The translations under genes and the position numbers were made by a program. From a virus, in IMG/VR virus record IMGVR_UViG_3300032053_000143, positions 1 to 45,796 of that record: a stretch of DNA of 45,796 nt. One strand, 5' to 3'. Below, in pieces: positions 1-45,796 of this stretch (its first letter is position 1; each line of letters opens with the position of its first letter). Under the pieces are notes generated by a model. It was not told the origin of the DNA. It was given only the letters and a program-made list of their open reading frames with translations, and made no database searches.

Positions 1-1
1 T

Positions 2-130
2 CCCGTACCCGAAGCGACAATATCTCTTGCAGGAACGGTAAGTGCGTTGAAGTTCATTGATGTTGGTGGTGGATTTAATTTTGGTACAAAAAATCCTTTT
101 GCATTATTGGGTATCAAATACAATTTTTAG
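2..130 (+). CDS. C-terminal end of an unknown gene (partial, 42 residues)
   Basis: An open frame runs from the left edge to a TAG at 128-130, so only the last 42 residues of a gene are visible. The end is glycine- and aromatic-rich (GGGFNFG near residue 24, finishing KYNF) with a terminal phenylalanine. Alternating hydrophobic residues and a C-terminal Phe are typical of the last strand of Gram-negative outer-membrane beta-barrels, but 42 residues are too few to separate this from an ordinary beta-rich virion protein. The next gene starts 25 nt later on the same strand. Product unknown. Confidence 0.5.
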   Translation, partial: PVPEATISLAGTVSALKFIDVGGGFNFGTKNPFALLGIKYNF

Positions 131-155
131 GAATATTCACGAATAATAACAATGA

Positions 156-1169
156 ATGACCACTTTGCTTGTTGATGGGGATAATTTGTTAACAATTGGG
201 TTTTACGGTGTTAAAAATTACTTCTATAAGGGTGAGCACATTGGGGGAATATATCATTTCCTCAATACCCTTAGAAGATCTTTTGAAAATTATCATTTAG
301 ATAAAATAGTAGTCTTTTGGGATGGAGAGGAAGGATCTTTATCGCGCAAAAAGCTGTACAGTCATTACAAGGAAAATCCAAAAACCAGATTAAAAAGTGA
401 GAATGAAGTAAACTCTTATAAGTATCAAAGACAGAGAGTTAAACAATATTTAGAAGAAGTATATGTTAGACAGGGAGAATATAAGTATTGTGAGACAGAC
501 GATTGTATTGCATACTATACTCAAATCACTCCAGAGGAAAAGAAAATCATTTTCTCATCAGACGGAGATCTAACACAACTTGTTAATGAAAAAACGCAAC
601 TATATAACCCATCGCATCATAAAATATATAAGCCGCGAGATACATTTGTATATGATCATGAAGAGGTATTAATAGAAAACATCAAATTGGTTAAAATGTT
701 ATGTGGAGACCCTTCCGACAATATAGCGGGAATCCGAAATCTTGGAATTAAAAGATTAAAGGAACTGTTCCCCGAAATTGTGACTCAACCCTTGACTTTA
801 GAGTATATTAAGTATAAGACTAATTTTCTTTTCGAACAGGATAAGGAAAATAAAGTTATACAAAATCTTATAACAGGGGTTACTAAACGTGGAGTATTTG
901 GAGAAGAATTCTTCCAGGTTAATAGTAGTATTGTTAGTTTAGATGAACCGATTTTAACAGAGGAGGCAAAAGCTAACATAAACATGTTAATAACAGAAAC
1001 TTTAGACCCCGAAGGAAGGTCTTATAAGAACACAATGAAAATGATGATGGAGGATGGATTGTTTACGGTTCTTCCTAAATCAGATGATGCATGGATTAAA
1101 TTTTTAAATCCATTCCTCAGATTAACTAGAAAAGAAAAAAATAAACGCTATACAAATATAAAAAGATAA
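156..1169 (+). CDS. 5'-3' exonuclease / flap endonuclease (T4 RNase H-like)
   Basis: This is a PIN-fold plus H3TH nuclease of the FEN-1 / T4 RNase H family, which removes RNA primers and 5' flaps during lagging-strand synthesis. The first metal-binding Asp is in VDGDN (residues 7-11), with further acidic clusters in FWDGEEG (about 54-60), ETDDC (about 113-117) and SSDGDLTQL (about 134-142). A helix-hairpin-helix region follows at CGDPSDNIAG and IRNLGIKRL (about 182-202). At 337 residues it is close to T4 RNase H (305). The ATG at 156 is preferred because the ATG at 152 is in another frame and stops after seven codons. It starts a compact run with the next gene 4 nt downstream. The family call is firm; which phage orthologue it is closest to cannot be judged here. 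Confidence 0.88.
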   Translation: MTTLLVDGDNLLTIGFYGVKNYFYKGEHIGGIYHFLNTLRRSFENYHLDKIVVFWDGEEGSLSRKKLYSHYKENPKTRLKSENEVNSYKYQRQRVKQYLEEVYVRQGEYKYCETDDCIAYYTQITPEEKKIIFSSDGDLTQLVNEKTQLYNPSHHKIYKPRDTFVYDHEEVLIENIKLVKMLCGDPSDNIAGIRNLGIKRLKELFPEIVTQPLTLEYIKYKTNFLFEQDKENKVIQNLITGVTKRGVFGEEFFQVNSSIVSLDEPILTEEAKANINMLITETLDPEGRSYKNTMKMMMEDGLFTVLPKSDDAWIKFLNPFLRLTRKEKNKRYTNIKR

Positions 1170-1173
1170 AGAT

Positions 1174-1620
1174 ATGCAAAATCAAGACTTTACTAAATTC
1201 GAATTTCTTTTAACTCTAGAAAGAAACATAGTTATTCAAAGATATTTTAATGTTCCTAATTATAATCCAAAGACCAGAAATTCGCTATATTTATACGAAT
1301 GTGTAAAATATATTTGTGAGGAAATTGCAGAGGATTTGAAAATGAAAACATTGGATTATTTAAATGAAGATCACAAATCTTTCCTCGATTTCAACTATGA
1401 AGAACTCACCACTAAACCCGATGAAGAGTATTTTTTATTAAGAATATTATTGGGTGAAGAAGTATTTATTTCTAGGATTTTCCCTGCTCATATTTATCAT
1501 CCAAAAGCAAGATATGCGGTGGATATTAGGCCGAAGGTTAGAAGAATATTATTAGATTTAACGAATGTTTTATCAGCTGATGTCACAACTAACACCTACC
1601 TACAATATGAGATAAGTTAA
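1174..1620 (+). CDS. Unknown 148-aa protein between exonuclease and helicase
   Basis: I do not recognise a family. The protein is 148 residues, mixed charge, probably mostly helical in the first two thirds (Tyr- and Glu-rich stretches such as LYLYECVKYICEEIAED). It has a basic patch, RPKVRRILLDL, near residue 122-132. There is no signal peptide and no membrane segment. It starts 4 nt after the exonuclease stop and ends 18 nt before the helicase start, so it is almost certainly co-transcribed with replication genes. A role as an accessory factor of the replisome, such as a helicase loader or adaptor, is a guess from position only; no loader motif is visible. Confidence 0.6.
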   Translation: MQNQDFTKFEFLLTLERNIVIQRYFNVPNYNPKTRNSLYLYECVKYICEEIAEDLKMKTLDYLNEDHKSFLDFNYEELTTKPDEEYFLLRILLGEEVFISRIFPAHIYHPKARYAVDIRPKVRRILLDLTNVLSADVTTNTYLQYEIS

Positions 1621-1638
1621 GAGTGAAAATATATAGAA

Positions 1639-3276
1639 ATGAACGATAAAAATTTTGGTTATTTAGGAACAGGATTTCAGCAGCAACTGCTTAAAACAAT
1701 CGTCGAGGACAAGAAATTTTCAATTATAATAATAGATTCCATAGAAAGTAAGTATTTCGACGGCCCTTACTTTAAATATCTTATGGAAAATATAAAAGAG
1801 TTGTATAACTTATATGGGGTAATCCCTGATTATACGACACTTGAACAAAAAATATTAAAAGAAAATCAGGGAATTTCAAGTAGGGTACATATAGATACCT
1901 TGAACGCAATTCGTGAGCTCGATCTGCCAAATGCGGGGTATGTCAAAGATACGTCATTAAATTTCTGTAAACAACAGGTGATGAAAAAATCACTGAAAGA
2001 AGTTGAGGAAATTATGAATAATGGTGATTTCGAGGAATATCATAAGATCGAAGAAATTATTCAGAAAGCGTTAATGGTGGGATCAACAACTGATTCTGTG
2101 ATAGATATTTTCGAAAATGTCAGAGAATCGCTAGAAGACGATAATAGAATTCCATACCCAACAGGAATTGTGGGGATCGATAATCTTCTTAAAGGTGGAA
2201 TTGCTAAACGTGAACTTGCTCTATTGATCGCTCCGCTTGGTATTGGGAAAACTAGTTGGCTTACTAAGGTAGCAAACACCGCCTATAATGTTGGAGGAAA
2301 TGTTTTACATATATTCTTTGAGGATAATGAAAATGATATTCGAAGAAAACATTACACATGTTGGACAAAATATTCCGATACAGAACAAAGGGATCATAAG
2401 GACGAAGTCGTTCAAATTGTTGCGGAAAAGAAGTCAAGTAAGAATTTTCTTAAACTTGTAAAACTGGCACCAATCGGAGTTTCGGTCAGTGATATTAGAT
2501 CAATAGTGAGGAAGATGAGATCAGAAGGTCAACATATTGACATGTTGGTTATTGATTATGTCGATTGTATTTCAAGTGAAAGGGCAACTGATGGTGAAGA
2601 ATGGAAAGGTGAAGGAACGATTATGAGAAGTCTGGAGGGGATGAAAGATGAATTCAATATTGCAATATGGGTGGCAACACAAGGTAATCGTGAGAGTATA
2701 TCATCTGAGGTTGTTACAACAGATCAGATAGGAGGATCAATTAAAAAGGCACAGATTGGACACGTTGTGATATCAGTAGGTAAAACCCTTGAACAGAAAG
2801 AACATAATTTGGCTACGGTTACATTACTTAAAAGCCGTATCGGTAAAGACGGAGTGGTATTCACAAATTGTAAATTCAATAATGAATATCTTGATATCGA
2901 CACGGATACACAGAATACTCTTCTTGGTCATGAAGAAGAAAAAGCCGAGAAAAAGAGAGAACATATAGCTGAAGTATATAAGGCAGGTAGAGAAAAAGAG
3001 ACCAAGCTTATAACTGAACAAGTTAATAAGATATTGGAATCAAAAATCACTACTCTTAATCAATCCCATGAAATTGAACAAACACAAGAAGTGATTGATG
3101 AAGTTGGTGCCATTGAGATTAAAGATGATATTGAGGGAGCAACTGAAGGAGCTGTTGTAAAAGATGAAATATCACAAGAAGAAAAAAATAAGCAAAGGTT
3201 AAAGGATCTTGCCAAAAAGAAAAAGTTAGAAGAGACGCATAAATGGCTGATGGAATCGGAGGTGAACACCACCTAA
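1639..3276 (+). CDS. Replicative DNA helicase, DnaB family (T4 gp41-like)
   Basis: Hexameric 5'-3' replicative helicase with a RecA-type motor. The N-terminal about 165 residues are helical (primase-interacting type). The motor carries Walker A APLGIGKTS at 198-206, Walker B MLVIDYVDC at 302-310, the sensor ATQGNRE at 346-352 and the arginine-finger region KSRIGKDG at 398-405. The match to the DnaB/gp41 motor is good. Unusual for the family is a tail of about 115 residues beyond the motor (430-545), rich in Lys and Glu and predicted coiled or disordered, which explains the length of 545 against about 475 for T4 gp41 and E. coli DnaB. It lies between the 148-aa unknown gene and the ribonucleotide reductase; the primase is far away, at 38259. 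Confidence 0.92.
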   Translation: MNDKNFGYLGTGFQQQLLKTIVEDKKFSIIIIDSIESKYFDGPYFKYLMENIKELYNLYGVIPDYTTLEQKILKENQGISSRVHIDTLNAIRELDLPNAGYVKDTSLNFCKQQVMKKSLKEVEEIMNNGDFEEYHKIEEIIQKALMVGSTTDSVIDIFENVRESLEDDNRIPYPTGIVGIDNLLKGGIAKRELALLIAPLGIGKTSWLTKVANTAYNVGGNVLHIFFEDNENDIRRKHYTCWTKYSDTEQRDHKDEVVQIVAEKKSSKNFLKLVKLAPIGVSVSDIRSIVRKMRSEGQHIDMLVIDYVDCISSERATDGEEWKGEGTIMRSLEGMKDEFNIAIWVATQGNRESISSEVVTTDQIGGSIKKAQIGHVVISVGKTLEQKEHNLATVTLLKSRIGKDGVVFTNCKFNNEYLDIDTDTQNTLLGHEEEKAEKKREHIAEVYKAGREKETKLITEQVNKILESKITTLNQSHEIEQTQEVIDEVGAIEIKDDIEGATEGAVVKDEISQEEKNKQRLKDLAKKKKLEETHKWLMESEVNTT

Positions 3277-3283
3277 AAAATAT

Positions 3284-3301
3284 AGGAGAAATATGCAATA
3301 G
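3284..3301 (+). promoter_or_regulatory. Shine-Dalgarno-like site with a two-codon ORF in the nrdJ leader
   Basis: In the 54-nt gap between helicase and nrdJ there is a purine-rich AGGAGA at 3284-3289 placed 3 nt before ATG-CAA-TAG (3293-3301). The nrdJ start at 3331 has no Shine-Dalgarno of its own. The pair may be chance, or a minimal upstream ORF that keeps ribosomes near the nrdJ start. There is no cobalamin-riboswitch-sized leader in this gap. Confidence 0.2.
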
Positions 3302-3330
3302 AAAATAAATTAAAACAATAATATAATCCT

Positions 3331-5901
3331 ATGACAGAACAACCAGGAAAACCGTATACAAGATATACAAAAGACGAAGTAATAAAAGCAACCACAGCAT
3401 ATTTTAAAGGAGACGAATTAGCCGCAGATGTATGGACCAAGAAATATTGTTTAAAAGATGAACATGGTTATTATGAACTCACTCCAGATGATATGCACTG
3501 GAGAATTGCTAACGAATTGGCAAGAATTGAATTAAAATATGAAAATCCACTATCTGCAGAGGAAATTTATAAAACTCTTAAAGGGTTCAATAGAATAATT
3601 CCACAAGGATCTCCAATGTCGGGAATTGGTAATGATTTTCAAGTGGTTTCACTTAGTAATTGTTTCGTTATTGGAAACGATGGTGAATCTGACAGTTACG
3701 GTGGAATAATGAAACTCGATCAAGAGTTGGTACAATTGGAAAAGAGACGCGGAGGCGTTGGAATGGATCTTTCATTTGTTCGTCCTAACGGAAGCCCAGT
3801 AAAAAATAGCGCTATTACATCTACTGGCGTTGTTCCTTTTATGAAAAGATTTTCTCGTAGCACTGAAGAAGTAGCACAGGATGGTAGAAGAGGAGCTTTG
3901 ATGGAGAGTATATCAATACGGCATCCAGACGCCGAATTATTTATTGACGCTAAATTGGCTCAAGGAGCAGTTACTGGAGCAAATATTTCAGTTAAGATAC
4001 ATGATGATTTTATGGAAGCGGCAATGTCAGGAATTCTATATAACCAACAGTATCCAGTATCGGGTGACGCAAAATACACAAAAGTAATTGATCCCCAAAA
4101 ACTCTGGAAGAAAATTATATATAATGCATGGAAATCAGCCGAGCCAGGAGTTCTTTTCTGGGATCAGATTATACGGGAGAGTATTCCTGATTGTTATGCA
4201 GATCAGGGATTCGCCACGATTTCAACCAATCCTTGTGGTGAAATTCCTCTATGTCCCGATGATAGTTGTCGGTTATTATGTTTAAATTTATTTGGGTATG
4301 TAATAAATCCATTTACAAAAGAATCAGAATTTAATTGGTCTCTTTTTATAGATGATGTCATTAAAGCTCAAAGATATATGGATGATATTATTGACTTAGA
4401 AATTGAAAAGATTGACGCAATATTGAGTAAAATTGAGTCAGATCCAGAATCTGATATGTTGAAAATGGTGGAAAAACAGATGTGGGAACGAATTAAAACA
4501 AAAACAATTAATGGCCGTAGAACGGGTCTTGGTGTTACAGGTGAAGGTGATATGTTGGCGGGTTTAGGATTAAGATATGGCACAGATGAAGCGACCGATT
4601 TCAGTGTTCAGGTTCATAAAACACTTAAATTAGAAGCTTATTGGTCTTCTACTTTTCTGGCAGAAGAACGAGGATCATTTCCAATTTATGACGCTCAAAA
4701 GGAAAAAGATAATCCGTTTATAAATAGAATTTTAGAAGAATGCCCAACTTTATGGGATCATATGATGATACATGGCCGTAGAAATATTGCATTACTTACC
4801 ATCGCACCAACAGGGACTTCAAGTATTATGACGCAAACAACATCAGGGATAGAATGCTGCTTTGCCACATATTATAAGAGGCGTAGAAAAATAAATCCAC
4901 AGGAAAAAGATGCTCGAGTTGATTTTATAGATCCAGAGGGAATTTCATGGCAGGAATATCCCGTATTTCATCATAAATTTGAAATGTGGCTTGAAATTAA
5001 TGGATATGATATTAATGCTGTGAGATTATTAAAAGATAATGATCTTGAAGAAATTATAAAACAGTCACCATATTATAAAGCAACGGCTAATGATGTGGAT
5101 TGGGTTAGAAAAGTTGAGATGCAGGGTAAAATTAATCGTCATGTTGATCATAGTATAAGCTGCACTATAAATTTGCCATCAGATGCAACCGAGGAACTCG
5201 TTTCTAAGGTCTATGAGACAGGTTGGAAGTCGGGATGTAAGGGAATGACTGTTTATCGAGATGGTAGTCGTAGCGGTGTCCTAATCACTAATACGGACAA
5301 AAAAGAGCCAGAGGAGATACATGTGCCTAAGCGTCCGAAGAGGTTGAAAGGTGAGATTCATCGTTTTCAGAATAATTCTGAAAAATGGATAGCTGTCGTC
5401 GGATTGAGAGATGGAAGGCCAATTGAAATCTTCACAGGTAAACTTGAAAATGGATTAAGTAATTTATCACCAAGTATAAAAGAATGCGAAGTTGTAAAAA
5501 ATATCATAGAAGCTGAGATAATGGATGTCGACACCAACACAATGGTAAAAACCAGAATCAAAAGATACGATATTGAGTATGTTGACCCTAATGGCGTTAA
5601 ACAGGTTCATGAAGGTCTAAACCAAGCATTTAATCCTGAATTTTGGAATTACGCAAAATTGGTGTCAGGAGTTTTGAGACATAAGATGCCGATAATTTAT
5701 GTATATGAATTAGTTGAATCTTTGAAATTTCCAGAAGTTCACATTAATACATGGAAAAATGGTGTACTTCGAGTAATAAAAAGATATATCAAAGACGGAC
5801 AGAAGGGTAAAGGTAAATGTCTCGAATGTGGAAGTGAGAGTTTAGAATATAGTGAAGGTTGCCTCACTTGTAAAAGTTGTGGTAGCAGTAAATGTTCCTA
5901 A
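3331..5901 (+). CDS. nrdJ: Adenosylcobalamin-dependent (class II) ribonucleotide reductase
   Basis: Reduces ribonucleotides to deoxyribonucleotides using a thiyl radical generated from coenzyme B12, so it needs no R2 subunit and no oxygen. Key residues are visible: the redox Cys111 in SLSNCFV, the active-site loop NPCGE at 300-304 with radical Cys302, the partner Cys317 in LLCLNL, the phosphate-binding IAPTGTSS at 491-498, and the class-II signature GCKGMTVYRDGSR at 635-647. The C-terminal tail has six Cys (830, 833, 844, 847, 850, 855) forming the zinc-ribbon and swinging-arm cysteines typical of NrdJ. Length 856 fits NrdJ. Residues 670-815 form the usual NrdJ C-terminal extension. No nrdA, nrdB, nrdD or nrdG is in the window. 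It is the last gene before a strong terminator. Confidence 0.93.
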   Translation: MTEQPGKPYTRYTKDEVIKATTAYFKGDELAADVWTKKYCLKDEHGYYELTPDDMHWRIANELARIELKYENPLSAEEIYKTLKGFNRIIPQGSPMSGIGNDFQVVSLSNCFVIGNDGESDSYGGIMKLDQELVQLEKRRGGVGMDLSFVRPNGSPVKNSAITSTGVVPFMKRFSRSTEEVAQDGRRGALMESISIRHPDAELFIDAKLAQGAVTGANISVKIHDDFMEAAMSGILYNQQYPVSGDAKYTKVIDPQKLWKKIIYNAWKSAEPGVLFWDQIIRESIPDCYADQGFATISTNPCGEIPLCPDDSCRLLCLNLFGYVINPFTKESEFNWSLFIDDVIKAQRYMDDIIDLEIEKIDAILSKIESDPESDMLKMVEKQMWERIKTKTINGRRTGLGVTGEGDMLAGLGLRYGTDEATDFSVQVHKTLKLEAYWSSTFLAEERGSFPIYDAQKEKDNPFINRILEECPTLWDHMMIHGRRNIALLTIAPTGTSSIMTQTTSGIECCFATYYKRRRKINPQEKDARVDFIDPEGISWQEYPVFHHKFEMWLEINGYDINAVRLLKDNDLEEIIKQSPYYKATANDVDWVRKVEMQGKINRHVDHSISCTINLPSDATEELVSKVYETGWKSGCKGMTVYRDGSRSGVLITNTDKKEPEEIHVPKRPKRLKGEIHRFQNNSEKWIAVVGLRDGRPIEIFTGKLENGLSNLSPSIKECEVVKNIIEAEIMDVDTNTMVKTRIKRYDIEYVDPNGVKQVHEGLNQAFNPEFWNYAKLVSGVLRHKMPIIYVYELVESLKFPEVHINTWKNGVLRVIKRYIKDGQKGKGKCLECGSESLEYSEGCLTCKSCGSSKCS

Positions 5902-5933
5902 CAAATAGTTTTCAAACTTAATTTCCGATATTT

Positions 5934-5965
5934 AATCGCAATGACGCTACTCATTGCGATTTTTT
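5934..5965 (+). terminator. Rho-independent terminator after nrdJ
   Basis: A perfect 11-bp stem (5934-5944 with 5951-5961), a 6-nt loop CGCTAC, and a run of six T at 5960-5965. It lies 33 nt after the nrdJ stop and 22 nt before the first virion gene, so it separates the replication transcript from the baseplate cluster. Confidence 0.92.
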
Positions 5966-5986
5966 ATTTCATTATATTTATGAAAT

Positions 5987-6436
5987 ATGGCGACATACGG
6001 TATAGATTATCCATTTAGAGATAGTCAAATTGGAAATTATTTAAGAATGACTTCGACACCTGAGAGGGAAGTTAGAGCTGATCTTATACATTTATTATTA
6101 ACAAGAAAGGGTAGTCGATACTTTTTACCTGATTTTGGTACTAGATTATATGAATATATTTTCGATCAAAATGATGTGGTGGCATTTAACCACATAGAGG
6201 ATGAAATAAGAGAGGGGATACGAAAGTACATTCCCAATTTAGATGTAAATTCAATAACTATTATGTCAGCAGAGGACGATCCTGAAACTCCCCCAATGCC
6301 AGCAGAAGAAGAAGATGCTCGTTTGTTTAGAGTTTCTGATGACTCATCTAAGCCATATACAGCAAGAGTTAAAATAGATTATACCGTTAATAATGGAACA
6401 TTTTCAACATCAGATTTTATAATTATCAACATATAA
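5987..6436 (+). CDS. Baseplate wedge protein, gp25-like
   Basis: Member of the GPW/gp25 family, the small wedge protein that joins gp6 and the sheath initiator in contractile tails. Length 149 is normal (T4 gp25 has 132). The family core is visible: a helix ending in ADLIHLLLTRKGSR (about 31-44), then LPDFGTRLYEYIF (about 47-59) with the conserved FG, then an amphipathic helix and a beta strand near the end. It is the first gene after the terminator, and its stop overlaps the next start by one base (TAATG), indicating translational coupling. The gp6-like gene is two genes downstream, matching the usual gp25-gp6 neighbourhood. Confidence 0.88.
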   Translation: MATYGIDYPFRDSQIGNYLRMTSTPEREVRADLIHLLLTRKGSRYFLPDFGTRLYEYIFDQNDVVAFNHIEDEIREGIRKYIPNLDVNSITIMSAEDDPETPPMPAEEEDARLFRVSDDSSKPYTARVKIDYTVNNGTFSTSDFIIINI

Positions 6437-7125
6437 TGGGAAGGATAAAACTATATGATATTGTAACAGAATCAATTGAAAAAGATATGTTTGAAGGATT
6501 TGACGAAAGTGAATTAAAAGAAGATTATCCAGTTAATTTTGATATTTTTAGTTTTAAAAATATGAGAAGTTATGCTGAAAAGGTAAGATACGCAGAGACT
6601 CATTTAGGTAAACCATTAGGTAGAGGTTCATCACGATTGGTTTATAGGGTAGATGAGAATAAAGTATTAAAAATTGCAAAAAATAAAAAAGGTATCGCTC
6701 AGAATGAAGCTGAAATAAATTGGGCTGACGATTATTACTTTGAAGATATATTAGCTAAAGTTTTTGATTATGATAGAGATAATAGTTACTGGACTGAAAT
6801 GGAAGTCGCATTCAGAGCAACTATTAATGATTTTAGAAGGTTGTGGGGAATAAACTTTAAAGATTTATGGGGTTATCTTAAAATGAAACATGCTGAAAAT
6901 AATGGTAGAAGGTCAATGTTTCATATCGAGCCTGAAGTAATAGAACAATTAGATAATAATGAACATGTTGCACAGCTTATAGATTTTATGATGAATTCAG
7001 ATTCACCAGATGGTGATTTGAGTAAGTTAAATTCATGGGGCCGTGTACATAGATCTGAAGGAGATACTTTAGTTTTAATTGACTTCGGACTAACAAATGA
7101 TGTATATCAATCATATTATGCTTAA
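6436..7125 (+). CDS. Protein-kinase-like protein inside the baseplate operon
   Basis: A 229-residue protein with the order of motifs of a minimal protein-kinase fold: a glycine-rich loop LGRGSSRLVY at 61-70, a VLKIAK strand with candidate ATP-binding Lys79, a Glu91 in NEAEI for the salt bridge, an Asp194/Asn199 pair in GDLSKLNSWG where the catalytic loop should be, and DFG at 216-218 near the C terminus. The domain ends just after DFG, so the activation segment and most of the C-lobe are missing. It could be a small active kinase of the aminoglycoside-kinase type or a pseudokinase with a structural role. It sits between gp25- and gp6-like genes with a TAATG overlap upstream, so it is expressed with the baseplate. 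Fold assignment is from motifs only. Confidence 0.6.
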   Translation: MGRIKLYDIVTESIEKDMFEGFDESELKEDYPVNFDIFSFKNMRSYAEKVRYAETHLGKPLGRGSSRLVYRVDENKVLKIAKNKKGIAQNEAEINWADDYYFEDILAKVFDYDRDNSYWTEMEVAFRATINDFRRLWGINFKDLWGYLKMKHAENNGRRSMFHIEPEVIEQLDNNEHVAQLIDFMMNSDSPDGDLSKLNSWGRVHRSEGDTLVLIDFGLTNDVYQSYYA

Positions 7126-7136
7126 TAAATAAAAAA

Positions 7137-8969
7137 ATGTCAAAAGGAATATCATACGCCCAAAGGGATTTCGCCAGTCTTAGAGATGACTTGGTGAAGT
7201 TAACACAACAATACTACCCTGATTTAATCTCTAATTTTAACGATGCGTCAATTTATTCGGTATTATTAGACCTAAATGCTGCGGTAGCGGATAATCTACA
7301 CTTTCATATTGATAGAGTATGGCAAGAAACAATGTTAGATTTTGCCCAGCAAAGACAATCATTATTTCACATTGCTAAGACATATGGAATTAAACTACCA
7401 GGACTAAGGCCATCTGTCGCGTTATGTGACTTTAGTATAAATGTGCCGGTTAATGGAGATAAAGATGATGAAAGATATGAAGGAATATTAAAAGCGGGAT
7501 CTCAAGTCTCAGGCGGTGGACAAGTTTTTGAAATTGTTGAAGATGTGGATTTTTCAAGTCCTTTTAATAGTAGAGGCGAATCCAACAGGTTAAAAATACC
7601 GAATTTTAATACTAACAAAAAATTAGTATCATACACAATAACAAAAAGAGAAGCCGTTATTAATGGTATAACAAGAATATATCGAAAAGTTATTACCGAT
7701 GTGGATCAGAAACCATTTTTAAAAATATACCTTCCTGAAAAAAATGTTTTAGGAGCGATGTCCGTAATACACAAAGACGGAACAAGTTTTGGTGGAAACC
7801 CAACATCAGATGAATTCATTTCTTCGCCAAATAAATGGTACGAAGTTAAATCATTGATCGAGGATAAAGTTTTTATTGAAAATTCAACAGAAGCATCCGA
7901 TAGTGAGAATTTTAAAGCTGGTGATTATGTTAAAGTTACTAATAAATTTTGTACGGAATACTTACCCGAAGGTTATTTTGTGTTGACTTTTGGATCTGGC
8001 AATGTTGATCCAATGGATAATTTAGACAATTATATGAGTGGAACAATGAATGTAAATCTAGCGACATTCTTGAATAACACATCATTGGGCGCAATACCAA
8101 AACCAAATACGACATTGTTTATAAAATATAGAATTGGTGGAGGTAAAGATACAAATATTGGTATTAGCGTTATAACGACCATGGACACATATGATTATAT
8201 GGTAAATGGTCCAAATGTTTCGATAAATAATCAAGTGAATCAATCAATGAGAGTAACGAATGTTACTCCAGCAATTGGTGGGGCAGATGCTCCAACGATT
8301 GAAGAAATAAGAAATATGATAGCCTATAATTTTGCCGCACAGAACAGAGCGGTAACATTAAATGATTATAAATCAATGATTGAAACCATGCCATCTACTT
8401 TTGGAGCTCCAGCTAAAGTTAATGTGATGGAAGAAGATAATAAAGTTAGAATTAAAATGTTATCATATGACGAAAATGGTAATTTAATTGATACCGTTTC
8501 AAATACATTAAAAAATAATGTGTTAAATTATCTTTCTAATTATAGGATGCTAAACGATTATTTAGATATACAAAGTGGTGAAGTGATAGATATGGGGTTA
8601 GAAATCGATTTAGTTGTCAATAAGAACGAAAACTCAACAGACATTATAAAATCCGTTATTGAACAGACAACAGCATTTTTTGATCCCGCAAAAAGGAAAA
8701 TGGGAGACCCATTATTAGTTGGTGATTTAAAAAGAGAAATAGGTAATGTTGCTGGCGTCGTAAATGTGGTAGATATCAGAGTATTTAATAAAACAGGTGG
8801 AAGTTATTCCTCATCTCAGGTATCTCAGTCATATGTAAGTAATGTAACTAAAGAAATTCGTCAGTCAGATAGTACCATATATATGAAGTCAAATCAGATA
8901 TTTCAGATTAGATTCCCCAATGTGGACATAAAAATAAGAACAAAAAATCTCTCTTCGACTACATACTAA
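7137..8969 (+). CDS. Baseplate wedge protein, gp6 / baseplate J-like
   Basis: A 610-residue protein with the layout of T4 gp6 (660 aa). An N-terminal helical part (ISYAQRDFASLRDDLVKL, about 5-22, then a long helix ending DFAQQRQSL) has the look of gp6-like wedge proteins that start by binding gp25. A baseplate-J core follows around 415-470 (IEEIRNMIAYNFAAQNRAVT and the LNDYKSMIETMPS stretch). The C-terminal quarter has a dimerisation-like FFDPAKRKMGDPLLVGDL segment at about 520-537. It would form the wedge that closes the ring of the baseplate. It starts 11 nt after the kinase-like gene and its neighbours support the call. Confidence 0.85.
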   Translation: MSKGISYAQRDFASLRDDLVKLTQQYYPDLISNFNDASIYSVLLDLNAAVADNLHFHIDRVWQETMLDFAQQRQSLFHIAKTYGIKLPGLRPSVALCDFSINVPVNGDKDDERYEGILKAGSQVSGGGQVFEIVEDVDFSSPFNSRGESNRLKIPNFNTNKKLVSYTITKREAVINGITRIYRKVITDVDQKPFLKIYLPEKNVLGAMSVIHKDGTSFGGNPTSDEFISSPNKWYEVKSLIEDKVFIENSTEASDSENFKAGDYVKVTNKFCTEYLPEGYFVLTFGSGNVDPMDNLDNYMSGTMNVNLATFLNNTSLGAIPKPNTTLFIKYRIGGGKDTNIGISVITTMDTYDYMVNGPNVSINNQVNQSMRVTNVTPAIGGADAPTIEEIRNMIAYNFAAQNRAVTLNDYKSMIETMPSTFGAPAKVNVMEEDNKVRIKMLSYDENGNLIDTVSNTLKNNVLNYLSNYRMLNDYLDIQSGEVIDMGLEIDLVVNKNENSTDIIKSVIEQTTAFFDPAKRKMGDPLLVGDLKREIGNVAGVVNVVDIRVFNKTGGSYSSSQVSQSYVSNVTKEIRQSDSTIYMKSNQIFQIRFPNVDIKIRTKNLSSTTY

Positions 8970-9008
8970 TTTGTTTTTTATGTATCTTATAGAAAACTGA
9001 GAAGTTTC

Positions 9009-9016
9009 TATTTATA
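9009..9016 (+). promoter_or_regulatory. TATTTATA box before the 1619-aa virion gene
   Basis: The octamer TATTTATA lies 5 nt upstream of the ATG at 9022. The same octamer precedes three other virion genes (18337-18344, 25925-25932, 34542-34549). It may be a late-transcription or translation-start element; in such AT-rich DNA it could also be chance. Confidence 0.25.
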
Positions 9017-9021
9017 TATAG

Positions 9022-12000
9022 ATGATACAAAAGCATAGAATATATACGAACATAGGTCGAGATCAGAAAATTAATGTTGAAATTAAACAAGAGTGGGACC
9101 TCATGGAAGTCCTATCTCTAAAGTTCTCACAAAAAGATATATACGCGTCAGGTAATTGTTCTGAATATGGAGTTGTTGTAGGTCGTATTTCAGCTAATAA
9201 TGGATTTGGTATCCCCAATGCAAAAGTCTCAATTTTTATTCCGCAAAGCGATCTCGATGTAGATGATCCAGTTATTTCAAAATTATATCCATATACAAGT
9301 GTGATCGATAAAGATGAAAATGGATATAGATATAATTTATTGCCAGCAAGACAGCAACATTCCGGACATTCACCAACGGGAACATTTTTTGATCAAGAAG
9401 ATATATTAACAAGAGAAGAAGTTCTTCAGGTATTTGAAAGTTATTACAAATATACTGTTAAAACGAATAGCGCAGGAGATTTTATGATTTGGGGCGTTCC
9501 AGTTGGGACGCAAACATTACATATTGACATAGATTTATCCGACATTGGATGTTTTTCACTTAGGCCGTATGATTTCATTAAAAAAGGAGTCGGAATTGAC
9601 GAGTTTGAAAGATATTATAAGTTTAAATCAAGTTCTGATATTGATGGATTACCTCAGATTGTTTCATATGATCAAACTATAAATGTTTATCCATTTTGGG
9701 GTAACGAAGAATTATGTGAAATAGGAATAACAAGAACAGATTTTGATTTAACAAGTAAGGGTATTAAAATAGAACCGATATCATTAATATTAGCGTCGTC
9801 AGTAACAGATGATAATAGTGACGCGGTTAAAAGAAGTGGACGAATCAAAAGAAATACAGGGTATAAATGTAATTTACAGACCACAAGTGGAAAAGTTGAA
9901 TGTATCCGTTACACGGGGAATAAAGTTTATGCATCTGATGGCGTTACGCTTTATCCAGAATTAGAAACTTTAAATATTACCGAAGTTATTGATGAAGATG
10001 GCGTTATTATGGCGGTTCTACCGATGAATTTAGAATATGTATACACAAATGAACTTGGAGAGCAAGAAACAACAAACGACGCAAATAAAGGAATAGCCAC
10101 GACAGCCATCGCCAGATTTAGATTTAGTTTAGATATATCAGATGGTAAAACAACAGCGGCAAAATATCTTGTACCAAATATCCGAGAATTTAATCCAAAT
10201 CCATATGGAACATCTCATGGATATGGTGATAATATTGAGTATAATGAAGGAATGCTAGCAACATATCAATTTTCGGAAGTATTTGAAGATTATATAGTGA
10301 TAACACCGCCGATAACAGGAATGACAAATTCCACAAACTATGGTGCGGCAGAAAAAGCCAATAAAAGGGATTTAATGCTTGGAGTTAATACCAACAATAT
10401 ACCTGAAGATTATTTTTATAAATTCATATATGGTAAAGCATATACGGTTTCCTCATTTCAAGGATCTCATTTTGATGGGAATAGACGAGATTCATTTTTA
10501 GGTATTAAACAAATAAGGCCAACAGCAGATGAAGATTGTGCGTCTAGCGCTAATTATCTTCCAACTAATTTTGCATTTAAAAATAGAGCTAAGTTTAATT
10601 TAATATTATCTCAGGTACTATTATTTTTACAATATATTGTTACTGTTATTTTTGTAAAGGTTGGTGAATTGTTGGGGAGATTTTTTCATAGCATATCTAG
10701 ATTTTTTTATGGATTAGGTATTCGTTCATGGAGGCCATTCAGAAGATTTTCTGAACAGCTAGAGGATCTGGCGTATAGAATTCAAGATAGGTTTACCCAA
10801 CAACTTCCTTTAACAATTTATCCAGATTGTGAGGAATGTTCGACTGTAAATGAATCCGTTTTATCTGATACATCATATGCTGATTCATATTGTAGGATGG
10901 CGGAAATTAAAATGAATGTTGATATATTTCCAGGTCCAATTAATTTTGCGAGATTTATTATCGAAAATGTTCAAACAGATGCTAATTATCGTAATACTAT
11001 AACAGATTCGACTTTTTTAACTGGCGATACGGAAACATCTAATTTTTTTCCTGGAGAATATGCAAGAGATCCTGATAGTCCATGTTCAGGAGCAGATCCA
11101 TTACTTTTTGGAACTTTAGGCGACTTGTCAACACAAACCACATACATTGAAGGACTGGGTACTGTGCCAAAATATGTTGTTGAAATATATGGATGGGCAA
11201 ATACAACTGGACAAACTATTATAAGTGAATATGTTGCAAATATTCAGTATCCACCTCAAAGTTCTGAAGATATTTGGTTTTCAGATGAAGGGGGGAATTG
11301 GGTTGTGTTGACTCCTTTTGATGTATTTGAAGAATTAACAGGTATTGATATTAATAGCACAACGCCTATTTGGACGCCTGATGTGACATTTGTTGTTATA
11401 AGAATATATGATAGATCATTGCCGAAAGCTTCAATATTAACAGGCACAACCACTACTCAAATTGAAGAAGGATGTACCAAATATGATAAGGTATATAATG
11501 AAGGCATAACAATGTCATATATTTGGTCATCGGGAACGACATATGGAAGCACATATTCGCCTTTAAATCCTAATAGTGGAGTATACACAGAAGATCCAAC
11601 ATATATGGAATCGTTCTATTCAGACGCTGTTCGCGTTAATTTATTATCAACAGTAATTGGTCGAAGTGGTACTCTGAGAATGCCAAGATATAAGCCATAC
11701 CGTAGAATAGGGAGAGGAATATATGATAGAAAAACTAAATCGGGATATTCTGAATTTAGAGATGGTGAGTTTACTATAATTCCAGTAATAAAAGGTACAA
11801 GCAAGAATTTTCCAGCTATACAAGAATGGTATAGACGAAAAAGAGTCGGGATATCATTTTGTGGCGGAGTTATAAATTATTCGTTTATAGATAATTGGTT
11901 AAATGGCTTATTGTATTTTTTCAAATTTGATAAAAGAGTCCGATGGGACAATGAAGATATATATGACTTAAATCAAAGAGGAACCAGATATCCACGAGAA

Positions 12001-13881
12001 CTTGTTTTCTTTAATATATTAGATAAAAATTTTTATTATAGGAGCACGCCTTATAAGTTATTAAGCGGATTTAGAGGTCAATTAAATTCAGACAGTGGAA
12101 CTTTCGAAATTTTGCATCCTACCACTTTTTATGACGCTGGAGTTAGGGATGAGTTTTTATATGAAATATGCTATGACTCAGCAGTTGATCCTGCATGTTC
12201 AGTAATTAGGGATATTGGGTCAACATCTTATCAGGACGCAGCAAATATTGTAGAATATGCTATAAATTATAGGATGGATATTACTAATTCAAATTTCGAT
12301 ATAAATGATTTTTTCAATGGGCCAGCATACAACCATAATATAAAAGTTTTTGATGGAGATATTACCCAATTAATGTCAATTAACTGTGAAGCAGGTATCG
12401 AAGCGTTTGATTTAGATAGTCCTCATTATTTTATGTACAATGGAGAATATTTAGATCCTGAATCTCCAATTTATAACGAATATTTTAAATCGGGCAGTGA
12501 TTTTGGGCCAACGCCAATAGATTTAAAATTCGATTTTAATGGAGAGCATGTGAGAGCGTGTCTTAATAATAGGTTAGGGGATTACTCCCAAAAGGTTCCA
12601 TTTTATTTATGGAATAAAGGAGGCACCGGATTTGGAGGTTATGGCAGTCTATCTGATGATCAAGCATGGGACAAAACAGCAATTGCTTCGATGCCATTAC
12701 AAAGAATATTCTCTGTAAGTGGGGTAACCGAAACCACAATTTACGATTCTTTATTTTTGAGAACAGGAAGAACAAATTATTTAATGCCAGATGGTGAAGA
12801 AGAATATCTTTTAAAGCCTATGACTATAGACCATAGTACATTTAGTGTAACTGGTGATACTGTAGATATGTTAGAACGATTTGAAGTGGTTAGTTACTAC
12901 CCAGCTGATACATCAGCAAATGGAGCTTTGCAATATATCGAAGGAGATCTATGGCTATATGTCATATCAGGAACAACAAAAGATCCTCTAACGGGATATA
13001 TATATGTCGTCGTTAATAAAACATGGGTTATGCAATCATATGATAAATATGAAAGCGGATATAGAGAAACATATATACCTCAAACTGTTCTAAATTATTA
13101 TGGACAGCGTCAGGTGCTATCATCTCCTTTCTTATTTTATTTCGGGTTAAGACCTGAAAAATCAGCGTTGGATTTATTAATGAAATATTTTGGACCAAAA
13201 GGAGCGTTTTCATCAGGTATAATTACTTGTCCTGTTTCTGATATAGTTCCAACACCAACAATACCCCCTACGCCACCATCAGTAACACCAACAGTGCCAC
13301 CTACGCCTACCCCACCACCTGAAGCACTCTATTATAGATTACTTAGATGTATAGATAATATTGATACATACTATTGTACATATCCGTCAAAACGTCTTGA
13401 ATATGAAACAGCCGTATGGGGAGCGGTTGAATGTGGTTCAGATTACGCATATAAAGTCATCAATTGGACATCATCTCTATCAGATTATGATGGGTTTGCA
13501 GAAGTTAGTATTACATTATCCGCATATGGTCCATGTTATAATTGCCCAGAAAATGGCGGAGGTCTGATTACACCGCCTCCCACTCCGCCAGCGTATTCAG
13601 TGGTTACTTTGATGAGAAATGACGGGTATCCAGCATCGATTACATGTGGATATTCACCATCATATGGTTTTCAACATCAGATAACAGGATATGTAAATGC
13701 GCAGGTAATAATTCCACATACGGGAGGTTATGTTGTTTATGTAGATACAACATGGCTCATGCCACTTGAACCAAGTGGATATGAATGGGGTATAGTATAT
13801 GATGGATCTCCAACAGTAGAACATACAGTTTATATGGGAACAGCAGAGCCAGGACTAATAACTGATTGGCAAAATTGTTAA
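9022..13881 (+). CDS. Very large baseplate/tail structural protein (1619 aa)
   Basis: No close T4 homologue is recognised; by position after gp6 it takes the place of gp7. Residues 45-75 (GVVVGRISANNGFGIPNAKV) and 145-170 look like a carboxypeptidase-regulatory/transthyretin-like beta domain split by an insertion, as seen in many large-phage baseplate proteins. Residues 525-547 form an uninterrupted hydrophobic stretch (begins FNLILSQVLLFLQYIV), followed by a basic-aromatic segment to about 575. The middle 600 residues are beta-rich and Tyr-rich. Near the end come a Pro/Thr linker (about 1409-1434), a Cys-containing module, a second short linker ITPPPTPP (about 1517-1524) and a last about 95-residue beta module. 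The N-terminal part probably assembles in the baseplate and the end is probably an exposed appendage. Confidence 0.75.
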   Translation: MIQKHRIYTNIGRDQKINVEIKQEWDLMEVLSLKFSQKDIYASGNCSEYGVVVGRISANNGFGIPNAKVSIFIPQSDLDVDDPVISKLYPYTSVIDKDENGYRYNLLPARQQHSGHSPTGTFFDQEDILTREEVLQVFESYYKYTVKTNSAGDFMIWGVPVGTQTLHIDIDLSDIGCFSLRPYDFIKKGVGIDEFERYYKFKSSSDIDGLPQIVSYDQTINVYPFWGNEELCEIGITRTDFDLTSKGIKIEPISLILASSVTDDNSDAVKRSGRIKRNTGYKCNLQTTSGKVECIRYTGNKVYASDGVTLYPELETLNITEVIDEDGVIMAVLPMNLEYVYTNELGEQETTNDANKGIATTAIARFRFSLDISDGKTTAAKYLVPNIREFNPNPYGTSHGYGDNIEYNEGMLATYQFSEVFEDYIVITPPITGMTNSTNYGAAEKANKRDLMLGVNTNNIPEDYFYKFIYGKAYTVSSFQGSHFDGNRRDSFLGIKQIRPTADEDCASSANYLPTNFAFKNRAKFNLILSQVLLFLQYIVTVIFVKVGELLGRFFHSISRFFYGLGIRSWRPFRRFSEQLEDLAYRIQDRFTQQLPLTIYPDCEECSTVNESVLSDTSYADSYCRMAEIKMNVDIFPGPINFARFIIENVQTDANYRNTITDSTFLTGDTETSNFFPGEYARDPDSPCSGADPLLFGTLGDLSTQTTYIEGLGTVPKYVVEIYGWANTTGQTIISEYVANIQYPPQSSEDIWFSDEGGNWVVLTPFDVFEELTGIDINSTTPIWTPDVTFVVIRIYDRSLPKASILTGTTTTQIEEGCTKYDKVYNEGITMSYIWSSGTTYGSTYSPLNPNSGVYTEDPTYMESFYSDAVRVNLLSTVIGRSGTLRMPRYKPYRRIGRGIYDRKTKSGYSEFRDGEFTIIPVIKGTSKNFPAIQEWYRRKRVGISFCGGVINYSFIDNWLNGLLYFFKFDKRVRWDNEDIYDLNQRGTRYPRELVFFNILDKNFYYRSTPYKLLSGFRGQLNSDSGTFEILHPTTFYDAGVRDEFLYEICYDSAVDPACSVIRDIGSTSYQDAANIVEYAINYRMDITNSNFDINDFFNGPAYNHNIKVFDGDITQLMSINCEAGIEAFDLDSPHYFMYNGEYLDPESPIYNEYFKSGSDFGPTPIDLKFDFNGEHVRACLNNRLGDYSQKVPFYLWNKGGTGFGGYGSLSDDQAWDKTAIASMPLQRIFSVSGVTETTIYDSLFLRTGRTNYLMPDGEEEYLLKPMTIDHSTFSVTGDTVDMLERFEVVSYYPADTSANGALQYIEGDLWLYVISGTTKDPLTGYIYVVVNKTWVMQSYDKYESGYRETYIPQTVLNYYGQRQVLSSPFLFYFGLRPEKSALDLLMKYFGPKGAFSSGIITCPVSDIVPTPTIPPTPPSVTPTVPPTPTPPPEALYYRLLRCIDNIDTYYCTYPSKRLEYETAVWGAVECGSDYAYKVINWTSSLSDYDGFAEVSITLSAYGPCYNCPENGGGLITPPPTPPAYSVVTLMRNDGYPASITCGYSPSYGFQHQITGYVNAQVIIPHTGGYVVYVDTTWLMPLEPSGYEWGIVYDGSPTVEHTVYMGTAEPGLITDWQNC
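13248..13323 (+). repeat. Pro/Thr-rich linker in the 1619-aa protein
   Basis: Low-complexity DNA encoding alternating Pro and Thr (PTPTIPPTPP-type). It joins the main body to C-terminal modules and is the first of the series of linkers in this cluster. Confidence 0.7.
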
Positions 13882-13888
13882 ATGTAAG

Positions 13889-16045
13889 ATGGAAAATAAA
13901 AAAATCATATTACCAAAGTTTAGATACGAAAACGCTCCTGCAATCGATAGTCAGGTACGCATTGGTTTGGAAGAGGAAAAATCATTATTACGAACTGATG
14001 ATAGAGATATTGTATTAAACTTAGCTGAACAATTCGCAAAAGAAAGGGTTGATTGTAAAAGGTATATGATATATGGTAAGATGAAAATGGTGTTTAGAAA
14101 TTTATATTTTGGAGTATCTAACTATGACTATTTAGAACAAAGATTAGCATTATATAGTGATGGAACAGATGGGTGTTATGTAGGATATCTTCCATATGAT
14201 GAATTTGCATTTTTAAGAAATGATATATATAGGGAAGCAGTAGATCCGATATCAGTGAGTTCTTTGAATACATTTTCTGGATTTACTCTGATTACATCTG
14301 GAACGACATTACATCAAGAAATTACGGCGCTTAACGCCCCAAATTTTAATTGGAATCTCTATCTAAGTCACATATATGGCCATGACACAGGGCATACAAT
14401 GACATATACATTATCTGGAGACCCAAAAATTGAAGGCTATAATATATTAACTTTTCTTAGTGGCGATGGAATTCCATTCAGGGTTCAAAATGGAACAACT
14501 GACTATGTTTTGACAAGTCCAGTCATTCACGGTATCAGTCAAGGAGAATATGTGAGAATAAATTCAATACCTTATTATGTTAATTCTGTTGGAAATGAGG
14601 TTTATGATTCGGAAAACTATGTTATAAACATATCAAAATCACAATTAACAGGTGGTACTTTTAATGCATTAGTAAATGGTAAAAGATGTACAGATATTAA
14701 CGATATAGATAATTCTACTTCAGATTATTATGTACATAAGCATAAAGTATTAACATCACCAGCTGATTATATTTTAGATAAGGTCGGATTCGAATCACCA
14801 ATTTGGCAAGATGAAAAGAAATTGTTATTTGAAAATAGTGCGGGAGTAAATGATGTGGTTGTAGAAAGAAATCGAATGGAATCGGTTTTATTTGATTTTA
14901 AAGAGCCTTTCATATTAACTGGAATCACTAACAATTTAGGATATACTCCAACCGATCTATATATGACAATAGTTTTTAGAAATGGTAATGGATTTTTTGA
15001 ATATCCTCCTAAAGTTGGATATAAATTTAACTTTCACGATTCTTGGATTGATGACCATTTTAGCGGAAATACAGCGTCTGAAATAGGTTTATCTGGTGAC
15101 ACATTTGTTATAAGTGGAATTACCTTTATATCAGGAAGAACAATGTCGGAAGGTGATACTTTATTTGGAGCATTTGTTGAATATAATCCTAAAGAAATGA
15201 AAGAAAGAATAATATCTGAATCATTTCATAAAATAGTTAGCAATATAAATGTATTTAACCATTGGCAGACATCGGGTTCAACATATTCTGGAGCGACAGT
15301 CGACAATCCAATAGGGTTATATTATCAATCGCATTACAGATTTAAAATGAGGGAATTATCCCCATATACCGAGACATCAAATACAGATAAAATAGAGAAT
15401 TTGCCCGAAAATGCCAGGTATTTTGCTAACGAAAAATTATGGAGATGGAGAGATTTATATGATGATGGATATATTGATCCTGATGGATATGGGACTGATT
15501 ATCCTTATATGAACGATATACATTATATACATAAAGATATTAACTTTTATTTAAGAAATGAACAAGTATACACAAATAAAGTTGATGGGCTCATTAGTTT
15601 TTATAATCGTGGAGATATAAACATATGTAATAATATTTCTATAACCCCAGTGGTGTCAGCTACGCCGTCAGCTACGCCATCATCAACACCAGCGCCGTCA
15701 CCACCGTCGCCATCACCGTCGCCGTTACCACCGCCGATTACGATTGTATATATTACTAATGAATTTGGTTCGTCGTATAATATTACTAATGTGACAGTAG
15801 AAGGTGTACAAGTATCAGGAATGTCATTTCCAATATTACCTAATAATTCGTTAATTGAAGGGTATACAACTCAAATTTGGGGTAGTGCAAGTGTATGTAT
15901 GACAATTGACAGTCCATCTTCTGGTGATCATTGGTATATGACTGGCATTTCTTGTCAAACAACAACTGGTGAGGCATTATTTTGCGGAAGTTGTGATACA
16001 ACAAACACATTAACGATTGTATATGGGCCAGGAGCATGTCCATAA
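13889..16045 (+). CDS. Virion structural protein with Pro-rich linker and C-terminal module (718 aa)
   Basis: Unknown baseplate or fibre-base protein. The first about 585 residues are beta-rich with many Tyr, Gly and Asn, including conserved-looking aromatic patches (RMESVLFDFKEPF about 330-342; YFANEKLWRWRDLYDDGY about 510-527). Then follows a Pro/Ser/Thr/Ala linker (about 589-617) and a C-terminal beta module of about 100 residues beginning TIVYITNEFGSSYNITNVTV. That module is clearly related to the C terminus of the 871-aa beta-helix protein encoded at 28933-31548, at both protein and DNA level. It starts 7 nt after the preceding gene. The C-terminal module is likely an exposed, exchangeable decoration; the body is likely baseplate. 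Confidence 0.7.
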   Translation: MENKKIILPKFRYENAPAIDSQVRIGLEEEKSLLRTDDRDIVLNLAEQFAKERVDCKRYMIYGKMKMVFRNLYFGVSNYDYLEQRLALYSDGTDGCYVGYLPYDEFAFLRNDIYREAVDPISVSSLNTFSGFTLITSGTTLHQEITALNAPNFNWNLYLSHIYGHDTGHTMTYTLSGDPKIEGYNILTFLSGDGIPFRVQNGTTDYVLTSPVIHGISQGEYVRINSIPYYVNSVGNEVYDSENYVINISKSQLTGGTFNALVNGKRCTDINDIDNSTSDYYVHKHKVLTSPADYILDKVGFESPIWQDEKKLLFENSAGVNDVVVERNRMESVLFDFKEPFILTGITNNLGYTPTDLYMTIVFRNGNGFFEYPPKVGYKFNFHDSWIDDHFSGNTASEIGLSGDTFVISGITFISGRTMSEGDTLFGAFVEYNPKEMKERIISESFHKIVSNINVFNHWQTSGSTYSGATVDNPIGLYYQSHYRFKMRELSPYTETSNTDKIENLPENARYFANEKLWRWRDLYDDGYIDPDGYGTDYPYMNDIHYIHKDINFYLRNEQVYTNKVDGLISFYNRGDINICNNISITPVVSATPSATPSSTPAPSPPSPSPSPLPPPITIVYITNEFGSSYNITNVTVEGVQVSGMSFPILPNNSLIEGYTTQIWGSASVCMTIDSPSSGDHWYMTGISCQTTTGEALFCGSCDTTNTLTIVYGPGACP
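15652..15737 (+). repeat. Pro/Ser-rich linker in the 718-aa protein
   Basis: Repetitive DNA (CCGTCA/CCATCA/CCGTCG units) encoding a Pro-Ser-Thr-Ala linker. It is less regular than the 12-nt repeats further downstream. Confidence 0.7.
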
Positions 16046-16059
16046 TAATAATAAAATAG

Positions 16060-16851
16060 ATGAAAATATTAAGAAACGATTCAAATCGAAATATTATACT
16101 CAATAGTGAAACTAATTTCAGAACAGATTTAGGATGGGAAGAGTCTTTTCAAGAATTTGAGCAGGACACTCTAAAATCTATTATTAATCCTGCAGTTAAT
16201 TTTGAAACAGTTAGATATATACATAAACCATATACAGGAGGAACAGGAAATATAGAACAAACAGATATTTGGTTTTATTTTTATTTTTATAATAATGAAA
16301 ATCCTCCTACGCATATAGGTGGATTAAATTATGAATATATTGGATTAACGCCAGAAGATAATACGAAAATTTTACGGGAAGATAATGATAGTTTTTTCAG
16401 ATTAGAATTTTATAAAGTACCAGAAGGAGAAGATCCAAATAGTACAAACAGGAAGTTAGTATTTACCAAACATTTACCTATTCCATTAGGAGAGAAGGTT
16501 TTTTACACACCGATCAATGAACATATTTTTGTTCCCGTTTTTACAGGTTCTAATTATAGAAACAAAGAAAATATGTATTTGTTTTGGTTTCAGGATAATA
16601 CTGTGTTAAACGGAACATTAATGTCAGGTGATACATTTTATATGACTGTAAAATTCTTTAATACTATTGATGGTCGAATAATGGGGTTTACAAATTATGA
16701 TAAAATATATAGTGGATCGACAACTGAAGAGACAGATGTGTATTATAAAATGGTTATCGATAGAACAGATTACTCATATACAATATATTCAGGCACAACA
16801 GAAATTAGAGTTGGTTGTAGCGCCGATCCAATTAGGTTTTATTCAACATAA
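16060..16851 (+). CDS. Virion structural protein, unknown (263 aa)
   Basis: Not recognised. It is a beta-rich, Phe/Tyr-rich protein (for example WFYFYFYNNENPP about 71-83; TFYMTVKFFNT about 193-203) with no signal peptide, linker or repeats. It starts 14 nt after the 718-aa gene and ends 3 nt before the 208-aa gene, so it is part of the same transcript. Absence of a linker suggests an assembled baseplate component rather than a fibre tip. Confidence 0.65.
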   Translation: MKILRNDSNRNIILNSETNFRTDLGWEESFQEFEQDTLKSIINPAVNFETVRYIHKPYTGGTGNIEQTDIWFYFYFYNNENPPTHIGGLNYEYIGLTPEDNTKILREDNDSFFRLEFYKVPEGEDPNSTNRKLVFTKHLPIPLGEKVFYTPINEHIFVPVFTGSNYRNKENMYLFWFQDNTVLNGTLMSGDTFYMTVKFFNTIDGRIMGFTNYDKIYSGSTTEETDVYYKMVIDRTDYSYTIYSGTTEIRVGCSADPIRFYST

Positions 16852-16854
16852 AAT

Positions 16855-17481
16855 ATGAAAAAAGATAGATACAAAATATTGTCAGGATCAACGAGTGGTA
16901 TAACATATCAGTTACCAATATACTTGGAATGCTCGGTAGATGAAATGGGCATTATGGTAGGATTTGACGGTGAAATCGAACAAGTTGAACAATTTTGTAA
17001 TTTCACATATAACGGATATTACCCCCCATCTCCAAGTGTTTCGCCATCGATTTCGCCATCGATAACGCCATCAATAACGATGACGCCATCGATTACGCCA
17101 TCGATAACAACAACACCATCGATAACACCATCGATAACACCATCAATAACGCCATCGCCATCGATATGTTTATATTCTGTATCAATAAATCCTAGTCATT
17201 TAGAATATTATAACAATGGTTATCCATATAGTGGCCAAATGGGCAGGACAACTGTAACATCTAGTGCATCATGGACAGCTGAGGTAAGCGTTGATGAGGG
17301 AATAATAAATAGTATTACTACAAGTGGAAATGATCAGGATTTTCTAGAAGTTGTAATTATTGATGATAACGGGGTGCATACGGATTGTATGAGAGCGGAA
17401 ATAGTTATTTGGTGTGGATGTGCCACAACCCTCTTATCGATATGTAGAGATGGAATAGTATGTACAAACGGATGTCCATAA
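16855..17481 (+). CDS. Small fibre-like protein: anchor, PSITPS linker, BACON-like domain (208 aa)
   Basis: Three parts are visible. Residues 1-56 are a short N-terminal domain that presumably anchors to the virion. Residues 57-104 are a Pro-Ser-Ile-Thr repeat linker. Residues 105-208 are a beta domain with the pattern of a BACON domain: a Pro-Ser near the first strand, then VTSSASWTAEV with the conserved Trp (about 142-152), then RAEIVIWCG (about 180-188) and a final SICRDG. BACON domains are Bacteroidota-associated, thought to bind mucin or glycans, and are known from crAss-like phages. The BACON call is by pattern only. The C terminus has five Cys in the last 25 residues. Confidence 0.65.
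   Translation: MKKDRYKILSGSTSGITYQLPIYLECSVDEMGIMVGFDGEIEQVEQFCNFTYNGYYPPSPSVSPSISPSITPSITMTPSITPSITTTPSITPSITPSITPSPSICLYSVSINPSHLEYYNNGYPYSGQMGRTTVTSSASWTAEVSVDEGIINSITTSGNDQDFLEVVIIDDNGVHTDCMRAEIVIWCGCATTLLSICRDGIVCTNGCP
17025..17166 (+). repeat. 12-nt tandem repeat encoding PSIT linker
   Basis: Degenerate copies of CCATCGATAACR, mainly using TCG/TCA serine codons, encode a PSIT-type linker. The reading frame is preserved by any change in copy number because the unit is 12 nt. Confidence 0.85.
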
Positions 17482-17553
17482 TAGAACCATTTGATTAATG
17501 GCTATCAGGAAATCTATGAGAGATAATGAGCATAAGGTTTAAATAGATAAAAA

Positions 17554-18330
17554 ATGACGAATACAATTATAATATATAATTCTCTAAATACCAATAATCT
17601 CAAGACGCTTATTGATTCAGTATTTAGAATTTCTTGGGGAGATGGATCTCCAGACACAACTTTATCTATGCCGACAGTATATGATGTTGATTTACCATAC
17701 GCTACGCACACATATTCGGGCAGTGGTATATATGATATTGAAATTACAATCGATTCACCATGGAAAGTTGAAAAGATAAAAAGAAGTGTTATTATTCCAA
17801 TGGAGGATTATGATTTTCCAACAGATTTTGGAACATTAACATTTACTGTTCCATATACATATGATCCGCCAGTAACTGGTGTAACACAGGATTATTTAGA
17901 AGATTATAGAACATTAACAGGAGACACCGATGAATCATCCATATCATTTTTGGCAGCTGGGAAAAGTAGAATCGATGAGTTTAAAAAATATGGTAAAGGA
18001 TACATATATTCAGGATTAACAACAGGGCATACAGAAGCTGGTGATTATACGGGATACACCATAGATGGCTTATTTTATATGGATTATTCTGGATACACAC
18101 ATATAACAGGTCAAACATCAAATTATGCTAATGAAGAATTGTATCAAGGAATGATAACACGAAATGAACATTTGATAGGATTTCTTGATGAACCACAGAT
18201 TTATTCAGATATTTTTATTGAAAGAGGTAAACAGGGTGTAATGGAGAGAAATCTAAGATTGGGTGAGATTGATAGTACTGGAGAACTAGATATCTATGGA
18301 AGCGGTTATTTTAAAGTAAAAAAACAATAA
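17554..18330 (+). CDS. Virion protein with N-terminal PKD-like domain (258 aa)
   Basis: The N-terminal about 90 residues match a PKD/Ig-like fold: ISWGDGSPDTT (about 26-36) is the typical WGDG turn, and ATHTYSGSGIYDIEITI (about 50-66) is the HxY...Y.V strand pair. The rest has a repetitive Tyr/Gly/Thr composition (residues 135-185) and ends in a GSGYFKVKKQ tail. No linker. The 72-nt gap upstream holds no recognisable promoter or terminator. Likely a structural component of the tail tip; precise role unknown. Confidence 0.65.
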   Translation: MTNTIIIYNSLNTNNLKTLIDSVFRISWGDGSPDTTLSMPTVYDVDLPYATHTYSGSGIYDIEITIDSPWKVEKIKRSVIIPMEDYDFPTDFGTLTFTVPYTYDPPVTGVTQDYLEDYRTLTGDTDESSISFLAAGKSRIDEFKKYGKGYIYSGLTTGHTEAGDYTGYTIDGLFYMDYSGYTHITGQTSNYANEELYQGMITRNEHLIGFLDEPQIYSDIFIERGKQGVMERNLRLGEIDSTGELDIYGSGYFKVKKQ

Positions 18331-18336
18331 AATTGG

Positions 18337-18344
18337 TATTTATA
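18337..18344 (+). promoter_or_regulatory. TATTTATA box before the 305-aa virion gene
   Basis: The octamer lies 16 nt before the ATG at 18361 and overlaps a T4-late-promoter-like TATAAATA (18343-18350). It is one of four such boxes in front of virion genes. Confidence 0.3.
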
Positions 18345-18360
18345 TAAATAAAGAAATAAA

Positions 18361-19278
18361 ATGAGTACAGGAGCATACGGGGTAATTAGACCCGCTGATG
18401 TAAGTCCCGAAGATGTCGAAATCATCTATCACTATGTGGTTGATAGAAACGCAAATTCGGAAGTAACATTAAAAAGTTTGGACGCAGCAACAATTTTAAC
18501 GCCTGTTTATCACAATTCCGATACTACAGATGACGCCTACGCACCAAATGTTGAGATTTTAGGTGGGTTATATAATTTAAAGCTCGAATCAGCTGATTTC
18601 TCCGACCTGGGGATATATACCCTTCATTTGAGGCCAAAACAGATTAGAACGAAGATAACGGACTGTGCCGTGTTAGCATCTTTACCTTCAGTCAGGGGGT
18701 TAATAATAGATCTATCAAATGTACCTTCAGCCGATAGAAATAAATTTAGTCCACAAGGATTAGTTGGATATCGTATTGAATATATCAATCCGACTGATAA
18801 TAAGAAAATTCCTAATTTTTATAGAATTATCACATCTAATTTTTATTGTGAGCCAGTTACAACTAATTTAACTAATACCACACAGAAGGCTGTTAGATAT
18901 AGATATTCTGATAGTGCAACAAACTTAATGTTTTTAACAATAACTCCAAGTGCGGCGCCATCCACAAGGCCAACAACTGTTCCATATATTGGGCAGCCTG
19001 AACAAACTATTATTTTAACAAACACATATTTTAATCCAACTACTATTGAAATTGAAATGGTTGAACATGATGCACAGACATTGAGTTACGCTCTTTATGG
19101 AAATCAAAGTAAAGCAATTTCGAGTGGTATATACACAATATATGATAAAGATAAGAATATCTATAAACAGTTTAATTTATATGAAATTAAAGATGAGTAC
19201 AATGAAACATTATATGAGCTTAGAGAAATAAGAACTGATATTGATGAATCATTAAACTTTGATACGATAACAGCATAA
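18361..19278 (+). CDS. Virion structural protein with short Thr/Pro linker (305 aa)
   Basis: Not recognised by family. Residues 1-195 form a compact beta-rich domain (LRPKQIRTKITDCAVLASL about 91-109; RGLIIDLSNVP about 112-122). A short Thr/Pro/Ala linker TITPSAAPSTRPTTVP sits at about 199-214, followed by a second beta domain starting EQTIILTNTYFNPTTI. The linker looks like an early or reduced form of those in the neighbours. Its stop overlaps the start of the 2213-aa gene by one base (TAATG), so the two are translationally coupled and the products may interact in the baseplate. Confidence 0.68.
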   Translation: MSTGAYGVIRPADVSPEDVEIIYHYVVDRNANSEVTLKSLDAATILTPVYHNSDTTDDAYAPNVEILGGLYNLKLESADFSDLGIYTLHLRPKQIRTKITDCAVLASLPSVRGLIIDLSNVPSADRNKFSPQGLVGYRIEYINPTDNKKIPNFYRIITSNFYCEPVTTNLTNTTQKAVRYRYSDSATNLMFLTITPSAAPSTRPTTVPYIGQPEQTIILTNTYFNPTTIEIEMVEHDAQTLSYALYGNQSKAISSGIYTIYDKDKNIYKQFNLYEIKDEYNETLYELREIRTDIDESLNFDTITA

Positions 19279-22200
19279 TGGCAACTCACAAAGTACCTAG
19301 TCAAGCAGCAAGCGGAGCCGACACATTTAGCGATTTTCTGGTTGGACAGCAGTTTACTGATGGCACCAGTCAAATGACTAGTGGTAACTTTGCTATTGAT
19401 AAAGTAATACCCGAAAAAGATAGTAAAGAATTTATAACCCAACCTTTTTCAGAGTTTATCACATTGGATGATATTCAAGAAGATGTCATCACTAACGATT
19501 CTGATAGCACAAATAGCACATCACAAGATATTAAATTTAATAACGATAAGAATAACGCTGATCGTTCACTTTATGGTTCTTTAAAACAGAGACTTGGAGT
19601 TTCGGTTTCAAATATCATTACAAAATATCCTGCGGCTATTATGGTAGATACCGCGTCTCCTATTGGTGTAAATAGTTTAAGTGCTGAGTCTGTTGTATAT
19701 GATTCATATTTAAATACTACCGAATTTAAAGTGCAATATGCATTACTTTTTAATCCGTTAGATATTGTGTTAATTGAGCCACAAACTAATGTACTATCAA
19801 CTACAGATGATAATATAAGAAATTTTTATTCATCATATACCAAATATGTAATTGATGTTAATAATAGTGTATTTGACATATTAGAATATACGGAGCCAGA
19901 TATCGCCAATAAAATTACATTAAAAGTTGAAGGTAATTGTTTTAATAACTCAACTGGATTTACCGAAAATTATTTAATAAGGCCAAATGATGGAGTTGTT
20001 GAGGAATTTTATAACGGATTAGATGATTTAGAAACCGTATTATTAAATAGAGAGAGTAGTCCCATATTTAACGCAGGATTTAATGTACCAAGAGAAACTA
20101 ATGGAGGATATAACACAGATACGATTACCGTGTATGCCAATTGGCCAGTTTCACGAGATGGATGGAATATTCAAATAACTGGTGTTAATTATGATTATTA
20201 TATTAGTCAGTTAAGTTCTTTGGGAGACGAAAGTGATAGTTATAAAGCCAATTTAATTATTAGATTTTTAACTGCTCCACAACTTTATGAATTTGATACT
20301 GAGGAAAAAAAGATAGAAGCCATATTTCAAGTTTACGGTCAAAGTTTTGATAGGGTAAAGAAATTTATTGATAACATCGCATATATGCGAAATGTAAGTT
20401 ATGATGGAATTAATAATGTTCCCGATGTGTTATTAAAAAATCTATCTGAAACCCTTGGATTTTCAACTATTAGTTTATTCGATGAAAAAAGCTTATCAGA
20501 ATCTTTATATACAAGACACGATCCTCAATATGATGGAGTGTCAACTGGTGTTAATCTAATTGAAGCTGAGCATGAATTTTATAGAAGAATATTAGTCAAT
20601 CTTGCTCATCTATATAAATCAAAAGGAACTAGAACAGGTATAGAATTCTTTTTGAAGTTTATCGGAGCGCCAGAACCTTTAATTAGATTTGATGAATATG
20701 TTTATATGGTTGATTCCTTATTACCTTCAAAAGATATTGAAGAGGATATTTGGGAAGCAATGCAAGGAACTAGAGTAGTTAATATTGTATCACCATTAAC
20801 TGGCATTACGGGATCTACAATGATTGTGACAGGGTATACTTTAATTCAATTAACTGGCTCAACAAGTTTAACAAGAGATAACTATCCTGTTGATGAAACT
20901 ACAGGGTTACCACGAAAAATTACATCTTCGGATGGTTCAATATTCTTTCAATTAGGAGCTGGCTGGTATAAAAAAACATTAGATCATAGATCTCACGATA
21001 TTTTAGATGTGGCAAATTCTGATTTATCAGGCAGAATAAAAACCATTAAAACAATGTCCAAACCATTTACACATGGTGAGGACTATTTTGACGCGTATCG
21101 TAAACTTCCAGGATTAGATTATGGATATGGTTTATTAAGTAAAGTTGATAATAAAAAAATTGAAAATGTTACCGATGAAAATCTGTCAAAATTAACACTG
21201 AATAGAAAAAATATGCATGTGTTTTTAGCGGCGGATAGGGCAATAGATTATGATTTATATAGAAAATCAAGAGATTTATCGTTAACTTTTCATACATTAA
21301 CGCCTCAGACAGGTAGGACATTTGCTGAGTTTTTAGATAAAATGTTAAGCATTGTCGTTACCAATTCGCATGTTATGAGATATCAGAAAAGTTATGTTGA
21401 TATGGTGCAGATGTATGCTGCTTATTATCAAAGTAACGAATTTAAACCCTATAATTATATTTCGGTATGTGATTTTATAAATAAATTATCTCCTTACTGG
21501 ACAAGCATAATTGATCAATTTGTACCTGCTACAACACTATGGTTAGGTGGAAATTTAATTGAAAATGGATATGGATATGGATCGGGTCCAGGGTCGGGGC
21601 ATAGATATTCACAACCATGTCTTCCAGTTACATATACCGAAATTCTTTATCCGGATTTTGAAACTGTAATTCGTGAAGATCTTGCAACAATTATTGGTGG
21701 AGGTTCTATTGACGGATTAGATACATCATTAGAGAATTTTAGAGGGGTTCAACTTTTTGGCGGAGTTATATTTCAAATATCATTAGTTATTAATGGTAAT
21801 TTATATAGTATTGAAACACCTAATTTAAAACCATTTTCAACATATATTCCGCCAACTAATAATTGTACAACATTAACACAGACATCTGATAGTATTCCAC
21901 TACTTTGTGGATATGAATATTCAGGAAATACCTGGTCATTATTTAATGGCGGCGATACTGTAGAGTATATGAAGACTATATGGAAAAATACTCTAAATGA
22001 ACTAATATCAGATATGGTATCTGGCGAAACTGGATATACAATAACGGTAGAATATTTTACAGACATTGATGGTATTGAAAAAGTAAAGTTTACAATATCA
22101 TCAAACGAATATTACAATGTGAATTGTAATTCGGAATTTGATTACTATTTTGCTCCGATTCTTAATTTAACGAAGCAGGATTGTTCTTTAGAAGTATATG

Positions 22201-25200
22201 TAGAATCCTCGTCACCAATTTATAGTGGTGATACTAGTTGTGAATTATTTGCTGATTTATATTTTACCGTTAGTGGAGCTACTGGAGATGAAATGGGAAG
22301 AGGATCGGTTTATGTACATCAGGAATGTGATAATGATGTGAATGTTAACCCAAAAATACAACAAGTTGCGCCATGTGTGTTTATGATAAGTGGTTTTAGC
22401 GAATGTGATCTTATTCATTTAATATTCACAGATGCTTCGAATTGTGAACAAAGAATAGAAGTTGACGGTCTACAATTAATGGTCGTTGAAGTAGATACTA
22501 ATATTAGTGGATTTACTACAAATCCAATAGTAGAATATAGACCAAGTTTTAATTATGGATTAAGAAAAGGAACTGCTGTTTATAAAGTTATTGGATCCCC
22601 ATCGATTCCATCAACATGGGAAGATCTTATCACAGCAATAGCAGGAGGTAGTATTAGTGGAATAACAATCGAGAACATATCAATTGGTGATACAGTATTA
22701 TCTCTTTCTTTAAAACCTTATGGTGATTTATCCGCTCAAGATTTTAACGATGCATATATTAATGGATATCAATTTGCGTTCGATTATGATTTTATTACTG
22801 TTGAAAATAAAGAATGTTTTAGTACGGTAAAATCACACATTGTTAATGAAGAATTTGAGATTTTACCGACGAGTAAAATATTAGTGTATACTAATATGAA
22901 TACTCAATTAGAGACTGTATTATATCATTTTGAGTATAAGTACCCAGAAGATCTTTATATTGGAGATTTTATGATTAATCAATATGGATTTCCAATTGAA
23001 GTATCTGGAATCACATTAAATTATTGTAGCGATGATAATTATAAAAAAATATATTATCAAATAAATGTTAGTGGAAGTTCGGATAATGGTTATGTTATTT
23101 TATTTAATGGTGAATTAGGTAATACTAATAATATCATAGTAAGGTACACCGAAGAAAAATTTGATAATATAGACTACAATCTACATCAATATTTTGTTGC
23201 ATATGGACAAGATGAGAATTCGCCAATAAATCGACAGTTTATAAGATCTTGTGGACCTAATGGATGGACTGGGGCTACTGAATGTGATGATATAATTGTA
23301 AATGTTTCACCAACACCAAGTATATCTATATCGGCAACTGCTACACCTACTCCAACGCCGATGGCAACGGCAAGTCCGACTCAAACTGTAACACCAAGTA
23401 TAACACGAAGTATAACACCAAGTATAACACGAAGTATAACACCAAGTATAACACCAAGTATAACACCAAGTATAACACCAAGTAGATCACCGAGTATAAC
23501 GCCAAGCAGGACTCCAACTACAACACCACTTCCTGTACCAAGCAGAACACCAAGCAAGACACCAAGTGCAACACCAAGCAAGACACCAAGCAAGACACCA
23601 AGCATTTCGATAGCTCCGAGTAGAGAGCCGAGCAGAACGCCAAGCGTAACACCAAGCAGGACATCAAGTGTAACACCAAGCATTTCTATACTTCCAAGTA
23701 GAACTCCAAGTAGAACTCCAAGTACGACACCAGATATAATTCCAAGTATGACACCAATTATTATGATAACCAGGACGCCAAGCCGGACTCCAAGTATAAC
23801 GCCAAGCAGAACGACAAGTATAACGGTAACGCCAACGATAAGTAAAACTCCAAGTATGACTCCATCAACAACAGCATGTGATGTAGATGGAATACTTATT
23901 GGTATTACTCGTATACTTGAACCATCGCCAACACCAACACCAAGTACAACGCCAAGTATTACCCCAAGTGTTTCTCCAAGACCAATATATTATGGATGTA
24001 CAGAATGTAATTTAGATTTTTCTAGTGTATCTGGTGGATATTTCTTATCAGCAGGTAATTTAACTTCTACTTGTACTGTTGGAGAATATGTTATCGAATG
24101 GAGAACAGATAGTATAAGCGGGCCAATAGAGCTTATATCTGGATCTGAAGGCGCTCCTGATATACAACAAATACATCCATTTACGAATGATATTGTTCCA
24201 CAGGGAACATATTATCCAGTTATTAAGTATGTTTATTTAAATGGTATTAAATATACTCCATATTTAAGTGAATTATCTGGAGGCGCACGATATAGTCCTG
24301 ATTTGTTGACATGTATTGATACGGAGATTATTATTTCTCCAATTACATGTTCATCAGTATTAAGTGACGATACTGTTTATCCGTTTGTTCTAACATATAG
24401 AAATGCCGTTAATACAAGCGAAGATAAATCAAGAACACTATCGTTTGGGTTGTCAAATACAATAACTTATTTTGCATGGGAATTCGCAGCTTTTGATGTT
24501 GCAGATCAATTAAAAATATCATATTGTAAACCAGGTGATCCAATAGGCATATTACTTGATAACTTTATTGTTGGAACAAGATCATCTAGTGGGGTTCAAA
24601 ATTCATTAGTGACAGATCTTTATCCTGCAGATTATCCAAACAATCCTAAAATATATAACTATGGATTGTATATGCATCGGGCATATGGAGTTAAATATGT
24701 AACTGACCTATCAGGATTATCAGATATTGGAAACTTTGCAGATGAAGGCGGTTATTTAAAAATTGAAATACTTGGTGCTATTTACGAACCAACTAATCTT
24801 GATACCAACTGGGATATTAGAATGAAATGTTTTGATAGTGTTGATTTATCGTTCCCAGATACAGATATAAGTAAAATATCGGGTGGCGTACAGATAGCAT
24901 ATTCTGGAGATCCAGATTGTTATTTTAATTTGACTTACAATACAATTAGTTCATTTACAACATCAGATATAGATTATAAACCATATTCACCGTATTTCTT
25001 ATGGAAATATACGGATATGTATGTAACAGTTTATCCTAATTCTGTCTCAAATATGTATGGGACAAATCCAGCAAATGTAACCAATACTTGGAAAGATACA
25101 TCATATAATGATCCATGGATATGGAACGGAAGCATTTATCAATGTACTAATTTATCAACGCCAGAAGATACAGCAACCGTAACGCCAATATCAACAACGG

Positions 25201-25919
25201 GAGTAAGATTAGAATTTACAAGTAGTGTTGACTATGATAAATTTGTATCCAATATCGCTTCCATTCAGGGATCTCCTGGATATACGGAATCTATGAGTGC
25301 GGACTCAACAGATATTGAATACTATGGTTATTATTTAATAAGTTGGGTATACGCTCCTAGTAGTTGTGGCGACTCAAAGGTATCCACATATCTTTATATA
25401 TCTCTTAGATCTACGATTGCTTATCCTGGAAACAATACTATTGAATTTACATATTTTATACCATCAAACGATATGCCACCTGGAGTTCCTTGTAATGAAG
25501 CATACGACCTGGCACAAGGTTATATTAATAGTATGATTTACACTCAAACTTATTCAATTGAACCTCAATACAGAATAACGCATGTAAGAGATGTAGACCC
25601 CGTGGCGGCACTAAGACCAGCGATAGTAACTTTACATGAAACATTACATTTTGCGGGATACTATTTATTTATTTCTGCTGATGATTCAGGATCAAATGGT
25701 ATGATAAATGGGTTATTTGATCCAGCCGCAATGGGATTCATGTACGATTCATATGCAAAAGAATGGAGATTATATAGACAATTGGATCAACTAACACTAG
25801 AAAATACGGTTCCACCAAATACAGATTGGACATTTAAACGACAAACATTCTTGAGAACAGATAGTCAAAGCGATTATGATGCTGGAACTTGGGAGGATAT
25901 TGATTCGGGATCAATATAA
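19278..25919 (+). CDS. Giant tail protein: baseplate protein-I-like N-terminus plus linker and tip (2213 aa)
   Basis: Residues about 330-480 resemble the phage tail protein I (P2 gpI-like) family: a helix with QSFDRVKKFIDNIAYMRNV, then LSETLGF, then FYRRILVNLAHLYKSKGT and IEFFLKFIGAPEPL (434-470). Residues 600-760 are a further helical and beta part of this core. Residues 800-1340 are beta-rich repeats of Ig-like size. A long Pro-Ser-Thr linker occupies 1344-1531 and a short one 1549-1568. The C-terminal about 640 residues contain Cys-rich and beta modules and, at 2120-2124, the zinc-protease-like motif HETLH followed by FAG. The usual third ligand (H at +10 from the first His) is absent. It fuses a baseplate component to a distal appendage, which phages more often encode separately. 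Confidence 0.75.
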   Translation: MATHKVPSQAASGADTFSDFLVGQQFTDGTSQMTSGNFAIDKVIPEKDSKEFITQPFSEFITLDDIQEDVITNDSDSTNSTSQDIKFNNDKNNADRSLYGSLKQRLGVSVSNIITKYPAAIMVDTASPIGVNSLSAESVVYDSYLNTTEFKVQYALLFNPLDIVLIEPQTNVLSTTDDNIRNFYSSYTKYVIDVNNSVFDILEYTEPDIANKITLKVEGNCFNNSTGFTENYLIRPNDGVVEEFYNGLDDLETVLLNRESSPIFNAGFNVPRETNGGYNTDTITVYANWPVSRDGWNIQITGVNYDYYISQLSSLGDESDSYKANLIIRFLTAPQLYEFDTEEKKIEAIFQVYGQSFDRVKKFIDNIAYMRNVSYDGINNVPDVLLKNLSETLGFSTISLFDEKSLSESLYTRHDPQYDGVSTGVNLIEAEHEFYRRILVNLAHLYKSKGTRTGIEFFLKFIGAPEPLIRFDEYVYMVDSLLPSKDIEEDIWEAMQGTRVVNIVSPLTGITGSTMIVTGYTLIQLTGSTSLTRDNYPVDETTGLPRKITSSDGSIFFQLGAGWYKKTLDHRSHDILDVANSDLSGRIKTIKTMSKPFTHGEDYFDAYRKLPGLDYGYGLLSKVDNKKIENVTDENLSKLTLNRKNMHVFLAADRAIDYDLYRKSRDLSLTFHTLTPQTGRTFAEFLDKMLSIVVTNSHVMRYQKSYVDMVQMYAAYYQSNEFKPYNYISVCDFINKLSPYWTSIIDQFVPATTLWLGGNLIENGYGYGSGPGSGHRYSQPCLPVTYTEILYPDFETVIREDLATIIGGGSIDGLDTSLENFRGVQLFGGVIFQISLVINGNLYSIETPNLKPFSTYIPPTNNCTTLTQTSDSIPLLCGYEYSGNTWSLFNGGDTVEYMKTIWKNTLNELISDMVSGETGYTITVEYFTDIDGIEKVKFTISSNEYYNVNCNSEFDYYFAPILNLTKQDCSLEVYVESSSPIYSGDTSCELFADLYFTVSGATGDEMGRGSVYVHQECDNDVNVNPKIQQVAPCVFMISGFSECDLIHLIFTDASNCEQRIEVDGLQLMVVEVDTNISGFTTNPIVEYRPSFNYGLRKGTAVYKVIGSPSIPSTWEDLITAIAGGSISGITIENISIGDTVLSLSLKPYGDLSAQDFNDAYINGYQFAFDYDFITVENKECFSTVKSHIVNEEFEILPTSKILVYTNMNTQLETVLYHFEYKYPEDLYIGDFMINQYGFPIEVSGITLNYCSDDNYKKIYYQINVSGSSDNGYVILFNGELGNTNNIIVRYTEEKFDNIDYNLHQYFVAYGQDENSPINRQFIRSCGPNGWTGATECDDIIVNVSPTPSISISATATPTPTPMATASPTQTVTPSITRSITPSITRSITPSITPSITPSITPSRSPSITPSRTPTTTPLPVPSRTPSKTPSATPSKTPSKTPSISIAPSREPSRTPSVTPSRTSSVTPSISILPSRTPSRTPSTTPDIIPSMTPIIMITRTPSRTPSITPSRTTSITVTPTISKTPSMTPSTTACDVDGILIGITRILEPSPTPTPSTTPSITPSVSPRPIYYGCTECNLDFSSVSGGYFLSAGNLTSTCTVGEYVIEWRTDSISGPIELISGSEGAPDIQQIHPFTNDIVPQGTYYPVIKYVYLNGIKYTPYLSELSGGARYSPDLLTCIDTEIIISPITCSSVLSDDTVYPFVLTYRNAVNTSEDKSRTLSFGLSNTITYFAWEFAAFDVADQLKISYCKPGDPIGILLDNFIVGTRSSSGVQNSLVTDLYPADYPNNPKIYNYGLYMHRAYGVKYVTDLSGLSDIGNFADEGGYLKIEILGAIYEPTNLDTNWDIRMKCFDSVDLSFPDTDISKISGGVQIAYSGDPDCYFNLTYNTISSFTTSDIDYKPYSPYFLWKYTDMYVTVYPNSVSNMYGTNPANVTNTWKDTSYNDPWIWNGSIYQCTNLSTPEDTATVTPISTTGVRLEFTSSVDYDKFVSNIASIQGSPGYTESMSADSTDIEYYGYYLISWVYAPSSCGDSKVSTYLYISLRSTIAYPGNNTIEFTYFIPSNDMPPGVPCNEAYDLAQGYINSMIYTQTYSIEPQYRITHVRDVDPVAALRPAIVTLHETLHFAGYYLFISADDSGSNGMINGLFDPAAMGFMYDSYAKEWRLYRQLDQLTLENTVPPNTDWTFKRQTFLRTDSQSDYDAGTWEDIDSGSI
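23306..23873 (+). repeat. Long 12-nt repeat tract encoding PSxTPS linker
   Basis: The core at about 23390-23490 is near-perfect CCAAGTATAACA (PSIT) units; flanking units vary to AGTAGAACGCCA and AGCAAGACACCA (SRTP, SKTP). Serine is encoded by AGT/AGC, unlike the TCG/TCA of the tracts at 17025 and 32647. No stop codon occurs on the opposite strand, which creates a spurious 100-codon antisense frame at 23381-23683. Confidence 0.9.
23921..23983 (+). repeat. Second, short PST linker in the 2213-aa protein
   Basis: Five to six units of the CCAAGT(A/T)(T/C)NAC type, encoding a linker after a 16-residue non-repetitive island that contains ILIGITRIL. Confidence 0.75.
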
Positions 25920-25924
25920 TTATA

Positions 25925-25932
25925 TATTTATA
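25925..25932 (+). promoter_or_regulatory. TATTTATA box before the 985-aa fibre gene
   Basis: The octamer ends 10 nt before the ATG at 25943; the extended form TATATATTTATAAGAA closely matches the one before 34554. Function unproven. Confidence 0.3.
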
Positions 25933-25942
25933 AGAATAGTCA

Positions 25943-28900
25943 ATGGCTCAGACAATAACATATGCAATAATTGATGGGGACTTTCCGATAACGGTTACCC
26001 TTAATTCAACATTAGATCCTGATAGGGTTCCTCCTCTTTATACAAACACACATACCGAATATGGAGAGTATAGTTTTGTGGGAATTCCAGATGGAAATTA
26101 TATATTAACATTTATCGATGCTAGAGGTTGTTGGGAGGAGATAACAGGATGTTCTTTAAATCCCATTATAACAATAGTTTATAATTGTTTCTTTGATTTT
26201 ACAATGTCTCAATTAGTTGGTGTATCTCCGTCGCCATCAATAATGGCAACAATAACGCCAACGCCATCAATGACACCAATGTCATCAATAACTCCATCAA
26301 TAACGCCAACACCAACACCAACGATAACGCCAACATTACCTTGCGTGAGGCCAGAAGGTTTAACATATTACAGCTTTTGGAATAGATGGAATACTGTCGT
26401 TTTTTCAGATACATTAAATGAGGCGTGTGTCGCTTTTAATAATTGGTATAGTGGAAGTTATTCTGGGCGTGGTGGATGGGTTTCAAATACAAATATTGGA
26501 ACACCAATATATACTGGTGATACTGGTTGTGATCTTATATCTCCAGATGGATATTGGATACTTGCATCAGGACAAATAGCAATCGCGGTGGTTCATATTG
26601 TTAATGGGCATATTTTTGAATATCCTCTATGCCCACAAACAACACCAACTCTAACACCAACTCTAACACCAAGTAGAACGCCAAGTAGAACACCAAGTCT
26701 AACACCAAGTATAACGCCATTAACAACGCCACCACAGACGGTACTTCTCACTATATACGCTTCAACTGACGGATCAGTTGGAGGTGTACCTATAACTGTT
26801 GGTTTCGATTATTACGCATATCCTTATTATACTTTAAGAGCGGCCCCAATGTCAGATGACCCGTCTTCGCCAACTCCACAATTTGAAGTAAATGTTATAC
26901 CAGGATCAACTGTTCATTTTCTAATGCAAACAAATGGGCCAGCGTTTAATAATCTATATTTTGCTGGATCGACCTCACCTGGTCCTAACACAAATTATGA
27001 TTATTATGGTAATATTATGCCTTATTCATATGTAATAAACTCTAATGTAGACATTTATTTGGTGGCACAAGTAATAATAACAACGCCATCAATAACGCCA
27101 TCAATAACGCCATCAATAACTCTATCAATAACGCCAACGCCAACAATATCTATGACGCCATCAATAACTCCACCTTGTCAGACGCCTATCGCACCCGTCG
27201 CAACCGCAGCGTCGAATGTTCAAGAGTATAGTTTTACCGCTAATTGGCACTCAGTATATGGAGCAAGCGGGTACTTATTAAATGCTGTACTTGCTTCTAA
27301 TGAGAGTGAATATCTCTATTCTGCAGATGTTGGTAATGTGTTCACAAAAAATATTACAGACGCCGAATGTAATACTGAATATCGCTATTATGTATATGCA
27401 TATAATTCTTGCGGCGTGAGCACAATATCAAATAAAATAAATGTTACAACATCGATATGCCCACTACCATGTGTAAGGCCAGGAGGTTTGAAAGAATATG
27501 TTCTTTTCTATACCGATTCTCTTGGTTATAATTTTATTGGTTCACAAAGTGAAGCATGTGATGCATTATGTGTAGGTGAAGATTTAGCTATTGGGGGATT
27601 TGCGTTAAGTTTAACCATTGGACAAAAAGTATATGCTGGACCAGCTGGATCAACTTCCTGTGAGGTAGTTCCAACAGGATATTATATTACAATAGGGGAA
27701 ATAGGAGTAGATTGGTGGCCACCGATGGTAGTATATATTGTTGATGGTATTGTTATGAGTTTTCCTGAATGTCCATCATGCCCAGAAATAATAGTTAATA
27801 ATTATTATACGGCTGATTTATATACATGTTCTGGTGATGCTTGCGGCAGTTATCAATATAGTATGACCATTAATAATCCAGGTATACCACTACAACTTGA
27901 TCGTTGGTATCCATATGATGATAGTGTAATATTAATAACGGGGATATATGAAGGAACAAGTATTAACTCAGTAACAGTTTTGATTGGTAGTGGATCTTCT
28001 TCATGTTTGGAGGCGTGTACAATTGACGCAAAATATGGATATAATGTTGTAATGTATAATTGTAATGGCCCATTATGTGGTGGAGTTGCTATAGATGAAG
28101 CTTTAATTCAGACACCTGAGTCTTTAACAATTGGGGGATTTTATCGTATGTTATATTTCTATGTATTTTATTCTGTTCAGATAGTAAGCGTTGGGCCTCT
28201 TGGAGGTCAGTCAGTATCAATAGTGGATGGTCCATTTGAATCCTGTGATGAAAACTGTGGAACGACTTATGGTTATAATGTTATGATGTATGATTGTGAC
28301 GGCCCATTATGTGTCGGCGGTACGGAAACTTCAATCGAGACATCCGATGTCTTAATGATTGGGAAATATTATAGCATGTTATATTACTCTATATTATATT
28401 CGATTCAAATAGTAGGTCCTGCAACTGGTGGACTTTCCGTAACAATAGTGGATGGACCATTTACGATGTGTGATGAAGGATGTGGGACATCTGGAACAAG
28501 CGGAACATCTGGAACAAGCGGAACATCTGGAACAAGCGGGACATCTGGAACTTCAGGTCTTATTGACGGAGCCATATGTTGGTGTTGTACACCGTTTTGT
28601 TGTACTGTTTATACACATTCTGGATTCCTCGCTCGGAACAGATATATTGAGGTAACATTCTACCCATCGAATATTAGTATTGATGTGTTTGGCGCTGAGA
28701 GTACAGTACAGTATAAAGTAACTTTCTGTGGTACTTCATATTACGATACAGGAACAATTACATCTTTACCTCTTAATCCTGGTGAGACTGGTGCAGTGTC
28801 AGTACGTCTTAAGCTGAGAGAAGAAAATGTTGGTAGTGTATATATACGGAAAGATGAAAATGTACCGTGGATTTTGATAAATATACAGAATGTTTGTTAA
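25943..28900 (+). CDS. Modular tail-fibre protein with FN3-like, Cys-rich and GTS-repeat segments (985 aa)
   Basis: Likely receptor-binding or fibre protein. Residues 1-65 form an SprB-repeat-like module (GEYSFVGIPDGNYILTF then a GC) shared with the next gene. PST linkers lie at about 95-132, 232-265 and 380-411. Two related about 100-residue modules start at CVRPEGL (about 134) and CVRPGGL (about 510). Residues 412-507 match an FN3-like domain (SFTANWHSV, GYLLNA, TEYRYYVYAYNSCG). Three tandem about 75-residue Cys-containing modules span about 625-850; the last two share YGYNV, MY.C.GPLC and IVDGPF. They end in seven GTS units and a compact C-terminal Cys-rich domain of about 115 residues. 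All pieces suggest growth by internal duplication. Confidence 0.75.
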   Translation: MAQTITYAIIDGDFPITVTLNSTLDPDRVPPLYTNTHTEYGEYSFVGIPDGNYILTFIDARGCWEEITGCSLNPIITIVYNCFFDFTMSQLVGVSPSPSIMATITPTPSMTPMSSITPSITPTPTPTITPTLPCVRPEGLTYYSFWNRWNTVVFSDTLNEACVAFNNWYSGSYSGRGGWVSNTNIGTPIYTGDTGCDLISPDGYWILASGQIAIAVVHIVNGHIFEYPLCPQTTPTLTPTLTPSRTPSRTPSLTPSITPLTTPPQTVLLTIYASTDGSVGGVPITVGFDYYAYPYYTLRAAPMSDDPSSPTPQFEVNVIPGSTVHFLMQTNGPAFNNLYFAGSTSPGPNTNYDYYGNIMPYSYVINSNVDIYLVAQVIITTPSITPSITPSITLSITPTPTISMTPSITPPCQTPIAPVATAASNVQEYSFTANWHSVYGASGYLLNAVLASNESEYLYSADVGNVFTKNITDAECNTEYRYYVYAYNSCGVSTISNKINVTTSICPLPCVRPGGLKEYVLFYTDSLGYNFIGSQSEACDALCVGEDLAIGGFALSLTIGQKVYAGPAGSTSCEVVPTGYYITIGEIGVDWWPPMVVYIVDGIVMSFPECPSCPEIIVNNYYTADLYTCSGDACGSYQYSMTINNPGIPLQLDRWYPYDDSVILITGIYEGTSINSVTVLIGSGSSSCLEACTIDAKYGYNVVMYNCNGPLCGGVAIDEALIQTPESLTIGGFYRMLYFYVFYSVQIVSVGPLGGQSVSIVDGPFESCDENCGTTYGYNVMMYDCDGPLCVGGTETSIETSDVLMIGKYYSMLYYSILYSIQIVGPATGGLSVTIVDGPFTMCDEGCGTSGTSGTSGTSGTSGTSGTSGTSGLIDGAICWCCTPFCCTVYTHSGFLARNRYIEVTFYPSNISIDVFGAESTVQYKVTFCGTSYYDTGTITSLPLNPGETGAVSVRLKLREENVGSVYIRKDENVPWILINIQNVC
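26227..26340 (+). repeat. PST linker 1 of the 985-aa fibre
   Basis: Units of the CCATCAATAACG type (TCA serine) encoding PSIT/PTPT linker. Confidence 0.75.
26636..26740 (+). repeat. PST linker 2 of the 985-aa fibre
   Basis: Units of the ACACCAAGTAGAACG type (AGT serine) encoding TPSR. This is a different codon family from linkers 1 and 3 in the same gene. Confidence 0.75.
27080..27176 (+). repeat. PST linker 3 of the 985-aa fibre
   Basis: Tandem CCATCAATAACG units (TCA serine), nearly perfect in the first four copies. Confidence 0.8.
28485..28557 (+). repeat. GTS tandem repeat (18-nt unit)
   Basis: About four copies of an 18-nt unit GGAACATCTGGAACAAGC encode Gly-Thr-Ser repeats. The ACATCT/ACAAGC alternation in the two halves of each unit shows that expansion happened in six-codon steps. 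It links the third Cys-module to the C-terminal domain. Confidence 0.88.
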
Positions 28901-28920
28901 TAACAATATATATATGTATA

Positions 28921-28928
28921 AAGGAGAG
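28921..28928 (+). promoter_or_regulatory. Ribosome binding site that sets the start of the beta-helix gene
   Basis: AAGGAGAG lies 4 nt before the ATG at 28933. This is the clearest Shine-Dalgarno in the window and makes 28933 the likely start. The earlier in-frame ATG at 28867 would overlap the 985-aa gene and add an unrelated 22-residue prefix. Confidence 0.7.
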
Positions 28929-28932
28929 TAAA

Positions 28933-31548
28933 ATGTCGGCGACAATAAATTACACATTAAATTATGGAGTATACCCAATAACGGTTTCGATTTTTCCATT
29001 TATTGCTCCAAATCAAATACGAACAGTTCCAGGTACATATAGTTTTACGAATGTTCCAGATGGTAATTATATATTAACCTTTACCGATAGTGGAGGTTGT
29101 GTAATAGAATTACCAGCAAATGTGATGTCAACAACTCCATCATTATCTCCATCGAACCCAAGTAGAACTCCTAGTAAAACACCAACGAAAACACCAATAG
29201 CAACCCCAGATAGTACACCATTTGTACCTACATCAAGAACGCCATCAAAAACGCCATCAAAAACACCATTAACAACACCAAGTATTACTCCATTAATATC
29301 TATAATACCAAGTAGAACGCCATCAAAAACGCCATCTGTTACTCCAAGTGTAAATCAAGGAAATATAAATCTTGTAATAGAATGTCAAACATATAATAAT
29401 TCAGATGAAAATTGGGGAGGAGTGGTAATAATACCCACATCACCAACTGATCTTACATTTAGAAATAACTCAATTACAGCAAATACAAACGCGTATTTAC
29501 TTTTAGCGGGAAATGAAAGTCCTACTGCTACAGATAATTATTTAGATGGAGCAATTATAACAGGAAATAAACTTACATGGACTGGAACAGTAAGAGGCGG
29601 TGGTAATCATGCTATAATGGTTGGATATAATATAAACGATATAATTAAATATAATTACTTAGATAAAACGCCATATGGTGTAGTATTTAAATCTGGTACC
29701 GATGCTGGTACTAATATGACATACACATCGGGTAGTTTTGCATACAATATAGTTAGAAATTCAGAAATTGGTGTTAGAATAAAGGGGATGAATGGAATCT
29801 TAATTTATAATAACACATTTTATGATGATTTAAATAGTGAAAATTTTTTCATTTATATTTCATCAAATGGTGATAGAGCAATTCCCACAGCATCAACTGG
29901 AACAAAAATTAAAAATAATATATTTTATTCAACTACAGGTAATTATATGATTTATGTTGATTCAGCGGCAGATTTAACAGGATTTGAATCAGATTATAAC
30001 ATATATTATACTACATCTGGAAGTGTTAGATTTATCTATCTAGGTTCATCAAAGACATTTGCTGAATGGCAAGCATTAGGATATGATACTCATTCTGTTG
30101 TAATCAATCCCAATTTTATTAATACGACAGGTTTAGTTCCCACTTCGAGATTAGATTATGGAACAGATTTAGGATCAATATGGCAGTATGGATTATCAAC
30201 ATCAGCAACATGGGTTGTATGCTCGACGCCTTCAACAACAAGTCAAAACGGAACATGGCAAGTTGGCGCCATAATTCATGACGCTGGAACCGTAATAGAA
30301 TGTGAAACATATACCAATTCGAATACTGGAACATGGGATGGGGTTAACATATCAAGAAGTAGTCCTATCGTTTTCACATTCCGAAATAATTCTATTACAT
30401 CTGTTAACTCTCAAGGATACCAATTACAAGCTGGAGACGAAGGACCAGGACCAACAAATAATAATCTTGATGGAGAGGTTATTACGGGCAATCAGTTTAT
30501 ATGGAATGGAACAGATGTGGCAAGTACAATAACACATGCGTTATTTGTAGGATATAATATAAATTGTGTTATAAAATATAATTATCTTTACAGGGGACCA
30601 ACAGCTATGGTATTAAAATCCAATGGTATGACCTACACATCAGGAGGCGTTGCATATAACATTATAAATAGAACCGGATGCCTCGGAATAGCTGTAAAAG
30701 GTATGGATGGAGTTAAGATTTATAATAATACATTATATACCGATGAAGTTGTATGGACTTCTAATGATCAGCCAGGGATGGCGAGCGGTCTTATAGATGT
30801 TTTTGAAAATGATGCTCAAAGTGTTCCTTCCACTAATACCACTATAAGAAATAATATTTTCTATACGAAGCATCAAGTTAGAAATATATTAATAGAAGAC
30901 TCTGGTAGTTTAGAGGGATTTTCATCTGACTATAATGTGTTCTATTGTGAAGACGGTGATCCTATGTTTGGATACCCAGGTGAAGACGACATAACTTTTG
31001 CACAATGGCAAGCGCATGGATATGATCTTAACTCGGTTGTTCTTAACCCAAATTTTAAAAATTTTACTGATTTTGTTCCTGGTTATCGCCTTGATTATGG
31101 AATAGATTTAGGAGATGAATGGAAAACAGGATTGTCCACATCGGCAACATGGGATGAATGTGTTACACCCCTAACAGAAGATCAAAACGGAACAGTAGAA
31201 CGAAACGGAAGGTGGCAAGTGGGGGCTAGGATTTATGGCGGCGTTGTTGTACCTGTAACTAATTATTTAGGGTCGTCGCGTAATATTACTAATATAACTG
31301 TAAACGATGTATCAGTTTCAGGATTTTCATTTCCGATAACGCCTAATGGTGAAACTATAGAGGGACACACTCACGAAATAGGGACATATAGTGTTAAAGT
31401 ATTTCTCAGTGGAACATCAACGGGTGAATGCGTAGTAATAAGCGGATATAATGAGGCTCCAATAACCACCTCTGGAGAAAGTGTTATTGAGGCTATTATC
31501 GAGACAGGTGGAGGGGTATCCGTGGATTATTCAAACACTCCATGTTAA
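28933..31548 (+). CDS. Tail-fibre/tailspike protein with duplicated beta-helix domain (871 aa)
   Basis: Residues 1-63 form the same SprB-like module as in the preceding fibre (YSFTNVPDGNYILTFTDSGGC). A PST/PSK linker follows at about 67-140. Residues 148-453 and 454-768 are two copies of one about 306-residue right-handed beta-helix-like domain: both begin VIEC.TY.NS, continue with TFRNNSIT, GYNIN..IKYNYL, KGM.G..IYNNT, NNIFY and end near LSTSATW..C. Asn- and Ile-rich NNxF/NYL rungs are typical of pectate-lyase-like and tailspike helices, which bind or cleave surface polysaccharide; no catalytic site is assignable. Residues about 771-871 are a module shared with the 718-aa protein (GSSRNITNITV, SGFSFPITPNG). 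Confidence 0.78.
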   Translation: MSATINYTLNYGVYPITVSIFPFIAPNQIRTVPGTYSFTNVPDGNYILTFTDSGGCVIELPANVMSTTPSLSPSNPSRTPSKTPTKTPIATPDSTPFVPTSRTPSKTPSKTPLTTPSITPLISIIPSRTPSKTPSVTPSVNQGNINLVIECQTYNNSDENWGGVVIIPTSPTDLTFRNNSITANTNAYLLLAGNESPTATDNYLDGAIITGNKLTWTGTVRGGGNHAIMVGYNINDIIKYNYLDKTPYGVVFKSGTDAGTNMTYTSGSFAYNIVRNSEIGVRIKGMNGILIYNNTFYDDLNSENFFIYISSNGDRAIPTASTGTKIKNNIFYSTTGNYMIYVDSAADLTGFESDYNIYYTTSGSVRFIYLGSSKTFAEWQALGYDTHSVVINPNFINTTGLVPTSRLDYGTDLGSIWQYGLSTSATWVVCSTPSTTSQNGTWQVGAIIHDAGTVIECETYTNSNTGTWDGVNISRSSPIVFTFRNNSITSVNSQGYQLQAGDEGPGPTNNNLDGEVITGNQFIWNGTDVASTITHALFVGYNINCVIKYNYLYRGPTAMVLKSNGMTYTSGGVAYNIINRTGCLGIAVKGMDGVKIYNNTLYTDEVVWTSNDQPGMASGLIDVFENDAQSVPSTNTTIRNNIFYTKHQVRNILIEDSGSLEGFSSDYNVFYCEDGDPMFGYPGEDDITFAQWQAHGYDLNSVVLNPNFKNFTDFVPGYRLDYGIDLGDEWKTGLSTSATWDECVTPLTEDQNGTVERNGRWQVGARIYGGVVVPVTNYLGSSRNITNITVNDVSVSGFSFPITPNGETIEGHTHEIGTYSVKVFLSGTSTGECVVISGYNEAPITTSGESVIEAIIETGGGVSVDYSNTPC
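29131..29352 (+). repeat. PST/PSK linker in the beta-helix protein
   Basis: Mixed units with both AGT and TCA/TCG serine codons (CCAAGTAGAACT, CCATCAAAAACG). It is the only tract where the two codon families alternate within one linker. Confidence 0.75.
29374..31240 (+). repeat. Tandem duplication of a 918-nt beta-helix domain
   Basis: Copy 1 runs about 29374-30290 and copy 2 about 30292-31240, in the same frame. Matching landmarks are spaced alike in both (GTAATAGAATGT at 29374 and 30292; AATTTT after TAT/CTT AATCC/AACCC at about 30106 and 31048). The copies have diverged substantially, so the duplication is not recent. Confidence 0.8.
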
Positions 31549-31580
31549 TTTTAAATATATAGATAATACAGAAATTTAAA

Positions 31581-31874
31581 ATGGGAGATATTAAAATAAA
31601 AGTAACCGAAATTACAATACCTAACAACTTTAAAATATTATATAAAGCTGGTATTACTCCATATCCATTTAATGGAGTTACTTGGACGCTATATACGGGA
31701 GTCACAGGAAACACAGAATATATTGGAGGAACGGAAACGATAGATATGATTGGTAATTTTGATTATGATGAGCAATACTGGATTAAAGCGGAAGAAGTAT
31801 CATATCCAGGACGATGGATGATTAAAAATATATTGATAAATAACGAGATTGCGTATCAATCAGTTATTCCATAA
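31581..31874 (+). CDS. Small virion-cluster protein, unknown (97 aa)
   Basis: Not recognised. A beta-rich 97-residue protein with a GTETIDMIGNFDYDEQYWI stretch near residue 50, no linker and no signal peptide. It looks like a single Ig-sized domain. It lies between two fibre genes (33 nt after, 46 nt before), so it may be a fibre connector, a small decoration or a chaperone; nothing decides between these. Confidence 0.6.
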   Translation: MGDIKIKVTEITIPNNFKILYKAGITPYPFNGVTWTLYTGVTGNTEYIGGTETIDMIGNFDYDEQYWIKAEEVSYPGRWMIKNILINNEIAYQSVIP

Positions 31875-31919
31875 TATTTTTATAAAAATCAGATAATTAT
31901 ATATAAAAGAATAAAGATA

Positions 31920-34514
31920 ATGCCATTCAATGTAACTATAACAGTAATTCCAACAACCACAAATGCTGGTAGCTTTAATATTTATCAATTTATATATGAT
32001 AATTATGGCAATCCACAAGTCGACCCATTTTTACTGGAATCTAATGTACCGACATCAAGTTTAATTGCAGGGTATACCGTTATAGTAGATGATAGGTTTT
32101 ATGGATTTAGATTAGTAAATAACAATGATCGTGGTCTTGGTTGTGATACATCATTTATAGAAAAATTTTTAGTAACACCCACATTAACACCCACGGTAAC
32201 GCCATCAGTAACACCACCGCCATCGGTAACGCCGTCAATAACGCCATCAATAACGCCACCGATAACGCCATCGATAACGCCATCGACATCGATAATGCCA
32301 GTATTACAATTAATTGTACAAAATATATCAATAAATTCTATTTTTAGCATTACAGATGTAAAAATTGACGGAAATACGGTAACATTATCAAATCCATATC
32401 CTCTTACGGGTATTACTCAAGGATCTGCAAATGTGCCTTTAATTGGAAGCGTAATAACAATATATACAAGTGGTGTAGATGTTACGAATCCATCAACTAT
32501 AAATATTAATAACGGATTGGGATTATATACTAATTGTATAGCTGTGCCAGCTAATACATCTGGCAGTCCATATACATTTAATAGCGTACCAATTAATGCG
32601 GGATTTAATATCACTATTAGCCTTTTAGAAGATAATGATACTTGTATTCCAGCGTCACCATCAGTGACGCCATCGATGACGCCATCGATAACACCATCGA
32701 TAACACCATCGCCACTGCCATCAAGAACGCCATCGATGACGCCATCGATGACGCCATCGATAACACCATCAATAACACCATCGATAACACCATCGATAAC
32801 ACCATCGATAACACCATCGATGACACCATCGAGGTCATTACCGCCGCCACCATCGAGAACGCCATCGATGACGCCATCAAGGTCATTACCGCCGCCACCA
32901 TCGAGAACGCCATCGATAACGCCATCGATAACGACATCACCGGGAACACCGCCAGCAAATTTGATAATGACTTTCGTAACAAATTCAAGAACGCCAGATA
33001 CATTTCATGCCACAGTTGATACTGTTTCAGGACTGCTTAATTGGGATATGGGTGATGGATCATGGCCTTTTAATATGAATTCGTTTTCATATACATATGG
33101 CCTGATGCATCCTGCATATGGAAACAAAACAGTTACTCTAAGTAAAGGAACAACAGGTGGAGCTAGTAGTATTACTCAATTGGAATTACCTGGAGATGGT
33201 ATAGTTGGAACATTTAATATTTCAAATTTAACGGGTTTAGTAATTTTTGGAATGTCCGATAATCATGATCTTCTAATGATAATAAATCCATCGTCTAACG
33301 CCTCCATACAATCCTATATAGTTCGTAATTGCAATTTAACTGGAACATTAGACATATCTGGACTTTCGAGATTAGGTGGAAATTTCTTCGTAGATGGCAA
33401 TTTGAATCTTACTCATATAAATAATCCAACATCAACACGACTAATTAGATATACAGCAATTGGTTGTAATTTAACTGGAACATTAGATATATCTGGGCTT
33501 TCGGGATTGGGCGATATGTTCAATGTATCCTGGAACCGTTCTCTCACAACTATAATTAATCCAACATCAAACAAATCATTTACATATTTTGGGTATATTG
33601 CAGAAAACTGTGGTTTATTAGGAGAATTAGATGTATCTGGCCTTTCAGGTTTAGGAGGAACTTTTAAGGTGAACGGCAATCCTGGCCTTGAGTCAATAAT
33701 TAATCCAATATCCGATCAACTATTTACGGACTACTGGGCGTATGGTTGTAACTTAACTGGTACATTAGATTTATCTGGACTTTTGCGTTTAGCAGGATCA
33801 ATAGCGTTAAATGAAAATCCACTTCTTCAATATGTAATTAATCCAACATCGATAGGCGCGATATCTTACTATGGAATTTGGAGTTGTGATTTAAGAGGTA
33901 CTTTAGATTTATCGGGACTTTTGGGATTAGGTGGAATATTTTCTGCAGCAGATAATAAATACCTTCAAGGCATAAACAACCCAACTTCAACAGAAATATT
34001 TACAGTATATCACGCGTGGAGTTGTGGCTTAACAGGCATTTTAGATTTATCGGGGCTTTCGGGATTAGGTGGGGAGATTATCATTGCTGATAATATAAAT
34101 CTCACACAGATACTTAATCCAAATTCATCACAAATAATTAATAATTATAATGTGGAACTATGCAATTTAACTGGCACTTTAGATGTATCTGGTCTTTTAG
34201 GATTGGGAGGTGTTTTCCGTACAAGATCATGTGCAAATCTTACGACGATATTATTTCCAACTGCATTCACTCAGCCATTTACAGAGTTTTTAGTTGATTG
34301 GTGCTCATTAAATCAAGCTACCGTCAATAATATACTCGCTAAATTAGATGCGTGGTATAGTAGTCATCCACCTACAACTGATTTATATCTTTATCTTAAT
34401 AATGGGGCTAATAGTTGTCCAACCAATGGAAATTCAAATACAAATTTACAACATTTAATAACCATATTTAATAATAATGGTCGTACTCTTAATTGGGCTA
34501 TAAATCCTTGTTAA
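31920..34514 (+). CDS. Tail-fibre protein with PST linkers and leucine-rich repeats (864 aa)
   Basis: Residues 1-84 are an N-terminal anchor domain. PST linkers are at 85-127 and 243-345. Between them is a beta module (about 128-240) with ITDVKIDG that is weakly like the C-terminal modules of the 718- and 871-aa proteins. Residues 350-420 look PKD-like ([11 protein letters not shown]). Residues 471-794 are seven consecutive repeats of 45-48 residues, each starting C(N/G/D)L.G.LD(I/V/L)SGL..L and containing a second NPTS turn, that is, two LRR-type turns per unit. The last about 70 residues cap the solenoid. LRR solenoids bind proteins, so this is a candidate receptor-binding tip for a protein receptor. 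Confidence 0.78.
32173..32299 (+). repeat. PST linker 1 of the LRR fibre
   Basis: Units of the ACGCCATCGATA type (TCG/TCA serine) encoding PSVTP/PSITP. Confidence 0.8.
32647..32955 (+). repeat. PST linker 2 of the LRR fibre, with a higher-order repeat
   Basis: About 25 units of CCATCGATAACR/CCATCGATGACG. Within it a larger block containing AGGTCATTACCGCCGCCA is duplicated (about 32831-32860 and 32879-32908), a 48-nt higher-order repeat encoding the [14 protein letters not shown] segment. No stops occur on several other frames, which produces spurious 125- and 128-codon ORFs. Confidence 0.88.
33330..34301 (+). repeat. Seven leucine-rich repeat units of about 46 codons
   Basis: Each unit begins with a Cys codon followed by an L.G.LD.SGL block and an NP(T/I/N)S turn. 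Unit boundaries at the Cys are about 33330, 33465, 33609, 33747, 33885, 34026 and 34161. Confidence 0.8.
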
Positions 34515-34541
34515 TAATAAAATATGAATTAATTTAATATA

Positions 34542-34549
34542 TATTTATA
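34542..34549 (+). promoter_or_regulatory. TATTTATA box before the 678-aa virion gene
   Basis: The octamer ends 4 nt before the ATG at 34554, in a context (ATATATATTTATAAGAA) almost identical to that before 25943. Confidence 0.3.
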
Positions 34550-34553
34550 AGAA

Positions 34554-36590
34554 ATGAGTTTTTTACAATCAAATAGTTCAGGAATTCTACCAGCAAGGAT
34601 TACCCAGTATGGTAGAAGAAAAATTGCCCAAGGTAATTTTAATATTGCATATTTTCAAATCGGCGACTCCGAATTTGATTACGCATTTTCCGAATTTGAT
34701 GGTATGAATAATCCTCCACAAAAAGTTCTTACACCTCTAGATAAAGATTCTCAAGTAAAATATCCATATAAGGTCTCAGAATCAACATTAACCGGAACAA
34801 CATATGGAATTCCATTACAATTTTCAGAAACGAAAATTGTCACAAACAATATAGGCCCAGCGGGATATGTTTCAGAATATATGTCGTCAGGTACATCGGT
34901 TCAAACGATTTATCAAATAGTTGATATATCAGTAATAAATGGTACAAATATACTAGCGGTCACCAGTGGGGCGGCATTTAATAACACGCAGTATATCACA
35001 ATCATAATGGATTATTTGGGAGGAAATAGCACAATAAGAGGAAACACAACATCTTTGGTTTATAAAATAACAGAAATTGTAGGTAATACATTATTGTTAG
35101 ATCGAGATTTACCAGATTTATCATCTTTAAGTGCTAAAAATATTACAATTATATCTAATGAATATTCAGGAAGTACATTAATATGTGGAGAAATTGTGGC
35201 GAACGAAGAACAGCAAGCTTCATGGAATTTGGCGAATGTTTGGAGTCAAAAACCCGCAGGGATGGATTATGGATTAACTTCACCTTATGATGTTACTGAC
35301 GAAAGTTTAACAGGATATACAAGTAATGTTTTTGTATCGGCAAAAGAATTTTTCGGGTATAATACATCATCTGGACAAACATATAATACGGGAACAACTA
35401 TTACAAATTCCTTTGGTGACGATATTATGGTATTACCAGAAGAACAACATTCTCTAAGTATTGTACATTTCTCCAAGACTGGTAATGCTTCAATAGACCC
35501 GGATTTAGCATTTAAATATGAGGATTATATTTCTCATTCAACAGTCGATGATATTGAATACTTTCAAGTTTATATTCCTTTTATGCATTATGATAGAAAT
35601 ACAGGCACGACTATCGGTGGATTATTTTTAATGGATTCAGTAGACTATTATATTAGCTCATCAGCTATGGATACTCGAAATAATCAAATAAAATATAGAT
35701 ATTTGATAGATGAAAATAATAATAGAGTCGGTAAAATTTTTGTGAACCATAAAGTTATTGTTTTTGACGATCAGGAAATAGTTGCGATCTTAGATTATAA
35801 ATCAAATAGGAGATATACATTACCAATACCAAGAATATCCATAATACCTATAGATTCAAAATGTAATCAAAATGGTGGGGCGATAACTCCATTATTAGGT
35901 GGAACGGGTGATACTGTTTTTGTTTCTTATCTTCTTCAATATAGTGGTGATTTACAATATAATGGTTTACATTGTAATCATTATTCTAAAATCGTAGGGA
36001 CAGAACAAACTGGAGATGTTTCTATTAAATTTAGTGACAATTGTTTTACATTTATGAAGACATCGTTGGCCGATAGTACAAATGGGTATATCGCGGACAC
36101 ATTTAAAATCTTAGTACAAAAAGTAGCCACAGGCCAACAGCCAGATCCTACATTATGGACAATCATTGATTTCACAGATCTAATACCTAATCATACTAGC
36201 GGATTAATTGACCCAAATAATTTAAAAGGAGCAAGATTTATTATAACTTACGATGATTATGATAATGGAACTAGATATGATTTAGAAAGTTATATAGGAT
36301 TATTACCTGATGAGCCGTCTACCTTACCTGAATTTGGTGACGACCAACCATTTACAGGTAGTGTCAAATTAGTAAGAGCCACAGATATTGAAACATTAAG
36401 GTTTTTAGTTAATTTACCATCAACCGATTTTACAACAACTCAAAATCCTTCATATGTTTTAGGTAAACCTAAAAGATTTACTGAGGTCGCTTTGTTAGAT
36501 GAAAATAAAAATGTATTGGTCATCGCGAAGACATCTAGTCCTGTAGTTAGAATAGGATCACAAGTAGTTGCTGTTAAAATTGATCTTTAA
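34554..36590 (+). CDS. Virion structural protein, last of the tail cluster (678 aa)
   Basis: Family not recognised. The N terminus ILPARITQYGRRKIAQGNF (11-29) is basic and looks like a conserved assembly segment. The middle is beta-rich with Tyr/Asp/Ser (for example YYISSSAMDTRNNQIKYRYL about 364-383). The C terminus, PKRFTEVALLDENKNVLVIA (about 639-658), has the strand pattern seen in phage tail-collar or fibre-attachment proteins. No PST linker, so it is probably a baseplate or collar component to which fibres attach. It ends the 30-kb virion block; 53 nt follow before the RuvC-like gene, with no hairpin terminator visible. Confidence 0.68.
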   Translation: MSFLQSNSSGILPARITQYGRRKIAQGNFNIAYFQIGDSEFDYAFSEFDGMNNPPQKVLTPLDKDSQVKYPYKVSESTLTGTTYGIPLQFSETKIVTNNIGPAGYVSEYMSSGTSVQTIYQIVDISVINGTNILAVTSGAAFNNTQYITIIMDYLGGNSTIRGNTTSLVYKITEIVGNTLLLDRDLPDLSSLSAKNITIISNEYSGSTLICGEIVANEEQQASWNLANVWSQKPAGMDYGLTSPYDVTDESLTGYTSNVFVSAKEFFGYNTSSGQTYNTGTTITNSFGDDIMVLPEEQHSLSIVHFSKTGNASIDPDLAFKYEDYISHSTVDDIEYFQVYIPFMHYDRNTGTTIGGLFLMDSVDYYISSSAMDTRNNQIKYRYLIDENNNRVGKIFVNHKVIVFDDQEIVAILDYKSNRRYTLPIPRISIIPIDSKCNQNGGAITPLLGGTGDTVFVSYLLQYSGDLQYNGLHCNHYSKIVGTEQTGDVSIKFSDNCFTFMKTSLADSTNGYIADTFKILVQKVATGQQPDPTLWTIIDFTDLIPNHTSGLIDPNNLKGARFIITYDDYDNGTRYDLESYIGLLPDEPSTLPEFGDDQPFTGSVKLVRATDIETLRFLVNLPSTDFTTTQNPSYVLGKPKRFTEVALLDENKNVLVIAKTSSPVVRIGSQVVAVKIDL

Positions 36591-36603
36591 CTCTTTACAA
36601 AAC

Positions 36604-36615
36604 GAAAAATATTCA
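36604..36615 (+). promoter_or_regulatory. GAAAAATATTCA box before the RuvC-like gene
   Basis: The 12-mer GAAAAATATTCA recurs exactly at 41536-41547, before another cluster-initial gene, and in shortened form (AATATTCA) at 132-139 before the exonuclease. It is a candidate phage promoter element for replication genes; AT-richness makes chance possible. Confidence 0.25.
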
Positions 36616-36643
36616 TTATCTATTGATTTATATACTAAATTAA

Positions 36644-37252
36644 ATGGAGAATGAATTAAAATTGAAGAATAAACCAAAGATTCTCGGACTTGATATTTCA
36701 ACCAAGACAATCGGCTGGGCAATATTCGATATGAATAACTCGACCTTATTAGAGGCGTCTCACTTTACGCCTAAAATTAAACCTTTACCTGAAGATAAGA
36801 TCGAGGAATTAATTAAGAAAGCTGATGCGTTTAAACATCATCTTGAAAAATATAAAGATTATAATATTGTACGCGTGATAATTGAAGAACCTCTCTTGCA
36901 GGCTAACAATATTTATACCGTTGGAACTCTTATGAGATACAACGCGATGATATTAAAAATGTGTTATGATATATTTGATACCGTTCCATCATTTATTTCA
37001 ACATATAACGCAAGAAAGTATGCATTTCCCGATTTATTCAGGGAGAATAATAAAGGAAAGGTTGTATTATTTGGGGGATTTCCTGTTGATACGGATAAGA
37101 AGCGTATAATATGGGAACATGTTAATGCCGTTTGTCCAGAAGTTAATTGGATATATGATAAAAACGGAAAATTAAAAAAAGAAAACTTCGATATCTCCGA
37201 CGCCATTACTTGCATAATTGGCCATATTAATATGATAAGATCGAAGGGTTAA
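36644..37252 (+). CDS. RuvC-like Holliday-junction resolvase / RNase H-fold nuclease
   Basis: RuvC-family nuclease that would resolve branched replication and recombination intermediates before packaging. The RNase H-fold acidic residues are in place: Asp17 in LGLDISTKTIGWA (14-26), Glu81/82 in IIEEPLL (79-85), and Asp183/Asp186 in FDISDAIT (182-189). Length 202 is slightly above E. coli RuvC (173). It is the first gene after the virion block. Its last 26 nt overlap, tail to tail, the end of the leftward HNH gene, so the insertion lies right at its stop. RuvC-like phage proteins vary in specificity, so 'Holliday junction' is inferred from the family. Confidence 0.85.
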   Translation: MENELKLKNKPKILGLDISTKTIGWAIFDMNNSTLLEASHFTPKIKPLPEDKIEELIKKADAFKHHLEKYKDYNIVRVIIEEPLLQANNIYTVGTLMRYNAMILKMCYDIFDTVPSFISTYNARKYAFPDLFRENNKGKVVLFGGFPVDTDKKRIIWEHVNAVCPEVNWIYDKNGKLKKENFDISDAITCIIGHINMIRSKG

Positions 37253-38084
37253 TATCATATTTTGATTTTTTAATATCTCTATTTATTTTACTACAAAGTG
37301 GCTGTAAGTTAGTATAATGATTTAAATTAATTACATCTTCTTCTGTTTTAGCAATAGAAATTGGTATAATATGGTCAATATCCCACCCATAATTAATTTC
37401 GCCATTGTATTTACCATAATTATCCCAAGTCATCCAATTCTCGAGCCGTGATTCGATATAGGTTTTAAATTCTTTAAATGTACATCCTAATATTTCATGT
37501 GTTCTACTTGTTTTTTTATATCCATTCTTCTTAAATGACGCATAAATTGATGATCTAATGGTACATGTTAAAGCAAATATAGGATCAATTTTTCTCTTTT
37601 TATTTCTATATATATTCCTAACTTGCATTTTTCGTTCTTTATTATTAACATAATAGATATTATGAGATTTTAGAATTTTTTCTTTATTCTTTTCATAATG
37701 TCTTTTTGATGATATCTTCATTTTTTTCAATAATATATCTCGATGATCATTATAGTATTGTTTTGATTTTTCATTTAATGTGTTTTTATTTAATTGGTGA
37801 TAATTTCTTGAACGAATATTATCTTGTTCTTTATTATTTTCATAATATATTTTTTGTTTTTTTAGGAATGATTCTTTGTTTTGTATATAATAAATTTTCT
37901 TTTTTTCATTTAATATGTCTTTATTTTTTTCATTATATTTATTTATAATTTTTCTTCTACATTCTTTACATTCGCTTCTATACCCATTTTTTGTATCTTT
38001 ACGAATATCGAACTCATTTAACAATTTTTCGACATTACATTTTGAGCAGATTTTAGTTTTTATATTTTCTATTTTGATGTCCAT
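37227..38084 (-). CDS. HNH endonuclease with N-terminal zinc ribbon (probable selfish element)
   Basis: The only leftward gene in the window. Residues 13-42 hold two CxxC pairs (C13/C16 and C39/C42), a zinc ribbon. Residues 45-165 are strongly basic, with about six imperfect repeats of 15-20 residues around IYYxxNKE, a spacer type common in phage HNH proteins and probably DNA-contacting. Residues 231-270 carry the HNH nuclease: YGWDIDHIIPIS with Asp237/His238, then NLNHYTNLQPLC and NRDIKKSK. No neighbouring gene needs it, and it sits in opposite orientation between ruvC-like and primase genes, as free-standing homing endonucleases do. Lysine and isoleucine content is even more AT-driven than in its neighbours. 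Confidence 0.85.
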   Translation of the reverse strand: MDIKIENIKTKICSKCNVEKLLNEFDIRKDTKNGYRSECKECRRKIINKYNEKNKDILNEKKKIYYIQNKESFLKKQKIYYENNKEQDNIRSRNYHQLNKNTLNEKSKQYYNDHRDILLKKMKISSKRHYEKNKEKILKSHNIYYVNNKERKMQVRNIYRNKKRKIDPIFALTCTIRSSIYASFKKNGYKKTSRTHEILGCTFKEFKTYIESRLENWMTWDNYGKYNGEINYGWDIDHIIPISIAKTEEDVINLNHYTNLQPLCSKINRDIKKSKYDINPSILSY

Positions 38085-38091
38085 ACATTAA

Positions 38092-38122
38092 TAAATATAC
38101 ACTATTTTGTTGATATTTACAA
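38092..38122 (-). promoter_or_regulatory. Candidate Bacteroidota-type promoter for the HNH gene
   Basis: On the minus strand, TTG (38122-38120) is followed after 20 nt by TATATTTA (38099-38092), one base off TAnnTTTG. Transcription would start about at the ATG (38084), implying a leaderless or nearly leaderless mRNA. It is built from the same inverted repeat as the rightward promoter. Confidence 0.4.
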
Positions 38123-38139
38123 TAAATTAGTGTATATTT
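38093..38139. repeat. 12-bp perfect inverted repeat in the HNH-primase intergenic region
   Basis: AAATATACACTA (38093-38104) and its exact complement (38128-38139) are separated by 23 nt. Each arm carries the -7 element of one of two divergent promoters, so the symmetry may reflect a shared operator or simply mirror-image promoters; the arms could also form a hairpin. Confidence 0.8.
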
Positions 38140-38140
38140 G
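38106..38140 (+). promoter_or_regulatory. Bacteroidota-type promoter, rightward
   Basis: TTTG at 38106-38109 (or TTG at 38110-38112) and TATATTTG at 38133-38140, a full match to TAnnTTTG, with 20-23 nt between them. The expected start is about 38147. A terminator follows 32 nt later, before the primase gene. Confidence 0.55.
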
Positions 38141-38178
38141 ATTTATCATTTCATTTATGATATGATCATTTTTAAATG

Positions 38179-38211
38179 AGCGGAAAAGTTGGTGTCTTTT
38201 CCGCTTTTTTT
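38179..38211 (+). terminator. Rho-independent terminator upstream of the primase gene
   Basis: A perfect 10-bp stem AGCGGAAAAG / CTTTTCCGCT (38179-38188 with 38196-38205), a 7-nt loop and seven T at 38205-38211. It works rightward only. The only rightward gene it can close is the RuvC-like gene, nearly 1 kb upstream, across the HNH gene, or a short transcript from the promoter at 38106-38140. Confidence 0.9.
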
Positions 38212-38258
38212 GTCTTCGATTTTTTTTTCTCGTTTTTTTTTCGTATAATTGTGCCATT

Positions 38259-39200
38259 ATGATCGAATCTATGGTAGAATATGAGCCGATAGTTGATATA
38301 TTAATCGATATTTTCGGAAATTTTAAGAATCACAACGAATCTGCTGGTCAAATAAGTGTAGATTGTCCAGTGTGTTCTTATGATATAAAAGGTCTCGATA
38401 AGGGAGATGGTAAAGGAAATCTCGAAATAAATTATAAAGAAGGGGTCTATAAATGTTGGTCATGTGCGGAGACTCATGATACTCATGGCAGATTACATTG
38501 GTTAATAAAAAAATATGGATCGCGCCAACAGCTCAAGAAATTTGATTTACTAATGCCTGAAGAGTCAGGCGAAATACAAAAGAAAATATATGAGAGAGTA
38601 AAATTACCAAAAGAATGTATTCTATTTGAAACCAAAAGTATAGGAATAAAATTAACTCATCATTATAAAAAAGCATACAATTATCTCAAACAACGAAATG
38701 TAACTGATGAGATGATTAAAAGATATAGGATTGGTTTTTGTTATCAAGGTAAATACTCTAATAGAATCATTATTCCGTCATACGACGCGGATGAGATTTT
38801 GAATTATTTCGTTGCTAGGTCATACGAAGTAAAACCGTATAGAAAATATGATAATCCTAAAGCGGAAAAACAATTAATAATTTTTAATGAATTTCTTATC
38901 AATTGGAACGAACCAATTTATATTGTTGAGGGCCCTTTCGATTCTATATTTGTGCCAAATTCGATCCCAATGCTGGGAAAAAAATTGAGTGATTTATTAT
39001 TCAATATGTTATATGAGAAGGCAAAGAAAGTTGTTATCGTTCTCGATGGAGACGCGTTTGCAGATGCTGAGAAACTTTATCATAAATTAAACGGAGGCCG
39101 ACTATTTGGAAAGATATGGATATCTAAACTTCCGGAAGATAAGGATATTGCCGATTTAAAAGGAGATTTAACAAATTATTCACCATATCAATTTAATTAA
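38259..39200 (+). CDS. DNA primase, DnaG type (T4 gp61-like)
   Basis: Makes RNA primers for lagging-strand synthesis with the DnaB-type helicase at 1639. Residues 36-69 are a zinc-binding domain with CPVC (36-39) and CWSC (66-69). Residues 218-275 are a Toprim domain: YIVEGPFDS with Glu224 and Asp228, and VLDGDAFADA with Asp263/Asp265. The linker contains the usual DnaG-like RYRIGFCYQGKYSNRIIIPS stretch (155-174). At 313 residues it is short, like T4 gp61 (342), and lacks the DnaB-binding domain of bacterial DnaG. A second in-frame ATG, at 38271, is a possible start. TATAAT lies at 38244-38249, only 9 nt before the ATG. Confidence 0.9.
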   Translation: MIESMVEYEPIVDILIDIFGNFKNHNESAGQISVDCPVCSYDIKGLDKGDGKGNLEINYKEGVYKCWSCAETHDTHGRLHWLIKKYGSRQQLKKFDLLMPEESGEIQKKIYERVKLPKECILFETKSIGIKLTHHYKKAYNYLKQRNVTDEMIKRYRIGFCYQGKYSNRIIIPSYDADEILNYFVARSYEVKPYRKYDNPKAEKQLIIFNEFLINWNEPIYIVEGPFDSIFVPNSIPMLGKKLSDLLFNMLYEKAKKVVIVLDGDAFADAEKLYHKLNGGRLFGKIWISKLPEDKDIADLKGDLTNYSPYQFN

Positions 39201-39211
39201 TTATTATATCA

Positions 39212-39292
39212 ATGGAAAATTACAGAAAGTTAATGAAAGAACGATATGATTTATATTTTTCTCTGAGATTTCGTCCCGAACAAAAAAATTAA
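39212..39292 (+). CDS. Possible 26-aa peptide
   Basis: ATG at 39212 opens a 26-codon frame ending TAA at 39290-39292, filling the 102-nt gap between primase and the next gene. The peptide is basic and aromatic (YDLYFSLRFRPEQ). No Shine-Dalgarno, but most genes here lack one. Spacing of 11 nt on each side fits the operon pattern. It may be chance. Confidence 0.3.
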   Translation: MENYRKLMKERYDLYFSLRFRPEQKN

Positions 39293-39302
39293 ATATAATA
39301 AT

Positions 39303-39485
39303 ATGGAAACTGCAAAAGATTTAGCTTTAAAAGCATGGAAAGACGCAACAGAAGGTAAAATACCAACTAAAGAACATTTTGAAAGTTGGTGGTCGCAATG
39401 GGTTTATATTAAAGATCATAGAGATAGTTTAGAACCAACGCATAATGTTTATGTTGATGGCCATCGATATATAAAATTAGATTAA
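39303..39485 (+). CDS. Unknown 60-aa protein
   Basis: Small acidic-basic mixed protein with a Trp-rich centre (HFESWWSQWVYIKDH, about 24-38) and a C-terminal NVYVDGHRYIKL strand. No known domain. It lies 10 nt before the PD-(D/E)XK nuclease and is in the same direction, so probably co-transcribed with the recombination genes. Even composition and tight spacing support a real gene. Confidence 0.6.
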   Translation: METAKDLALKAWKDATEGKIPTKEHFESWWSQWVYIKDHRDSLEPTHNVYVDGHRYIKLD

Positions 39486-39495
39486 CATTAAAAAT

Positions 39496-40350
39496 ATGGA
39501 TTTAAAAGAAGTATCGGAAGAAATCAAGACGATTTTAGAAGAAAAAAGGAAAGAACGCAGGTTATCATTCGTAGAGTCGAAACATATCTACTATATGATG
39601 GATAATGGAGGACAAATGAGAAGTGGATTCCCGTCGGTATCCAAACTAATCAAAAACTTTCATAAACCATTTGATGGACAGGCGATATCGTTCAATATGG
39701 CTAAGGGTGATACTGAGAAACAGAAACAGTTATTGGCCGAATGGGCACAATCAGGTAAAGATTCAGTTAATCTTGGTAGTAGGGTTCATTATGAGTTGGA
39801 AAAATATATAATTGAACAATATGACAACTATAAGGAGGTAAGACAACCCGAATTTGTTATTAATGAAGAACAGAAAATCAAAAGCGATAAGATGATTCAG
39901 GCTGGTAAAGACTTCATCGGGTTAATGCACGAAAGAGGAGCGGTTCTTCTTGATACTGAAATGGTATTAGGAGATCCAACAGAAGGTTATGTTGGACAGC
40001 CTGATAATACATGGTTAATGATGATGAAAGGTCAGGATGACTTCGGATTTGTTGTTACCGACCATAAGAGCGGTCAGCCAAAGAATTTTGAGGTTTTCCC
40101 ATATACAGGTAAACTCTATCCACCATTTCAAGATTACCACGACAATGCTCTTGGTAAGTATTGTTTACAGATACCATTGTACGGTAGGTTGTTATTGAAA
40201 ATGTTAGAAGGATCTAAATTTGAAGGTAAAAAATTCCTCGGAGGAGTCATAGCATTAATGAAAGAAGACGCTACCTTTGTTGAATATAAAGTTCCTCAAC
40301 CGATTACCACAACGATATTAACAATGAATTTAAAACCTTTTCTGAAATAA
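39496..40350 (+). CDS. PD-(D/E)XK nuclease, RecB/Cas4-like exonuclease
   Basis: Member of the PD-(D/E)XK superfamily, RecB-nuclease branch. Visible motifs: SRVHYELEKYI with His98 (motif I), GQPDNTW with Asp170, TDHKSGQP with Asp189 and Lys191 (the D-x-K core), and YCLQIPLYGRLL with Gln225 and Tyr229 (the QxxxY motif diagnostic of RecB/Cas4-type nucleases). No Cys cluster for an iron-sulfur site is seen. Length 284 fits a free-standing phage exonuclease. It lies 10 nt before gp47, so a joint role in end processing for recombination-dependent replication is likely. Confidence 0.82.
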   Translation: MDLKEVSEEIKTILEEKRKERRLSFVESKHIYYMMDNGGQMRSGFPSVSKLIKNFHKPFDGQAISFNMAKGDTEKQKQLLAEWAQSGKDSVNLGSRVHYELEKYIIEQYDNYKEVRQPEFVINEEQKIKSDKMIQAGKDFIGLMHERGAVLLDTEMVLGDPTEGYVGQPDNTWLMMMKGQDDFGFVVTDHKSGQPKNFEVFPYTGKLYPPFQDYHDNALGKYCLQIPLYGRLLLKMLEGSKFEGKKFLGGVIALMKEDATFVEYKVPQPITTTILTMNLKPFLK

Positions 40351-40360
40351 AAAATGAATT

Positions 40361-41176
40361 ATGATACATAAGATCGTCCACCTTTCCGACATTCACATTC
40401 GTAATAATCAGTTACATGGTTTGTATAAGAAACAATTCGAAGAGTTATTAAACGATTTACAAAAAAAATTGTATACCGATAATGATGATCTTCACTCATT
40501 TGAAGTTAGAATTGTAATGACTGGAGACATTTTCCATCAAAAGATAAGTATTTCAAACGAACAACTTATGTTAGCAAGTTGGTTTATTAAAGAACTAACT
40601 GCGTTAGGTAGAGTTGTTATTATTCCAGGTAATCACGATTTCTTGGAAAATAATATGGAACGATTGGACAGTATAACGCCTGTAGTTGAATTATTAGATA
40701 TGGATAGTGATCTACAATATTTTAAAGATAGTGGAATATATAGTGATGAAAACATTAAATGGGTTGTCTATTCATTATATCAACATAATGTGAGACCTGA
40801 GTTTAAGAAAGAAGATGGGTTTTATGTTGGGTTATTTCACGGGCCAATTCAAGGAATGTCGACTGATTTAGGATTCACATTTGATGATGCATACGATAGA
40901 TTAAATTTTGTCGATCTTGACCTTCTTTTATGTGGAGATATACATAAAAGACAAGTTTTTAAATTACCCAATGGTGGTGATGCTGTAATGGTTGGGAGTT
41001 TATTACAGCAAGACTTCGGGGAAAATGTTAAATATCATGGATATGGCATTTTTGACATGAAAACCAAAAAATATACATTCCACGATTTACCAAATGACCA
41101 ACCATTTTTACATTATAGAATATATGACATTAAAGACATTGAAACCGAAAGCGAACAACTCGTTAATCTTGGATGA
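40361..41176 (+). CDS. Recombination endonuclease subunit gp47 (SbcD/Mre11-like)
   Basis: Metallophosphoesterase nuclease that pairs with gp46 (at 42825) to resect DNA ends. The five phosphoesterase motifs are visible: HLSDIHI (7-13), TGDIFHQK (54-61), IPGNHDF (88-94), FHGPIQGM (about 160-167) and GDIHKRQ (about 190-196). At 271 residues it is shorter than T4 gp47 (339). The stop at 41174-41176 is immediately followed, in the +1 frame, by a 107-codon open frame with highly biased coding sequence, so the C-terminal part may be encoded there (see findings). The ATG at 40354 is in another frame and stops at once. Confidence 0.9.
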   Translation: MIHKIVHLSDIHIRNNQLHGLYKKQFEELLNDLQKKLYTDNDDLHSFEVRIVMTGDIFHQKISISNEQLMLASWFIKELTALGRVVIIPGNHDFLENNMERLDSITPVVELLDMDSDLQYFKDSGIYSDENIKWVVYSLYQHNVRPEFKKEDGFYVGLFHGPIQGMSTDLGFTFDDAYDRLNFVDLDLLLCGDIHKRQVFKLPNGGDAVMVGSLLQQDFGENVKYHGYGIFDMKTKKYTFHDLPNDQPFLHYRIYDIKDIETESEQLVNLG

Positions 41177-41492
41177 TGAGTTTTTTCAGTATTGTGAATT
41201 AAACAATATTGAAGATGTTCAGAAGTTGGCGAGAGAAACTTTTAAAAAAGGATTTGATTTGTTAAAGTATGGTGATATACCAGTAAATAAATTAATTCCC
41301 TCGGATAAGATTGAGAAAAAATACACAAAATCCGAGTATATCGAGAAAGAAGATGTTGTTGTTAAAGAAACGACATCTGATCCCATAGTTTTTTCGCATC
41401 CAAATTCAGTATTGCCAATGGTGGAAATTAAAAGAGAAATAAAAGAGAAAGTTGATAAGATAGTGGAAAAAAATAGTATATATGATGAGTAA
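41169..41492 (+). CDS. gp47-overlapping ORF (C-terminal domain by frameshift, or separate 107-aa protein)
   Basis: An open frame in +1 relative to gp47 covers this stretch; the frame is open from an ATG at 41094, but the part inside gp47 looks like shadow. Real coding character begins around the TTG at 41169, giving DDEFFQYCELNN, ARETFKKGFDLLKYG and a Lys/Glu-rich tail ending KNSIYDE. Either it is a separate gene starting at TTG 41169 (or ATG 41094/41124), or it is reached from gp47 by a +1 shift at CTT-G-GAT just before the gp47 stop, which would give a fused protein of about 377 residues, closer to T4 gp47. No known domain in the ORF itself. Confidence 0.55.
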   Translation: MDDEFFQYCELNNIEDVQKLARETFKKGFDLLKYGDIPVNKLIPSDKIEKKYTKSEYIEKEDVVVKETTSDPIVFSHPNSVLPMVEIKREIKEKVDKIVEKNSIYDE

Positions 41493-41510
41493 AATGGAAA
41501 ATATTTTCTT

Positions 41511-41547
41511 TTTCTCGTTTTTTTTCGTTATTATTGAAAAATATTCA
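41511..41547 (+). promoter_or_regulatory. Candidate phage promoter: CTCG-T8-CG box plus GAAAAATATTCA
   Basis: CTCGTTTTTTTTCG (41514-41527), then TATTATTG, then the 12-mer GAAAAATATTCA (41536-41547), 17 nt before the ATG at 41565. The first box recurs before the primase (38229-38243, with nine T) and the second before the RuvC-like gene. Confidence 0.3.
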
Positions 41548-41564
41548 CCTTTAAATATGAAAAT

Positions 41565-41876
41565 ATGAGTGACGGGCTAACAGATATGTCGAGAGGTTAT
41601 GATGAGGACGAATCATCACGCCAATGGAGTCTAATAATACTAAACAGTGAACTCAAATCAGAGAATGAAGATCTGAAAACTAGATTAACAGATTTGTTAT
41701 TCGAAATGAACTATAATAAACAAACTGAGCTTATTGAATTTCTCAGGGAGATATATGATAGTGTCATAATGGAAATGGAAGAAATAGATATATCATCTAG
41801 GGATGAGATTCTTTTTAGTTTGAAGAAAAATATTGAAGAATTTGCTAAAAATAATAAAATCAATATAAATGGATAA
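41565..41876 (+). CDS. Unknown 103-aa, probably coiled-coil protein
   Basis: An acidic, largely helical protein. Residues 24-45 (LIILNSELKSENEDLKTRL) show heptad spacing of Leu/Ile, suggesting a short coiled coil and oligomerisation; the second half is a charged helical segment. No known family. Its last 8 nt overlap the start of the membrane protein, and a shared candidate promoter box lies just upstream, so it probably opens a small transcript continuing into gp46. Confidence 0.6.
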   Translation: MSDGLTDMSRGYDEDESSRQWSLIILNSELKSENEDLKTRLTDLLFEMNYNKQTELIEFLREIYDSVIMEMEEIDISSRDEILFSLKKNIEEFAKNNKINING

Positions 41877-42177
41877 ATTAATTTTATGGATGTTGATAGC
41901 ATATGGAATGTCAACAATTATTGTTTACGGACATATATTCGATAGACCTCGTGAATGGGTGATTAGTAAATCGGATTATTGGGGTCAGTTTATAACATGT
42001 ATGTTGTGTATCCCTACATGGGTAGGGTTCTTTTTATCGTTTGCGTTGGGTGGGCTCACCAATGCGTATTTTGACACGGGCAATTTCACATTCTTTTTTG
42101 ATGGAATGTTAACTGCTGGGTCAGTTTGGGCCATAAATGCTTTCGTCGAGTTCTTCGAGGAAAGTAGAATTAAATAA
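41869..42177 (+). CDS. Small membrane protein, DUF1360-like (102 aa)
   Basis: Three hydrophobic segments are visible: about 4-20 (LILWMLIAYGMSTIIVYG), about 42-62 (FITCMLCIPTWVGFFLSFAL) and about 75-92. The second contains CxxCxPxWVGF, the hallmark of small phage and Bacillus DUF1360-type membrane proteins, which have two Cys followed by a Trp in that helix. Role unknown; candidates are membrane attachment of replication, superinfection exclusion or a lysis-related function, none of which the sequence decides. It overlaps the upstream gene by 8 nt and precedes the 214-aa gene by 6 nt. Confidence 0.65.
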   Translation: MDKLILWMLIAYGMSTIIVYGHIFDRPREWVISKSDYWGQFITCMLCIPTWVGFFLSFALGGLTNAYFDTGNFTFFFDGMLTAGSVWAINAFVEFFEESRIK

Positions 42178-42183
42178 ATTAAA

Positions 42184-42828
42184 ATGAGTGATCTAGAAGG
42201 TAATTACAGAAACAGCGGAATGGAAGTAAATTATAATGACAAACCAGAGAGACAAGACGCGATTAATATATTAAAAATTATTAAAAATTGGGACTTGGAA
42301 GAAAATCCCACAGAGAGACGAATTGACTTATTACACAAAGGTAAAAAATGCGGTGTGGATGTTGAACAAGGTCATTGGCTCGGTAAATATAGAGATCAAA
42401 AACCATATAATTTTAATCAATTTACATTACAATATCCAACGGGAAATTTTCAGACACGAAAAGAAAAATACCTTAAAGAGTATCATGAAGAAGTTAATGA
42501 TTGGGGAAACTTAAAAACATATCACACACCAGATTTCAGAGATAATTCATTGATTAGATTTAATGAAGATCGTAATGAATTCTTTTTTGTTGATCATGAA
42601 ATATATCAGAAAAAACTAAAAGAAGTGGGATATTGGAAACCACATACTGTTCGTCGGAAAGATCCGGAATACTGGATGTGTTGGGAGTTGAATGTTTTGG
42701 TATTTTGGATTAAAGAGAATGGCATATGGATAATAGATAGAACTTTAGAAGATCCAAAAGTATATAAAGATTATCTTGACAATTATAGAATAGAAAGAGA
42801 AAAATATTTAAACGCAAACAAAAAATGA
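42184..42828 (+). CDS. Unknown 214-aa protein upstream of gp46
   Basis: Not recognised. Charged, Trp/Tyr-rich, soluble. A segment GVDVEQGHWLGKY (about 57-69) and FVDHEIYQKKLKEVGYW (about 138-154) contain Asp/Glu and Lys in an order that faintly recalls PD-(D/E)XK nucleases, but I cannot place a full core and would not call it one. Its stop overlaps the gp46 start by four bases (ATGA), so translation is coupled to gp46; a partner role for the gp46/gp47 complex is possible from position. Confidence 0.6.
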   Translation: MSDLEGNYRNSGMEVNYNDKPERQDAINILKIIKNWDLEENPTERRIDLLHKGKKCGVDVEQGHWLGKYRDQKPYNFNQFTLQYPTGNFQTRKEKYLKEYHEEVNDWGNLKTYHTPDFRDNSLIRFNEDRNEFFFVDHEIYQKKLKEVGYWKPHTVRRKDPEYWMCWELNVLVFWIKENGIWIIDRTLEDPKVYKDYLDNYRIEREKYLNANKK

Positions 42829-45167
42829 GTTACAAAAATCCTTTTATCAAGGTCGAATGGGAAGATACTCCCGAAAATTTGACTGTGGAAAGAATTAAGC
42901 GAGTAAAAGAATATTTCAAACAGAAATATAACGCCGCTGATGTAAAAATCGTTGTTAAAACTATCAGTAATAATACAATGACTAAATTGAAGTCATTGGA
43001 TGTTAGTGATAATATAATGGATCCTCAAAACCAGAAAAATCTCATCAAGGAATTTATTGCCGAGAACAAAATAGATATTAAATGGGAAATGATTGATCGA
43101 CTTGATAATAAGATCAATGGTGAGATTGGTAAATCAATAACAGGCAAAATCAGGTATAATAAATGGGAGATTAAAAAGATCGTCTTTTCAAATTTTCTTT
43201 CTTTTGGGGACGAAAATGTTCTCGATATTGAGCATCTTGACGGTATAACAACGGTTGAATCTAATCCCGAAAATTTTGGTGGTAAATCCACAGCTACTGT
43301 GGATTTGCTTCTATATCTCTTTTTTAACTCAACAAGTAAATCAAAAACAGCCGCCGAAATATTCAATACATTCAGAGATTGTAACGAGGTGTTTGTAAAA
43401 GGATATTTGGTAATTGACGATATAAATTATATCATTCAAAGACAGATAACCAGAAAGAAAAGTAAAGCGGGGGAATATACTACAAAAAGTGAGTTGGAAT
43501 TCTATAGAACAGATGAGGAAGGTAATGTTGTTAATTTAGGTGAAGAACAGCGAAGAGAAACAGAAAAGGTTATAATGTCAGCTATCGGTACTGAAGAAGA
43601 TTTTTTAATGACCATTTTAACCACAGGTAGGAATCTTGAAGATCTAATTGATTCCAAACCAACAGCAAGAGGAGCTGTCCTTACGAGGTTCATGGGATTG
43701 GAAGCTTTCAAAATAAAAGAAGAAGCATGTAAGACTATGTATAATGAATGGAGTAAAAAACTCGTTTCAAATACATATAATATATTTCAATTGACAAGTG
43801 ATAATGAGAATCATCAAAATTTCATTAATAATGCTGGTGTGGAGACAATGAATCTCAGTAATGATTTGGAAAGGTACATATCAACATTAAAAGATCTGGA
43901 AACAAGACGAGATACCGCTCTGCAGTCAAAAAATAACGATATAGATAAAGAATTAATTAACACGAATCCAACATTATTGAAAAGGGAGATTGATGAATTA
44001 AAAACAAAACAAACCTCTAGTAAAACTCAAGCTGGCCTGATTAATGTAGTTGAACCATCGAAATATTATTCGGAAGAAGATCATGAGAAGTTAAAAAAAG
44101 AAATAAATGATGAGATTTTTAATAATAAGTTAAATTCAGATTCTATTACACGAAACGAGACGACTGTAAGACAATTGGAAACTGGAAGTGTATGCCCGAC
44201 ATGTAAAAGACCGTTGGCAGACATTGATCATTCTAAAGAAATTACAGAAGGTAAAGAATTAATCCAGTCTTTATACTCTATTAAACTTGAAAAGGAATCG
44301 AAAATTGCAACATTAAAAGAAAATGAATTAGTTTTTGCTAAGCTAAAAACGGAATATGATGAATATGAAAGAAATAAACTCCGTAAAGCAAAATATGAAC
44401 TAGAGGTTGAACAGAAACAACTCGAAATTGATCGTAGTCAGACTCGGTTAAATAATTATGATAACAATAAATTAAAACTCGAACACAATCAGAAAATTGA
44501 CGGTGAGATAATTATACTTAAAACTAAAATTGATACCATAAATGCAGATATGCGTTTAACAACGGCTAAAATTGAAAAATATCGAGCCGATATTGTTAAT
44601 CTCAAGGAAAAAATTATTATAAATCTCGATCTGATTAAGAAAATCAAATCCGAGGAAGAGTTGATAGCGGTTTTCAAAGTATATTTGACGATCTTCGGAA
44701 AAAATGGTATATCAAAGGTCATTTTGAGGAATATGATACCGATTTTGAATCAAGAGCTACATAGACTACTTGCTGATAGTTGTAATTTTGATGTAGAGTT
44801 GAATATAAACGACAAAAACGAGCTGGAGTTCCTGATGATCGACAATGAAACAAGGATCGTTAAACCTCTTGCAAGTGGGTCTGGGTACGAAAAAACAATT
44901 GCATCTTTAGCAATCCGTAGCGTTTTGACAAAAGTGTCGTCTTTACCAAAACCGAACATCGTAATTATGGATGAAATTTTTAAAGGTGTAGCAAATGCGA
45001 ATCTGGAGTTAATTGGTGAATTCTTTAAGAAAATTAAGAATTATTTCGAACATATTTTCGTGATATCACATAATCCCCTAATTCGCAACTGGTCAGATAA
45101 TTTAATAATGGTTAAAAAAGATGACAATGTGTCGTATATTGAATCCGTAACAATGAAAATATCGTAG
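42825..45167 (+). CDS. Recombination ATPase subunit gp46 (SbcC/Rad50-like)
   Basis: SMC-type ATPase that drives gp47 in DNA-end resection. After a unique about 110-residue N-terminal extension, the ABC head begins at KKIVFSNFLSFG (117-128), with Walker A SNPENFGGKST at 146-156. Two long coiled-coil arms flank a zinc hook CPTC at 457-460. The second half-head carries the ABC signature ASGSGYEKT at 683-691, Walker B NIVIMDEIF at 711-719 and the switch ISHNP. T4 gp46 is 560 residues; here the longer arms and the N-terminal extension give 780. The extension is not typical of the family and may bind the upstream 214-aa protein or gp47. Confidence 0.92.
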   Translation: MSYKNPFIKVEWEDTPENLTVERIKRVKEYFKQKYNAADVKIVVKTISNNTMTKLKSLDVSDNIMDPQNQKNLIKEFIAENKIDIKWEMIDRLDNKINGEIGKSITGKIRYNKWEIKKIVFSNFLSFGDENVLDIEHLDGITTVESNPENFGGKSTATVDLLLYLFFNSTSKSKTAAEIFNTFRDCNEVFVKGYLVIDDINYIIQRQITRKKSKAGEYTTKSELEFYRTDEEGNVVNLGEEQRRETEKVIMSAIGTEEDFLMTILTTGRNLEDLIDSKPTARGAVLTRFMGLEAFKIKEEACKTMYNEWSKKLVSNTYNIFQLTSDNENHQNFINNAGVETMNLSNDLERYISTLKDLETRRDTALQSKNNDIDKELINTNPTLLKREIDELKTKQTSSKTQAGLINVVEPSKYYSEEDHEKLKKEINDEIFNNKLNSDSITRNETTVRQLETGSVCPTCKRPLADIDHSKEITEGKELIQSLYSIKLEKESKIATLKENELVFAKLKTEYDEYERNKLRKAKYELEVEQKQLEIDRSQTRLNNYDNNKLKLEHNQKIDGEIIILKTKIDTINADMRLTTAKIEKYRADIVNLKEKIIINLDLIKKIKSEEELIAVFKVYLTIFGKNGISKVILRNMIPILNQELHRLLADSCNFDVELNINDKNELEFLMIDNETRIVKPLASGSGYEKTIASLAIRSVLTKVSSLPKPNIVIMDEIFKGVANANLELIGEFFKKIKNYFEHIFVISHNPLIRNWSDNLIMVKKDDNVSYIESVTMKIS

Positions 45168-45170
45168 TTT

Positions 45171-45202
45171 TTTGGAAATACGGATTATTTGTATTATATT
45201 TG
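45171..45202 (+). promoter_or_regulatory. Bacteroidota-type promoter of the sigma-factor gene
   Basis: TTTG at 45171-45174, a spacer of 20 nt and TATATTTG at 45195-45202, a full match to the Bacteroidota consensus TTTG-N(17-23)-TAnnTTTG. Transcription would start about 45209, giving a 20-nt leader to the ATG at 45229. It lies just after the gp46 stop, so the sigma gene begins its own transcript. Confidence 0.7.
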
Positions 45203-45228
45203 TATAAATTAAAATTAAATATATTCCT

Positions 45229-45796
45229 ATGCAGAAATCAAGAATCGTTAATTCAGATGAGGTTCAAAATTATTTAAAAGATTTAAAGAAAATTCCAGTA
45301 ATCACACATGAAAGACAAGACGAGATTTTTAAACTATTAAAAGACAAGAATATAACAGAAAAAGAAAAAGAAAAAATTTATAACGAGTTAGTTATCGGAA
45401 ATTTAAGATTTGTGGTCTCAGTAGCGAAGCAGTATCAGGCACAGGGACTTGATTTATTAGATTTAATTTCTGAGGGTAATATCGGATTGCTTAAGTCCGT
45501 CGATAGGTTCGATCCATCGAGTGGTTTGAAGTTTATTTCATATGCAGTATGGTGGATTAAACAATCTATAATGGCATCATTAAATGAAAATTCAAGAACC
45601 ATTCGTATACCCTCTAATTTAATACAGGAAACTCAAAAAACGCATAGAAAAGACGATTGTAGCGGATATAGTGATAATTCAAATACAAATGTATCTGAAT
45701 TATCATATACATTGCCGTATTGTGTTCATCTGAATCAAGAAATAAATGAAGAAGGCGACGAGTTAATTGATATCATCAGGGACCCAAATGAACACA
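45229..45796 (+). CDS. Sigma-70 family RNA polymerase sigma factor (partial, N-terminal 189 aa)
   Basis: The frame runs off the right edge. Residues about 1-50 are region 1.2-like (YLKDLKKIPVITHERQDEIF). Region 2 is very clear: NLRFVVSVAKQYQAQGLDLL (about 62-81), LISEGNIGLLKSVDRFD (about 83-99) and KFISYAVWWIKQSI with the WW pair (about 105-118), then SRTIRIPSNL (about 126-135), the start of region 3. This closely resembles the primary sigma (RpoD/SigA) of Bacteroidota and not the divergent T4 gp55 type. It would direct host polymerase to phage promoters. Regions 3 and 4 are outside the window apart from the start of 3, so -33 specificity cannot be read. Confidence 0.88.
   Translation, partial: MQKSRIVNSDEVQNYLKDLKKIPVITHERQDEIFKLLKDKNITEKEKEKIYNELVIGNLRFVVSVAKQYQAQGLDLLDLISEGNIGLLKSVDRFDPSSGLKFISYAVWWIKQSIMASLNENSRTIRIPSNLIQETQKTHRKDDCSGYSDNSNTNVSELSYTLPYCVHLNQEINEEGDELIDIIRDPNEH

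Follow-up and report, generated by a model that had tools for sequence, protein, structure and literature searches.

Between two genes for baseplate wedge proteins, at positions 6436–7125 (+ strand), the viral DNA analyzed here (the 45,796-nucleotide IMG/VR record IMGVR_UViG_3300032053_000143, hereafter the window) encodes a 229-residue protein that we identify with high confidence as a kinase fold cut down to its catalytic part. The best explanation, to which we assign a probability of roughly 57%, is that this minimal, C-lobe-less kinase is an effector, optional and exchangeable, that a T4-type myovirus carries as cargo in its head and ejects in the manner of the T4 protein Alt.

Genomic context

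The list of open reading frames in the window confirms the gene as first described, with 229 codons, a one-base overlap with the gene on its 5' side, and an 11-nucleotide spacer before the gene on its 3' side. The former (5987–6436, +) shares its last base with the kinase start (..ATATAATGG..), and its assignment as gp25-like is upheld by Pfam PF04965 (E = 1.6e-13); the latter (7137–8969, +) is upheld as gp6-like (gp6/Baseplate_J) by PHROG 6 (E = 9e-21). Judged from the overlap, stop-start translational coupling of the kinase to gp25 is plausible, and late expression alongside the baseplate genes can reasonably be inferred, the alt genes of T4-like phages, with a packaged effector encoded near baseplate genes, providing a precedent (PMC5512222). 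In the T4 record, alt adjoins baseplate genes 48 and 54. The observation in the original prediction that T4 has no such gene between gp25 and gp6 is inapplicable, because gene 25 of T4 precedes gene 26, not gene 6, which makes T4 a poor reference for this gap. The two genes do adjoin in the cultured gp6 relatives Flavobacterium phage immuto and Microcystis phage Mel-JY01. Elsewhere in the window, an ORF at 37227–38084 (−) resembles HNH homing endonucleases by eye, with Cys pairs and a HIIPIS motif, and overlaps the end of the ORF at 36644–37252.

A kinase fold without the canonical C-lobe

The window protein is a member of PHROG 4301 (profile E = 4.2e-15), a family without an assigned function, and neither it nor any of 62 homologues matched a family model in Pfam or NCBIfam. 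One scan of viral contigs revealed relatives encoded at 126 loci, of which 80 were retained; alignment A1 was unsuited to the genome scan, its sequences being too diverse. Conservation was computed over 90 non-redundant domains, with 62 single-copy or first-copy domains as a subset. The residues on which the kinase assignment was originally based do follow one another in kinase order: a glycine-rich loop, GRGSSRLVY (residues 62–70; 6619–6645, +), the β3 Lys79 predicted to bind ATP (6670–6672, +), helix-C Glu93 (6712–6714, +), the catalytic-loop Asp194 within GDLSKLNSWG (7015–7017, +), Asn199, and the DFG motif Asp216-Phe-Gly218 (7081–7089, +), after which the protein continues for just 11 residues. 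Across the 90 domains, Lys79, Gly202, Asp216, and Gly218 are 100% conserved and Asp194 is 97% conserved, the remainder being Glu; Gly64, Arg67, Glu93, and Asp194 are also invariant among the 62. The "DFG" is D-x-G across the family, Phe217 usually being replaced by Tyr. Homologues without the Lys, Asp, and DFG residues had been named as what would refute the assignment; instead, Lys79 and DxG are kept throughout the 90 domains and Asp194 nearly so. With relatives encoded at 126 loci and this conservation across the 90 domains, the order of the residues is more than chance. The element that does not hold up is Asn199: the Mg-binding Asn position is mostly Ser in the family, even in the close relatives L013 and L014.

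The gene is irregular at some loci. In L022 and L023 (6001–6666), the kinase match reaches 5' beyond the earliest start codon available to the called ORF (6187), which may reflect a frameshift, an odd start, or an assembly error, and in L031 (5986–6681) and L083 (5986–6652), the kinase frame is broken into two ORFs, possibly through decay, an intron-like insert, or an assembly error.

With the family alignment as input, AlphaFold predicts a block spanning residues 31–220 (pLDDT ∼84–97) made up of the glycine loop, β3, helix C, β4/5, helices, the catalytic loop, two strands, the DxG, and a short last helix; residues 1–28 are of low confidence, and the N-terminal region is predicted to be disordered. 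An N-lobe β-sheet with helix C and the glycine loop is present by both AlphaFold and Foldseek. The canonical C-lobe, comprising helices F–I and the activation segment, is absent 3' of the DFG in both the sequence and the AlphaFold model. The best Foldseek matches in the PDB are protein kinases and aminoglycoside phosphotransferases (probability ∼0.9–1.0, best E = 1.1e-4), with global TM scores that are low (∼0.3–0.38), as expected because much of the kinase fold is missing. The only PDB sequence match of note is SteC, an effector kinase of Salmonella, whose profile match (E = 2e-4) is weak but correctly placed, covering ∼58 residues that include the glycine loop and the β3 Lys; SteC differs in being a secreted effector of a bacterium. 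What remains of the original expectation is therefore the N-lobe and catalytic loop, with their conservation and the SteC match, and what has to be given up is the full bilobal kinase. The depositors of phage Muenster also concluded, by HHpred, that their homologue is a kinase. We predict that the window kinase is catalytically active, and consider this likely.

An optional gene in a conserved operon

Among IMG/VR relatives with gp6 72–97% identical, the gp25-gp6 gap is empty in 71 of 80 resolved rows and filled by the kinase in nine, which include the window and two rows added for carrying the kinase. The nearest relative of the window, L107, with a 97% identical gp6, lacks the gene. On the gp6 tree, presence and absence of the kinase take eight changes, at least six of them forced by well-supported branches. 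A particularly clear case is provided by L011, which has the kinase, and L113, which does not: their flanks are near-identical, and the diverged segment between them, consisting of the 3' half of gp25, the kinase when present, and the first ∼150 nucleotides of gp6, has sharp edges. Unless one of the contigs is chimeric, the difference is a natural recombinational swap. In eight gap-empty contigs of the gp6 lineage (up to 311 kb), no copy of the kinase was found elsewhere. Between carriers, kinase identity is 53–86% where that of gp6 is 74–90%, and dN/dS is 0.08–0.36 for the kinase versus 0.05–0.13 for gp6; in many comparisons synonymous sites are close to saturated. The kinase diverges faster than gp25 and gp6 at a dN/dS below 0.4. 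The kinase is not a baseplate gene; it is optional and exchangeable and has been repeatedly gained and lost.

Other variation is seen on the 5' side of gp25. The ribonucleotide reductase gene located there ranges from ∼805 to 1,213 residues among relatives (856 in the window; L012 at 1504–5145, L153, and L172), possibly through inteins or insertions. Variable cargo ORFs just 5' of gp25 have an N-terminal LTE[EQ]IxRI (L109, 3837–4550; L110, 3094–3834; L108, 813–1421; L119, 3942–4550; L174, 3059–3787), and the stand-alone kinase of L046 begins similarly, with LNEELQRI.

A candidate capsid-targeting propeptide

Residues 1–13 of the window protein (MGRIKLYDIVTE|S; 6436–6474, +) constitute a candidate capsid-targeting propeptide with a putative gp21-type cleavage site after Glu12. 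Carriers of the window lineage with a complete N terminus all have an opening segment of 10–14 residues ending in [IV]xE|S (LVE|A in one), an ending that is conserved although the region is predicted to be disordered and the protein evolves fast. The pattern [LIVM]xE[SAGN] occurs within the extension in 24 of 31 stand-alone relatives, compared with 5.8 ± 2.1 in shuffles, an excess that is inflated by relatedness. Among cultured phages, XacN1 (..FLSE|A) and Slickus01 (..LLE|A) encode tagged kinases. As controls, T4 has sites of the same kind in gp23 (FLTE|A) and gp24 (MAKINELLRE|S), both annotated in the T4 record as cleaved by gp21, and gp23 of jumbo phages has LLNE|S, LINE|A, LLTE|N, or MNE|S at around residue 60. 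A gp21-type protease was found in six and gp23 in all seven of the genomes tested; both are present in the larger gp6-lineage relatives G010 and G011, the window contig itself being a fragment. The N-terminal propeptides of Alt and the T4 internal proteins are short, 10 residues being enough to target IPIII (PMC9026906).

A matrix built from the kinase tags also picks out N termini of non-kinase proteins, with 8 versus 0.8 in genome G004 and 7 versus 1.1 in G020, the kinase of which was in the training set; the excess is weaker in G021 and G010. Besides the kinase, the proteins tagged in G020 include a P-loop kinase/phosphodiesterase and a tRNA nucleotidyltransferase; a further one, encoded next to gp23 (24470–25009), is ADP-ribosyltransferase (ART)-like by eye, with no match in Pfam. 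G004 also has a tagged ORF adjacent to gp23 (210778–211350). No other ORF of the short carrier contigs G018 and G019 has an N terminus tagged according to the matrix, and the window contig (28 genes, incomplete) has no second tagged protein. The loose motif [LIVMF]xE[SANG], sought at any N terminus, shows no excess in G020 (47 N-terminal versus 53 internal) and is uninformative alone; the signal came from the longer patterns, the matrix, and the kinase-restricted test, and the patterns were partly picked post hoc, with the data in view. Pairwise N-terminal similarity is enriched in G020 and G010, partly because of signal peptides, and is not enriched in G011 or in G018 and G019. The literature yielded no virion proteomics of any carrier and nothing decisive on detection of homologues in virions; passages of the RaK2 and XacN1 papers do not name the homologue as a virion protein. 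From sequence patterns, we think it somewhat probable that the tag is a head-packaging propeptide and that the kinase is packaged in the virion.

Relatives in other phages

In other phages, the kinase domain is either stand-alone or located at the N terminus of proteins of 640–2,230 residues, away from gp25 and gp6. In these large proteins the kinase domain is often duplicated or triplicated in tandem (L043, L058, L081, L042, and others), and the later copies have lost the helix-C Glu and the glycine-loop Arg and kept the Lys, Asp, and DxG. Fusion partners include polyA/CCA polymerase (tRNA nucleotidyltransferase), 2'-5' RNA ligase (LigT)/Acb1-like phosphoesterase, SAM lyase, ART-PolyVal, amidoligase, and DUF5824. 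Such polyvalent-type fusion to other conflict domains is a property of the homologues, the window protein itself being single-domain. A similar repertoire of polyvalent proteins, including a C-lobe-less kinase, Kinase-PolyVal, was described by Iyer et al. in 2017 (PMC5512222). In G021 (L281, 225982–237849), the kinase and a tagged neighbor, possibly an acetyltransferase, lie directly 3' of portal-gp21-gp22-gp23 on the same strand, and both have N termini of the [LIV]xE type.

The "putative protein kinase" of PHROG 4301 in Klebsiella phages Muenster and K64-1 and in Salmonella phage Munch belongs to the same family and has the same core, at 25–30% identity. Unlike the window protein, these enterobacterial members are untagged, show Asn at the position of the catalytic-loop Asp in the alignment used here, and lie in early-type regions; the Muenster copy is in the terminal repeat among small genes. 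A 121Q-type homologue is also encoded by Sharanji (OR545507), a phage of E. coli K-12. Because the RaK2/121Q-type homologues have no N-terminal tag, there may be more than one route of delivery for the kinase domain.

Kinase-PolyVal (PF18762), which occurs mainly in Bacteroidetes and Verrucomicrobia-Chlamydia, shares with the window family the loss of the C-lobe, the occurrence within large polyvalent proteins of phages, and the existence of stand-alone versions (PMC5512222). Its catalytic-loop motif, DLHDEN, is unlike that of the window family. Membership was rejected, since the PF18762 HMM had no match at E 10 in six viral records and hhalign gave a probability of 2.2% versus 1.9% for a negative control. 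On these sequence comparisons, we file the window family outside Kinase-PolyVal, which it resembles in mode of use.

Competing interpretations

The third role originally suggested, that of a pseudokinase used structurally, would make the protein a component of baseplate structure or assembly. Its position between two wedge genes, with a one-base overlap, and the lack of conservation at the canonical Mg-binding Asn speak for such a role. This is nevertheless very improbable. The baseplate operon is conserved but the kinase gene within it is optional, 71 of the 80 relatives that have this gp25-gp6 pair (among them one with a 97% identical gp6) lacking it, while Lys, Asp, and DxG are retained; homologues elsewhere, moreover, lie away from these baseplate genes. 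The same fold could alternatively serve a small-molecule or nucleotide phosphotransferase of the aminoglycoside phosphotransferase (APH) type. Foldseek places APH(2'') enzymes among its best matches, and the usual peptide-substrate platform is missing from the reduced C-lobe. Against this stand the protein kinases among those same top matches, SteC, an effector protein kinase, as the closest sequence match, and the fusion of the domain to protein- and RNA-modifying enzymes, and we regard an APH-like activity as unlikely.

A more serious competitor, if still an unlikely one, is a late protein kinase that is retained, unpackaged, in the infected cell, where it would act in superinfection exclusion, late takeover, or modification of phage proteins, its N terminus being a docking or disordered stretch. 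The late operon position would suit such a role, and the untagged RaK2/121Q-type homologues, with the Muenster copy in a terminal repeat, indicate that the domain can act without packaging. It leaves unexplained, however, why a gp21-type ending is found in most stand-alone relatives and why enzymes with no relation to the kinase are tagged in G004 and G020. Phage kinases that modify host proteins are known, as in the case of T7 gp0.7 (PMC5512222). Unlike the packaged kinase proposed here, gp0.7 is an early protein made inside the cell.

Proposed function and implications

Of the originally suggested roles, the injected effector is the one favored: the protein has the N-terminal tag, homologues are fused into polyvalent proteins, and one relative encodes its copy in the head operon, although packaging and ejection are inferred. 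The kinase gene is a clean insert between gp25 and gp6, gained and lost repeatedly and, in at least one contig pair, by recombination. In the packaged-cargo reading, its product would be made late, from the gp25-gp6 transcript via stop-start coupling; the tag would bring it into the prohead core, where a gp21-type protease would clip the tag, as happens to the T4 internal proteins and Alt; and the kinase would then be ejected with the DNA to phosphorylate one or more host proteins, for takeover or counter-defense, like the polyvalent fusion partners. The likeness to Alt and IPI–III would lie in late synthesis, the short N-terminal propeptide, and, presumably, head packaging and ejection. Alt itself is an ADP-ribosyltransferase with no homology to the kinase, and its packaging has been proven experimentally.

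A broader and more tentative proposal, for which we would offer slightly less than even odds, is that in T4-type jumbo phages tags ending in [LIVM]xE|(S/A/N) serve as an address by which a swappable arsenal is directed into the head. The arsenal would include the minimal kinase and ADP-ribosyltransferase-like, acetyltransferase-like, and tRNA-repair enzymes, with the giant polyvalent proteins as its fused form; the window kinase would be one module, exchanged by homologous recombination via the flanking baseplate genes. As a natural experiment, the gp25-gp6 gap offers relatives that have or lack a single cargo gene, L011 and L113 being a near-isogenic pair with and without it. If the proposal is true, tag and cleavage site together would allow the cargo in the heads of uncultured jumbo phages to be read from sequence and the ejected effectors to be put to the test, and a packaged kinase effector would add phosphorylation to the ADP-ribosylation carried out by Alt of T4.
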